A DNA stretch of 54,769 nucleotides from Oscillospiraceae bacterium (GTDB taxonomy: Bacteria; Bacillota; Clostridia; Oscillospirales; Oscillospiraceae). Shown here piece after piece: positions 1 through 54,769 of this stretch. A program made the translations under genes and the position numbers. The stretch's first letter is position 1; the number at the start of each line of letters is the position of its first letter. The notes below the pieces were generated by a model. It was not told the origin of the DNA, searched no databases, and saw only the letters and a program-made list of their open reading frames with translations. The stretch covers positions 1 through 54,769 of the forward strand of contig JAISLF010000091.1 of the NCBI GenBank assembly GCA_031260605.1, in the 5' to 3' direction.

Positions 1-240
1 GCCCGGCATAAAAAAGATTGCTTCTTCTAAAGAAGTCGCCCCTTTTTTGGTTACTTTTTTCCGGCGAAGCGGAAAAAAGTAACCGCCGCCGCGCGTAGCG
101 GCACCTCTGCGCTGCCACCAGCGCCTCCGGTGAACAAGCATTATGCTGCAATAAGCTAAAGCCCCCCCCCTTTGAAGCAGAACCAACCACCAGCCCTTAA
201 AGAAAAAAACCGTCCGCCGCTACAAGAAAGCCTAAGGCGA
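1..240. repeat. Dispersed intergenic repeat copy (hairpin-bearing end module)
   Basis: Perfect hairpin ggttacttttttccg(49-63)/cggaaaaaagtaacc(70-84) plus gcttcttctaaagaagt; reverse complement recurs at about 45640-45835 and partly at about 54590-54700. Confidence 0.85.
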
Positions 241-260
241 CCAAAAATCCAAATCCCGCA

Positions 261-289
261 TTGACAACCCGCGCAATTTCTTATATAAT
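261..289 (+). promoter_or_regulatory. Sigma-A-like promoter TTGACA-N17-TATAAT
   Basis: ttgaca at 261-266, tataat at 284-289, upstream of the CDS at 331. Confidence 0.75.
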
Positions 290-330
290 CAAGTAAGCAA
301 AACCGAAATACACTTCACGGAGACCTCATC

Positions 331-756
331 TTGGCACTTTTCAAAAAAACGAACCTTAATCCCACGCAAAAAGCTCAAAAAGCGCAGACAAACATTGCTG
401 TGCGCGTTATCGGCGCGATAATTCTTGTATATTTTATCTACAAGCTATTTACACAGCAGCCCTTCTCAGAGCTTGTATGGTGGCAGATCCTCATCGGCGT
501 TATTATGGCGATATGCGCAGTTGCCATTATTGTGCTCACCATTTTAGAATTCCTGCACAACCAAAAAGCGGGCTTTTATAAAGCCGACTTTTGGAATGAG
601 GGCGGCGACACCGGCGAGAGCGCACCCGCAGCCTCGGACGATGTAAAGCCCTGGAACACGCCTGAAATGATTGAGGCGCAAAGCGCCGGCGAGTCGTCCG
701 ACACGGACGGCGAAGCTGCGGCTGACGATACCGAAACAAATAACTCGGAGGAATAA
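331..756 (+). CDS. Small membrane protein of unknown function with acidic C-terminal tail
   Basis: ORF 141 aa, TTG start with ggagac upstream, two hydrophobic segments. Confidence 0.7.
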   Translation: MALFKKTNLNPTQKAQKAQTNIAVRVIGAIILVYFIYKLFTQQPFSELVWWQILIGVIMAICAVAIIVLTILEFLHNQKAGFYKADFWNEGGDTGESAPAASDDVKPWNTPEMIEAQSAGESSDTDGEAAADDTETNNSEE

Positions 757-760
757 AGCA

Positions 761-1396
761 ATGTCAAAGAAAATTGTAGCCATAAACGGCTCTCCCCGCA
801 CGGACTGGAACACCGCGCAGATGGTGAAATCCGCCGCAAAGGGCGCGCAGGAAGCGGGCGCGGAGGTCAAGTATTATGACATTTTCAAGCTGAACACAAA
901 GGGCTGCTATTCCTGCTTCGGCTGTCGGCGGCTCGGCAATCCCGACTATGCCAAGTGCAATATTCACGACGATTTAACGCCTGTTTTAGACGATATTCTG
1001 TCGTCTGACGGACTTCTTCTCGGCTCTCCGATTTACTGCGGAGATGTTACCGCGAGCGTTCGCGCGCTGTGCGAGAGGCTGTGGTTCCCCGGAATCGCGT
1101 ACTCCACGGAGCATAAGCCGCTGTACGAGCGCAGAATTCCGACAAAGCTGCTGTTTACGATGAACGCGCCGTCGCACGACTTTCACAAGCACGTCAACGA
1201 GCAGATGCTGCATACGTTCAGCTGGATTATCGGCGACACGGAGATTATCGAGGCGACGGAAACGCTCCAGTTCGACGATTACGCAAAGTACGAGACCACA
1301 ATGTTCGACGTTCAGCAGCGCATAGACCGCCACCGCGATGTGTTCCCGCAGGATTTGCAGAACGCGTACAACGCGGGAAAGGCGTTAGCGCTGTAA
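761..1396 (+). CDS. NADPH-dependent FMN reductase / flavodoxin-family protein
   Basis: MSKKIVAINGSPRTDWNTAQMVKSA, SPIYCGDVTASVRALCERLWFPG motifs; internal ATG at 761 preceded by cggaggaa. Confidence 0.85.
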   Translation: MSKKIVAINGSPRTDWNTAQMVKSAAKGAQEAGAEVKYYDIFKLNTKGCYSCFGCRRLGNPDYAKCNIHDDLTPVLDDILSSDGLLLGSPIYCGDVTASVRALCERLWFPGIAYSTEHKPLYERRIPTKLLFTMNAPSHDFHKHVNEQMLHTFSWIIGDTEIIEATETLQFDDYAKYETTMFDVQQRIDRHRDVFPQDLQNAYNAGKALAL

Positions 1397-1418
1397 AACG
1401 CCGCTTTCGTCAACATTT

Positions 1419-1480
1419 GCAAAGCGTCGGAGCTGCCTCCGGCGCTTTGCGCCACCTCCCTTTTTAGGGAGGCTTTTTGG
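1419..1480 (+). terminator. Tandem hairpins, probable terminator
   Basis: caaagcg..cggag/ctccg..cgctttg followed by cctccctttttagggaggcttttt. Confidence 0.6.
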
Positions 1481-1528
1481 CGCACTACGCCCACTAACTA
1501 TACAACAAAGTAGAGCAAACAACAAAGA

Positions 1529-5147
<3,619 letters not shown>

Positions 5148-5172
5148 CTGCCGCAGTAACTGTAATATACGC

Positions 5173-5205
5173 AAAAACCACCCTCAATGAGGGTGGTTTT
5201 TTGTT
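5173..5205. terminator. Bidirectional intrinsic terminator between ligA and hisB
   Basis: aaaaaccaccctcaatgagggtggtttttt. Confidence 0.85.
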
Positions 5206-5256
5206 TTACAATAAAGCAACTTCTGATTACCGCGATTTAGGGTTAAAACGACTTCC

Positions 5257-5841
5257 CTACAGCACACCCTTGGTACTCGGCACCTCGTCGCTGCCCGGCT
5301 CGACGCTCACCGCCGCGCGCAGGGCGCGTGCCGCCGCCTTAAACGCCGCCTCGATAATGTGGTGTCCGTTTGTACCGGAGAGCTTTCTTATGTGCAGTGT
5401 GACATTTGCCGCGCGCACAAAGGAAATCCAGAATTCACGCGCAAGCTCCGTGTCAAACTCCCCTACCCTTGCGGGAAGCTCGCCGAGGTCAAACTCAATG
5501 TGCGCGCGTCCGGAAATGTCAACCGCCGCTAACACGAGCGTCTCGTCCATCGGCAAAATTATGCTGCCGTAGCGGCGGATTCCGCGCTTTTCGCCGAGTG
5601 CTTCGGCAAACGCGCTGCCAAGAACAATTCCGATGTCCTCAACCGAATGGTGTGCGTCAATGTGCGTGTCGCCATTGCAGGTCACCGCGAGGTTGAACGC
5701 GCCGTGACGCGCAAAAAGCTCCAGACAATGGTCGAGAAACGGCACGCCGGTGCTCACGCTGTAGCCCGCGCCGCCGTCTAAATTCAGAGTCAGCGAAATG
5801 TCCGTCTCTGTTGTTTTTCTCGTGATTTTTGCTTCGCGCAT
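5257..5841 (-). CDS. hisB: Imidazoleglycerol-phosphate dehydratase
   Basis: TGVPFLDHCLELFARHG, DAHHSVEDIGIVLG motifs. Confidence 0.95.
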   Translation of the reverse strand: MREAKITRKTTETDISLTLNLDGGAGYSVSTGVPFLDHCLELFARHGAFNLAVTCNGDTHIDAHHSVEDIGIVLGSAFAEALGEKRGIRRYGSIILPMDETLVLAAVDISGRAHIEFDLGELPARVGEFDTELAREFWISFVRAANVTLHIRKLSGTNGHHIIEAAFKAAARALRAAVSVEPGSDEVPSTKGVL

Positions 5842-5845
5842 TTGG

Positions 5846-6922
5846 TTAAACCGCCTTTGTGCCGATAATTTCTAAAATCGCGCCGAGGAGCTTTTGCATA
5901 TCCCCGGGCGTTCCGATTGTGATTCTAAGTCTGTTTTTTATCCTTTCAGGTGCGGAAAACCTCCGGACAAGAAAACCCTTTTCCCGCAGCGACGCCTGCA
6001 ACACTTCGCCCGAAACCGATTTATGCTCACAGAAAACAAAATTTGCCTGGCTGTCCGTCAGTAAAAAGCCGTTTTCGCGCAGCTTCTCTGAAAACCAAGC
6101 CCGCGTGGCAATAATTTCGCGGCATTTCTCGCGGTAGAAAGGCAGCTCGGACAGCGCCGCAAGACCCGCCGCCTGCGTCATCGCGTTCACGTTGTACGGG
6201 TTGAACGAAAACCGCACGCGCTCAATGTCCGCGATAAGCTCCACGCTCGACACCGCGCAGCCCAGACGCGCCCCCGCGAGTCCCATTGACTTGGAGAACG
6301 TGCGCACAACAATCAGATTCGGGAATTTCCCGATTAGCGACACCGCCGACGCGCCGTCCCTGCGAAAGTCCGCATATGCCTCGTCGATTACGACGATATT
6401 GTTCGGGTTCGACGCGCATATGTCCTCAATATCGGACAGCGCAAGCGCCGTGCCGGTCTGCGCGTTCGGGTTCGCGAGAACGATGTTTTCATTTATTCCG
6501 CAGTAGTCTGCAGGCAAAATGCGAAGCGACGCGTCAAGCGGAATTTCGCGGTAAGAAATGCCGTAATACGAGGCAAATACGGGGTAGAACCCATAGGTGA
6601 TGTCCGGAAAAACAACGCCGTTTTCAAAAAACGCGCGGAAGATAAACGACAGTACCTCGTCCGACCCGTTCGAGACGGAGATGTTTTCGTATGTCAGCCC
6701 TGACGGCAGCGTTTCCGCGATTTTCTCCCGCAGCGCCTTTGCGTCAGTCGAGGAATACAGCTGCAGCGACTTTGCCGCGTTTTTTGCGGCAGCTACAACC
6801 GATTCCGGAGGCGGATACGGAAACTCATTCGTGTTGAGCTTCACGATTCCCTCACCGAAAAGCTGTTCGCCCGGAACGTACGGCTCAAGTCCTCTTGCTG
6901 TTTTTGACAGGAACCTGCTCAC
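5846..6922 (-). CDS. hisC: Histidinol-phosphate aminotransferase
   Basis: KLNTNEFPYPPPESV, SNGSDEVL, IDEAYADF, RTFSKSMGLAGARLG. Confidence 0.94.
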   Translation of the reverse strand: MSRFLSKTARGLEPYVPGEQLFGEGIVKLNTNEFPYPPPESVVAAAKNAAKSLQLYSSTDAKALREKIAETLPSGLTYENISVSNGSDEVLSFIFRAFFENGVVFPDITYGFYPVFASYYGISYREIPLDASLRILPADYCGINENIVLANPNAQTGTALALSDIEDICASNPNNIVVIDEAYADFRRDGASAVSLIGKFPNLIVVRTFSKSMGLAGARLGCAVSSVELIADIERVRFSFNPYNVNAMTQAAGLAALSELPFYREKCREIIATRAWFSEKLRENGFLLTDSQANFVFCEHKSVSGEVLQASLREKGFLVRRFSAPERIKNRLRITIGTPGDMQKLLGAILEIIGTKAV

Positions 6923-8202
6923 GAAAACCTCTCCGTGACGCTTTTGCCGTGTCCGTCAAGACCCTCTTTTTTAGCAAAACTGTCTATGTCCGCCGCGACA
7001 GCGCGCAGCGCGTCTTCAGTGTAGTACGTAAACTGCGTTTTTTTGACGAAATCGTCCACCGATACCGGCGACGCGAAACGCGCCGTGCCAAGCGTCGGCA
7101 GCGTGTGGTTCGCGCCGGAAAAATAATCGCCGAGAGCTTCGGGCGTGTACTGCCCAAGAAAGACGCTCCCCGCGTTTTTGACGTCCGGCAGCAGGTCAAA
7201 AGGCGACTGCGTGCAAATCTCTAAGTGCTCCGGCGCAATTTCGTTTGCGGTTTTGATTGCTTCCGCTAAATCCTGTACTAAAATCACAGCGCCGCGTTCG
7301 TTCACCGACTTTTCCGCAATCTCGCGGCGCGGCAGCTCCGCCAGCTGACGCTCAATTTCGTCGATTGTGCCTTGCGCGACTGCCCCGGAGGTTGTTATTA
7401 AAATTGCGCTCGCTAAAACATCATGTTCGCTCTGCGCGAGCATATCCGCCGCGAGAAAGCGGGGATTTGCGCTCCCGTCCGCGATAATCGTAATGTCAGA
7501 TGGGCCTGCCATCATATCAATGCCGCAGATTCCGTAAACCTGCCGCTTTGCCTCGGCGACAAACGCATTGCCGGGACCGGTGATTTTGTCCGCGCGCGGA
7601 ATGGTCTGCGTGCCGAACGCGAGCGCCGCGATTCCCTGCGCTCCGCCCGTTTTGAAGATGCGGTCAACACCCGCGACGGCCGCCGCGGCGATAATGAACT
7701 TGTTCTTAATTCCGCCGTCCGTTCCCGGCGGTGTTATCATCACAATTTCGGGAACTCCCGCGATTTTCGCCGGAATGATATTCATCAGCGCGGAGGACGG
7801 ATACGCAGCCGTTCCGCCGGGAATATACACGCCCGCGCGGGCGACCGGCAGCACCTTTTGCCCCATAATAACGCCGCTTTTATCCTGCGTTATAAAACCG
7901 GTGCGCGTCTGGTGAGAGTGAAAATCCCGGATATTTTCCGCAGCGCGCTCAAGTATGCGCAGAAAATCCGGCTCGACTGCCGATACCGCCGCGTCAATTT
8001 CCCCGCGCGTGACCTCAAGGCTGTAGTCCGCGCTCGTCACGCCGTCAAACCTCGCTGCATAGTCGCGCAGAGCCGCATCGCCGCGCACTTTCACGTCGGC
8101 GAGGATGTCCTCGACTGTTTCGGTCAGGCGATTTCCACTGCCCGGCACTTCCGTCGGCCTGTTTTCAAAGTATTCCTTTGGATTGTTATAAAGCTTTATC
8201 AT
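6919..8202 (-). CDS. hisD: Histidinol dehydrogenase
   Basis: RAGVYIPGGTAAYPSSALMN, DMMAGPSDITIIAD, SGANHTLPT. Confidence 0.96.
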   Translation of the reverse strand: MIKLYNNPKEYFENRPTEVPGSGNRLTETVEDILADVKVRGDAALRDYAARFDGVTSADYSLEVTRGEIDAAVSAVEPDFLRILERAAENIRDFHSHQTRTGFITQDKSGVIMGQKVLPVARAGVYIPGGTAAYPSSALMNIIPAKIAGVPEIVMITPPGTDGGIKNKFIIAAAAVAGVDRIFKTGGAQGIAALAFGTQTIPRADKITGPGNAFVAEAKRQVYGICGIDMMAGPSDITIIADGSANPRFLAADMLAQSEHDVLASAILITTSGAVAQGTIDEIERQLAELPRREIAEKSVNERGAVILVQDLAEAIKTANEIAPEHLEICTQSPFDLLPDVKNAGSVFLGQYTPEALGDYFSGANHTLPTLGTARFASPVSVDDFVKKTQFTYYTEDALRAVAADIDSFAKKEGLDGHGKSVTERFS

Positions 8203-8847
8203 TTAACCCTTTTCGCCGTCAGTTACCCGGCGGATTTTCTCCGCCAGCTCCTCAATGCGTCTGTATTTCAGCTTAAAGCCCGCCTTGTTTGCGATCAGCC
8301 GCGCGGAAATGTCCGAAATGTCGCGCAAAACAACAAGCCCGTTTTCGGCAAGCGTCTTGCCTGACTCGACTATATCGACAATCACGTCGGCCAGTCCCAA
8401 AAGCGGAGCAAGCTCAATCGAGCCGTTCAGCTTGATGATGTCAATCTCCTGCCCTATTCCGGCAAAATAGTCCTTTGCCGCCTGCGGAAACTTTGTCGCG
8501 ACGCGCAGCTCCCGCGCGGTGTTCATATCAAACCCCGCAAAGCCAGCGACGGCGAGCCTGCACACTCCGACATTCAGGTCAAGCAGCTCGTACACGTCCG
8601 GCTTGCCGTCAAGCAGTATGTCCAGTCCCGAAACGCCGATGTCCGCCGCGCCGCGCTCGACATACACCGCGCTGTCCGTCGGTTTAACCCAAAAGTAGCG
8701 CACTCCCGCCTCCGGAGCGTCGAAAATCAGCTTTCTTGTGTCGGAGAGTATCTCCGGGCATCCGTAGCCCGCTCTTTCAAAAATCGCGTAAACCTCTTCG
8801 CCGAGACGGCCCTTCTGCAACGCGATGTTAATAATCTGCTCGCTCAA
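8203..8847 (-). CDS. hisG: ATP phosphoribosyltransferase, short form
   Basis: IALQKGRLGEEV, GAADIGVSGLDILLD, ADVIVDIVESGKTLAENGL. Confidence 0.95.
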   Translation of the reverse strand: MSEQIINIALQKGRLGEEVYAIFERAGYGCPEILSDTRKLIFDAPEAGVRYFWVKPTDSAVYVERGAADIGVSGLDILLDGKPDVYELLDLNVGVCRLAVAGFAGFDMNTARELRVATKFPQAAKDYFAGIGQEIDIIKLNGSIELAPLLGLADVIVDIVESGKTLAENGLVVLRDISDISARLIANKAGFKLKYRRIEELAEKIRRVTDGEKG

Positions 8848-9761
8848 TTCTCGTCCAGCCCCCTGATTTTGTCGAGATACACGGCAAAGCCGACCGCGCT
8901 ATACTCCTTCGGGTACCCGAAATTGCGCAGAAGTCCGTCATACCGCCCGCCTGACAGCACCGCCTGCGTTTCCCCGGCGATGAAGCCGTCAAACACAAGT
9001 CCGCTGTAGTAGTGCAGCCCGTTTCCGACGGAAAAGTCAATCCGAATCGACTCGCCGCCCTCGCCTTTGCACAGCTCGGCAAGCTCCGCTGCCTCAGCCT
9101 GCGCGCCTATTCCGGCGCAAATTGCCGTCAGTTCAGGCATTACCTCACTTGCTTGACCGTAGAGCGCGGCAAGTCGCACAACCGGCGCATTTTGCTCAAT
9201 TCCCGGCAGCTTCAGCAGCCCCGGAATGTTCTTGCGCGACAGGTGCTTGGCAAGCGCTGCGCCGTCCGCGCCCCGCGCCGCCGCGTGGTCAATTGTTTTT
9301 TTGATTATGCCGACGTGGGACACGTCAAGAAACGCCTCTCGCCCGTTACGCAGCACGTTCAGGCTCCTGAACGCCAGCGACAGAACCTCTTGCTGGGTTT
9401 TGCCGTCAAAAACTCCGATTACCTCCGCGCCGACCTGCGACAGCTCGCGGTATTCGCGCGACAGTCCCGATTTTCTGTACACGCTCTCGTGGTAATACAG
9501 CTTTATCGGCTCGGATAGCTCCCGGGCGCGCACCGCCTTTACAATCGGCAGCGTCACATCAGGCCGCAGTGCCAATAGCTCGCCGTCCTTGCCCGAAAAC
9601 GTGATAATGTCAAGGCCTGACAGGAACTCCTTATTGTCCGCGTACAGGCTGTACTCGTCGAACCTGCGGCAGACAAAACGCGAAAACCCGGCGGAGGCAT
9701 AAAGCTCCCGCAGGGACAGCGCGGCTATCTCTTTACTTGTCAGAACTGCTTCAAAGCTCAT
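8844..9761 (-). CDS. hisZ: ATP phosphoribosyltransferase regulatory subunit
   Basis: HisRS-like fold: LALRPDVTLPIVKAV, SGGRYDGLLRNFG; adjacent to short HisG. Confidence 0.9.
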   Translation of the reverse strand: MSFEAVLTSKEIAALSLRELYASAGFSRFVCRRFDEYSLYADNKEFLSGLDIITFSGKDGELLALRPDVTLPIVKAVRARELSEPIKLYYHESVYRKSGLSREYRELSQVGAEVIGVFDGKTQQEVLSLAFRSLNVLRNGREAFLDVSHVGIIKKTIDHAAARGADGAALAKHLSRKNIPGLLKLPGIEQNAPVVRLAALYGQASEVMPELTAICAGIGAQAEAAELAELCKGEGGESIRIDFSVGNGLHYYSGLVFDGFIAGETQAVLSGGRYDGLLRNFGYPKEYSAVGFAVYLDKIRGLDEN

Positions 9762-11011
9762 GTGCGTCCAATATCGCGCCTAAAATGCGCGTTTTCAAAA
9801 TTTATCGCGTCAACCCCGGCGTAGGCTAAGGTGAGCGCGTCGTCCAGCATTGCGCCTGTCGCCGTAACGCCCAGCACTCGGCCGCCGTTTGTTGTGTACT
9901 GTCCATTGTCGGATTTTGTGCCCGCGTGAAACACAAAAACACCGTCAGGCACATTGTCGAGACCCGAAATCGGCTTGCCCTTTACGTAGTCGCCCGGATA
10001 CCCGCCCGACGCCATTACGACGCAGGCGGCGCTGCCGCTTTTCCACTTAATCTGGGTGTCGGCGAGCTTTCCCTCTCGTACCGCGCGGAAAATCTCAAAC
10101 AAATCCGTGTCCAAAAGCTCAAGAACCGCTTGCGCCTCCGGGTCGCCAAAACGCGCGTTGTACTCGATTACGTAGGGTCCCTTTGCCGTCAGCATAAGGC
10201 CGAAGTATATAACGCCCGAAAACGGTCTGCCCTCGCTGTTCAGCGCGTCAATCGTTGGCTTGAATATGCGCTCAGTGCAAATTTCGGCAAGCTCCGGCGT
10301 GTACAGCGGCGCGGGGGCGATTGCGCCCATACCGCCTGTGTTCGGACCTTTATCGCCGTCAAACACTCGCTTATGATCCTTGGAGGACACCATCGGCACG
10401 ACAGTTTTCCCGTCGCAAAACGCCAGAACCGTCACCTCCGTGCCTGAAAGACACTCCTCAATAACAACAGACGCGCCCGCTTTTCCGAAGCGTCCGTCCT
10501 CCATCATCTCACGCACCGCCGAAACGGCCTCTTCCTCCGTTTGCGCGACGACGACGCCCTTGCCGAGAGCCAGCCCGTCTGCCTTTACGACAATCGGCGC
10601 GCCCTTCGCGCGGATAAAATCAATCGCGGGCGCGATTTCCGTGAAGGACTGAAAGTCAGCCGTCGGAATCCCGTACTTTTTCATCAGGTTCTTGGAAAAA
10701 ATCTTGCTGCTTTCGATAATCGCGGCGTTTTTTCGGGGGCCGAACGCGGGAATTCCCGCGCTTTCCAGCTCGTCCACAAGGCCGAGCGCAAGCGGATCGT
10801 CCGGTGCGACGACGACAAAGTCAACCAACGCGGATTTCGCGAACTCCACAATTTTCTCAATATCCGCTGCCGCAATCGGCACGCATTCCGCGATCTCCGA
10901 AATGCCGCCGTTTCCCGGCGCGCACAAAAGCTCCGTTACGTGCGGCGACTGCCGGAGCTTGCGGCAAATTGCGTGCTCTCGCCCGCCGCCGCCTATTACT
11001 AATACTTTCAT
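9758..11011 (-). CDS. purD: Phosphoribosylamine-glycine ligase
   Basis: MKVLVIGGGGREHAI, KADGLALGKGVVVA, NTGGMGAIAP, YNARFGDPEAQ. Confidence 0.97.
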   Translation of the reverse strand: MKVLVIGGGGREHAICRKLRQSPHVTELLCAPGNGGISEIAECVPIAAADIEKIVEFAKSALVDFVVVAPDDPLALGLVDELESAGIPAFGPRKNAAIIESSKIFSKNLMKKYGIPTADFQSFTEIAPAIDFIRAKGAPIVVKADGLALGKGVVVAQTEEEAVSAVREMMEDGRFGKAGASVVIEECLSGTEVTVLAFCDGKTVVPMVSSKDHKRVFDGDKGPNTGGMGAIAPAPLYTPELAEICTERIFKPTIDALNSEGRPFSGVIYFGLMLTAKGPYVIEYNARFGDPEAQAVLELLDTDLFEIFRAVREGKLADTQIKWKSGSAACVVMASGGYPGDYVKGKPISGLDNVPDGVFVFHAGTKSDNGQYTTNGGRVLGVTATGAMLDDALTLAYAGVDAINFENAHFRRDIGRT

Positions 11012-11030
11012 TGTAGTGTCTCTTTTGTTT

Positions 11031-11190
11031 GGGTGTGTTGATATAAATCAAAATGCACAGATTTTGAGATGATTTTAGCGCATTTTCGGCGCGGAGGACG
11101 AAGGTGGGCTGACGCCCACCAAGGACGACAAGGCGAAAAGGCACAAAATCAGCCAAAATATGGGCGTTTTGTATTTGTATCAACGCGCCC
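11031..11190. repeat. MITE-like full-length imperfect palindrome
   Basis: gggtgtgttgatataaatcaaaatg... versus reverse complement of right end gggcgcgttgatacaaatacaaaacg...; central ggtgggctgacgcccacc hairpin; gaggacg...aaggacga core. Confidence 0.75.
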
Positions 11191-12374
11191 TAGTGGTGAA
11201 ACAGCCGCAGTCCTGTGAAATACATCACCATACCGTGCTTATTCGCGGCAGCGATTACATTGTCGTCGCGTATCGACCCGCCGGGCTGCGCGACATAGCG
11301 CACGCCTGATTTTGCCGCACGCTCGATATTATCGCCGAACGGAAAAAACGCGTCTGACCCGAGGGCGACGTTGGTTTGCGCCCTCAGCCACGCTTTTTTT
11401 TCGTCAGCCGTCAGCGGCTCCGGTTTTTGTGTGAACAGCGTTTCCCACACCCCGGAGGCAAGCGCCTCGTCCGCGTAGTCCGCCGAAATGTACGCGTCAA
11501 CCGCGTTGTCGCGCACCGGGCGCGGCAGGTTCGGCAAAAACGGCAGGTTCAGCGTCTTTTCGTGGCGGCGCAGGTACCAATTGTCCGCCTTGCCGCCTGC
11601 AAGACGCGTGCAGTGAATCCTGCTCTGTCCGCCTGCGCCGACGCCTATTGCTCCGCCGTCTTTGCAGTACACGACAGAGTTTGACTGCGTGTATTTCAGC
11701 GTTATCATCGCAAGCAGCAGATCGCGTTTTGCACTGTCCGGCAATGCTTTGTTCTCGGTCACGGCATTTTGCAGCAGCTCGTCCGTAATTTTCGCGGTGT
11801 TGCGTCCCTGCTCGAAGGTTACGCCGTAAACGGTGCGGATCTCCGTGCTATCAGGCACAAAATCAGGGTCAATTCGAACTATATTGTAGCCGCCCTTTTT
11901 CTTTTTGCGCAGTATCTCCAGCGCCTTTTCCGAATACGACGGCGCGATAACACCGTCTGACACCTCGGGTAAAATCGCAAGCGCAGTGTCCTCGTCGCAC
12001 TCGTGAGACAGCGCAATCCAGTCCCCATAGGAGCTGACCCTGTCCGCGCCACGCGCGCGAATGTACGCACACGCTAAAGCCGACGGCTCGCGGCCGTATT
12101 CCGGCGCGAAGTACGCCAGCTTATCCGTTTCGGAAAGCGGCAGTCCTATCGCCGCGCCGGCCGGGGAAACGTGCTTAAAGCTCGCGGCGGCGGGCAGTCC
12201 TGTTGCCTGAGACAGCTCGAATACAAGCGCATAGGAATTCAGCGCGTCGAGAAAATTTATATATCCGGGGCGGCCGTTTAACACAGTCAGCGGCAGTTCC
12301 GCACCCTGCGGCACGAATATTCTCGCGGGCTTTTGGTTCGGGTTAATCCCGTATTTCAGCTCAAGTTCACGCAT
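11190..12374 (-). CDS. Stand-alone AICAR transformylase (PurH formyltransferase domain only)
   Basis: KYGINPNQKPARIF, LNGRPGYINFLDALNSY, SFKHVSPAGAA, YTQSNSVVYCKDGGAIGVGAGGQSRIHCTRLAG; no N-terminal IMPCHase domain. Confidence 0.9.
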   Translation of the reverse strand: MRELELKYGINPNQKPARIFVPQGAELPLTVLNGRPGYINFLDALNSYALVFELSQATGLPAAASFKHVSPAGAAIGLPLSETDKLAYFAPEYGREPSALACAYIRARGADRVSSYGDWIALSHECDEDTALAILPEVSDGVIAPSYSEKALEILRKKKKGGYNIVRIDPDFVPDSTEIRTVYGVTFEQGRNTAKITDELLQNAVTENKALPDSAKRDLLLAMITLKYTQSNSVVYCKDGGAIGVGAGGQSRIHCTRLAGGKADNWYLRRHEKTLNLPFLPNLPRPVRDNAVDAYISADYADEALASGVWETLFTQKPEPLTADEKKAWLRAQTNVALGSDAFFPFGDNIERAAKSGVRYVAQPGGSIRDDNVIAAANKHGMVMYFTGLRLFHH

Positions 12375-12391
12375 AGGTAAGCTTTTTTCAC

Positions 12392-13147
12392 CTACTTTTT
12401 GTTTACAAGCTCGTTGCGCACGGTGTGCGTAAACCCGGTCTTGCCGTCTTTGGTTACAACCTCGCCCGCATACAGAGCAACGCGCACATCATGACCGAGC
12501 GAGTCCCATATCTCCTCAATCGTCGCCTCAAAATCCTGCTCAAGACTTATCGGAACAGGCGTTCCCTCAAAGGACGGCAGCGGATCTCCGTCCGAGGCAT
12601 ATGTATGAATAAGCTGACCGACACCCGCCTCGGGGTAGTTGTACTCGTAGACGGAAAGTCCCGGAAACAGGCTTTTTACGCCGATATTTTTCAGAATCGA
12701 CAGCTTATAGCGCCCGTCACTCTCGACGACGGCGCAAATGCGCGGCGTGTAGTTCGGCTTGTCGTCCTCATATGAAAAATCGCGCAGCGCGTCTGAGAGC
12801 GAGCGTTTTTTGCGGTGCGCGTCGGCAACCGCGTCTGTCTGAACGCCATTTGTGACAATCAGCGCGTCCCCCTGACGGATAACCGCGTTATATATGATAT
12901 TGTGCGGGTCTTTAAGCAGAGACTCGTCAAAGGCCTTTGTCGCAAGCACATATTTTGCGCCGAGAAGCTTCTTTTTAAGTCCGGCCTTTGCTTTAGCCAA
13001 AACGCGGTTGCGGCTCTGCTCACTGCGAGCCGTAATAAAATAGAAAACCCAGGTTTTCAGTCCGTCAACGGAGCGCCCGACAAGGATTCCCCGTCCCGGA
13101 TAAGAAACACCGCTCAGGTATTCCCGAATAGTGCGTAGCTCTGACAT
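12392..13147 (-). CDS. Archaeal-type IMP cyclohydrolase (PurO-like)
   Basis: LSGVSYPGRGILVG, YFITARSEQSRNR, adjacent to AICARFT lacking IMPCHase; ORF opens at 13165, start MSELRT likely about 13147. Confidence 0.8.
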   Translation of the reverse strand: MSELRTIREYLSGVSYPGRGILVGRSVDGLKTWVFYFITARSEQSRNRVLAKAKAGLKKKLLGAKYVLATKAFDESLLKDPHNIIYNAVIRQGDALIVTNGVQTDAVADAHRKKRSLSDALRDFSYEDDKPNYTPRICAVVESDGRYKLSILKNIGVKSLFPGLSVYEYNYPEAGVGQLIHTYASDGDPLPSFEGTPVPISLEQDFEATIEEIWDSLGHDVRVALYAGEVVTKDGKTGFTHTVRNELVNKK

Positions 13148-13172
13148 AGCTTTTGTTTCCTCCACTTAGTGT

Positions 13173-13397
13173 TTATTTATCGTACTTTCCTGATTTCAGC
13201 TCTTTTATGCACTTAAACAGCCCGTAAGCGCCGGCGACAATGAGTACAACATCGAAAACCATGAAGAGTGTATCCTCAGCTGTAAAAATCAGCATTGCGA
13301 GCGACAAAAGTATAACAGCACCGCACACAATGGCCTGAATTACCAACGATTTTTTCTGCTCTGACATTTTCTGCTTTGACGTTTTCTGCTTTGACAT
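13173..13397 (-). CDS. Small membrane protein with repetitive N-terminus
   Basis: ORF 74 aa, MSKQKTSKQKMSEQKK then two TM segments. Confidence 0.6.
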   Translation of the reverse strand: MSKQKTSKQKMSEQKKSLVIQAIVCGAVILLSLAMLIFTAEDTLFMVFDVVLIVAGAYGLFKCIKELKSGKYDK

Positions 13398-13414
13398 ATT
13401 ATCCTCACTTCAAA

Positions 13415-14185
13415 TTATAATGGTCGGGTCTCAATCTTTTTGTAGCTTCTCGGGTAAGACTGCGGCGTCGGCACTGTCTTTTCAATAACGACAAGCCGCC
13501 GCTTCAGGCTCTCCTTTGCGTCCAGCTCAAGGTCCGTAATGCGCCGAACTTTGCCGCCGAGAACCTCAATTGCGTTTTCTGCCTCGTTAAGCTCTTCGTC
13601 CGTGTCGCAGCTTTTCATTGCAAAAAACACGCCGCCGACTGCCACAAACGGCAGACACAGCTCCGACAGGCGGCGCAGGTCACTGACAGCACGCGCCGTC
13701 ACAAGGTCAAAACTCTCGCGGTATTCCGGCTTTCGTCCCAGCTCCTCCGCGCGTCCGCACAGAACCTGCACCTTGGCTTCACGCCCGCTTTCAGCAAAAA
13801 GCTTCGCCGCGCAATTCTCTAAAAACGCACATCGCTTTGCCCTCGGCTCCAACAGAACTACTTCAAGCGCCGGCATTTCCGCCGCAACCGGGATTCCGGG
13901 AAAGCCCGCACCGCTTCCGACGTCAAGAAAGCGCCGTCCCGCAGTGCCTGACTGTAATTCCGGCTGCGTCAAGAGCGCCAGACTGTCGGTAAAATGCAGC
14001 AACGCGCTGTTTTTGCCGCCCTTTATCGCGGTAAGGTTCTGCTTTTCGTTCTCTTGCGTGAGCAGTTCGTAAAACAGGCGGTGCAATTCGGGGTGCGCAA
14101 GGTTAATCCCAAGCGTTCCGGCTCCGCGCGCGAGTGTCTGCGAAAACTCCGCAATATCGCCGTCTGATAAAAGCTCCGCCATCAC
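13415..14185 (-). CDS. rsmG: 16S rRNA (guanine-N7) methyltransferase
   Basis: FLDVGSGAGFPGIPVA, ENEKQNLTAI, TARAVSDLRRL. Confidence 0.93.
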   Translation of the reverse strand: MMAELLSDGDIAEFSQTLARGAGTLGINLAHPELHRLFYELLTQENEKQNLTAIKGGKNSALLHFTDSLALLTQPELQSGTAGRRFLDVGSGAGFPGIPVAAEMPALEVVLLEPRAKRCAFLENCAAKLFAESGREAKVQVLCGRAEELGRKPEYRESFDLVTARAVSDLRRLSELCLPFVAVGGVFFAMKSCDTDEELNEAENAIEVLGGKVRRITDLELDAKESLKRRLVVIEKTVPTPQSYPRSYKKIETRPL

Positions 14186-15474
14186 TACGGCTTTTTGATT
14201 ATTTCAAGCCCGCCGAGGTACTTGCGCAGAACCTCAGGCACGACAACGCTGCCGTCCGGCAGCTGATTTTGCTCGACAAGCGCGGGAAAAATGCGCGAGG
14301 TCGCGAGCCCCGAGCCGTTCAGCGTGTGAACAAGCTCCGGCTTGCCCGTTGACTCGCGGCGGAAACGAATCTGTCCGCGCCGCGCCTGATAATCGCGGGC
14401 GTTTGACACGGAGGAGACCTCCTTGTAGCCGTTCATCGAGGGAATCTGAATCTCAATATCGTAGGTTCGCGCCATAGAAGCGGAGCAGTCCCCCGCGGCA
14501 AGCTTTACTGTGCGGAAATGAAATCCGAGACAGGACACAAGGCTCTCCGCCCGCGTCACAAGCTCTTCAAACGCCGCGTCAGAATCCTCCGGGCGCGTAA
14601 ACTGCACCATCTCCACCTTGTTGAACTGGTGTCCGCGCACCATTCCGCGCTCGTCTGAGCGGTACGAACCCGCCTCACGCCTGAAGCACGGCGTGTAGGA
14701 GATGTATTTTCTCGGCAGGTCGGCTTCTGACAGGATTTCGTTTCTGTGCAGCGACACAAGCGCCGCCTCGGCCGTCGGCAGCATATAGTGCCGCCTGTCG
14801 TCCGTCGGGTTCGCTATTTTGAACACCTCGTCGGCGAATTTCGGGAACTGTCCCGCTGTCAAGCCGCATTCATACTCAAGCATATGCGGCACAAGCATAA
14901 GCTCATAGCCGCCCGCCAAATGCGAATCAATAAAGTAGTTCAGCAGCGCCCACTCAAGCCTCGCGCCAACGCCGCAGTACACCCAAAAGCCGCTTCCGGC
15001 AAGCTTTGTCCCGCGCTCGTAGTCTATCAGCTTCAGGTCTGTGCAAATATCCACGTGGTGTTTCGGCGCAAAGTCAAACGTCTTTGCCTCGCCAAAGTAG
15101 CGAATCGGCTCGTTGTTTTCCTTGCCGCCGGGCGCAAGGTCCTCGTCCGGAATATTCCATATGCCGAGCTGAACCTCCTCAAGACGGTCTTCAACGCGGC
15201 GCAGCTCATCGTCCTGTTCCCTGATTTTTTCCTTGAGCGCAGACAGCGCGGCGAAAAGCTCTGCCGTGTCCTGTCCGCTCTTTTTCAGCTGCGGAATGTC
15301 CTTTGATAGCTTGTTTTGCTCCGCCTTATCGGACTCCACACGCGCGATAATATCGCGGCGGCGCGCGTCCAGCTCTAATATTTCATTCGTCTCATCCGTC
15401 GCGTCATAGCCCTTTTTAGCAAGAAGCTCAATAAATTTGCCCGGATTTTCTCGTATCAACCTAATATCGTTCAT
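14185..15474 (-). CDS. serS: Serine-tRNA ligase
   Basis: PCFRREAGSYRSDERGMVRGHQFNKVEMV, EVSSVSNARDYQARR, HTLNGSGLATSRIF. Confidence 0.97.
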   Translation of the reverse strand: MNDIRLIRENPGKFIELLAKKGYDATDETNEILELDARRRDIIARVESDKAEQNKLSKDIPQLKKSGQDTAELFAALSALKEKIREQDDELRRVEDRLEEVQLGIWNIPDEDLAPGGKENNEPIRYFGEAKTFDFAPKHHVDICTDLKLIDYERGTKLAGSGFWVYCGVGARLEWALLNYFIDSHLAGGYELMLVPHMLEYECGLTAGQFPKFADEVFKIANPTDDRRHYMLPTAEAALVSLHRNEILSEADLPRKYISYTPCFRREAGSYRSDERGMVRGHQFNKVEMVQFTRPEDSDAAFEELVTRAESLVSCLGFHFRTVKLAAGDCSASMARTYDIEIQIPSMNGYKEVSSVSNARDYQARRGQIRFRRESTGKPELVHTLNGSGLATSRIFPALVEQNQLPDGSVVVPEVLRKYLGGLEIIKKP

Positions 15475-15552
15475 TATCTATGCCTTTTTCGGTAGTAAAA
15501 ACTGATCCCTCACAGACCGCCGCCTATACTGACGGCAGCACTGAATCGGGTT

Positions 15553-15993
15553 CTAAAATTCCGGGACAAGCCCGTATTTTTCACAAAGCTTATGATACGC
15601 TCTTAACAGCGCATCGTATTTTACCGTCCACTGCGCATCGGATTCCTGCGCCGTGGCTGACGCGGCTTCTGCCGCACTGTCAAGCTCGTCCTGCAAATCC
15701 TCAATCAACTCGGCAAGCTCCTGCATTTGCAAATCCTGCGCCGCGATTGTTTGCGTCAGCTCAGCGTTTTTGTCCGTCAGCGATTTGTTTGTGTCCTGCA
15801 TCTGCTCGATTTTTGCCTGCGCGGACCACAGCTCAGAGCTGTTTCTTTTGGAAATAAGAATTGAGATGACCAAAAAAATAAGTATAACCGCAACAAGCAC
15901 AATGCTGTAGCTCAAAACTGTTTTCTTAGATCCGAGGAGCGTCTCACGCTGCTCATTTGTCAGCGTGGCGTCCCGCTTTTTCAGTATTTTCAT
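15553..15993 (-). CDS. Single-TM coiled-coil protein of unknown function
   Basis: TM segment followed by heptad-like KIEQMQDTNKSLTDKNAELTQTIAAQ. Confidence 0.7.
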   Translation of the reverse strand: MKILKKRDATLTNEQRETLLGSKKTVLSYSIVLVAVILIFLVISILISKRNSSELWSAQAKIEQMQDTNKSLTDKNAELTQTIAAQDLQMQELAELIEDLQDELDSAAEAASATAQESDAQWTVKYDALLRAYHKLCEKYGLVPEF

Positions 15994-16012
15994 ATCTATT
16001 CTTTCCCGTAGC

Positions 16013-16891
16013 CTACCGTTTTACGCCGAGTCTTTTAATGAGCGCGTCAAAATCGTCGCTCCCGTAAAACTCCAGCGTCAGCTTGCCGTAGCCCTTGTTG
16101 TTCGCCGTAACCGACACCTTGCGTGACAACTCCCCTGATAATTCGCGCGCAAAGTCTGACAAATATCCGCTGTTCTTCGTCTCGGCCGCCTTTTTCGCGG
16201 GCACCTCGCCTGAGAGCAGCTTTTTCACAAGAGCTTCCGCCGCACGCGTCGTCAGTCCGTTTGCGACGACCTCTTTTGCTGTTTTTTCAATAAGCGCCGC
16301 GTTTTTCAGCGGCAGAAGCGCACGCGCCGTTCCTGAGGACAGCTCACCGTTTTTCACAAGCTCAAGCGCAACCTCCGGCAGCTCCAAAAGCCGCATTGTG
16401 TTCGCGATATACGGACGTGACTTGCCCATTCTTGCGGCGATTTCCTCCTGTGTCAGGCTGAAATCCTCGGCAAGGCTTTTGTAGCCGGCGGCTTCCTCTG
16501 CGGGATTCAGGTTCTCGCGCTGGAGGTTTTCAATCATCGAAAGCTCCGCGACTCCCCGCGTGTCCGCCTCGATAATGCGAACAGGAATTTTGTCAAGTCC
16601 GGCCTTTAGCGCCGCGCGCCAACGCCGCTCTCCGGCGATAAGCTCAAACCTGCCGTTATCCGTTTTTCGCGCGACGACGGGCACAATTATCCCGTGCTGA
16701 CGCACCGAATCGGCAAGCTCCGCCAAAGCCTGCGCGTCAAAATGCTGCCTTGGCTGGTCGGCTCTCGGGTCAAGCCTGTCTGTGGGTATATACTCAAAAT
16801 CAGAGCTTGCGGCGGCGGCTTCAATCTCCGCGCCGGCTTCTCCGAAAAGTGCGTCCAGTCCCGTTCCGAGACCTCGTTTCTTCTGTGCCAT
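16013..16891 (-). CDS. parB: ParB/Spo0J family partition protein
   Basis: KKRGLGTGLDALFGE, GERRWRAALKAG, ENLQRENLNPAEEA. Confidence 0.95.
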   Translation of the reverse strand: MAQKKRGLGTGLDALFGEAGAEIEAAAASSDFEYIPTDRLDPRADQPRQHFDAQALAELADSVRQHGIIVPVVARKTDNGRFELIAGERRWRAALKAGLDKIPVRIIEADTRGVAELSMIENLQRENLNPAEEAAGYKSLAEDFSLTQEEIAARMGKSRPYIANTMRLLELPEVALELVKNGELSSGTARALLPLKNAALIEKTAKEVVANGLTTRAAEALVKKLLSGEVPAKKAAETKNSGYLSDFARELSGELSRKVSVTANNKGYGKLTLEFYGSDDFDALIKRLGVKR

Positions 16892-16916
16892 CTTTATTAT
16901 ATCCGTATTCCGTGTG

Positions 16917-17666
16917 TTATTTGCGCTTCAAAAATTCATCCGCAAGCTCGCGGTACGCCTGTGCGCCGCGTGAGCCCGGGTCATAGTTTACAACGGGCGC
17001 GCCGTAGCTTGGCGCCTCCGCTATTCTGACAGAGCGTGGAATGGTAACTCCGTATACCTTTCCGGGAAAATACTTCTTTATCTCCCGCGCAACCTCGCGC
17101 GAGAAAACCGTGCGCGTGTCGTACATTGTCAGCAGCACGCCCTGAATCTCAATATCGCGGTTCAGACTCTGCTTTACGCGCCGAATGCTTGTTATGAGGT
17201 CCGCTAAGCCCTCAAGAGCGAAAAACTCGCACTGCACGGGAATGAGAACCGAATCCGCCGCGCAAAGCGAGTTAACTGTCAGCAGTTCAAGAGACGGCGG
17301 ACAGTCGATTAAAATATAGTCGTACTTGTTTTTGACGGAAGACAGCGCTTTTTTCAGCACAAATTCACGTTCCGGTGCGGACACAAGCTCAACCGTCGCG
17401 CCCGAAAGTGCGCGGTTTGCCGGAAGAATATCGCCGAACTCCGTTTTGCGCACAGCTTCCTCCGCCGGCGCTCCGCAAAGCACGTCGTATATCCCGAACT
17501 CCGCGTTTTTGTCAACACCCATTCCGGTCGTCGCGTTCGCCTGCGGGTCCATATCCGCGAGCAAAACGCGAAGCCCGCACGCAGTGAGCGCGCTGGCTAA
17601 ATTGACGGTGGTCGTCGTTTTTCCGACGCCGCCCTTTTGATTTGTTACGGCAACAATCTTACCCAA
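16917..17666 (-). CDS. parA: ParA/Soj chromosome partition ATPase
   Basis: AVTNQKGGVGKTTTTVNLA, DMDPQANAT, IDCPPSLELLTVN. Confidence 0.96.
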   Translation of the reverse strand: MGKIVAVTNQKGGVGKTTTTVNLASALTACGLRVLLADMDPQANATTGMGVDKNAEFGIYDVLCGAPAEEAVRKTEFGDILPANRALSGATVELVSAPEREFVLKKALSSVKNKYDYILIDCPPSLELLTVNSLCAADSVLIPVQCEFFALEGLADLITSIRRVKQSLNRDIEIQGVLLTMYDTRTVFSREVAREIKKYFPGKVYGVTIPRSVRIAEAPSYGAPVVNYDPGSRGAQAYRELADEFLKRK

Positions 17667-17719
17667 ACAAAAAATCTCCGCTAACGCATATCTTTACTCA
17701 ATGCAATAAAACTGCATTT

Positions 17720-17876
17720 ATAGTCAATTAACTTGAAAAGCGCTCTGGATTTGCGAGGATATTTTTCGGATTGCAAGGATGAGGACGCCGACGTGTCGTA
17801 ACCCGTCAAGGACGAAGACACAGCAATGCGGAAAATAGACCGCAAAGGCAGACCGTTTTTCAAGTTAATTGACTAT
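17720..17876. repeat. MITE-like palindrome with 20-bp perfect terminal inverted repeats
   Basis: atagtcaattaacttgaaaa (17720-17739) and ttttcaagttaattgactat (17857-17876); arms stay imperfectly complementary to the centre; gaggacg..aaggacga core shared with 11031-11190. Confidence 0.85.
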
Positions 17877-18006
17877 ACGACTCATTATATCAAATGCAAA
17901 GTGTTATTTCAAGTCTTTTCGTGAAAAAACAAAATAATTCACGGTAAAAACACATATGCACTATGCCCGCTCAGTACCGACCCGGCGCAAACAGCGCCGC
18001 CGTGCG

Positions 18007-19263
18007 CTATCTCTTTGCGTTTGCAATCATCAGCTTTATTCTGTTTTCCTGATTAATCCGCGTCGCGCCGGGGTCAAAGTCTATCGAGACGATATTGCTT
18101 TCCGGGTAATCGTCCTTCAGGCGCTTTATCATCCCCTTGCCGACGATGTGGTTCGGCAGACACCCGAACGGCTGCGTGCAGACGATATTCGGTGCTCCTG
18201 AATGAATCAGCTCCAGCATTTCCGCAGTCAAAAGCCAGCCCTCGCCCATCTTGTTGCCGTACCCGAGATAGCCCTTTATCAGCCGCTGCAAATCGGAAAA
18301 CGATCCCATTTTGCGGAACTTCGGAAATTCGGACAGCACCGCCGCCATTTCCCGCTGATACCCCTCAATATACCGCTGCATAACGGTGCAAGCCACCTTT
18401 TTAATCCAAGAGCCGCCGTAAAGGTCAACATCCACGACGCGGTTGTTGATCTTGAATATCATAAAGTCCGTGAGTCCCGGCACGACAGGCTCGCACCCCT
18501 CCGACAGCAGGAAATCCTCAAGGTTGTTGTTGCCCAGCGGCGCAAATTTCACGTAAATCTCGCCGACAATGCCGACAAGCGGCTTGTTTCTGTTTTCGAC
18601 AAGCGCAATCGCGGCAAAGTCCCGCGCAATTTCGCGCAAAACGCCGCGCATTTGACGCTTGCCAAGACCGCGCCTGTGCCGAAAGCGCTCAATCAGCTGA
18701 TGTGTCCACTTTTCCGTCAGCGCGTCACTGTCCCCCGCCTGAACCTCATACGGCTTTGTCTGGTTTCGCAGCCAGACGATAAAATCGCCGTAAATCATAC
18801 TTGCCAGCAGCTTTCGCACCATGCCGAGTCCGAGCTTAAAGCCGGGGTTTTTCTCAAGCCCGGATATGTTCAGCGAAATAACGGGAATGTGCCCGTAGCC
18901 GGATTTTTGCAGCGCCTTTCGCAGCAGATGTATGTAATTCGACGCGCGGCAGCCGCCGCCTGTCTGCGTTATCATAAGCGCAAGCTTTGTGTCGTCGTAC
19001 TGCCCGGATTTCACCGCTGACAAAAGCTGACCTATAACCAAAAGCGCCGGATAGCACGTGTCGTTATGCACATATTTCAGCCCGTTTTCGACGACGACGG
19101 AGTCCGTTTCCGTCAGCATTTTCGTCCTGTAGCCGTACTGGTTGAAAACCTCCGAAATCAGCGTGAACGTGACCGGAAGCATATTCGGAAACAGTATTGT
19201 ATAGCCGCGCTTCATCTCCTTTGTGAAGATAACGCGCCCGCCGCTTTCCTTTTTTTTGCTCAT
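18007..19263 (-). CDS. 2-hydroxyacyl-CoA dehydratase D-like / activase-associated protein
   Basis: NDTCYPALLVIGQLL, TQTGGGCRASNYIHLLRKAL, CTQPFGCLPNHIVGKGM. Confidence 0.8.
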   Translation of the reverse strand: MSKKKESGGRVIFTKEMKRGYTILFPNMLPVTFTLISEVFNQYGYRTKMLTETDSVVVENGLKYVHNDTCYPALLVIGQLLSAVKSGQYDDTKLALMITQTGGGCRASNYIHLLRKALQKSGYGHIPVISLNISGLEKNPGFKLGLGMVRKLLASMIYGDFIVWLRNQTKPYEVQAGDSDALTEKWTHQLIERFRHRRGLGKRQMRGVLREIARDFAAIALVENRNKPLVGIVGEIYVKFAPLGNNNLEDFLLSEGCEPVVPGLTDFMIFKINNRVVDVDLYGGSWIKKVACTVMQRYIEGYQREMAAVLSEFPKFRKMGSFSDLQRLIKGYLGYGNKMGEGWLLTAEMLELIHSGAPNIVCTQPFGCLPNHIVGKGMIKRLKDDYPESNIVSIDFDPGATRINQENRIKLMIANAKR

Positions 19264-22247
19264 ATCGCCGCCTCCCCGCCGCTTTCCGCCTTGCGCTCGT
19301 TTGACGCCGCGATAAGGCTTCTCAGCCTTATTCTAACAGCACCCAGATTTTGAATATCGTCAATCTTCAGCTGCGTGTAGAGCTTGCCGCGACCCTCAAG
19401 TATCCCGCGCAGCTCGTCACTGGTGACGGCGTCTGTTCCGCAGCCGAAGGATACAAGCTGAACAAATTCGGTGTCGGGCATCTCCGCCGCCTGACGCGCC
19501 GCGTTGTACATTCGCGCCTGATATGTCCACTGATTCAGTACACTGCGCTTTTCGTAGCCCTGCTTGTGAGAAATGCCGTCCTCTGTTACGACGACAAAGC
19601 CAAGTTCCGTCATCATTTTGTTGATTCCGTGGTTAATCTCCGGGTCGATGTGGTACGGTCGCCCGGAAACGACAAGCACAGGCAGCCCATTTTCCCGCGC
19701 GTAGGCAATTGCCTTTTCTGTTTCGGAAAGCAACGTGCTTCTGTAGGCTTCATACGCGGCAAACGCCGCCTTTGCCGCAAGCTTTACGTCCTTTTTACTC
19801 ACGGCCAGAATGTCCGCACGCGAAAAATACTCACCCGCGCGGCGCGTAAAGCCTTTTTTGTTCGCCAGATTAAAGTACGGCGCAAGAAACCGCACGTTAT
19901 CCGGCATTTTCATATTAGCCGCAAGCAGCTCCGGGTAATACGCGACAACGGGGCAGTTGTAGTGGTTATCTGAAATGCCCTCGTCGAAATTGTACGGCAT
20001 ACAGGGATAAAACAGCGTTGTACACCCCCTGTCAATCAGCGATTGCACGGCTCCGTGCGCAAGCTTTGCCGGGTAGCACACCGTGTCTGACGGGATTGTT
20101 TTCTGCCCCAGCAGATAAAGCTGCCGTGACGACGGCGCGGAAAGCTTTATGCTGTATCCGAGCCTTTGGAAGAACGCCTTCCAAAAAGGCAGGTTTTCGA
20201 ACATATTCAGCACAAACGGAATTCCGATTGTCCTGTCGTCCGGGTCTCCGCCGTCGTTAAGACTGCGCAGGTACTCGTATTTCCACGCGGCAATGTCCGG
20301 CAGCTCGTTAACCTTGCCGGTGACGGGTCTTGAGCACCTGTTTCCCGAAACGTGCCGCCGTGTCTGACCGTCTGCCGTTGCAAAGGTGTTTATGCTCATA
20401 TGGCACTTGTTCGTGCAACCGCCGCAGGTCACGGGCTTTGACTCATATGTAAATCCGGCAAGCTGCTCCGCCGTAATCAGCACGGACTCACGCAGTCCCA
20501 GTCCCTTTGCGATAAGCGCCGCGCCGTAAGCGCCCATAAGCCCCGCAATGCTCGGGCGCGTAACCTCCGCGCTAACCTCAAGCTCAAACGCGCGAAGCAC
20601 AGCGTCGTTATAAAAAGTGCCGCCCTGAACAACAATGCGCCGTCCAAGCTCGTCGGGGCTTGTCGCGCGGATTACCTTGTAGAGCGCGTTTTTCACGACG
20701 GAGATCGAAAGCCCCGCCGAAATATCCTCAGGAGATGCGCCGTCCTTTTGCGCCTGCTTTATTGACGAGTTCATAAACACCGTGCAGCGCGAGCCGAGGT
20801 CAACCGGAGCTTTTGCGAGAAGTCCCAGCTGTGAAAACTCCTCCGCCGAATACCCGAGCGCGCGGGCAAAGGTCTCGATAAAGCTGCCGCAGCCGGAGGA
20901 GCAAGCCTCGTTTAACATAATGCTGTCTATCGCACGGTTCGCGATTTTGAAGCACTTTACGTCCTGCCCTCCGATGTCAAGGATAAAGTCCACATCCGCG
21001 ACGAAATGCCGCGCCGCCTCAAGGTGCGCGATTGTCTCGACGATTCCGTTGTCAAGGGAAAACGCGCTTTTTATCAGCTCCTCGCCGTAGCCCGTAGAAA
21101 CAGCGCCGCGAATCGTGACGCGGTCTGAAAACTTCTTGTATATCTCGTCCAGCTGGCGACGTACAAGCTCGACGGGGCTGCCCTCATTCGGGCTGTAAAA
21201 CGAGTGCAGAATACCGCCCTCCGGCGTTATCAGCACAAGCTTTGTCGTGGTCGAACCCGCGTCGATTCCGAGATACGCGTCGCCTGAATACCCTTGCGCG
21301 TCAAGCTCCGGCGCGGCGGCGCGGCTGTGGCGCGCTCTGAACTCAGACAGCTCAGCTTCCGAGGAAAACAGCTGCGGCAGAGTCTTCTGCCCGTCTATAT
21401 CCGTCGCGGCGCCCTGCAGCTTTTGCTCAAGCTCCGACGGAAGTATAGCGTTATCCGTCAGCACCTCGCCGGCGTAAAGCGCGGCTCCGAGCGCGGCGAA
21501 CACGTCCGCGTTTTCAGGGAATACCGCGTTTTCGTCAGTCAGCGACAGCGTCTCCGTAAATCGGCGGCGCAGCTGCAATAAAAATGTCAGCGGCCCGCCG
21601 AGAAATACAATCCTGCCCGTCAGCTCTCGGCCCTGGCACAGCCCTGCGATTGTCTGGTCAACCACCGCCTGCAATACAGAAACGGCGACGTCCTCGCGCC
21701 GCCCGCCCTGATTGAGTATCGGCTGAATATCCGTCTTGGCAAAAACGCCGCAGCGCGAGGCAATATTGTACACCTGCTCGCTGTTTTCGGCAAGAGCGTC
21801 CAGCCCCGCCGCGTCGGTGTTTAAGAGTACCGCCATCTGGTCGATAAACGCGCCCGTACCGCCCGCGCAGGTTCCGTTCATACGCTCCTCAATAGAGCCG
21901 TTTTGCCCGAAAAAGATAATTTTCGCGTCCTCTCCGCCAAGCTCAATTACGGCGGAGGCTTCCTGCGTATCGGGATAGCTGCGCACTGCCTTTGCCGTTG
22001 CGAAAACCTCCTGCACAAACGGCAGTCCCGCCGCCTTTGACAGTCCGAGTCCCGCCGAGCCTGTTATTGCGACGACCACCGGCTCGTCCTGCGGCACAGC
22101 CGCCTTTGCCTGCTCAAACTGCCGCAAAACAGCATCCCGCACGCAAGCCTTGTGGCGTTCGTACGAGCGAAAAAGTATAGTGTTGTCGCCTCCGAGAACT
22201 ACGGTTTTAACCGTTGTGCTTCCGGCATCAATTCCGATTTTTATCAA
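19260..22247 (-). CDS. Acyl-CoA dehydratase activase with tandem BadF/BadG-type ATPase domains
   Basis: IGIDAGSTTVKTVVL, LGIDAGSTTTKLVLI, GGQDVKCFKI, GCGSFIETFA, CGGCTNKCHMS. Confidence 0.9.
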   Translation of the reverse strand: MIKIGIDAGSTTVKTVVLGGDNTILFRSYERHKACVRDAVLRQFEQAKAAVPQDEPVVVAITGSAGLGLSKAAGLPFVQEVFATAKAVRSYPDTQEASAVIELGGEDAKIIFFGQNGSIEERMNGTCAGGTGAFIDQMAVLLNTDAAGLDALAENSEQVYNIASRCGVFAKTDIQPILNQGGRREDVAVSVLQAVVDQTIAGLCQGRELTGRIVFLGGPLTFLLQLRRRFTETLSLTDENAVFPENADVFAALGAALYAGEVLTDNAILPSELEQKLQGAATDIDGQKTLPQLFSSEAELSEFRARHSRAAAPELDAQGYSGDAYLGIDAGSTTTKLVLITPEGGILHSFYSPNEGSPVELVRRQLDEIYKKFSDRVTIRGAVSTGYGEELIKSAFSLDNGIVETIAHLEAARHFVADVDFILDIGGQDVKCFKIANRAIDSIMLNEACSSGCGSFIETFARALGYSAEEFSQLGLLAKAPVDLGSRCTVFMNSSIKQAQKDGASPEDISAGLSISVVKNALYKVIRATSPDELGRRIVVQGGTFYNDAVLRAFELEVSAEVTRPSIAGLMGAYGAALIAKGLGLRESVLITAEQLAGFTYESKPVTCGGCTNKCHMSINTFATADGQTRRHVSGNRCSRPVTGKVNELPDIAAWKYEYLRSLNDGGDPDDRTIGIPFVLNMFENLPFWKAFFQRLGYSIKLSAPSSRQLYLLGQKTIPSDTVCYPAKLAHGAVQSLIDRGCTTLFYPCMPYNFDEGISDNHYNCPVVAYYPELLAANMKMPDNVRFLAPYFNLANKKGFTRRAGEYFSRADILAVSKKDVKLAAKAAFAAYEAYRSTLLSETEKAIAYARENGLPVLVVSGRPYHIDPEINHGINKMMTELGFVVVTEDGISHKQGYEKRSVLNQWTYQARMYNAARQAAEMPDTEFVQLVSFGCGTDAVTSDELRGILEGRGKLYTQLKIDDIQNLGAVRIRLRSLIAASNERKAESGGEAAI

Positions 22248-22304
22248 TTTATCACCTGAAATATAATTTGCGGCACAGTCCGCCGCACAAAAAATATGTA
22301 AGTA

Positions 22305-23030
22305 CTACAAACAGCCGCTGTCCTTCATCGAAACATAATCGTCGTCCGCGACGATTATATGGTCTACAAGCGGAATATCAATCGCGGCAAGCGCCTCTTT
22401 TATCTTCTTTGTCGAGAAAACGTCCTCCTGTGAGGGCAGCGCTATTCCCGACGTGTGATTGTGCGCAATTACGATTGATGATGAATTATATGCAACGGCG
22501 GTCTCAACAATTTTGCGTATGTTAATCAGCGCGGCGTTTATTGTGCCCTCGCCGATTTTTCGGCATACTACAACCTTTTGCTTCGCGTCAAGACAGGCAA
22601 TCAGCACCTTTTCGCTCGTTTCGGCAAAGAAATACGGCAGAAAGTACTTGCCCGCGTCGTCTGACGAGGCGATTACGGCGTTTTCCTCCGCCCTTGAGAT
22701 GAGGTATCTTCTGCCGAGCTGCGGAACAAGCTTCAGCAAAATCGCTGACTCCTCGCCAACGCCGTCGATTGCCTTTAACGCCTCAAGGCTTGCGTCAAAC
22801 ACACCTGAAAGCGTGACGAACTCACGCAAAAGCGCGTGCGCAACCGGATTTGTGTCCTTGCGGCGATTTGTGGAATACAAAAGAAGCTCCAGCGTTCCGA
22901 TGTCGTTGATTGAATCAAGTCCGTGTTCTAAAAGCTGGCGCTTCAGCCGCTGTCTGTGCCCTGAGTGCACATTTTCCGCATCTGTCTTGTCGCGCTTCGG
23001 TTTGAAATTTTCGTCTGAGGTGTCTTTCAA
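22305..23030 (-). CDS. radC: RadC family JAB-domain protein
   Basis: VIAHNHTSGIALPSQEDVFSTKKIKEALAAIDIPLVDHIIV. Confidence 0.92.
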   Translation of the reverse strand: MKDTSDENFKPKRDKTDAENVHSGHRQRLKRQLLEHGLDSINDIGTLELLLYSTNRRKDTNPVAHALLREFVTLSGVFDASLEALKAIDGVGEESAILLKLVPQLGRRYLISRAEENAVIASSDDAGKYFLPYFFAETSEKVLIACLDAKQKVVVCRKIGEGTINAALINIRKIVETAVAYNSSSIVIAHNHTSGIALPSQEDVFSTKKIKEALAAIDIPLVDHIIVADDDYVSMKDSGCL

Positions 23031-23038
23031 AAAAATAC

Positions 23039-23686
23039 TTAATCCGTGCCGCCGTAGCTTGCGAGATATTCTGATATTTGCTTATAGCTCTCGTCGCCGG
23101 GGCTGAAGGTTTCCAGCAAATCCCGCGCCGAGACTATTGAATACACGTTAATGTCAAACTCCTCCGCAAGCTCACGCAGTGCGCTTTTCTCGCCCGTTCC
23201 GCGCTCCTGCCTATCCACCGATACAAACAGCGCGGTCACTCTTGCGCCCGTTCCCGAAAGAAGCGCGACTGTTTCGCGCACGGCTGTTCCTGCGGTTATA
23301 ACGTCCTCAATAACCGCGATTTTGTCGCCCTGCTTCGGTGTGTAGCCGACAAAGCTGCCTCCCTCGCCGTGGTCTTTAACTTCCTTGCGGTTGAAAAAAT
23401 ACGGCACGTCAAGCCCGTGCTTTTCCCAAAGCTTTGCCGAAGCTGCCGCCGCAAGCGGGATTCCCTTGTATGCGGGACCGAACAGCGCGTCAAACTCTTC
23501 TCCGGAGGAAACAATAAGCTCTGCATAGTACGCGGCAAGCTCGGACAGCTGCCTGCCCGTGCGATAGTTGCCGGTATTGATGAAATACGGCGACAATCTG
23601 CCGCTTTTGGTCGTGAACTGACCAAAACGCAGTACGTCACAGGATTTCATAAAGGAGATAAAGCTTTGTTTTTTTGTTGCAGGCAT
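23039..23686 (-). CDS. pyrE: Orotate phosphoribosyltransferase
   Basis: FGPAYKGIPLA, FNRKEVKDHGEGG, VAVIEDVITAGTA-like motif. Confidence 0.94.
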   Translation of the reverse strand: MPATKKQSFISFMKSCDVLRFGQFTTKSGRLSPYFINTGNYRTGRQLSELAAYYAELIVSSGEEFDALFGPAYKGIPLAAAASAKLWEKHGLDVPYFFNRKEVKDHGEGGSFVGYTPKQGDKIAVIEDVITAGTAVRETVALLSGTGARVTALFVSVDRQERGTGEKSALRELAEEFDINVYSIVSARDLLETFSPGDESYKQISEYLASYGGTD

Positions 23687-24032
23687 TGATTTTGCTCCTG
23701 AAAGGCGCTTGCTTTGTTGGCAGCTTTGCCGCGCGGGACTTGTTCGCCGTTATCGTCTGCGCGGCGGTCTGCCGCTGTCAAACAAAACAAGCATCACGCC
23801 CGTTTCGACAGAAAATAATCAGTTTCCCCTTATTATAACACAACAGGCGGCGTTTTGCAACACCGCCTGAAGGCTATTTACTATCTTTAGTTAACAAAAA
23901 CCAAGTGTTTCCCCCGGCAAAATCTCAGTCCGAAACCAGCCCTTGACACTTTCACATTAGCGGCACGCTGACGCTGAGCACCTCCGTGATAAGCCGCGCG
24001 GCTCCCGGTTCTGAAAACAGCCGGGAAACGGA

Positions 24033-24668
24033 TTAGGCGATAAGCTCGACTGCCTTGACTGCCGCGGCGCCCGCGTCCGGTGTGTATGCATCTGCGCCGA
24101 TGGAATCCGCAAACTCCTGCGTTACAGGTGCTCCGCCGACCATGATTTTCACCTGTGACTTGACTCCTGCGTCAATCAGTACTTTGACCGTGTTTGCAAG
24201 GCTGTCCATCGTTGTGGTGAGCAGTGCAGACGCGCCGACAAGCTTTGCATCAGGATTTGCCTTGACGGCTTCAACAAACTTCTCCGCCGGGACATCAACT
24301 CCGAGGTCAATAACTTCAAAGCCGGCAGACTCAATCATAAGTGCAACGAGGTTCTTACCGATGTCATGCAGGTCGCCCGCGACTGTGCCGATGATGTACT
24401 TGCCGTTCTTGCCAACAGAATCGCCTGCGAGGAAAGGCTTTAAGACTTCAACGCCCTTTTTCATTGTCTTTGCCGCGACGAGCATTTCAGGAACGAAGAT
24501 TTCGTTTGCCTGGAACTTTGCGCCGACAACGCCCATTGCTGCGATCATTCCGTCGTTAAGAAGGGCTGTGGGATCTACACCCTCTTCAACCGCTTCCTGA
24601 ACGGCTGCTTCGATGAGCTTTACCTTACCGTTTTCGACTAATGTTGCTATTTCTTGAATCTTTGACAT
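24033..24668 (-). CDS. Methyltransferase cognate corrinoid protein (B12-binding)
   Basis: GTVAGDLHDIGKNLVALMIESAGFEVIDLGVDVP (DxHxxG). Confidence 0.93.
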   Translation of the reverse strand: MSKIQEIATLVENGKVKLIEAAVQEAVEEGVDPTALLNDGMIAAMGVVGAKFQANEIFVPEMLVAAKTMKKGVEVLKPFLAGDSVGKNGKYIIGTVAGDLHDIGKNLVALMIESAGFEVIDLGVDVPAEKFVEAVKANPDAKLVGASALLTTTMDSLANTVKVLIDAGVKSQVKIMVGGAPVTQEFADSIGADAYTPDAGAAAVKAVELIA

Positions 24669-24745
24669 TTTACTGTCCTCCTGCGTGCTTTTTAAGCACT
24701 TTTTTAACTATATGTATATTTTAATTTAACAAGCTAACAGTTGGG

Positions 24746-25552
24746 CTACTTCTTTTGTCCGAAGATACCGTCGCGGTATGCGGAGGTGTATTCGGCACAG
24801 AAATCATCAAGACCAATCATTGCCTCTGCCGCATAAATCACGCCGCGCAGATCCTGCGAAAGCGGATCCATAACTGCGGAATCCATACCGGCGTTAATCG
24901 CGAGAACCGCAAATGCCTGGTTAACAATCTTGCGTACGGGCAGGTTAAACGAAATGTTGGAGATTGCACCGGAAATGTGCACCTGCGGGTGTGTTGACTT
25001 GATGTGGCGCATAACCTCGAGAACCATTGAGATTCCCTCGCCTTCATCTGTTGTGCAGAGCATTTCAATGAGCGGGTCGATATGAATGCGGCTGTCCTTG
25101 ATTCCGTACTCTGCTGCCTTTGCCATAATCGCGTCAAACACGCGGATTCTGTCCGCCGCTGACTTCGGGATACCCGTATCGTCGCACAGGAGCGCCATAA
25201 CCTGCCACTTCGTATCCGCGATTATCGGGAACGCAACATCAATCTTGTTTCCCTCACCCGAAACGGAATTCAGCAAACCCGGCTTGTTGCAGAACTTCAG
25301 CGCGTCTACGCAAACCTGCGCGTCCGGCGAGTCAACCGAAATCGGTGTGTCTGTTACGGACTGAACAAGGTCTATCATCCACTTGAGTGTCTCAAGCTCG
25401 CCGTCTTTCACGGAGGCGCATACGTCAATGAAGGTCGCGCCGGAATCCGCCTGCTTTTTGGCAATATCCTTGATATATGCCTCGTCGTGCTCGGCAATTG
25501 CCTTTGCACAGGATGGGATTGAACCGTTAAGTTTCTCAGCTATAATTATCAT
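24746..25552 (-). CDS. Methyltetrahydrofolate:corrinoid methyltransferase (pterin-binding)
   Basis: MIIIAEKLNGSIPS, GATFIDVCAS, SVDSPDAQVCVDAL, SGAISNISFNLPVRK. Confidence 0.88.
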   Translation of the reverse strand: MIIIAEKLNGSIPSCAKAIAEHDEAYIKDIAKKQADSGATFIDVCASVKDGELETLKWMIDLVQSVTDTPISVDSPDAQVCVDALKFCNKPGLLNSVSGEGNKIDVAFPIIADTKWQVMALLCDDTGIPKSAADRIRVFDAIMAKAAEYGIKDSRIHIDPLIEMLCTTDEGEGISMVLEVMRHIKSTHPQVHISGAISNISFNLPVRKIVNQAFAVLAINAGMDSAVMDPLSQDLRGVIYAAEAMIGLDDFCAEYTSAYRDGIFGQKK

Positions 25553-25627
25553 AGCACATCATCTCCTTAATTGCAAGTGTTTTTTGTAAATTTTTTTGAT
25601 ATGCCAAAAAATGGCACAAGTAAACAA

Positions 25628-26482
25628 TTACTTCGCTGCGCGTTTTGCAGCTTCAACAACGTGTGACACGAGAACGCCAGTTGTCACACTTCCGACGCCG
25701 CCCGGAACCGGCGTTGCCGCCTTTGCGATAGCTTCCGCATCGGCAAACGTGACATCTCCGCACATTTTGCCCTCGGGCGTAAAGTTTATGCCGACATCAA
25801 TAATTATCTGTCCCTCAGACATATGCTTTGCGGAGACAAGTCCGGCTTTTCCCGCTGCGGAAATAAGGATTTCTGCAGACTTTGCCTTTGCCGGAACGTC
25901 CTTTGTGAAAATGTGACAGTTTGAGACCGTTGCAAAGCGTGCAGACAGCAAATTTGTCAGCGGCAGACCGACAACAAGGCTGTTTCCGATAACCGTAACG
26001 TCCTTTCCCTTAACGTCTACCTCATAAAAGTCGAGGATTTCCATAACCGCCTGCGCCGTGCAGGGCGAGAAGCCGGGTCCTACGCCGCCTGCCATCGCCG
26101 TGCCGAGCGAGCCGGGAGTAATACCGTCCACGTCCTTTTCAGGCAGAAGCGTCTCGCGCAGGATTCTGTCGTCAAGCTGCTCCGGCAGGGGGCGGAACAC
26201 AAGTATTCCGTGTACCGAAGAGTCGGCGTTTAACTCCTTAATCTGTGCAATAAACACGTCCTGTGCAATGTCGGCAGGCAAAAGTATATGCTTGATTGCA
26301 ACGCCGACTGTTTCGGAGCGCTTAATCGCGCCTTTTTCGTAAGAAATATCGCTTGCCTTTTCACCGACACGAACAATTGCGAGTGTGGGCGTGACGCCCT
26401 TTGCGGCAAGCGCCGCAATGTCCTCTTTCATCTTTTCGTTCAGCTTATCGGCGACGGGTTGACCTTTCCAAATTTCAGCCAT
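25628..26482 (-). CDS. folD: Methylenetetrahydrofolate dehydrogenase / methenyl-THF cyclohydrolase
   Basis: VGEKASDISYEKGAIK, DVDGITPGSLG, VIGNSLVVGLPLTNLL, PVPGGVGSVTT. Confidence 0.95.
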   Translation of the reverse strand: MAEIWKGQPVADKLNEKMKEDIAALAAKGVTPTLAIVRVGEKASDISYEKGAIKRSETVGVAIKHILLPADIAQDVFIAQIKELNADSSVHGILVFRPLPEQLDDRILRETLLPEKDVDGITPGSLGTAMAGGVGPGFSPCTAQAVMEILDFYEVDVKGKDVTVIGNSLVVGLPLTNLLSARFATVSNCHIFTKDVPAKAKSAEILISAAGKAGLVSAKHMSEGQIIIDVGINFTPEGKMCGDVTFADAEAIAKAATPVPGGVGSVTTGVLVSHVVEAAKRAAK

Positions 26483-26562
26483 CTATTTGTACCTCATATT
26501 TTGCCGTGACTATTGCCCGGCTTAGTCGCTTGAGCGGTATTGTCTCCGCCCGAGCATTAGTT

Positions 26563-27201
26563 TTACTTTTTCAGCTCATTTACAACAAAGTCGTAAATGT
26601 CTGTTCCTGCCTTTACATACTGCGAAAGCAGATCCTGCGCTTCTGCAAAGAGGCGCGTGCTTTCACGCTCGTCGGTTATTGACGCGGCGTTGATGTACAC
26701 GTTCAGGCTTGCTGCCTGAATTGCGGCAACCGCGAGTATCGCACCCGCTCCCGCGTCTGATACCGCCATTTTTGAGCCCTTTTCGGCAAACACACGCAGA
26801 TTGTCGATAACAGCGCAGCAGGTGCGCATTATCTCAAGCGGAACTGCGCACGCCGCAATCAGCGCCGCCTGAAGCGTCGCGTCCCGCGTCGGGTCGTCCT
26901 TTGGGATACCGTATGCCGCCGCAAGAGGAGTGAAATCCTCCGCGTCGCGGTCTACAAGCTCAATCAGCTTTTCCTGCAGCACGGTTGTATCCGCTATAAG
27001 AGCCGCAATTTCGGCCTCAACGTCGGCGTATTTCTTCTTGCCGAGCGTAAGGCTTCCGACCATATTGCCCAGAGCCGCCGCGACAGCCCCTACAAGTGCA
27101 GAGGCTCCGCCGCCGCCGGGGACAGCCGCTTTTGACGCAAGCTCGTCAGTGAATTGCTTAGTTGTTTTTTCGGCGGTTTTCATTGGTTTAATATTCTCCA
27201 T
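26563..27201 (-). CDS. fchA: Methenyl-THF cyclohydrolase / formimino-THF cyclodeaminase family
   Basis: AAVPGGGGASALVGAVAAALGNMVGSLT; ORF opens at 27228, start uncertain. Confidence 0.88.
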   Translation of the reverse strand: MENIKPMKTAEKTTKQFTDELASKAAVPGGGGASALVGAVAAALGNMVGSLTLGKKKYADVEAEIAALIADTTVLQEKLIELVDRDAEDFTPLAAAYGIPKDDPTRDATLQAALIAACAVPLEIMRTCCAVIDNLRVFAEKGSKMAVSDAGAGAILAVAAIQAASLNVYINAASITDERESTRLFAEAQDLLSQYVKAGTDIYDFVVNELKK

Positions 27202-27281
27202 CAGTGTTTGCGCAAAACTCAGCTCCAAACGGCGATTAATCTATTGTCAACCGCGCGAGGGGTCTTTCCCTCCCCCCGAGC

Positions 27282-27348
27282 CGCCGCTTTAGCGGCGTAA
27301 ATTTCCGCCCGCAGGCGGGAATTTGCGCAGGCACGGCTTTGCCGTGCC
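27282..27348. other. Array of three hairpins immediately downstream of fhs
   Basis: cgccgc-ttta-gcggcg; aaatttccgccc-gca-ggcgggaattt; ggcacggc-ttt-gccgtgcc. Confidence 0.75.
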
Positions 27349-27356
27349 GAGCATTA

Positions 27357-29063
27357 CTAAAACAGACCCGAAATTACGCCGTTTGCGTCAACGTCAATCT
27401 TCTCGGCTGACGGAACCTTAGGCAGACCGGGCATTGTCATAACCTCGCCGGTTAACGCGACGATGAAGCCCGCTCCGGCTGAAACCTTGAGGTTACGCAC
27501 AGAGAGTGAAAAGCCTGTCGGCGCTCCGAGAAGCGCGGCGTTGTCTGAGAAGCTGTACTGCGTTTTTGCCATACAAATCGGGAGTGAACCGAAGCCGAGG
27601 GCTTCAAGCTCGCCAATCTGCTTAACAGCGTTTCCGATAATCTGAACGCCGTCCGCACGGTAGATACGCTTTGCTATTGTCTCAAGCTTTTCCTTGATTG
27701 AAAGGCTTGTGTCATACGAGAACGTGAACTTATCGGCAGCGCCGCTTTCGGCAAGGCGCACAACCTCTTTTGCAAGGGCGACGCCGCCCTCTCCGCCTTT
27801 GCCCCAAACCTCGGACAGCGCGACGTTAACGCCGAGATTGCGGCATTCCGCCTCGACAAGGTCAAGCTCAGCCTTTGTATCTGTCGGGAATGCGTTGATT
27901 GCGACGACTGCGGGCAGATTGAACACCTTTGTGATGTTCTCAACGTGCTGAAGCAGGTTCGGAAGACCGGCTTTCAGTGCCGCAAGGTCCTCTGTGCCAA
28001 GCTCCGCCTTAGGCTTGCCGCCGTGCATCTTGAGTGCGCGTACTGTCGCGACGATAACGACAGCGTCGGGGTGAATGTCCGCCATACGGCACTTAATGTC
28101 GAGGAACTTCTCCGCGCCGAGGTCAGCGCCGAAGCCCGCCTCTGTAACGGTGTACTCGCCAAGCTTTAACGCAAGGCGCGTCGCCGTAACGGAGTTACAG
28201 CCGTGCGCGATGTTTGCAAAGGGTCCGCCGTGGACAAACGCGGGGGTGTTCTCAAGCGTCTGAACAAGGTTCGGCTTGAGCGCGTCCTTGAGCAGCGCCG
28301 CCATTGCGCCCTGCGCGTTGATGTCGCCTGCCGTGACGGGCTTTGTCTGCTTGTTCGCGTCGGCATATGTGTAGCCGATGATTATGCGCGCAAGGCGCTC
28401 CTTGAGGTCGGGAATGTCTCGCGACAGGCACAGAACCGCCATAATTTCAGACGCAACCGTAATGTCAAACCCGTCCTCACGCGGCGTGCCGTTTGCCTTG
28501 CCGCCCAGACCGTCTGTAATATTGCGAAGCTGGCGGTCGTTCATATCGACGGCGCGGCGCCACGTAATGTTGCGCGGGTCGATGTTCAGAGCATTGCCCT
28601 GCCAGATGTGGTTGTCGATCATAGCCGCGAGCAGGTTGTTTGCCGCTCCGATTGCGTGGAAGTCGCCCGTAAAGTGCAGGTTGATGTCCTCCATCGGGAC
28701 AACCTGCGCGTATCCGCCGCCGGCGGCTCCGCCCTTAACGCCGAACACAGGTCCGAGGGACGGCTCACGCAGCGCGATAATTGACTTCTTGCCGATTTTG
28801 CGCAGTCCGTCGCCGAGCCCGACTGTTGTCGTCGTCTTGCCCTCGCCCGCGGGCGTCGGGGTGATTGCCGTGACAAGAATCAGCTTGCCGTTCGGCTTAT
28901 CCTTAAGGTCTGAGAGCAGCTTATAGTCAACCTTCGCCTTATAGTTGCCGTACTGCTCAAGATACTGCTCGGGAATATCCGCAATTTTTGCAACCTCGGT
29001 AATCTTTTTCATATTACCGGCTTGCTCTTGCGCAATTTGAATATCTGACTTAATTTCAGCCAT
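27357..29063 (-). CDS. fhs: Formate-tetrahydrofolate ligase
   Basis: [51 protein letters not shown]. Confidence 0.97.
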
Positions 29064-29084
29064 CTTTTGTGTCGCTCCTCGTTG

Positions 29085-29335
29085 TGGCTTGCCATAAGTG
29101 CAAGCCCGAATTATTTCGTTTTGCTATGCTGTAGGTTTCGTGCTGATTTGGGTGTTGCCACCCGCACCAGCCCGAATTATTTTATTGTCGCTCAACTTGT
29201 TGACTTGCAGAAAATGCAAGCCCAAACTATTTCGTTTTGCGGTGTTATAGGTTTTGTGCTGGTTGGTTTATTTCCACCCGCAACAGCCCAAACTATTTCG
29301 TTTTGCTAAGCTATGGGTTTCGACTGCCGCAAGTG
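29085..29335 (-). repeat. Tandem duplication (about 116-bp period) in the fhs leader
   Basis: Units at 29085 and 29201; agcccRaaYtatttcgttttgc recurs at 29103, 29169 (diverged), 29219, 29285. Confidence 0.85.
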
Positions 29336-29397
29336 TTTCTTGCGCAACACACGTTTTAGCGTCTTGTGCCTACACCTGCCGTCGTTTATCATAGACA

Positions 29398-29432
29398 CAC
29401 CTCTCCCGGATACTTGGTATCAGGAAGAGGTG
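29398..29432 (-). terminator. Hairpin downstream of metF (no strong T-tract)
   Basis: cacctctcccggatacttggtatcaggaagaggtg. Confidence 0.5.
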
Positions 29433-29442
29433 CGTTTGGGTT

Positions 29443-30405
29443 TTATATAAGGTCAACAAGGCCGCTGAGCTTTACAATCTCTGCGACATCATCAAACTTG
29501 TTGAGCGCGTACAGGTGAATGCCGTGGATACCGGCGACGCGGTATTCGTCAATCAGCTTGATTGTGTACTCAATACCCGCCTTACGGAAGTCCGCTTTCT
29601 TCTGTGCGATAGACTCGTCTGTTTCCGTGCGGAACTTAAGCGCCGTCTGGTCGGAGAACGGATCCGGGAAGATCCAATATTTGCTGATAAGCTCAGAAAG
29701 CGCGCGCGGCATAACGCAGCCGTTGCGCGAGAGCGCCATATTGATTGTGGAGGAAGCCTGGAGAACGGGCATAATGCCCACATCGATCGGCAGTGTGATA
29801 CCGGCGGCGCGGATTGCGTCTACCCAGTAGCGGAACTGATCCATATCCCAGCAGAGCTGCGTCATGATAAAGTCGGCGCCCTCGTCCTGCTTCTGCTTCA
29901 AAAAGCCGATATCCGCGTCAAGGCTGCGGCAGGAGATGTGTCCCTCCGGTGAACCGGCGACTGCAATTGTGAACTTGTCGCCAAGCTCCTGACGGATGAA
30001 CTTAACAAGCTCTGTTGCATAGTGCAGGTCGCCGCCTGTGCCGGTGTGACCCAGCGGCAGGTCTCCGCGGAGAGCGAGGATATGGTCAATGCCTGCCGCG
30101 AGATAATCGTCGAGCTGCTGGCGAATCTGCTCCTTGCTGTTGCCGACGCATGTAAAATGCGTAATCGGAACTGACTTGCCGGATGCCTTGATGTTCTTGA
30201 GAACCTCAAGGTTCTTGCCGACGTTTGAGCCGCCGGCGCCGTATGTGCATGAAATGTAGTCCGGGTTCAGAGTATAGAGCTTATCGAGAACTCCGCCCGC
30301 GCCGCAGAGTGTTTCCATACCCTTGTCGGTTTTCGGCGGAAATACCTCGAACGAAAACGCCATGCGCTCGTCCATAATCTGCGGAACTGTCTTTGCCTTA
30401 GCCAT
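29443..30405 (-). CDS. metF: Methylenetetrahydrofolate reductase
   Basis: MAFSFEVFPPKTDKGMETL, YISCTYGAGGS, FIMTQLCWDMDQF; ATG at 30405 preceded by aggag. Confidence 0.93.
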   Translation of the reverse strand: MAKAKTVPQIMDERMAFSFEVFPPKTDKGMETLCGAGGVLDKLYTLNPDYISCTYGAGGSNVGKNLEVLKNIKASGKSVPITHFTCVGNSKEQIRQQLDDYLAAGIDHILALRGDLPLGHTGTGGDLHYATELVKFIRQELGDKFTIAVAGSPEGHISCRSLDADIGFLKQKQDEGADFIMTQLCWDMDQFRYWVDAIRAAGITLPIDVGIMPVLQASSTINMALSRNGCVMPRALSELISKYWIFPDPFSDQTALKFRTETDESIAQKKADFRKAGIEYTIKLIDEYRVAGIHGIHLYALNKFDDVAEIVKLSGLVDLI

Positions 30406-30614
30406 AAAAAATAGATCTCCTGCTGTTAATATCGTTATTTGTGCGTCCGATACAATCTGCGCACACGTCTGTATTATATTTTGTATATTACCATACCAAA
30501 CTTGAGTTGAAAAGTGTTTTTTACGTTTTTTTTGCGTTTTTACAATAACGCAATAGGAAAATACAAAAGGGCGGGACTTATATCCGAGCATATGCCGCGC
30601 GTTTTTTGTGCGCA

Positions 30615-30711
30615 GCCGGACCTGCTCCGTCCGGCAGGACAAACGGGCTACCGCGCTGTTTTCCTATGCGGAGACCGCGATTTCGGTTCGCGGTGCGGCT
30701 TTATGCCGCAC
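30615..30711. other. Array of three perfect hairpins upstream of metF
   Basis: gccggac-ctgctcc-gtccggc; accgcga-tttcggt-tcgcggt; gtgcggc-tttat-gccgcac. Confidence 0.7.
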
Positions 30712-30720
30712 ACGCCAAAC

Positions 30721-30765
30721 AAAAAAGCGCCATCCGGTCAGAATGATGACCGGACGGCGCTTTTG
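30721..30765 (-). terminator. Intrinsic terminator of the ion transporter gene
   Basis: aaaagcgccatccggtca-gaatga-tgaccggacggcgctttt with T-tract on the minus strand. Confidence 0.85.
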
Positions 30766-30777
30766 TATGCCGCTGCA

Positions 30778-32058
30778 TTACTTCCATATGAACCATATTA
30801 CAACGTACCCAACCGCAACCGCCGCAAGCGAGAACGGAATGCCGATTCTCATAAAGTCCCACAGCTTGACTTCATGTCCCTCCTTGCGCAGCATACCGAT
30901 TGCCGTTATGTTTGCCGAAGCGCCGATTGGGGTAAAGTTACCGCCGAGTGTTGCGCCGGTGAGCAGCCCGAAATAGAACAGCGTTGGGTCAACGCCCATT
31001 GAGTTCGCCATAATCTGCACAACGGGCAGCATTGTCGCGACATACGGGATATTGTCAATAAACGCGGAGAAGAACACGGACGCAAATACAATCAGTGTGT
31101 ACGCCAAAAACATACTGTCGCCGGACACCTTAAGCAGCATTTGCCCGATAAAGTCGATAACGCCCGCCTCGCGCACACCCGCGACAACAACAAACAGTCC
31201 CGCAAGCAGGAAAATCGTCACAAAGTCTATACCGCGCGCCACACGCGTAATTGACGCGCGCCCTACACCCCGAAACGCGTCGTGCAGAACTCCGAGCAGG
31301 CACAGACCTACGCATATCAGCCCGTTCGTTATCGCAGGCTTCTGCTGTATAAATGACGCCGCGATGAGCAGCAGCACAAGCGCGAACAGCAGAAACGTCG
31401 GAAAAGTATCTGAAACCTCGGCAGGGCGTCCTGCTTTTATGGGCTGCTTAAACTTTTTGAACAGAAAATACATAACCGGAATCGTCGCAACAGCTCCAAG
31501 CTCAACGCTCCAGAATATACCCGGCTTGCCCGCGTGAAAGAAGAAGTCTATAAAGTCATACTTCGCGTAGCCGCCGAGCAGTATCGACGTTGTATCGCCG
31601 ACAAGCGTTGCCGCACCCTGAAGGTTTGACGAAACGGAAATTGCGATAAGCACCGGCACGGGTGAAATACCGATTCTTTTGGATATTGCAATTCCTACCG
31701 GGGCGACGATGAGCAGTGTCGCTACATTGTCAACAAAAGCGGAGATTACTCCGGCAAGAAGCGCAAGCGCAATAATTGCCCAGCAGACATTGGACACCTT
31801 TTTCAGCAGCAAATCGGCTATTCTCTGCGGCATATTTGAGGCGATAAACAGCGCGACAATGCCCATAGTTCCGATCAGCATAAGTATAATGTTGTAGTCT
31901 ATCTCGTACAGAACCTTGCCGACGGGCAGTATTCCGAACACAACAAACAATATTGCCGCGCCGACCGCGACTAAATGGCGGTATTTCGGCAGGGCAAGTA
32001 TCAGGATGTATGTAAGAACGAAGAGTATTGCGGCGGGTATCAATTTTTGATTTTTCAC
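30778..32058 (-). CDS. ArsB/NhaD (ion transporter) superfamily permease
   Basis: Polytopic; DNVATLLIVAPVGIAIS, SSNLQGAATLVGDTTSILLG, DNIPYVATMLPVV, LGGNFTPIGASANI. Confidence 0.88.
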   Translation of the reverse strand: MKNQKLIPAAILFVLTYILILALPKYRHLVAVGAAILFVVFGILPVGKVLYEIDYNIILMLIGTMGIVALFIASNMPQRIADLLLKKVSNVCWAIIALALLAGVISAFVDNVATLLIVAPVGIAISKRIGISPVPVLIAISVSSNLQGAATLVGDTTSILLGGYAKYDFIDFFFHAGKPGIFWSVELGAVATIPVMYFLFKKFKQPIKAGRPAEVSDTFPTFLLFALVLLLIAASFIQQKPAITNGLICVGLCLLGVLHDAFRGVGRASITRVARGIDFVTIFLLAGLFVVVAGVREAGVIDFIGQMLLKVSGDSMFLAYTLIVFASVFFSAFIDNIPYVATMLPVVQIMANSMGVDPTLFYFGLLTGATLGGNFTPIGASANITAIGMLRKEGHEVKLWDFMRIGIPFSLAAVAVGYVVIWFIWK

Positions 32059-32145
32059 TCCTTAAAATGAACGGATTACAGATTAAATTAAGCGCAAGCG
32101 CTTTGAAAAACAGAAAACACCGCAGGGCGGCGGCATTTTTGACAA

Positions 32146-32285
32146 AGCAAAAAAGAAAACCCCATACGGGGTTACAGCATTTTCGCAGTGTTGCGAAAAG
32201 ACCGAGTCGCTCCCCACCCTAAAGCGCAGACTTGAAACAAAAGAGGCGCAGCCGCTCCGTTGCCAACCGGGTATTCACTTAAGCA
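32146..32285 (-). promoter_or_regulatory. Candidate riboswitch-like leader with terminator expression platform
   Basis: ttttcgca-acac-tgcgaaaa stem; aacccc-gtat-ggggtt followed by ttcttttttg; upstream ggggagc can pair with gct..cccc. Confidence 0.65.
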
Positions 32286-32291
32286 TATGCT

Positions 32292-32320
32292 ATGATAGCA
32301 GAAAATATGGGGGTTGTCAA
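32292..32320 (-). promoter_or_regulatory. Sigma-A-like promoter TTGACA-N17-TATCAT for the transporter leader
   Basis: minus strand ttgaca (32315-32320), tatcat (32292-32297). Confidence 0.75.
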
Positions 32321-32331
32321 TAGGAACCGCG

Positions 32332-32393
32332 CCACTTTGACGGCGAGCCGGGTTGTTGCGTTTGCAATGAGTGCCGGTCGCCGCCAAAGTGAG
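32332..32393. other. Large imperfect hairpin
   Basis: cactttgacggcgagccgg ... ccggtcgccgccaaagtg. Confidence 0.7.
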
Positions 32394-32402
32394 TAATAAG
32401 GT

Positions 32403-32437
32403 AAACAAACGGGGGAAATGAATTCCCCCGTTTGTTT
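32403..32437. terminator. Strong 15-bp hairpin, probable terminator
   Basis: aaacaaacgggggaa-atgaa-ttcccccgtttgttt. Confidence 0.8.
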
Positions 32438-32588
32438 GGATTTGGATTCATTCGCCGTGGGCGAATTTTCGGTGCGCTGTTTCGCGGTCTTTTCGAAAAA
32501 CCAAAAAAACTTTATACCGAGTTCGGTGTTGGACGGCAAAATTTTTTTCCGCCGGCGTTTGTCTTGTATATTCTACCGTAAAACAATA

Positions 32589-32616
32589 AAAACGATTGCT
32601 ATTGCAATCGTTTTTT
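32589..32616 (-). terminator. Terminator downstream of 5S rRNA
   Basis: aaaaacgattgctattgcaatcgtttttt. Confidence 0.8.
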
Positions 32617-32619
32617 AGT

Positions 32620-32736
<117 letters not shown>

Positions 32737-32888
32737 CTTAACTTGTAAAGCTATTATAGCACGCTGAAATTGATTTGTCAACACCTTTTTTGCTTTTTTT
32801 TGCGTTTCGTCAACATTGTGCAATTTGCACAGTGCAAATGTCGCTCATTTGTTTAGCTTTACTAACTGCCCTGCTGCTCGCGGTAATT

Positions 32889-33704
32889 TTATACCCGCGC
32901 GTCTATACTGTAAAACCGCAATCCGTTTTCTGCAGTCCGGCGGCACAGCTCCGTATACGGCATTCCGCGCCCCTCTGCAATTGTCTGCGCCGTATGCACA
33001 AGGTACGCAGAGCAGTTTCGCTTGCCGCGCTTCGGCACCGGTGCGAGATACGGACAGTCAGTCTCAATCATCAGCCTGTCAATCGGCACATAGCAGGCGG
33101 CTTCCAGCGTGTACCCGCCGTTTTTGTACGTCACCGCGCCCGTAAAGGACAGCGAAAAGCCAAGGTCGAGATATTTTTTTGCCTCGGCGACCATATGCGA
33201 AAAGCAGTGGATCAGCACAGGCACGCCGGAGAACTCCTGCCGCGACAGCACAGCATACGTCTCATCAAACGCGTCGCGCTCGTGTATCATAACAGGGCGG
33301 CCGAGTTGCCGAGCCATGCACAGCTGCGCATAAAAAATGTCCTGTTGGGCGTTTCTCGGCGAGCCGTCCTCATAGTGAAAGTCAAGTCCAATCTCGCCGA
33401 CGGCACAGCAGCGCGGGTCTGTAAAAAACGGAGCCAGCTCCCCTACCCTGTCCGTACTGTATTCCCCGGCAAAATGAGGATGAATCCCCGCCGAAAAGTA
33501 CATATCGGGAACTGACGCGTCCCCTGCCGCTCGCGCGACAATCCCCTGCGCCTTTTGTATTTCGGGAACCGACGTTCCCGCGTTCATTATATAACGCACA
33601 CCCGCGTCACGGCATTCGCGCAGTGTTTGGTCGAGATCCGCGTCAAAGCTTTCGTCATCGTAGTGGGCGTGTGTGTCAAAAATTATAGGTTGTTCTTCGG
33701 TCAT
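32889..33704 (-). CDS. tatD: TatD family hydrolase
   Basis: IFDTHAHYDDESFD, GIHPHFA, AVGEIGLDFHYEDGSPRNAQQDIF, ETDCPYLAPVPKRGKRN. Confidence 0.95.
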   Translation of the reverse strand: MTEEQPIIFDTHAHYDDESFDADLDQTLRECRDAGVRYIMNAGTSVPEIQKAQGIVARAAGDASVPDMYFSAGIHPHFAGEYSTDRVGELAPFFTDPRCCAVGEIGLDFHYEDGSPRNAQQDIFYAQLCMARQLGRPVMIHERDAFDETYAVLSRQEFSGVPVLIHCFSHMVAEAKKYLDLGFSLSFTGAVTYKNGGYTLEAACYVPIDRLMIETDCPYLAPVPKRGKRNCSAYLVHTAQTIAEGRGMPYTELCRRTAENGLRFYSIDARV

Positions 33705-33798
33705 TTTTATCCTTAGTCTAATCCATACGCCGCAAGCGTCGGCGCTTCCTTTGTAGCGGCTTCAAAACGCATTGCGGACGTTCATAGCTTCTGCTCAC

Positions 33799-34092
33799 TC
33801 AGAGCGTCTTATAAAACGCCCTTAATTTCTGCTTCGTTTGGTCGGGGAGCAGCTTATCGGGTATACCGTCAATCGCTCCTTGTATTCCATAGAGCATATG
33901 CAGGCAAGCTCCTGAGTCAACCTGTGCACGAATACGGACAAAGGCTTCCTCCGCGCCGGCATTCCGCAGTTGCTCCGGTGTTTCGATACCTATATTCATA
34001 AGGTTCTTCTCTAAGACTTTACCGACATTCGGCAAATCGGCTAATGCGCTCACATCAATACCTCCCCTATCAATAAATGAGTTTTTATACAA
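33799..34092 (-). CDS. TfoX C-terminal-like (helix-hairpin-helix) protein
   Basis: LADLPNVGKVLEKNLMNIGIETPEQLRNAGAEEAFVRIRA. Confidence 0.8.
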   Translation of the reverse strand: MYKNSFIDRGGIDVSALADLPNVGKVLEKNLMNIGIETPEQLRNAGAEEAFVRIRAQVDSGACLHMLYGIQGAIDGIPDKLLPDQTKQKLRAFYKTL

Positions 34093-34183
34093 TTATGATA
34101 CATCGCCGCTGTACCCGTGTACTCACGCGCCCGGGAGGCTCCTGAATTAGCGTCCCTTACAAGGCTGCTATGCTGTTCCCACG

Positions 34184-35923
34184 CTACATCACGCGGTTTT
34201 GGTATTCCTCCGACACTCTCGCGGTGAAGTCCGCAACCTCCGCCGCACCCTCGTCGCCTGCGCGCGAGCGCACGGAAACTGTGCCGCTTTCGACCTCTTT
34301 ATCGCCGACAATCAGCATATACGGCGCTTTTTGCAGCGTCCAGTGGCGAATCTTGTATCCGATTTTCTCGCTGCGCGTGTCTGTTTCAACGCGCAGTCCC
34401 GCCGCCGTGAGCTTTGCGGCAACCTGCGCCGCGTAGTCGTTTGCCCTGTCCGTCACAGGCAGCACCGCCACCTGAACAGGCGACAGCCACAGCGGAAACG
34501 CCCCCGCGTAATGCTCTGTGAGCATACCGAGAAAACGCTCAAACGAGCCGTAGGTCACCGTGTGAATCATAACCGGGCGCTTTTTTTCGCCGTCCGCGTC
34601 CGTATAGTCAAGCTCGAAGCGCTCCGGCATCTGAAAGTCCAGCTGTATCGTCCCGCACTGCCACGTGCGTCCGATTGCGTCCTCGAGATGAAAGTCAATC
34701 TTAGGCCCGTAAAACGCGCCGTCTCCGGGATTTATCGTGTACTCGCGCCCCGCTTTTTCGAGCACATTTTTCAGCACACCCTCCGAGAATTCGCGCATTT
34801 CCTGCGTTCCGATAAACTCCTCAGGGCAGGTGGACAGCTCAATTGAGTACTTGAACCCGAAGAGCCTGTACACATAGTCGATTTTGTCGATAACCGCGGT
34901 TATTTCGGTCTCCATTTGCTCCGGCGTCATAAAAATATGCGCGTCGTCCTGCGTAAAGCAGCGCACGCGAAACAGCCCGTGCAGCGCGCCCGAAAGCTCG
35001 TGGCGGTGCACCAGTCCAAGCTCCGCAAGACGCAGCGGCAAGTCCTTGTACGACCACGGGCGGCGGCGGTACGCCAGCATTCCGCCGGGACAGTTCATCG
35101 GCTTTATGGCATAATCCGCGTCGTCAATTTTGGTGAAGTACATATTCTCGCGGTAATGGTCCCAATGTCCCGACTGCCGCCAAAGCTGCTCGTTGAGAAT
35201 CATCGGTGTGCGAATCTCGTCGTACCCGCGCGCTCTGTGTATCTCGCGCCAGAATTTCTCAAGCTCATTGCGGATAATCGTGCCGTTCGGGAAGTAGAAC
35301 GGAAAGCCCGGCCCCTCGTCCATAACGGCAAACAGGTCAAGCTCGCGGCCAATTTTTCTGTGGTCGCGTTTTTTTGCCTCCTCCATACGCTCGAGATACT
35401 CCGCCAGTTCTTCCTTTGACAAAAAGCACGCGCCGTAGATTCTGCAAAGCATACGGTTTGCGCTGTCGCCCCGCCAGTAAGCGCCCGTTGCGCTCGTTAG
35501 CTTAAAGGAATTCGCCTTAATGTAGCCCGTGTTCGGCACGTGAGGTCCCGCGCAAAGGTCTGTAAAGTCCCCCTGACGGAAAAAGCTTATCTCCGCGTCC
35601 TCAGGCAAGCCCTGAATCAGCTCCAGCTTGTACGGCTCATCTTTCATCAGTTCAAGAGCATCTGCTCTCGGCAAAACAAAGCGCTCCAGCGGAATGCGCT
35701 CCTTGATGATGTTTTTCATCTCCGCCTCGATTTTTTCCAAATCCTCCGGCGTGAACGGCGTTTCTACGTCAAAGTCGTAGTAGAACCCTGTGTCAATCGC
35801 GGGGCCTATGGTGACAAGCGCGTGCTTGTACAGGCGCTTGACCGCCTGCGCCATAATGTGCGAGGTTGTGTGCCGGTACGCAAGGAGGTAGTCCTGACTT
35901 TCTTTTGATACAAAATCACTCAT
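34184..35923 (-). CDS. thrS: Threonine-tRNA ligase lacking N-terminal TGS domain
   Basis: TTSHIMAQAVKRLYKHA, MNCPGGMLAYRRRPWSYKDLPLRLAELG, RCFTQDDAHIF; start at 35923 or 35953. Confidence 0.95.
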   Translation of the reverse strand: MSDFVSKESQDYLLAYRHTTSHIMAQAVKRLYKHALVTIGPAIDTGFYYDFDVETPFTPEDLEKIEAEMKNIIKERIPLERFVLPRADALELMKDEPYKLELIQGLPEDAEISFFRQGDFTDLCAGPHVPNTGYIKANSFKLTSATGAYWRGDSANRMLCRIYGACFLSKEELAEYLERMEEAKKRDHRKIGRELDLFAVMDEGPGFPFYFPNGTIIRNELEKFWREIHRARGYDEIRTPMILNEQLWRQSGHWDHYRENMYFTKIDDADYAIKPMNCPGGMLAYRRRPWSYKDLPLRLAELGLVHRHELSGALHGLFRVRCFTQDDAHIFMTPEQMETEITAVIDKIDYVYRLFGFKYSIELSTCPEEFIGTQEMREFSEGVLKNVLEKAGREYTINPGDGAFYGPKIDFHLEDAIGRTWQCGTIQLDFQMPERFELDYTDADGEKKRPVMIHTVTYGSFERFLGMLTEHYAGAFPLWLSPVQVAVLPVTDRANDYAAQVAAKLTAAGLRVETDTRSEKIGYKIRHWTLQKAPYMLIVGDKEVESGTVSVRSRAGDEGAAEVADFTARVSEEYQNRVM

Positions 35924-36070
35924 AATTTTCATCCTATTAAAGCATAACCGCACAAAATGCAGCCATACTCAAAAAAAGTACTTGATTTTTCAGTAAACAT
36001 ATGTTATTATATATGAATCTGCGTTAAAATGCAAGGGTATTTTATATTTTTCTATTCGGGTGAAATCAAA

Positions 36071-36310
36071 ATGAGCTTTTTCAAAACCTTTATTGTGGTG
36101 ATTGATCTTATAGTCGCACTGATTCTTATGGCGATTGTTATTATTCAAAGCGGCAAGACCTCAGGTCTTTCCGGCGCGCTAACAGGCGGATCTGACACGT
36201 TCTTGTCAAAGAACAGCTCTCGCTCGCTTGACGCACGACTTGCCCGCGCGACAAAGTGGTTTGCCGGCGTGTTCTTCGTGCTGACAATCATTCTGAACTG
36301 TATCGCGTAA
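36071..36310 (+). CDS. secG: Preprotein translocase subunit SecG
   Basis: ALILMAIVIIQSGKTSGLSGALTGGSDTFLSKNSSRSLD; start MSFFKTF. Confidence 0.9.
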   Translation: MSFFKTFIVVIDLIVALILMAIVIIQSGKTSGLSGALTGGSDTFLSKNSSRSLDARLARATKWFAGVFFVLTIILNCIA

Positions 36311-36396
36311 GGCGGCACTGCAGCTTAACATTCAAAAGACGCCGTGCGGGACTTAAACAGTCCTGCGCGGTGTCTTTTTGCTTTGCCGGCGCAATC

Positions 36397-36485
36397 ATAG
36401 TCGGCTAACCTGAAAAGCAGCACTCCAAGTCTGGCGATTTTCCGGTTTTTTGTCGTCCGCACCGGAGGAGGGCTTCCTCCGGGGT
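36397..36485. repeat. Left half of an apparently interrupted MITE-like palindrome
   Basis: atagtcggctaacctgaaaagcagc...gcgattttccgg...gtcgtcc + caccggaggagggcttcctccggggtg hairpin; resembles 17720 element. Confidence 0.55.
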
Positions 36486-36560
36486 GTTTTTTTTGGGGGG
36501 GTGTAGGAGAGGCGTTGCGGCGGAGGCGGGTGCGTACAGGGTAGGTAGGTGCGTTTAGCT

Positions 36561-37441
36561 GTGCGCCGGGGTTGCGGTGTTTGTAATTACGGCGAAGCTG
36601 CGCCTCGCCGCGCTGCAGAGCGCCTGCGCGGCGGGCGGTTCCTTTCTTGTCTTGGCAAGAAAGGAACCAAAGTAGCCGCGTTTGGGCTTAGGCGGTAGCG
36701 GGGCGGCAAGTAAACGTATCCGTGCACCCGAACCCTGACAGAATTGCCGAGTGACGGGCTTTAGCCCTATGCGCGGGCGGTAGGTGTCGGCGGGTGGCAA
36801 CCAGAATTTGGCGAAGCCAGCCCGCACCGCGCCCTGCGCTGCGTGGTGCGGCAATCAGCTGCGTGTCCCGACGCGCAAAGCGCGGAGGTAGACGAGGGTA
36901 CCCAACGCACCCACATAGCAGGGTGCCGTAGTCTGACGCAAAATGTGGTGGAGAACAAGGAGTCAGGACGTCGAGGACGCCGTCCCCTACGGTGATTGTT
37001 GTGGTAGCGGGGCATTGCCTTAAACCGTAAGTTTGTACCTACCGCAACGCCAATCCCCACCGCTCCGGGACACGCACCACATTGCCGCACAACGTGCGGC
37101 AGCAATCGTAGCAGCAATGACCTTCCGGTTGGCACCCGTAGGCAGTTTGCGGCAACATTAAGCCTTGCCCGAGTCACCAACGCCGCGACAGGCTTAACCC
37201 CTGCGTGCGGCGGTGCGGAAGCGTTCGCGCACTCCACCGCAATACGTCGCGGGGTAAGGCACCCCCTGCTTTGCCACTACCGCAGTTCCCGTATAAAAAA
37301 AGATTGCTTCTTCTAAAGAAGTCGCCCCTTTTTAGTTACTTTTTCCGGCGAAGCGGAAAAAGTAACCGCCCGCCGCGCAGGCGCTTTGCTGCGCAATGCG
37401 GCGACGCTTCGCCGTAATTACAAACAACGCACCCTGCGCCG
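36561..37441. repeat. Composite palindromic repeat element A (about 0.9 kb) with long terminal inverted repeats
   Basis: gtttgtaattacggcgaagc...gcgcctgcgcggcgggcggtt at 36579 is inverted at the right end (ends 37425); hairpins at both ends. Confidence 0.8.
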
Positions 37442-37600
37442 AAGGAAACACGCTTGCACTCAAATAAAAGCCAAACCAAACCCCTGGCGGCAGGTTGCCG
37501 CCCCTACGTCCGAAAAAAGCCCGGCAACCCCGCAGCAAGGGACGCTGCGGTCAGCGTCCCCTACAAACGCAAAACCCCGGAAAAAGCAACCGCACCGTAC
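37360..37600. repeat. Hairpin-module unit copy 1
   Basis: aagtaaccgcccgccgcgcaggcg...ggcggcaggttgccgcccctacgtccg...gggacgctgcggtcagcgtcccctac. Confidence 0.8.
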
Positions 37601-37684
37601 AGGTACGCCGTTTGCCGCACAATACCCGCCGCATAGGGAGACGTATCGCTTTGATTTACGCGCAAGCCTGCGCACATCTTTTTG

Positions 37685-37738
37685 AAAGTATAAAATATCC
37701 TCGCAAATCCAAGCCGCTTTGCAGGTTAACCTGCCATA
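37685..37738. repeat. Right half of the interrupted MITE-like palindrome
   Basis: aaaatatcctcgcaaatcca is the exact reverse complement of the 17743 region tggatttgcgaggatatttt; then gcaggttaacctgcc. Confidence 0.65.
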
Positions 37739-37774
37739 CGAATAATCGGCCAAGACCGTACAAATAATAATTGT

Positions 37775-38791
37775 ATGAAAAACGGTTTTATTAATCTTAA
37801 CAGTAACATTCGAATCCTCGCCTCTGCCTCCGCCGTCGGAAAAAAAGAGGGTGAAGGCCCGCTCGGCTCGCTTTTTGACCATATAATAGCAGATTCGTTT
37901 TGCGGCAAAGCAAGCTGGGAGCAGGCAGAGAGCTGTTTGCAGCAGACGGCGTTTGAAGCTGCCGTGAAAAAAGCCGGGCTGCGCCCCGGCGAGGCAGGCT
38001 GTATTTTCGCGGGCGACCTGCTTGCAAACAGCGCCGGAAGCGTCTATGGCGCGGGAGAGGCAGGGCTGCCTTTTTTCGGCGTATACGGCGCCTGCTCCAC
38101 CGCCGCCGAAACGATAATTCTGGCTTCCGCCTTGCTGACAGGCGGCTTAGCCGAGAGGTGCGCCTGCGTTACAAGCTCGCACTTCTGTACGGCGGAGCGG
38201 CAATTCCGCACTCCCCTTGAGTACGGCGGGCAGCGCGCACCGACAGCGCAGTGGACCTCCACTGCCGCCGGGGCGTTTATCCTCTCGGCACGCGCAGAGA
38301 AAACACAAAACGCCCGGCTGCCGCGAGTCGTGTGCGCAACAGCCGGGCGAATTATTGACAAGGGCGTGACGGACACCTCAAATATGGGCGCTGCAATGGC
38401 GCCAGCCGCCTTTGACACCATTTCGCGCCACCTCGTTTCACGCGGCGCTTCCCCCTCCGACTATGACCTGATTGCAACAGGCGACCTCGGCTTTATCGGC
38501 GGTGAAATTCTTCTCGGTCTTTTCGCGGAGCACGGCGTATCTCTTGCAAATTACACCGACTGCGGCAGACTAATATACGACCGCGTGGGTCAGGACGTGC
38601 ATTCCGGCGGCTCCGGCTGCGGGTGCTCCGCGTCTGTGCTCTCGGCGTACATTCTGCCAAAGCTTATTTCCGGGGAGTACCGCCGCGTGCTGTTTTGCCC
38701 GACGGGCGCAATGATGTCGGTGACAACCTCGCAGCAAAAGCAGAGCATTCCGGGGATATGCTACGCTGTGGAGATTGAGTGCGGTGAGTAA
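37775..38791 (+). CDS. spoVAD: Stage V sporulation protein AD
   Basis: GPLGSLFDHIIAD, GVYGACSTAAETIILA, SSHFCTAERQFRTPLEYGGQRAPTAQWTSTAAGA. Confidence 0.93.
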   Translation: MKNGFINLNSNIRILASASAVGKKEGEGPLGSLFDHIIADSFCGKASWEQAESCLQQTAFEAAVKKAGLRPGEAGCIFAGDLLANSAGSVYGAGEAGLPFFGVYGACSTAAETIILASALLTGGLAERCACVTSSHFCTAERQFRTPLEYGGQRAPTAQWTSTAAGAFILSARAEKTQNARLPRVVCATAGRIIDKGVTDTSNMGAAMAPAAFDTISRHLVSRGASPSDYDLIATGDLGFIGGEILLGLFAEHGVSLANYTDCGRLIYDRVGQDVHSGGSGCGCSASVLSAYILPKLISGEYRRVLFCPTGAMMSVTTSQQKQSIPGICYAVEIECGE

Positions 38792-38793
38792 AG

Positions 38794-38838
38794 AAAACAA
38801 CAAAACAGACCGATGTGTATCGGTCTGTTTTGTTGTTT
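38794..38838. terminator. Bidirectional terminator hairpin
   Basis: aaaacaacaaaacagaccgat-gtgt-atcggtctgttttgttgtttt. Confidence 0.9.
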
Positions 38839-39602
38839 TATGGGGTTTGCGTCGTCTCCGGCAAGCTTTGCTCGTAGCTTGAGGGGAGAATGAATATTGG
38901 GTTACCGAGCAGGAACGCTATAATATCCTCGTCGGTGATAATAATGCCTTTGCCCCAGCCAACCATATCTTGGACACGGGTGAATTTGGATTCTCCGGGC
39001 GCGACAAAATAGAAATTGTCATTTGCGAAAACAATACTGCCGGGGTTGTGGGCGGCTACGGGACAGTTGTTGTATGCAAAATAGAACTCGCGCCGCGCAC
39101 CGGCAAGATTATCAGTGTAAAAATTGCTTTTCTCACCTGTGAGCGCCGCAATTTTCTGAAACATTAGAATAGCGTATTCGTCCTGTGTCATGCTTTCTCC
39201 GTCATTGAACACAGCCGTGACCTCTCCAGAGGTCGGTATTACATATCCCTCACGCACATAGGTGTTGCCGGAATCGCCGTCATAATAGTAAAGAAAATTT
39301 CGCTCCTTATCGTCCTTGACGGTATATAATGCGCACCACATCCGCGATTCCAAGGAGTCATATCCTTTTTCATTCCACTTTGCCGTACCGATAAATTTAC
39401 CTTCTTTGAATTCAAAATGTACAATATCATATTGCACGCCTTTATACTGAATTCCCGGAAAAAACTCGTTAGTTCCGCCGCCAAGCGTCGCCACGGCACG
39501 AAAGTGATACTGCAAGCCCGCGTACCCAATCAGAATTATCGCAGCAAGCACAGCCAGCACTATCAGCAGGTTTTTTAGCCAATGCAGTAATTTGCTTTTC
39601 AT
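38838..39602 (-). CDS. Membrane-anchored protein of unknown function
   Basis: ORF 254 aa, N-terminal TM, extracytoplasmic-like remainder. Confidence 0.7.
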   Translation of the reverse strand: MKSKLLHWLKNLLIVLAVLAAIILIGYAGLQYHFRAVATLGGGTNEFFPGIQYKGVQYDIVHFEFKEGKFIGTAKWNEKGYDSLESRMWCALYTVKDDKERNFLYYYDGDSGNTYVREGYVIPTSGEVTAVFNDGESMTQDEYAILMFQKIAALTGEKSNFYTDNLAGARREFYFAYNNCPVAAHNPGSIVFANDNFYFVAPGESKFTRVQDMVGWGKGIIITDEDIIAFLLGNPIFILPSSYEQSLPETTQTP

Positions 39603-39609
39603 CTCCCCC

Positions 39610-40542
39610 CTACTCCGGCACTGCCAGCCGCACCGCGCCCGGCACTACCTCAAACTCCACTCGCAGTATCCGCACTACCTCGCCGTCTATTGCCATTGCG
39701 GCGGGTTGTTTTGCCGTGATTACCAGCGTTTTTGCGGATATGTGCTTAACAATATTCTTCAGTCGCGGCTCTGTCAGGTGTTCTCCCGCGCGGTATTTGG
39801 AGAGAATCGAGATGAAAAACCGGCGCGTTACATTTTTTACCGTGACAAAATTCAGCTCGCCGTCTTGAATATCGGCAAGCGGCGAGGCAAAATACCCTCC
39901 GCCGCAATAAGCGCCGTTTGCAATGGTGCAGAGCAGAAATTCCCCGTCGGCATATGCCGCGCCGTCCGCCGTTATCTCAAGCTGTGCAACAGGCTTTTTC
40001 ACAAGCGTCGAGAAAACGCCGACAATGTAGCTCAGCGAGCCGCCAAGCAGCGGAATTTTCTTAATCTCCCCCGCTTTTGCCACAACCGCCGCGTCAAACC
40101 CGATGTTGCACATATTAATTGCGTAGCCGAACTTTTCCGTGCCGCCGTCCAAAACAGCGGAATATCTGATTGCGTCAACACTCTTTGCCGTGCCGCGAAT
40201 CGTGCCGGAAATATCCGCCTTGCCGCCGGCACCCGCTATCGCACGGAAAAAGTCGTTGCCTGAGCCGACGGGAATAACCGCGACCTCGGCATTTGGCGCA
40301 CCGACCGCTCCCGCGACGACCTCATTTAGCGTGCCGTCTCCCCCGCAGGCATAAAACCGCAGCGTTTCGGCGGTCTCTCCGCACCGTGAGCGGACGAATT
40401 CCGTCGCGTCCCCCGCGTGCTTTGTTTCGTATATCTCATACGCCACGCCAAGCGCCTGCGCCGTGTCCCGAAGCTGCGGAACAAGCGCGAGAGCCGGGGA
40501 TTTTGACCCTGCGGCGGGGTTTACAACGAATATGTGCTTCAT
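39610..40542 (-). CDS. Diacylglycerol/lipid kinase family protein
   Basis: VNPAAGSKSPAL, ACGGDGTLNEVVAG, IPVGSGNDFFRAI. Confidence 0.92.
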   Translation of the reverse strand: MKHIFVVNPAAGSKSPALALVPQLRDTAQALGVAYEIYETKHAGDATEFVRSRCGETAETLRFYACGGDGTLNEVVAGAVGAPNAEVAVIPVGSGNDFFRAIAGAGGKADISGTIRGTAKSVDAIRYSAVLDGGTEKFGYAINMCNIGFDAAVVAKAGEIKKIPLLGGSLSYIVGVFSTLVKKPVAQLEITADGAAYADGEFLLCTIANGAYCGGGYFASPLADIQDGELNFVTVKNVTRRFFISILSKYRAGEHLTEPRLKNIVKHISAKTLVITAKQPAAMAIDGEVVRILRVEFEVVPGAVRLAVPE

Positions 40543-40545
40543 CGC

Positions 40546-42828
40546 CTACAACCTGTTTCTCTGGATTTTGCCGGAGGTGGTTTTCGGCAATTCCTCGCTG
40601 AAAACCACAATGCGCGGGTATTTATACGGCGCGGTGCGCGACTTTACATATTCCTGAATCTCTTTTTTCAGCTCGTCAGACGGCTCTTTTCCCGTCAGAA
40701 CAACCGTCGCCTTGACGATCTGACCGCGTATCTCGTCCGGCGCGGGCGAAACGCCGCACTCAAGCACATACGGCAGCTCCATAATAACGCTTTCGATCTC
40801 GAACGGCCCTATGCGGTAGCCCGAGGACTTTATCAGGTCGTCGGTACGCCCGACGTACCAGTAGTAGCCCTCCTCGTCGCGCCAGGCTGTGTCTCCCGTG
40901 TGGTAAACGCCGTTTGCCCACACCTTTTTGGTGTTTTCCTCGTCGCGGTAATACTCAACCATAAGTCCCGGCGTTGCACCCGGCGTTGTGCGGATTACAA
41001 TCTCCCCGACCTCGCCTGTAGGCAGCGAGTTTCCGTCGGAATCCACAATGTCGCAGTCGTACAGCGGCACGGGCTTTCCCATAGAACCGGGCTTTGGCGT
41101 CATACCGGATACATTTGCGAGAATAACCGAGCTTTCGGACTGACCGAAGCCCTCCATTATCTCAAGACCCGTCGCGTCGCGGAAGCGGTAGAACACCTCG
41201 GGGTTCAACGCCTCACCCGCTATTGTCGCATTCTTTATGGACGAAAAGTCGTATTTTGACAAATCCTCGCGTATGAAAAAGCGGTACATCGTGGGCGGCG
41301 CGCACAGCGTAGTCAGCTTGTATTTCGCAATCATCGGCAGTATATCTGCCGCGTCAAACCGCACAAAGTCGTACACAAACAGCGGCGCCTCGCACAGCCA
41401 CTGACCGTACAGCTTGCCCCAAAGCGCCTTTGCCCAGCCTGTGTCGGAAATGGTGAGGTGCAGTCCGTCCGGGTCAACGCAGTGCCAGTATTTCGCGGTG
41501 ATGAAGTGGCCGAGCGGGTGCTTGTAGTTGTGCGCCGCGATTTTCGGGTAGCCTGTCGTGCCGCTTGTAAAGAACATCAGCATCAGGTCGTCCCCGCCGG
41601 GGCAGTCCAGCGGGCGCGGGTACACGGAGCGAAAGCGCGGCAGATCCTCATTGAAGTTGTGCCAGCCCTCGCGCGGCTTGCCGACAATTATCTTGACCGC
41701 AACCTCAGGGCACTGCGCAATTGCCTTGTCCGCCTCGTCAGGCGCGTTTGAATGGTCGTCCGTCGCTACAATCGCGGTTATTCCAGCCGCGCCGAAACGG
41801 TATACATAATCTTTTTCAAGAAGCTGGTCGGAGGCGGGAATAACAATCGCGCCTATTTTATGCAGCGCGAGTATTGCAATCCAGAACTGATAGTTGCGCT
41901 TGAGCACAAGCATTACTTTATCTCCGCGCTTTATCCCGAGCGACTCAAAGTAATTTGCCGCGCGGGCGGACATTTTTGAAAAGTCCTCAAACGTAATCCT
42001 GCGCTCCGTTTTGTCTGACGAGATGTGCAGCATTGCGAGCTTTTGCGGCTCTTTTGCGGCAATCGCGTCCACAACGTCGTACGCGAAGTTGAACTTCTCA
42101 ATGTTTTTGAACGAAATCGACTTGACGACGCCGTCGTCGTCCGTTGTCGTGTCGATAAACTTCTTGTATACGCGGTCCTTCCCCGTATGCACCGCCGCGT
42201 TTATTTTCTTTACGGTATCCTGCGCGCGTCCGTCAAGAGCCTGCTGCGCGGGGTCAACTACAATCGCGTAAAACGCGCAGTCCGTGCCGTCCGTCGCAAT
42301 CATTCCATGGGGCGTCGCGCTGTCGTAATACGCGACGTCGCCTTGGTGCAGCGTCTCGATATGGTCGCCGATTCGCAGCTTCAGCGTGCCGGAGAGCACA
42401 ATGTCAATCTCCTGCCCCGGGTGAGTCGTGACTTCAATTTCACGGTCCTGCAAAATCGGGTCGTAGATCGCGGTGACGTAGAGCGGCTCCGTCGTGCGGC
42501 CGACAAACGAGTGCGCCAGCGCGTAGTACACCATATTGTGCGCGCGGTCAATCCGCTGTCCCTCGCCGCTTCTTGTGATAACGTAGCTTGTAAGGCGCGG
42601 AGCCGCGCCCTCGATAAGGTCAGTTACATCTACGCCGAAAATCGTCGCGCACTTGTACAAAAGCGCGAAGGTAATATCCGCCTCGCCGTCCTCGCAAGCG
42701 GAATAGGCGGATTCGGAAATTTCGAGACGCTCCGCCATTTCCTGCCGGGAGATACCCTTAATCTCGCGCAGGTCCTTAATGCGAAGCGCAATTTCCTGCA
42801 ATTTTTCGTCGAATTGAAGCTTTTCCAT
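40546..42828 (-). CDS. XRE HTH - cupin - AMP-dependent acyl-CoA synthetase fusion
   Basis: HTH LREIKGISRQEMAERLEISESAYSACEDG; cupin HPGQEIDIVLSGTLKLRIGDHIETLHQGDVAYYDSATPHG; AMP-ligase MLMFFTSGTTGYPKIAAH, GRTDDLIKSSGYRIGPFEIE. Confidence 0.9.
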   Translation of the reverse strand: MEKLQFDEKLQEIALRIKDLREIKGISRQEMAERLEISESAYSACEDGEADITFALLYKCATIFGVDVTDLIEGAAPRLTSYVITRSGEGQRIDRAHNMVYYALAHSFVGRTTEPLYVTAIYDPILQDREIEVTTHPGQEIDIVLSGTLKLRIGDHIETLHQGDVAYYDSATPHGMIATDGTDCAFYAIVVDPAQQALDGRAQDTVKKINAAVHTGKDRVYKKFIDTTTDDDGVVKSISFKNIEKFNFAYDVVDAIAAKEPQKLAMLHISSDKTERRITFEDFSKMSARAANYFESLGIKRGDKVMLVLKRNYQFWIAILALHKIGAIVIPASDQLLEKDYVYRFGAAGITAIVATDDHSNAPDEADKAIAQCPEVAVKIIVGKPREGWHNFNEDLPRFRSVYPRPLDCPGGDDLMLMFFTSGTTGYPKIAAHNYKHPLGHFITAKYWHCVDPDGLHLTISDTGWAKALWGKLYGQWLCEAPLFVYDFVRFDAADILPMIAKYKLTTLCAPPTMYRFFIREDLSKYDFSSIKNATIAGEALNPEVFYRFRDATGLEIMEGFGQSESSVILANVSGMTPKPGSMGKPVPLYDCDIVDSDGNSLPTGEVGEIVIRTTPGATPGLMVEYYRDEENTKKVWANGVYHTGDTAWRDEEGYYWYVGRTDDLIKSSGYRIGPFEIESVIMELPYVLECGVSPAPDEIRGQIVKATVVLTGKEPSDELKKEIQEYVKSRTAPYKYPRIVVFSEELPKTTSGKIQRNRL

Positions 42829-42887
42829 ATGTATAACTGACTTCCCTTTGCATTGATTGATGACTTTGTGTAAAAAGCAATAGAATT

Positions 42888-42915
42888 ATTATACAGGATT
42901 TTACGGGATTTGCAA
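42888..42915 (-). promoter_or_regulatory. Promoter TTGCAA-N16-TATAAT for the HTH-cupin-ligase gene
   Basis: read on the minus strand. Confidence 0.65.
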
Positions 42916-42987
42916 GTGGTTTTTTCAGCGGGGCGGCGGCGTTTGCCCATTTTATTCGCAGAGATTGCGAATAACTGCGGATATTTC

Positions 42988-43016
42988 TTGACACTGCGCG
43001 GAATACGTGCTAAAAT
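42988..43016 (+). promoter_or_regulatory. Promoter TTGACA-N17-TAAAAT for the SLH protein
   Basis: ttgaca 42988-42993, taaaat 43011-43016. Confidence 0.75.
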
Positions 43017-43051
43017 GCAGGTAATATTGAAATGCTGTTGGAGGGACGACG

Positions 43052-44896
43052 ATGAATATTAAGACTGCTTACAGAAAGATAACAGCGGCGCTTCTGGCGC
43101 TTGCAATGGCGTTTGCTATCGTGCCGGCGGCGATTGCAACATACCCCGGCGACTTCACCTATACTATTACAGACGGAAAAGCCACAGTCACAGGCTACAC
43201 CGGCACGGACACGGACATAGAAATTCCGGCAACCCTCGGCGGTGCGCCCGTGACCGAAATCGGCGATAGTGCGTTTGAGCAATACAATGCGCTGGAAAGC
43301 ATAATTATTCCTGACGGAGTGACGAGCATAGGCGCAAGCGCGTTTGAAGTATGCACCTCACTAAAAAGCATAATAATTCCCGACAGCGTGTCAAGCATTG
43401 GCACAAGAGCATTCGAATGGAGTTCCTCGCTGACAAGCATAAAAATTCCGAGCAGCTTGACGGCAATTAGCAGCAGATTATTTAATTTTTGCTCATCACT
43501 GGAAAGTGTGATAATTCCCGAGGGTGTAAAGACGATAGGAGTGGGTTCGTTTGCTAACTGCTCGTCACTTAAAAGTGTGGTAATCCCAGATGGCTTGACA
43601 AGCATTGACGAAATAGCATTTATCAATTGTTCACCACTGGAAAGTATAAAAATTCCGAACAGTGTAACAAGTATTGGTATGGATGCGTTTAGCTACTGCC
43701 AAGTGCTGACAATTTATGTAGAAGCCGCAGCACCATACGCAGGGTGGAACGATAGATGGAACTACATCAGCCGCCCTGTTGTCTATAGCGCAAAATTCGT
43801 CACGTTCGCAGACTATGACGGCACAATCCTGAAGCAGCAGGGCGTTGCAAACGGCGGCGCTGCAACCGCGCCGGACGTGCCGCCGCGCGAGGGCTACAAC
43901 TTTACGGGCTGGGACACGGAGTTTGACAACGTAACAAGCCATCTGATGGTAACGGCACTGTATGAGCAAATCACCTACACCGTGAAATTTGTCGATTACG
44001 ACGGCACTATTTTGAAGCAGCAGACTGTTATCCACAGCGGAGCCGCAACCGCGCCGGACGTGCCGCCGCGCGAGGGGTACAACTTTACGGGCTGGGACGC
44101 GGGGTTTGATAACGTGACGAGTCACCTGACGGTTACGGCGCAATACGAGCAAAATACATTCACTGTCACATTCGTCGATTACGACGGTGCAACCCTGAAA
44201 CAGCAGAGCGTTCTGCCAGGCGGCGCGGCAACAGCGCCGGATGTGCCGACACGCGCGGGGTACACCTTCACAGGGTGGGACAAATCGTTTGACAGCGTGA
44301 CGGAAAACCTGACAGTAACGGCACAGTATGCCGCAACACCGCCCCCGGCGTGGCCGTTCGTTGACGTTACCACCGCCGACTGGTTCTACAATGCTGTATC
44401 CTACGCCTATTATAACAAACTCTACGCTGGAATTGACGACACGCACTTTAACCCGCACGGCACAATGACGCGCGGAATGCTTGTGACTGTGATGTACCAA
44501 TTCGCGGGGAAACCGCAAACCACCGCCGCAAATCCGTTTTCTGACGTACCGGAAGAGGCGTGGTACGCAAAGGCAGTCGTCTGGGCGGCGGATAACAAGG
44601 TAGTCAGCGGAATCGGCGGCGGACAGTTCGCGCCGGACAAAAACATTACGCGCGAGGAGGTTGCGGCGATACTGTATCGCTTCGCTAAGGACTACGAAAA
44701 GCTTGATATGAGCAAGACAAAGGCGCTGAGCTTCGCGGACAATGAGCAAATTTCAGACTTTGCGAAAATACCGGTCAGCTGGTGCGTCGCAAACGGCATA
44801 ATCACCGGCAAAAACGGCAATATGTTTGACCCGCAGGGCAACGCAACACGCGCAGAGGTCGCCACGATGGTGCACAAATTCGCCGGAGTGTCGTGA
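43052..44896 (+). CDS. Secreted surface protein: BspA-type LRRs, three InlB-type repeats, three SLH domains
   Basis: Signal peptide; SIIIPDGVTSIGASAFEVC repeats; YDGTILKQQ..APDVPPREGYNFTGWD x3; SLH FVDVTTADWFYNAVSYAYYNKL. Confidence 0.92.
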   Translation: MNIKTAYRKITAALLALAMAFAIVPAAIATYPGDFTYTITDGKATVTGYTGTDTDIEIPATLGGAPVTEIGDSAFEQYNALESIIIPDGVTSIGASAFEVCTSLKSIIIPDSVSSIGTRAFEWSSSLTSIKIPSSLTAISSRLFNFCSSLESVIIPEGVKTIGVGSFANCSSLKSVVIPDGLTSIDEIAFINCSPLESIKIPNSVTSIGMDAFSYCQVLTIYVEAAAPYAGWNDRWNYISRPVVYSAKFVTFADYDGTILKQQGVANGGAATAPDVPPREGYNFTGWDTEFDNVTSHLMVTALYEQITYTVKFVDYDGTILKQQTVIHSGAATAPDVPPREGYNFTGWDAGFDNVTSHLTVTAQYEQNTFTVTFVDYDGATLKQQSVLPGGAATAPDVPTRAGYTFTGWDKSFDSVTENLTVTAQYAATPPPAWPFVDVTTADWFYNAVSYAYYNKLYAGIDDTHFNPHGTMTRGMLVTVMYQFAGKPQTTAANPFSDVPEEAWYAKAVVWAADNKVVSGIGGGQFAPDKNITREEVAAILYRFAKDYEKLDMSKTKALSFADNEQISDFAKIPVSWCVANGIITGKNGNMFDPQGNATRAEVATMVHKFAGVS

Positions 44897-44921
44897 CAGT
44901 GCATTGAATGAATAAAAACGC

Positions 44922-44955
44922 AAGCCCCTGTGGTAGAAATTCCGCAGGGGCTTGT
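44922..44955 (+). terminator. Intrinsic terminator of SLH protein gene
   Basis: aagcccctgtggtagaaattccgcaggggctt. Confidence 0.7.
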
Positions 44956-45032
44956 GTTTTGCCGCATAAACACACATCTTGAAATTTGCGCAAACAAGGC
45001 GTATAATCTGTACAACGCAAAGGAGATTAACT

Positions 45033-45578
45033 ATGACTACACCGCCGCGCCGAATAAACGCCGATATTGTATACGAAAGTCTGCTGCCGTGGCTTCGTGA
45101 GGTGCAGAACTTACCGCGCCGAATTCCAATGCTCGGGCGCGAGTTTGAGGTGACGCACACCGGAGTTGAGCTGCTGTCCGGGCGGCCTATGCACATAAAC
45201 GCAAAGAGCGTGCTGATTTGGTACGTAAAAACAGACTGCCGCGCGGCTCCTGCCGGGACATTTACGCCGCTTACCGGCTTTTCACACGGCATTTTCTCGT
45301 CGAACAACAGCGGTATGCAGAACCAAAGCGTCCGCATATCCCGCGCCGAGTTTGAGCAGACCGCAGCGGCGCTCGGCGGCACGATTATCGACGCAAAACC
45401 CGGCACCGCGCGCGCCTTTATCCCGGCGCTGCCAAATGTGCCGGTTCTGCTGACATATACCGAGGGCGATGAGGAGTTTCCCGCCGCAATTGATATGAAG
45501 TTTACTGGGAACGCAACGGAGTTTTTGCCTTTCGAGACGCTGGCCGTGTTTGGAGGGCTGGTTAGAGGGGAGTTTTAG
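45033..45578 (+). CDS. DUF3786-like protein
   Basis: ORF; start MTTPPRRINADIVYESLLPWL with aaaggag upstream and TTGAAA-N17-TATAAT promoter; family call from overall pattern. Confidence 0.6.
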   Translation: MTTPPRRINADIVYESLLPWLREVQNLPRRIPMLGREFEVTHTGVELLSGRPMHINAKSVLIWYVKTDCRAAPAGTFTPLTGFSHGIFSSNNSGMQNQSVRISRAEFEQTAAALGGTIIDAKPGTARAFIPALPNVPVLLTYTEGDEEFPAAIDMKFTGNATEFLPFETLAVFGGLVRGEF

Positions 45579-45639
45579 CCGGGGCAGGAGGTAACCTGCG
45601 GCGGCGGGGCTTTGTTTTGATGGCGACTGAAGTGTTTTG

Positions 45640-46730
45640 GCGGACGGTTTTTTGGATTTAAGAACTGGTGGTTGGTTCTGCTTAATGCTTGTTCACCAGA
45701 AGCGCTGGTGGCAGCGCAAACGTGCCGCTACGCGTGGCGGCGGTTACTTTTTTCCGCTTCGCCGGAAAAAAGTAACCAAAAAAGGGGCGACTTCTTTAGA
45801 AGAAGCAATCTTTTTTTTATGCCGGGCGTGATTGTGCGGCAATATAGTCCCTGCCCGCCCCGCGACAGGTGCGGAGAAGCATCCGAACGCCAGCGCACCG
45901 CCGCACGCAGGGGCGAAGCCGGGCGCGGGGCTAAAGACTCGGGTAAGGCTGTAAGCCGCCGCGAACTGCGGTGGGGGTGGTAACCGGAAGGACTATGCTG
46001 CTACGATTGCTGACGCACATTGTGCGGCATACAGTACGTGTCCCGACGCGGCGGCTGTTGTGGTTACAGCGGGTGCAAACTTACGGTTCAAGGCAATGCC
46101 CCGCTACCACGACAATCTCCGTAGGGGACGGCGTCTTCGACGTCCCTTGTTTGGTTTGTCGCAGACATTTGCGTCAAACAACTGCGCCCTGCTGTGTGGG
46201 TGCGTTGGGTGCGTCCGTCTTTCTTCGCGCGTTGCGCGTCGTGACACGCGGGGTTGGGACTGCCGCAACAGCGTAGAGAACACTCGAACCTACGCCAAAA
46301 CACTCTGGAGGACACCGCGGAACGCGGTGTCCAGTCCGCACACCTTGTGGCAAACGGGACGCACTTACTTGCCGCACAATACAGCGCAGGCGCGGTGCGG
46401 CAAACCACCGTCAAGTCTGTTTGGCACCCGACGGCAGTTCGCGACAACTTACAGCCTTACACGAGTCACCAACGCCGCGACAGGCTTCGCCCCTGTGTGC
46501 GACGGTGCGTAGGCGTTCGGACGGTACACTGCAATACGTCGCGGGGACAGGCATAAGCCTCCGTCCCACCACGGCAGTTCCCGTATAAAAAAAAGATTGC
46601 TTCTTCTAAAGAAGTCGCCCCTTTTTGGTTACTTTTTCCGGCGAAGCGGAAAAAGTAACCGCCCGCCGCGCAGGCGCTTTGCAGAGCGGCGAGGCGAAGC
46701 TTCGCCGCAATTACAAACATAGCAACCTGC
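45640..46730. repeat. Composite palindromic repeat element B
   Basis: ggttacttttttccgcttcgccggaaaaaagtaacc...gaagaagcaatc at left, inverted copy at 46584-46670; body halves complementary; shares body with element A. Confidence 0.8.
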
Positions 46731-47130
46731 GCCGCAGGTCTACGGTTGCAAACGAGTAAAAGCAAAACAAAACGGCGAAGCAAACCCCGGGCGGCAGGTT
46801 GCCGCCCCTACGTCCGACAAAACACCGGGCGGCATCCGCAACAAGGGACGATGAGGGCATCGTCCCCTACAGAAGCGAAGCCCTTAACAAGTAACCGCCC
46901 GCCGCGCAGGCGCTTTGCAGCGCACCGCGGCGAAGCTTCGCCGCAATTTCAAACAACGCACCCTGCGCCGCAGGTAACACGCTTGCACCCGAGTAAAAGC
47001 AACATAAAGTGGCGAAGCAACCCCCGGGCGACCGGGACGGTTGCCCCTACACCCGCCCAAAAGCACCGTAAAAAAGGGACGCTGTGAACAGCGTCCCTTA
47101 CAAAAATCAAACCCCTGAAAAAACCGCCCC
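46653..47130. repeat. Hairpin-module unit copies 2 and 3 in tandem (about 236-bp period)
   Basis: aagtaaccgcccgccgcgcaggcgctttgcag at 46653 and 46889; each followed by the same ordered hairpin modules. Confidence 0.8.
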
Positions 47131-47141
47131 TGCAATTTCCT

Positions 47142-47585
47142 TTACTTCTCCAAAATCCCCTTGAGCGTCAGCACCGCCTCGCGGTATCCCTCGAATCCAA
47201 GCCCCGCGACCGTCCTCACACACGCAAGCCCAGCGTAGGACACTTGCCGGAACGCTTCCCGCTCCGATACCTGCGACAGGTGCACCTCAACCGCCGGAAG
47301 TGCCACCGCCTTCAGCGCGTCGAGAATCGCGACGGAGGTGTGCGTGTACGCCGCCGGATTTATGACGATTCCGTCGAACACACCGAGCGCCTCTTGGATT
47401 TTCGTCACAATATCGCCCTCGTGGTTGGACTGGTACAGCTCTGCCTCCACACCCTGCTCCGCGCACGCGCCGCGAATGTATTCGCACAGGTCTGCATAGG
47501 TCTTTTTGCCGTAAATGTCAGGCTCGCGCACGCCGAGCATATTGAGATTCGGCCCGTTGATGACCAGCAGCTTAATTGTTTTCAT
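47142..47585 (-). CDS. aroQ: Type II 3-dehydroquinate dehydratase
   Basis: LLVINGPNLNMLGVREPDIYG, YQSNHEGDIVTKIQEA, NPAAYTHTSVAILDAL. Confidence 0.95.
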   Translation of the reverse strand: MKTIKLLVINGPNLNMLGVREPDIYGKKTYADLCEYIRGACAEQGVEAELYQSNHEGDIVTKIQEALGVFDGIVINPAAYTHTSVAILDALKAVALPAVEVHLSQVSEREAFRQVSYAGLACVRTVAGLGFEGYREAVLTLKGILEK

Positions 47586-48801
47586 TGAACAGCCTCCAAA
47601 TTTCCCGCGCCGAGTCCTCGGCATTTATGTTTTGAACCGCCGCATCGCTTGCGCGCTCGTAATACGCGCCGCGTTCTGCCAGCATTTTGTCCAGAGCGAC
47701 CGCGTCTGACGACAGCGGACGTCCGTTTGTCGCGAGCTGCGAGGTTTTCCGCGTCAGCCAGACGACAAAGCCATTCCGGCGCATTGCGTCAATATTCTCG
47801 CGGCGCAGAACAGCTCCGCCGCCTGTCGAGACGACAAGTCCGTTTTGCAAAAGGCGCTTTTCTGTTACCTCCGCCTCAATATCCCGAAACACCTTTTCGC
47901 CTTGCTTTGCGAAAATTTCGGGGATTGCCGTCCCGGCTGCTTTGACGACCTCGTCGTCCGTATCGAAAAACGCGCGGCCTGAAATGTCCGATATAAGCCG
48001 TCCTACGGTTGACTTGCCGCTCCCCGGCATTCCGACGAGGACTATGTTTTTCAGTGATCGCGTGAGTTCAGCCAAAACCTGCTCGATTTTGCCGTCCGGC
48101 AGCTTGCCGTCCGTGAAAAGCTCTCCCGCATATGCCGCTTGCGCAACGAGCATCGGCAGTCCGCTCGTGTGCGGAACCGCAAGCTCCTCCGCTTGCAGTG
48201 TCAGCGCCGTTTTCAGCGGATTGTACACGACATCCGCAACGCCCGCCAGCTTCGGAAAGTCCGCGAGGTCAATAAGCCGGTCACGGCAGTTGGGGTGCGT
48301 CCCAACAGGTGTTGTGTTGACGATAATCTGCGCGTCACTATGGCGGCTTAGGTTCCCGTAATTGTCCTCTCCGCTGCGCGAGATGTTCACAAGCTCACCC
48401 GCGCCGAGCGAGGAAAGCGCCGCTCTTGCAGTCTTGGACGTTGCGCCGCTGCCGAGTATCAGCGTTTTTTTGCCCGCAGGGTCAATCCCCGCGCGGCGCA
48501 GCATATACAAAAAACCTGCGAAGTCGGTGTTATGCCCGGAAAGCGTGCCGTCTTTTTCGCGCACGACCGTGTTGACGCAACCGATTTTCTCCGCTTCGAG
48601 TGACACGCTGTCGAGAAACCGCAGAACTCTCGTTTTGTACGGATTTGTGACGTTCAGCCCCGCAAAATCTCGGGACGAAAGCAAACTGTCAAAGCCTGCC
48701 TCGTCAAGGCTACGCATTTCGTACTCATACCCGAACAGCGCCTCGTGAATTCGCTTTGAGTGGCTGTAGGAAAGATTGCCGCCTACTAATCCGAAACGCA
48801 T
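47572..48801 (-). CDS. Fused shikimate dehydrogenase - shikimate kinase
   Basis: AroE: GGNLSYSHSKRIHEALF, LNVTNPYKTRVL, NTDFAGFLYML; AroK: VLVGMPGSGKSTVGRLIS, FFDTDDEV, STGGGAVLRREN; start MRFGLVGG at 48801. Confidence 0.93.
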   Translation of the reverse strand: MRFGLVGGNLSYSHSKRIHEALFGYEYEMRSLDEAGFDSLLSSRDFAGLNVTNPYKTRVLRFLDSVSLEAEKIGCVNTVVREKDGTLSGHNTDFAGFLYMLRRAGIDPAGKKTLILGSGATSKTARAALSSLGAGELVNISRSGEDNYGNLSRHSDAQIIVNTTPVGTHPNCRDRLIDLADFPKLAGVADVVYNPLKTALTLQAEELAVPHTSGLPMLVAQAAYAGELFTDGKLPDGKIEQVLAELTRSLKNIVLVGMPGSGKSTVGRLISDISGRAFFDTDDEVVKAAGTAIPEIFAKQGEKVFRDIEAEVTEKRLLQNGLVVSTGGGAVLRRENIDAMRRNGFVVWLTRKTSQLATNGRPLSSDAVALDKMLAERGAYYERASDAAVQNINAEDSAREIWRLFNENN

Positions 48802-49928
48802 TCGGCGTATCCTCCCAGTATTCTGAACCGCGTCGCGTTCTGCGCAATCTGGCTCAGCATTCGTATTGTCGCGTCCTCGCGAATAGGCGCGTCTATTGTC
48901 AGAATAAAGCGGTACTGAAAGTCCGTTCCCGGCTCCGGCATACTCTCGATTTTGGACACATTGAAGCCGAACGCCGCGATTTTGTCGAGACACACGGCAA
49001 GGCTGCCGTTTTCGTGCGGCAGACTCAAAAGAACCGTCACCCTGTCCGGCGACTCCGGTATCTGCATTTCGCGCGACAGGCACAGGAAGCGCGTGTAGTT
49101 GCCCTTTTCGTTCTGAATGTCGCGTTTTAGCACAGTCAGACCGTAAATTTCGCCGCAAAGCTCGGAGCCTATTGCCGCAAGCGCGGTGTCCGCCTTTTCC
49201 GCGACCTCGCGCGCCGCAAAGGCTGTGTTTCCGCGCTCGGATTCCTTTAGCTTTTGCTTTTTTATGAAGTCCGCGCACTGTCCGAGTGCCTGCGGGTGCG
49301 AAATTACCGTCTTAATGTCGCCGAACAGCGTTCCCGGCACCGTCAGCAGACACTGGCTGACCTTGAGCTTAACGCTGCGCACAATATAGGCGTTTCTCGC
49401 CGCAAGCAGGCTGTACACCTCACTGATCGAGCCGAAAATCGAGTTCTCGCACGGCACGAGTCCGTAGCGGCAAAGCCCGTTTTCAACGGCCGAAAACACC
49501 GCCGAGAAGCTGTCAAAAAACAGCAGGTTTGAGGCGTTCAGCGTTTTTTGCGCGCACAGGTGCGAAAACGCGCCCTCCACGCCCTGAACCGCAACGGCAT
49601 AGTCCGCCGTAAAGTCCGGCGGGCTTGCAAAAGCGGGTTCTAACAGCGAACGCAGCTCACTGTCGCTTTTCAGCAGCTCCGCCTGATAGTCCTTGGACAG
49701 CGACATTATATAGGTGTAAATCTGCCGCGCATAAGGCGCAAGCTCCGCCTTGACGGCGCTCTGCACGCGCTCAAGCACCGCATTTTCGCGCGCCGTGTCT
49801 GTTATCGCAAGTCCGGACAGCTCCTTTTCCCGCGCAACCTCCGCCGAAACCTCCATACGCCGCTCAAAAAGCGCCGCAAGCTCCTTGTCGATTCTGTTGA
49901 TTTCCTCGCGCTGTGCGTCCAAACTCAT
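48786..49928 (-). CDS. pheA: Bifunctional chorismate mutase / prephenate dehydratase
   Basis: IDKELAALFERRMEVSAEVAREK; VQGVEGAFSHLCA, GLVPCENSIFGS, NYTRFLCLS. Confidence 0.93.
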   Translation of the reverse strand: MSLDAQREEINRIDKELAALFERRMEVSAEVAREKELSGLAITDTARENAVLERVQSAVKAELAPYARQIYTYIMSLSKDYQAELLKSDSELRSLLEPAFASPPDFTADYAVAVQGVEGAFSHLCAQKTLNASNLLFFDSFSAVFSAVENGLCRYGLVPCENSIFGSISEVYSLLAARNAYIVRSVKLKVSQCLLTVPGTLFGDIKTVISHPQALGQCADFIKKQKLKESERGNTAFAAREVAEKADTALAAIGSELCGEIYGLTVLKRDIQNEKGNYTRFLCLSREMQIPESPDRVTVLLSLPHENGSLAVCLDKIAAFGFNVSKIESMPEPGTDFQYRFILTIDAPIREDATIRMLSQIAQNATRFRILGGYAECVSD

Positions 49929-51010
49929 AAAAACCTCCCTGCCGCCATAAGGTCGGCAATCGCCACGGCCGCCGCCGCCGTTATCGCGGGGACAGCACGC
50001 GGCAGAATCGACGGGTCGTGACGGCCGCCGACTGTTATTTGCGTGTTGGTGTTTGTTTTCATATTTACCGTTTCCTGCGGCACGGCAACCGACGGCGTCG
50101 GCTTTACCGCCGCGCGGAATATCACGGGCATTCCTGTTGTAATGCCGCCGAGAATGCCGCCGGCGTTGTTTGTTTTCGCGCCGAGCTTGCCGTTTTCGTC
50201 AAAGAACAGGCTGTCGTTATTTTCACTGCCGCGCATACCGGCGGCGGCGAAACCCGCGCCGAACTCAAGCCCCTTGACTGCCGGCACGGAAAACACGGCG
50301 TGGGCTATAACTGACTCCACGCTGTCATACATCGGCTCTCCGACTCCCGCAGGCAGACCTGTAACAGCGCACTCAATAACGCCACCGAGAGAATCGCCGT
50401 CAGCCTTTGCCGCAAGGATTTTTTCTGTCATTTTCGCCGCAGCTTCGGGCAAAATCACGGGAAGTGCGTTTGTCAGAATTGCGTCCGCGTCTGAGGGCGC
50501 GAGCGGATCAAACGGCTTGTCTGTGACTCCGCCGAGTGACAGTATGTGCGCCGCAAACTTGACCCCGCGCGCTTGCAGCAGCTGCAGGCAAAGCCCGCCC
50601 GCAAAGCACAGGGGCGCAGTCAGCCGCCCGGAAAAATGGCCGCCGCCGCGAATGTCGTGATACTCGCCGTATTTCAGTATCGCTGCAAGGTCCGAATGAC
50701 CGGGACGCGGCGTTTCGAGATAGCCCGAATAGTCCTGCGAGCGCGTGTTTGTGTTGCGGATAACGGCGGCGATTGCCCCGCCTGTCGCGTGTCCGTCTTG
50801 TATGCCGGAAAGCAGCTCAAATTCGTCTGCTTCTGACCGCGCGGTCGAGGTTGCGGAGCCGCCCGGCGCGCGCCTTGCCATAAAGCGCCGCACCTCGTCA
50901 AGGTCAATCGCGGTACCTGCGGGTATTCCGTCGAGCACGCAACCGATTCCTGCCGTGTGCGAACCGCCGAACACCGTCATTCTGATATTTGTCCCAAAGC
51001 TAAACGACAT
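49925..51010 (-). CDS. aroC: Chorismate synthase
   Basis: MTVFGGSHTAGIGCVLDGIPAG, RPGHSDLAAILKYGEYHDIRGGGHFSGRLTAP, GGRHDPSILPRAVP. Confidence 0.96.
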   Translation of the reverse strand: MSFSFGTNIRMTVFGGSHTAGIGCVLDGIPAGTAIDLDEVRRFMARRAPGGSATSTARSEADEFELLSGIQDGHATGGAIAAVIRNTNTRSQDYSGYLETPRPGHSDLAAILKYGEYHDIRGGGHFSGRLTAPLCFAGGLCLQLLQARGVKFAAHILSLGGVTDKPFDPLAPSDADAILTNALPVILPEAAAKMTEKILAAKADGDSLGGVIECAVTGLPAGVGEPMYDSVESVIAHAVFSVPAVKGLEFGAGFAAAGMRGSENNDSLFFDENGKLGAKTNNAGGILGGITTGMPVIFRAAVKPTPSVAVPQETVNMKTNTNTQITVGGRHDPSILPRAVPAITAAAAVAIADLMAAGRFL

Positions 51011-52277
51011 CTGCACATCCTCCGAGCCTGTTGTAGTCCTCAAAAAACTGAGGATACGATTTTTTGACGCTCTCCGCGTCTGTAATCATACTTGTTCCGC
51101 TCGCGCACGCGGCGGCGACCGCAAACGCCATAACAATGCGGTGGTCGTCGTAGCCAAACATCGCCGCGCCCGTCAGCGCTCCGCCGTGTATCTCGAGGCT
51201 GTCGGCAGTCTCCGTAACGCGCACGCCCATTATGGCGAGGTTTGCGGCACAGGCCGCAAGCCTGTCGCTCTCCTTTATTCGCAGACGCGCGGCGTTCTCG
51301 ATTCGCGAAACGCCGGGAATATTCGCCATAAGCACCGCAAGCGCGGGTGCAAGATCAGGAAAGCCTGATACGTCAACATTTATCGGCCGCAACTGCCCTT
51401 CTTTTACGGTAAAGCTCCCGCCCGATTCGGTAACGACCGCCCCAATATCCCGCACAATCCGGAGTATCGCCCTGTCAGGCTGGCTCGACGTTTTCGACAG
51501 TCCCGATACCGTGATTCCGTCCTCCGACAGCGCACCGAGTGTAATCCAAAACGCGGCCGACGACCAGTCCCCCTCCGCGCACAAGGCGGAGGTGTCAGGC
51601 GGTACGGTATACCTCTGCCCCGCAGGGATTTCCCAGCCGTCCGGCAGAGCGCGAACCGCAATGCCGAATTTTTGCAGCGCGAATACAGTCATATCAATAT
51701 ATTCCGTACTCTCCGGCGGGCTTGTCAGCGTGATTTTGCACGCCTGCCCGGTGAGCGGCGCGGCAAACAGCAGTCCCGAAACGTACTGCGAGCTGATGTT
51801 TCCCGGCAGGGCAAATTCCCCGCCCGCGAGCCGCCCGGACATGTCAAGCGGCAGTGTGTCCCCTACCCTAACGCCGCTCTGCCGCAGCAGCGCCGTCATT
51901 GTGTCAATCGGGCGTTGCGGCAGTCTGCCCTGCCCGATTATCGTCGCCGAAACACCAAGGGCGGCGGCGACAGGCAGCAAAAACCGCAGTGTCGAACCGC
52001 TTTCACGGCAGTTCAGCACAGCCGTTTGCGGCGGTTCGCTTGGCGGTGTTACTGCAATGCCGCTGTCATTTGTGGCAAACTGTGCGCCGAGAGCCGTCAG
52101 GCAATCCATTGTCGCGTAAATATCCTGTGACAGCTCGCTTGTCCCGCCCGGCACAGCAATTTCACACGGACGGTCGGCCAGCGCCGCGCAAATCAGCAGT
52201 CTGTGCAGGTCGGACTTTGAAACAGGCGGCGTGACGCTGCCGGAAAGCGCGCCGTCAGGCCTTATAATCACGTTCAT
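51000..52277 (-). CDS. aroA: 3-phosphoshikimate 1-carboxyvinyltransferase
   Basis: VSKSDLHRLLICAALA, CRESGSTLRFLLPVAAALG, IKESDRLAACAANLAIMG, YDDHRIVMAFAVAA. Confidence 0.95.
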   Translation of the reverse strand: MNVIIRPDGALSGSVTPPVSKSDLHRLLICAALADRPCEIAVPGGTSELSQDIYATMDCLTALGAQFATNDSGIAVTPPSEPPQTAVLNCRESGSTLRFLLPVAAALGVSATIIGQGRLPQRPIDTMTALLRQSGVRVGDTLPLDMSGRLAGGEFALPGNISSQYVSGLLFAAPLTGQACKITLTSPPESTEYIDMTVFALQKFGIAVRALPDGWEIPAGQRYTVPPDTSALCAEGDWSSAAFWITLGALSEDGITVSGLSKTSSQPDRAILRIVRDIGAVVTESGGSFTVKEGQLRPINVDVSGFPDLAPALAVLMANIPGVSRIENAARLRIKESDRLAACAANLAIMGVRVTETADSLEIHGGALTGAAMFGYDDHRIVMAFAVAAACASGTSMITDAESVKKSYPQFFEDYNRLGGCADVV

Positions 52278-53326
52278 CGGCGCAAAACCTCAAGTCCGTC
52301 AGCGATAAACCCCTCAATTTCGCCCACATCAAGCGGTACGACCTCCGCGCTGCCGATTCGCGTCGGCAAAATCAGGTCTATTTTCCCGCCGGCAAGCTTT
52401 TTGTCAGACAAAACAGCCTGTGCCAGCTCCGCCGCGCCGTACTCCGTGCCGCGCGGCAGTCCGTGGCGGCGCAGTGCCGCAAGCAGCGGGTCAAGACAGC
52501 CTGACGCAAGTCCGCGCTTTTGCGCGGAGGCAACGGCAACCGCCATTCCGGCGGCAACGGCAAAGCCGTGCGGCACAGCGTAGTCCGACAGCTTTTCGAC
52601 TGCGTGACCGACCGTGTGGCCGAAGTTAAGAAGCTTCCGCACACCCGATTCCCGCTCGTCCTGCGAGACAATCTCCGCTTTTATCTCAATGCAGCGCAGA
52701 ATATCCGCAAGCTCCGGTGTGTCGGAGTCCGCCAGTCTTGCAAAAAGCTCCGCGTCCCGAATAACGCCGGTTTTCAGCATTTCGGCGGTTCCGTTTTTGA
52801 TTTGCAGCTCAGGCAGTGTCGTCAGAGTATCCGCGTCGAGAAAAACAGCCGTTGGCTGCCAGAACGCACCCGTGAGATTTTTGCCGTGCGCAAGGTTCAC
52901 GCCCGTTTTGCCGCCGACAGAGGAATCGACCATTGCAAGCAGCGTCGTCGGAATCTGGTAAAACTCAATTCCGCGCATAAAAGCGGATGCGGCAAAGCCC
53001 GCAAGGTCGCCCACGACTCCGCCGCCGAGTGCGAATATCTTGTCTGTGCGCGAAAATCTCAGCATAGCCAAAACCTCGAGTATTTCGCCGAACACCGTCA
53101 GATTTTTCGCCTGCTCGCCGCTTTTGAACACGAATCTATGCACCGAAAATCCCGCTTTCTTCAGCGACTGCTCAACGGTGTCGCAGTACAGCGGGGCGAC
53201 GTTACTGTCGGTCACAATAAGCGCCTTTTCGCCGGGCGCCGCCGTGACAGGCAGGTGCGAAAGCAGTCCGCGTTCTGCAAAAACGGAGTAGCTCCGCTGA
53301 TTTGTTTGTACCTGTATCTCTGTCAT
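52274..53326 (-). CDS. aroB: 3-dehydroquinate synthase
   Basis: ALGGGVVGDLAGFAASAFMRGIEFYQIPTTLLAMVDSSVGGKTGVN. Confidence 0.96.
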   Translation of the reverse strand: MTEIQVQTNQRSYSVFAERGLLSHLPVTAAPGEKALIVTDSNVAPLYCDTVEQSLKKAGFSVHRFVFKSGEQAKNLTVFGEILEVLAMLRFSRTDKIFALGGGVVGDLAGFAASAFMRGIEFYQIPTTLLAMVDSSVGGKTGVNLAHGKNLTGAFWQPTAVFLDADTLTTLPELQIKNGTAEMLKTGVIRDAELFARLADSDTPELADILRCIEIKAEIVSQDERESGVRKLLNFGHTVGHAVEKLSDYAVPHGFAVAAGMAVAVASAQKRGLASGCLDPLLAALRRHGLPRGTEYGAAELAQAVLSDKKLAGGKIDLILPTRIGSAEVVPLDVGEIEGFIADGLEVLRR

Positions 53327-54327
53327 TACAGTGCCGCTTCCAGCTTGCGAACCTGACCCGCGATTTCCTCAAACTGAGGCGGCGTTATGGACTGCGGTCC
53401 GTCGCAAAGCGCGGCAGAGGGGTTGTTGTGCACCTCAATAATCAGCCCGTGAGCGCCCGCCGCTGTCGCGGCAAGAGTCATTGTGCGCACAAACCGCGCC
53501 GCACCCGTTGCATGGCTCGGGTCAACAATGATCGGCAGGTGCGACAGCTCCTTTACCGCCGGAATCGCCGAAAGGTCAAGCGTGTTGCGCGTCACCGTCT
53601 CAAAGGTGCGGATTCCGCGCTCGCATAGTATTACATTGCTGTTTCCGCCGGACATAATGTATTCCGCGCTCATCAGCAGCTCGCGGATCGTGTTTGCAAG
53701 TCCGCGCTTTAGCAGCACCGGCTTGTTCCCGCGACCGAGAACCTTCAGCAGCTCGAAATTCTGCATATTGCGCGCGCCGACCTGAATCAGGTCAACGTCC
53801 GCGAACAGGTCAAGCTGCGAGATGTCCATAATCTCCGTGACAATCGGCAGGCCGGTGAGCCTCTTTGCCTTTAGCAGCAGCTCAAGTCCTTCGGCGCGCA
53901 GACCCTGAAAGTCATAAGGCGAGGTTCGCGGCTTAAATGCCCCGCCGCGCAGCATTTGCGCACCCGCCGCCTTGACGGACTCCGCAATCCCGCAAATCTG
54001 CTCCTCGGATTCAACAGAGCAGGGTCCCGCAATCAGCACGGTTTTATTGTCGCCGCCGAATTTCGCACCGCCAACTTCAACGACTGTATCCTCAGGATGG
54101 AACTTGCGGTTTGCTTTCTTAAACGGCTCCGATACGCGCTGCACGTTGTCAACAAAATCGAGCGCGCGCAGCATATCCTCATCGACATTCGTTGTGTCGC
54201 CGATAAGTCCGAGAACGGTGCACGCCGTACCCTTGTTCATCTGAATGTCGATATTCAGCGTTTTGAGCCAGTCCTTGAGCGTGCTGAGCCGCGCTTCAGG
54301 GTAGTTTTGTTTTAGGATTACTATCAT
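53326..54327 (-). CDS. aroF: 3-deoxy-7-phosphoheptulonate synthase
   Basis: VLIAGPCSVESEEQI, LRGGAFKPRTSPYDFQGL, QVGARNMQNFELLK, IVDPSHATG. Confidence 0.95.
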   Translation of the reverse strand: MIVILKQNYPEARLSTLKDWLKTLNIDIQMNKGTACTVLGLIGDTTNVDEDMLRALDFVDNVQRVSEPFKKANRKFHPEDTVVEVGGAKFGGDNKTVLIAGPCSVESEEQICGIAESVKAAGAQMLRGGAFKPRTSPYDFQGLRAEGLELLLKAKRLTGLPIVTEIMDISQLDLFADVDLIQVGARNMQNFELLKVLGRGNKPVLLKRGLANTIRELLMSAEYIMSGGNSNVILCERGIRTFETVTRNTLDLSAIPAVKELSHLPIIVDPSHATGAARFVRTMTLAATAAGAHGLIIEVHNNPSAALCDGPQSITPPQFEEIAGQVRKLEAAL

Positions 54328-54376
54328 TTTGGTGGTTCCTTAAAATAAATTTGCGGTGTTTTGTTTATAAAATAAT

Positions 54377-54402
54377 AAAACCCCGCAGCTTTCACTGCGG
54401 GG
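54377..54402 (-). terminator. Attenuator terminator of the aro/pheA operon
   Basis: minus strand ccccgcag-tgaaag-ctgcgggg followed by ttttatta. Confidence 0.88.
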
Positions 54403-54431
54403 CGACTTAACAATAGTGCCTTTATCCCAGT

Positions 54432-54533
54432 TTAATAAACCTTCGCAGTGAAACGCCTAAAAGCCTTACCAAAAAAGAAATAGGTAAAGCTAAAAATAAA
54501 GCTAAAAAAGAATGCAAAGGATGAAAGTATCAT
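54432..54533 (-). CDS. Phe-rich leader peptide (33 aa) of the aro/pheA operon
   Basis: Manual translation: MILSSFAFFFSFIFSFTYFFFGKAFRRFTAKVY stop; 12 Phe, 2 Tyr; next to attenuator. Confidence 0.85.
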   Translation of the reverse strand: MILSSFAFFFSFIFSFTYFFFGKAFRRFTAKVY

Positions 54534-54540
54534 TGGAATT

Positions 54541-54569
54541 ATGGTAACACATTGCGCGGGGCTTGTCAA
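54541..54569 (-). promoter_or_regulatory. Promoter TTGACA-N17-TACCAT for the aro/pheA operon
   Basis: minus strand -35 at 54564-54569, -10 at 54541-54546. Confidence 0.75.
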
Positions 54570-54589
54570 GGGGGGCGCGATTGGTAATT

Positions 54590-54710
54590 TTTAGGAGCGG
54601 TTATTTGGATTTAAGGATTTTTGGTTTGGTCTGCTTATTGCTTGTTCACCAGGGGCGCTGGTGTGTGCGCAAACGTGCCACTGCGCGCGGCGGCGGGTTA
54701 AAATTACCGC
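54590..54710. repeat. Dispersed intergenic repeat copy at window end
   Basis: ggtttggtctgcttattgcttgttcaccaggggcgctggtgtgtgcgcaaacgtgccactgcgcgcggcggcgg matches about 45660-45735 and reverse complement of about 85-200. Confidence 0.75.
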
Positions 54711-54769
54711 GAATCGGTAAAAATAAAACCCCCCCCCCCCCGCGCAGATCAGCGCAAATCGGCCAAACG

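Follow-up and report, generated by a model that had tools for sequence, protein, structure and literature searches.

How is a complete shikimate operon controlled when a short ORF crowded with Phe codons and an intrinsic terminator stand before its first gene? This question is raised by the end of a contig from an Oscillospiraceae bacterium of the class Clostridia. Textbook accounts of amino-acid control in Firmicutes center on T-boxes, TRAP and repressors. The window is the whole stretch of DNA that was analyzed, 54,769 nucleotides in length. A seven-gene shikimate/pheA operon had been claimed in the first-pass annotation, and Pfam confirmed all seven genes, in the order aroF-aroB-aroA-aroC-pheA-aroE/K-aroQ. 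Neighboring ORFs overlap or abut.

53326 to 54327, minus strand: aroF, DAHP synthase (Pfam DAHP_synth_1 with a ferredoxin-like domain), with its own Shine-Dalgarno sequence AAGGAA at 54336-54341
52274 to 53326, minus strand: aroB, 3-dehydroquinate synthase (Pfam)
51000 to 52277, minus strand: aroA, EPSP synthase (Pfam)
49925 to 51010, minus strand: aroC, chorismate synthase (Pfam), with the start assumed at MSFSFG
48786 to 49928, minus strand: pheA, chorismate mutase-prephenate dehydratase (Pfam)
47572 to 48801, minus strand: aroE-aroK fusion, shikimate dehydrogenase and shikimate kinase (Pfam)
47142 to 47585, minus strand: aroQ, type II dehydroquinase (Pfam)

The Phe-rich leader ORF

The 33-codon ORF with 12 Phe codons that had been described on the minus strand at 54432-54533 was found as claimed, and its coordinates were all verified. 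The ORF is located between a strong promoter and the intrinsic terminator, 104 nt 5' of aroF. Its translation, MILSSFAFFFSFIFSFTYFFFGKAFRRFTAKVY, contains 12 Phe and 2 Tyr, with one Tyr inside the control run.

54432 to 54533, minus strand: leader peptide ORF, from ATG at 54533 to TAA at 54432 (stop codon 54432-54434), 33 codons, 12 of them Phe
54471 to 54518, minus strand: Phe control-codon run, codons 6-21 as read from the sequence, with more Phe at codons 25 and 28

When the 320 nt upstream of aroF were shuffled 2000 times with dinucleotides preserved, no shuffle reached the Phe/Tyr density of this leader. When both strands of the 54.8 kb window were scanned for Phe/Tyr-rich ORFs, the leader was the only match, even at a lower threshold that 2 of 1124 random genomic 320-mers reached. 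The Phe-rich leader ORF before aroF is far above chance.

The promoter and the predicted start of translation

A sigma-70-type promoter, absent from the first-pass annotation, was found directly upstream of the leader ORF.

54541 to 54569, minus strand: sigma-70-type promoter, TTGACA-17-TGtTACCAT, with an extended -10 (TGt) and 10 of 12 consensus matches
54533 to 54534, minus strand: predicted transcription start, on the leader ATG or one base before it, placed by the 7 nt spacing after the -10 box and the missing Shine-Dalgarno sequence

A transcription start downstream of 54533 had been named earlier as a refutation of the attenuator; the predicted start falls at the leader ATG. The ATG lies 7 nt downstream of the -10 box without a Shine-Dalgarno sequence. 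Judged by this spacing and by the missing ribosome-binding site, the leader ORF is probably leaderless, and its translation would therefore rely on leaderless initiation. In the genome of the window, ATGs downstream of TTGACA-16/18-TANNNT promoters are enriched at 6-8 nt (19 in total versus about 3 per position elsewhere). This excess suggests that leaderless starts may be a real gene class in this genome. A leaderless-like arrangement was found in one other locus, L017, and most of the homologous leader ORFs have a Shine-Dalgarno sequence and a near-consensus promoter about 30 nt 5' of the leader ATG. Leader-peptide attenuation without a Shine-Dalgarno sequence has already been described for Streptomyces (PMC8079986). 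If the leaderless reading is true, classical attenuation in Clostridia can also do without one.

A repeat of about 99 bp is located just upstream of the leader promoter, at 54598-54696 on the minus strand, with another copy at 45645-45743. About 40 such sites were found in the genome of the window; they are 77-88% identical, and they often lie less than 100 nt from a contig end.

Competing helices in the leader RNA

A leader segment complementary to the terminator 5' arm and loop had been proposed earlier, and the pairing is exact. The segment TTTCACTGCG (54453-54444, minus strand) is fully complementary to CGCAGTGAAA (54399-54390), which is the terminator loop and most of its 5' arm. The terminator itself is a 10-pair hairpin at 54403-54380 with -19.7 kcal/mol, followed by TTTTATTATTTTA. 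Folding of the leader RNA, suggested earlier as a check, returned the terminator, the 2:3 antiterminator and an additional 1:2 helix (54520-54513 with 54447-54440), which is the default fold and had not been noticed before. The anatomy is that of a classical 1:2/2:3/3:4 attenuator with mutually exclusive pairings.

54513 to 54520, minus strand: segment 1 (CCTTTGCA), which pairs with 54440-54447 (TGCGAAGG) as the 1:2 protector hairpin in the folds
54440 to 54453, minus strand: segment 2 (TTTCACTGCGAAGG), codons 27-32 of the leader ORF
54390 to 54403, minus strand: segment 3, terminator 5' arm and loop, antiterminator with segment 2 over 10 contiguous pairs
54380 to 54388, minus strand: segment 4, terminator 3' arm
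54368 to 54380, minus strand: U-rich tail of the intrinsic terminator

Ribosome stalling was modeled on a transcript ending before segment 4, from which the RNA upstream of codon 25 was removed, as with a ribosome stalled at F21. This RNA folded into the 10-pair 2:3 helix with -18.9 kcal/mol. The computed antiterminator probability was 0.89 in the stalled state and 0.29 with the ribosome at the stop codon. In these computations the antiterminator excludes the terminator, is accessible on a stall and is masked when the ribosome is at the stop. Full-equilibrium folding of the whole leader was dropped as a discriminator, as the terminator won at every ribosome position; folds of the RNA without segment 4 were used in its place. 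This dominance indicates that the switch relies on the order in which its helices form during transcription, just as classical attenuators do.

Taken on its own, the 2:3 pairing of the window was not extreme in energy when compared with shuffled segment 2 (p 0.07); it is the relatives as a set that carry the case. As a null for a single locus, that of the window, the shuffling of segment 2 was too weak; self pairing was therefore compared with non-self pairing, with control pairs.

The proposed mechanism

A short ORF rich in codons for the pathway product follows the promoter, and an intrinsic terminator precedes the first gene. Very probably, the shikimate/pheA operon is controlled here by a transcription attenuator that senses Phe through a translating ribosome; stalling, read-through and the response to Phe are predicted from the sequence. 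RNA polymerase would start at 54533/54534, and a ribosome would at once be placed on the probably leaderless Phe-rich ORF. With charged Phe-tRNA, the ribosome would reach the stop codon and cover segment 2, and the 3:4 terminator would form before aroF. With scarce Phe-tRNA, the ribosome would stall in the Phe run, so that the 1:2 hairpin would be broken and segment 2 left free. The free segment 2 would pair with the emerging segment 3, no terminator would form, and all seven genes would be transcribed. The pheL-like logic of the first reading is supported by this anatomy, by the leaders of relatives and by the co-varying pairings described below.

Leader ORFs in related genomes

About 230 upstream regions of DAHP synthase genes were compared, taken from named genomes and from genomes of the family, order and class of the window. 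A leader ORF was defined by at least 7 Phe/Tyr within 14 codons. The loci were picked by AroF similarity to the window, and the leader fractions hold for that AroF type. A Phe/Tyr-rich leader ORF was found before about two-thirds of these regions (0.2% in random DNA), with a terminator nearly always next. In the first set, 91 of 130 distinct aroF loci carried the ORF; the corresponding figures were 2 of 130 for reverse complements, 1.35% for shuffles and 2 of 1124 for the random 320-mers. Among further loci the count was 31 of 59, and several of the negatives had aroF inside an operon, after aroC. The other orders of the class gave 30 of 40 loci, from 21 families outside the order of the window. 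A terminator of -10 kcal/mol or better followed the ORF in 120 of 122 leader loci. The Phe-rich ORF is thus conserved in relatives, and the arrangement, which had first been considered unusual in Clostridia, looks like the common control of this type of aroF there.

Closest to the window is a genus relative (G006) with an aroF 94% identical to that of the window; its contig ends inside the gene, and the upstream region lies beyond the contig. Other members of the genus have different aroF arrangements, and no leader was found in them. The leader is present in the culturable hosts Angelakisella massiliensis (L080), Sporobacter termitidis (L065) and Yanshouia hominis (L034).

Further leaders were observed alongside this set. 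A Phe/Tyr leader with aroF is also found in bins labeled Lentisphaerae, Treponema, Thermoguttaceae and Victivallales (L033, L035, L041, L043, L054, L063, L081); either a self-regulated cassette was transferred or the metagenomes were misbinned. A second leader type upstream of aroF (L192, L206, L208) has a conserved YPR[FY]..AW.F.AC-like motif that includes Trp. It is below the Phe/Tyr threshold and possibly senses all three aromatics. A third type, with a C-terminal GFYFSxGxFCC-like motif, was seen in other families of the class (L020, L032, L079, L201, L205, L254, L263, L266).

Co-variation of the pairings

Complementarity between the leader ORF and the terminator co-varies in relatives with the terminator of each locus. 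Segment 2 paired with its own terminator arm at -14.6 kcal/mol and with those of other loci at -11.2 kcal/mol (z -12.9, 89 loci). The z value was -12.3 once similar loci were thinned and -18.3 in 147 loci, and 0 of 20000 permutations were as good. The 1:2 pairing was likewise self-specific across the 147 loci, with z from -14 to -17 and a value of -14.1 in the comparison with control pairs. The control pairs promoter:3 and 1:3 showed no self-specific pairing (z -1.1 and -1.3), and a weaker signal (z -3.2) came from the promoter against the region holding segment 2. The antiterminator probability, computed for 119 loci, had a mean of 0.74 with the ribosome in the Phe/Tyr run versus 0.42 at the stop; with shuffled spacers, the corresponding values were 0.55 and 0.41.

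Control codons and tyrA

In the control windows of 152 leaders, Phe accounts for 35%, Tyr for 27% and Trp for 0.5% of the residues. The number of Tyr codons was compared with the position of tyrA in 87 loci with readable downstream DNA. Among leaders with one Tyr, tyrA is the gene directly after aroF in 0 of 5; for two or fewer Tyr the count is 2 of 12, and for at least three it is 65 of 75 (Fisher p 2e-6; 0.001 once similar loci were collapsed). The prephenate dehydrogenase profile PF02153, with coordinates compared, placed tyrA adjoining aroF in 23 of 23 Tyr-rich genomes. The same profile found no tyrA in the Tyr-poor genomes G034, G027 and that of the window, and in three Tyr-poor genomes of one genus tyrA is on another contig than aroF. 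The genome of the window is 74% complete and the absence of tyrA from it is provisional; this is weak from one genome alone, and the adjacency test over 87 loci was therefore used instead.

The Phe-rich leader of the window, as read from its codons, fits an operon with pheA and without tyrA. The control codons match the end product, with a Phe leader before pheA and Tyr codons tracking tyrA. No other indirect evidence speaks as strongly as this tracking for a leader that senses the supply of amino acids.

T-boxes and other explanations

Control of the terminator by another leader RNA, such as a T-box, a riboswitch or a protein-bound attenuator of the TRAP kind, would leave the Phe-rich ORF incidental. 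Firmicutes usually control amino-acid genes by T-boxes, and the genome of the window has two of them, ahead of the aspS and trp operons. One lies ahead of aspS-gatA (L148, contig C33). The other lies ahead of a trp operon that carries a second DAHP synthase gene (L147, contig C16), and its specifier looks compatible with UGG, an unproven reading. However, Rfam detected neither a T-box nor any other leader RNA at the leader of the window, where the T-box covariance model that matches elsewhere in the genome did not match. The first-pass framing of the T-box as the alternative here did not hold, since about 60 leader-negative aroF loci gave no T-box hit and it is the trp operon of the same genome that uses one. 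With a length of only about 150 nt, the leader RNA is mostly occupied by the ORF, and its Phe/Tyr codon content is conserved and tracks tyrA. Such control is very unlikely.

The leader peptide may also act by its sequence, through nascent-chain arrest by free Phe or another ligand, and not through tRNA charging. C-terminal motifs such as GFYFSxGxFCC or GKA[FY] are common to some relatives, which speaks for this explanation. However, the aromatic residues are conserved in composition and not in order, and the motifs coincide with segment 2, so that RNA pairing explains them. We consider nascent-chain arrest as improbable as another leader RNA.

Least probable of all is a Phe run that only reflects a pyrimidine-rich sequence, such as a Rho or protein site, with complementarity by chance: the leader RNA is U-rich and the window-only p value is the 0.07 given above, but neither dinucleotide shuffling nor reverse complementing yields ORFs of this kind, which have a start codon, usually a Shine-Dalgarno sequence, a position about 30 nt past a near-perfect promoter, Phe mixed with Tyr codons, and pairings specific to each locus.

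Comparison with known systems

The Phe-sensing attenuator proposed here shares with the enterobacterial pheL-pheA system, and with the pheST leader, a Phe-rich leader peptide, the 1:2/2:3/3:4 helices, an intrinsic terminator and the control of pheA. In contrast to pheL, the leader of the window is longer (33 codons), is probably leaderless, comes from Clostridia without sequence relation, and precedes a whole shikimate operon beginning with DAHP synthase. No Pfam, NCBIfam or Rfam leader-peptide family matched it. Membership in the enterobacterial Rfam Phe_leader/pheL family was rejected on this ground; the leader would work alike and is not a member by descent.

In Corynebacterium glutamicum, as far as the account in PMC11802643 (citing Neshat et al. 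2014) goes, the AroR leader with Phe-Tyr-Phe precedes the aroF operon, and Phe limitation leads to ribosome stalling and more transcription. AroR is from Actinobacteria, has few control codons and, in the same account, is experimentally supported, whereas the leader of the window is known computationally. The uORFC-13-1 motif of Acholeplasma, with 24 representatives from Acholeplasma and unassigned environmental sequences, has a uORF with one or more Phe codons before aroF (PMC8632094). It shares with the window the order of promoter, Phe-codon uORF, terminator and aroF. At least one Phe codon is claimed for it, compared with 12 Phe in the window and, for the Clostridia set, about 9 Phe/Tyr. 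Attenuators with His leaders occur in bacilli and in a small number of other Firmicutes, a few Clostridia among them (PMC2965389, PMC9413887). They use the same classical leader-peptide attenuation, but for histidine; PMC9413887 describes His leaders in 17 genomes, and aromatic leaders are not reported there. A Leu-rich leader is described in S. aureus (PMC5794164).

The mechanism is thus already known from pheL and from C. glutamicum aroR, and the Clostridia-wide family appears unreported; a partial literature search turned up no earlier description of attenuators with aromatic leaders in this class. It is likely that these leaders form an unrecorded, class-wide family before DAHP synthase, with a Phe:Tyr ratio that shifts as tyrA enters or leaves the operon, leaderless and almost Phe-only in the lineage of the window. 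If this is true, leader-peptide attenuation, and not the T-box, would be what usually controls entry into the shikimate pathway in Clostridia, and regulon annotation in the class would change with it. The aroF leaders form a ready-made set in which sensor codons vary with the genes of the operon, and some hosts that carry the leader can be cultured for testing. Compared with the known attenuators, what looks new is the scope: a system spread across the class, in which the leader codons change along with the operon.
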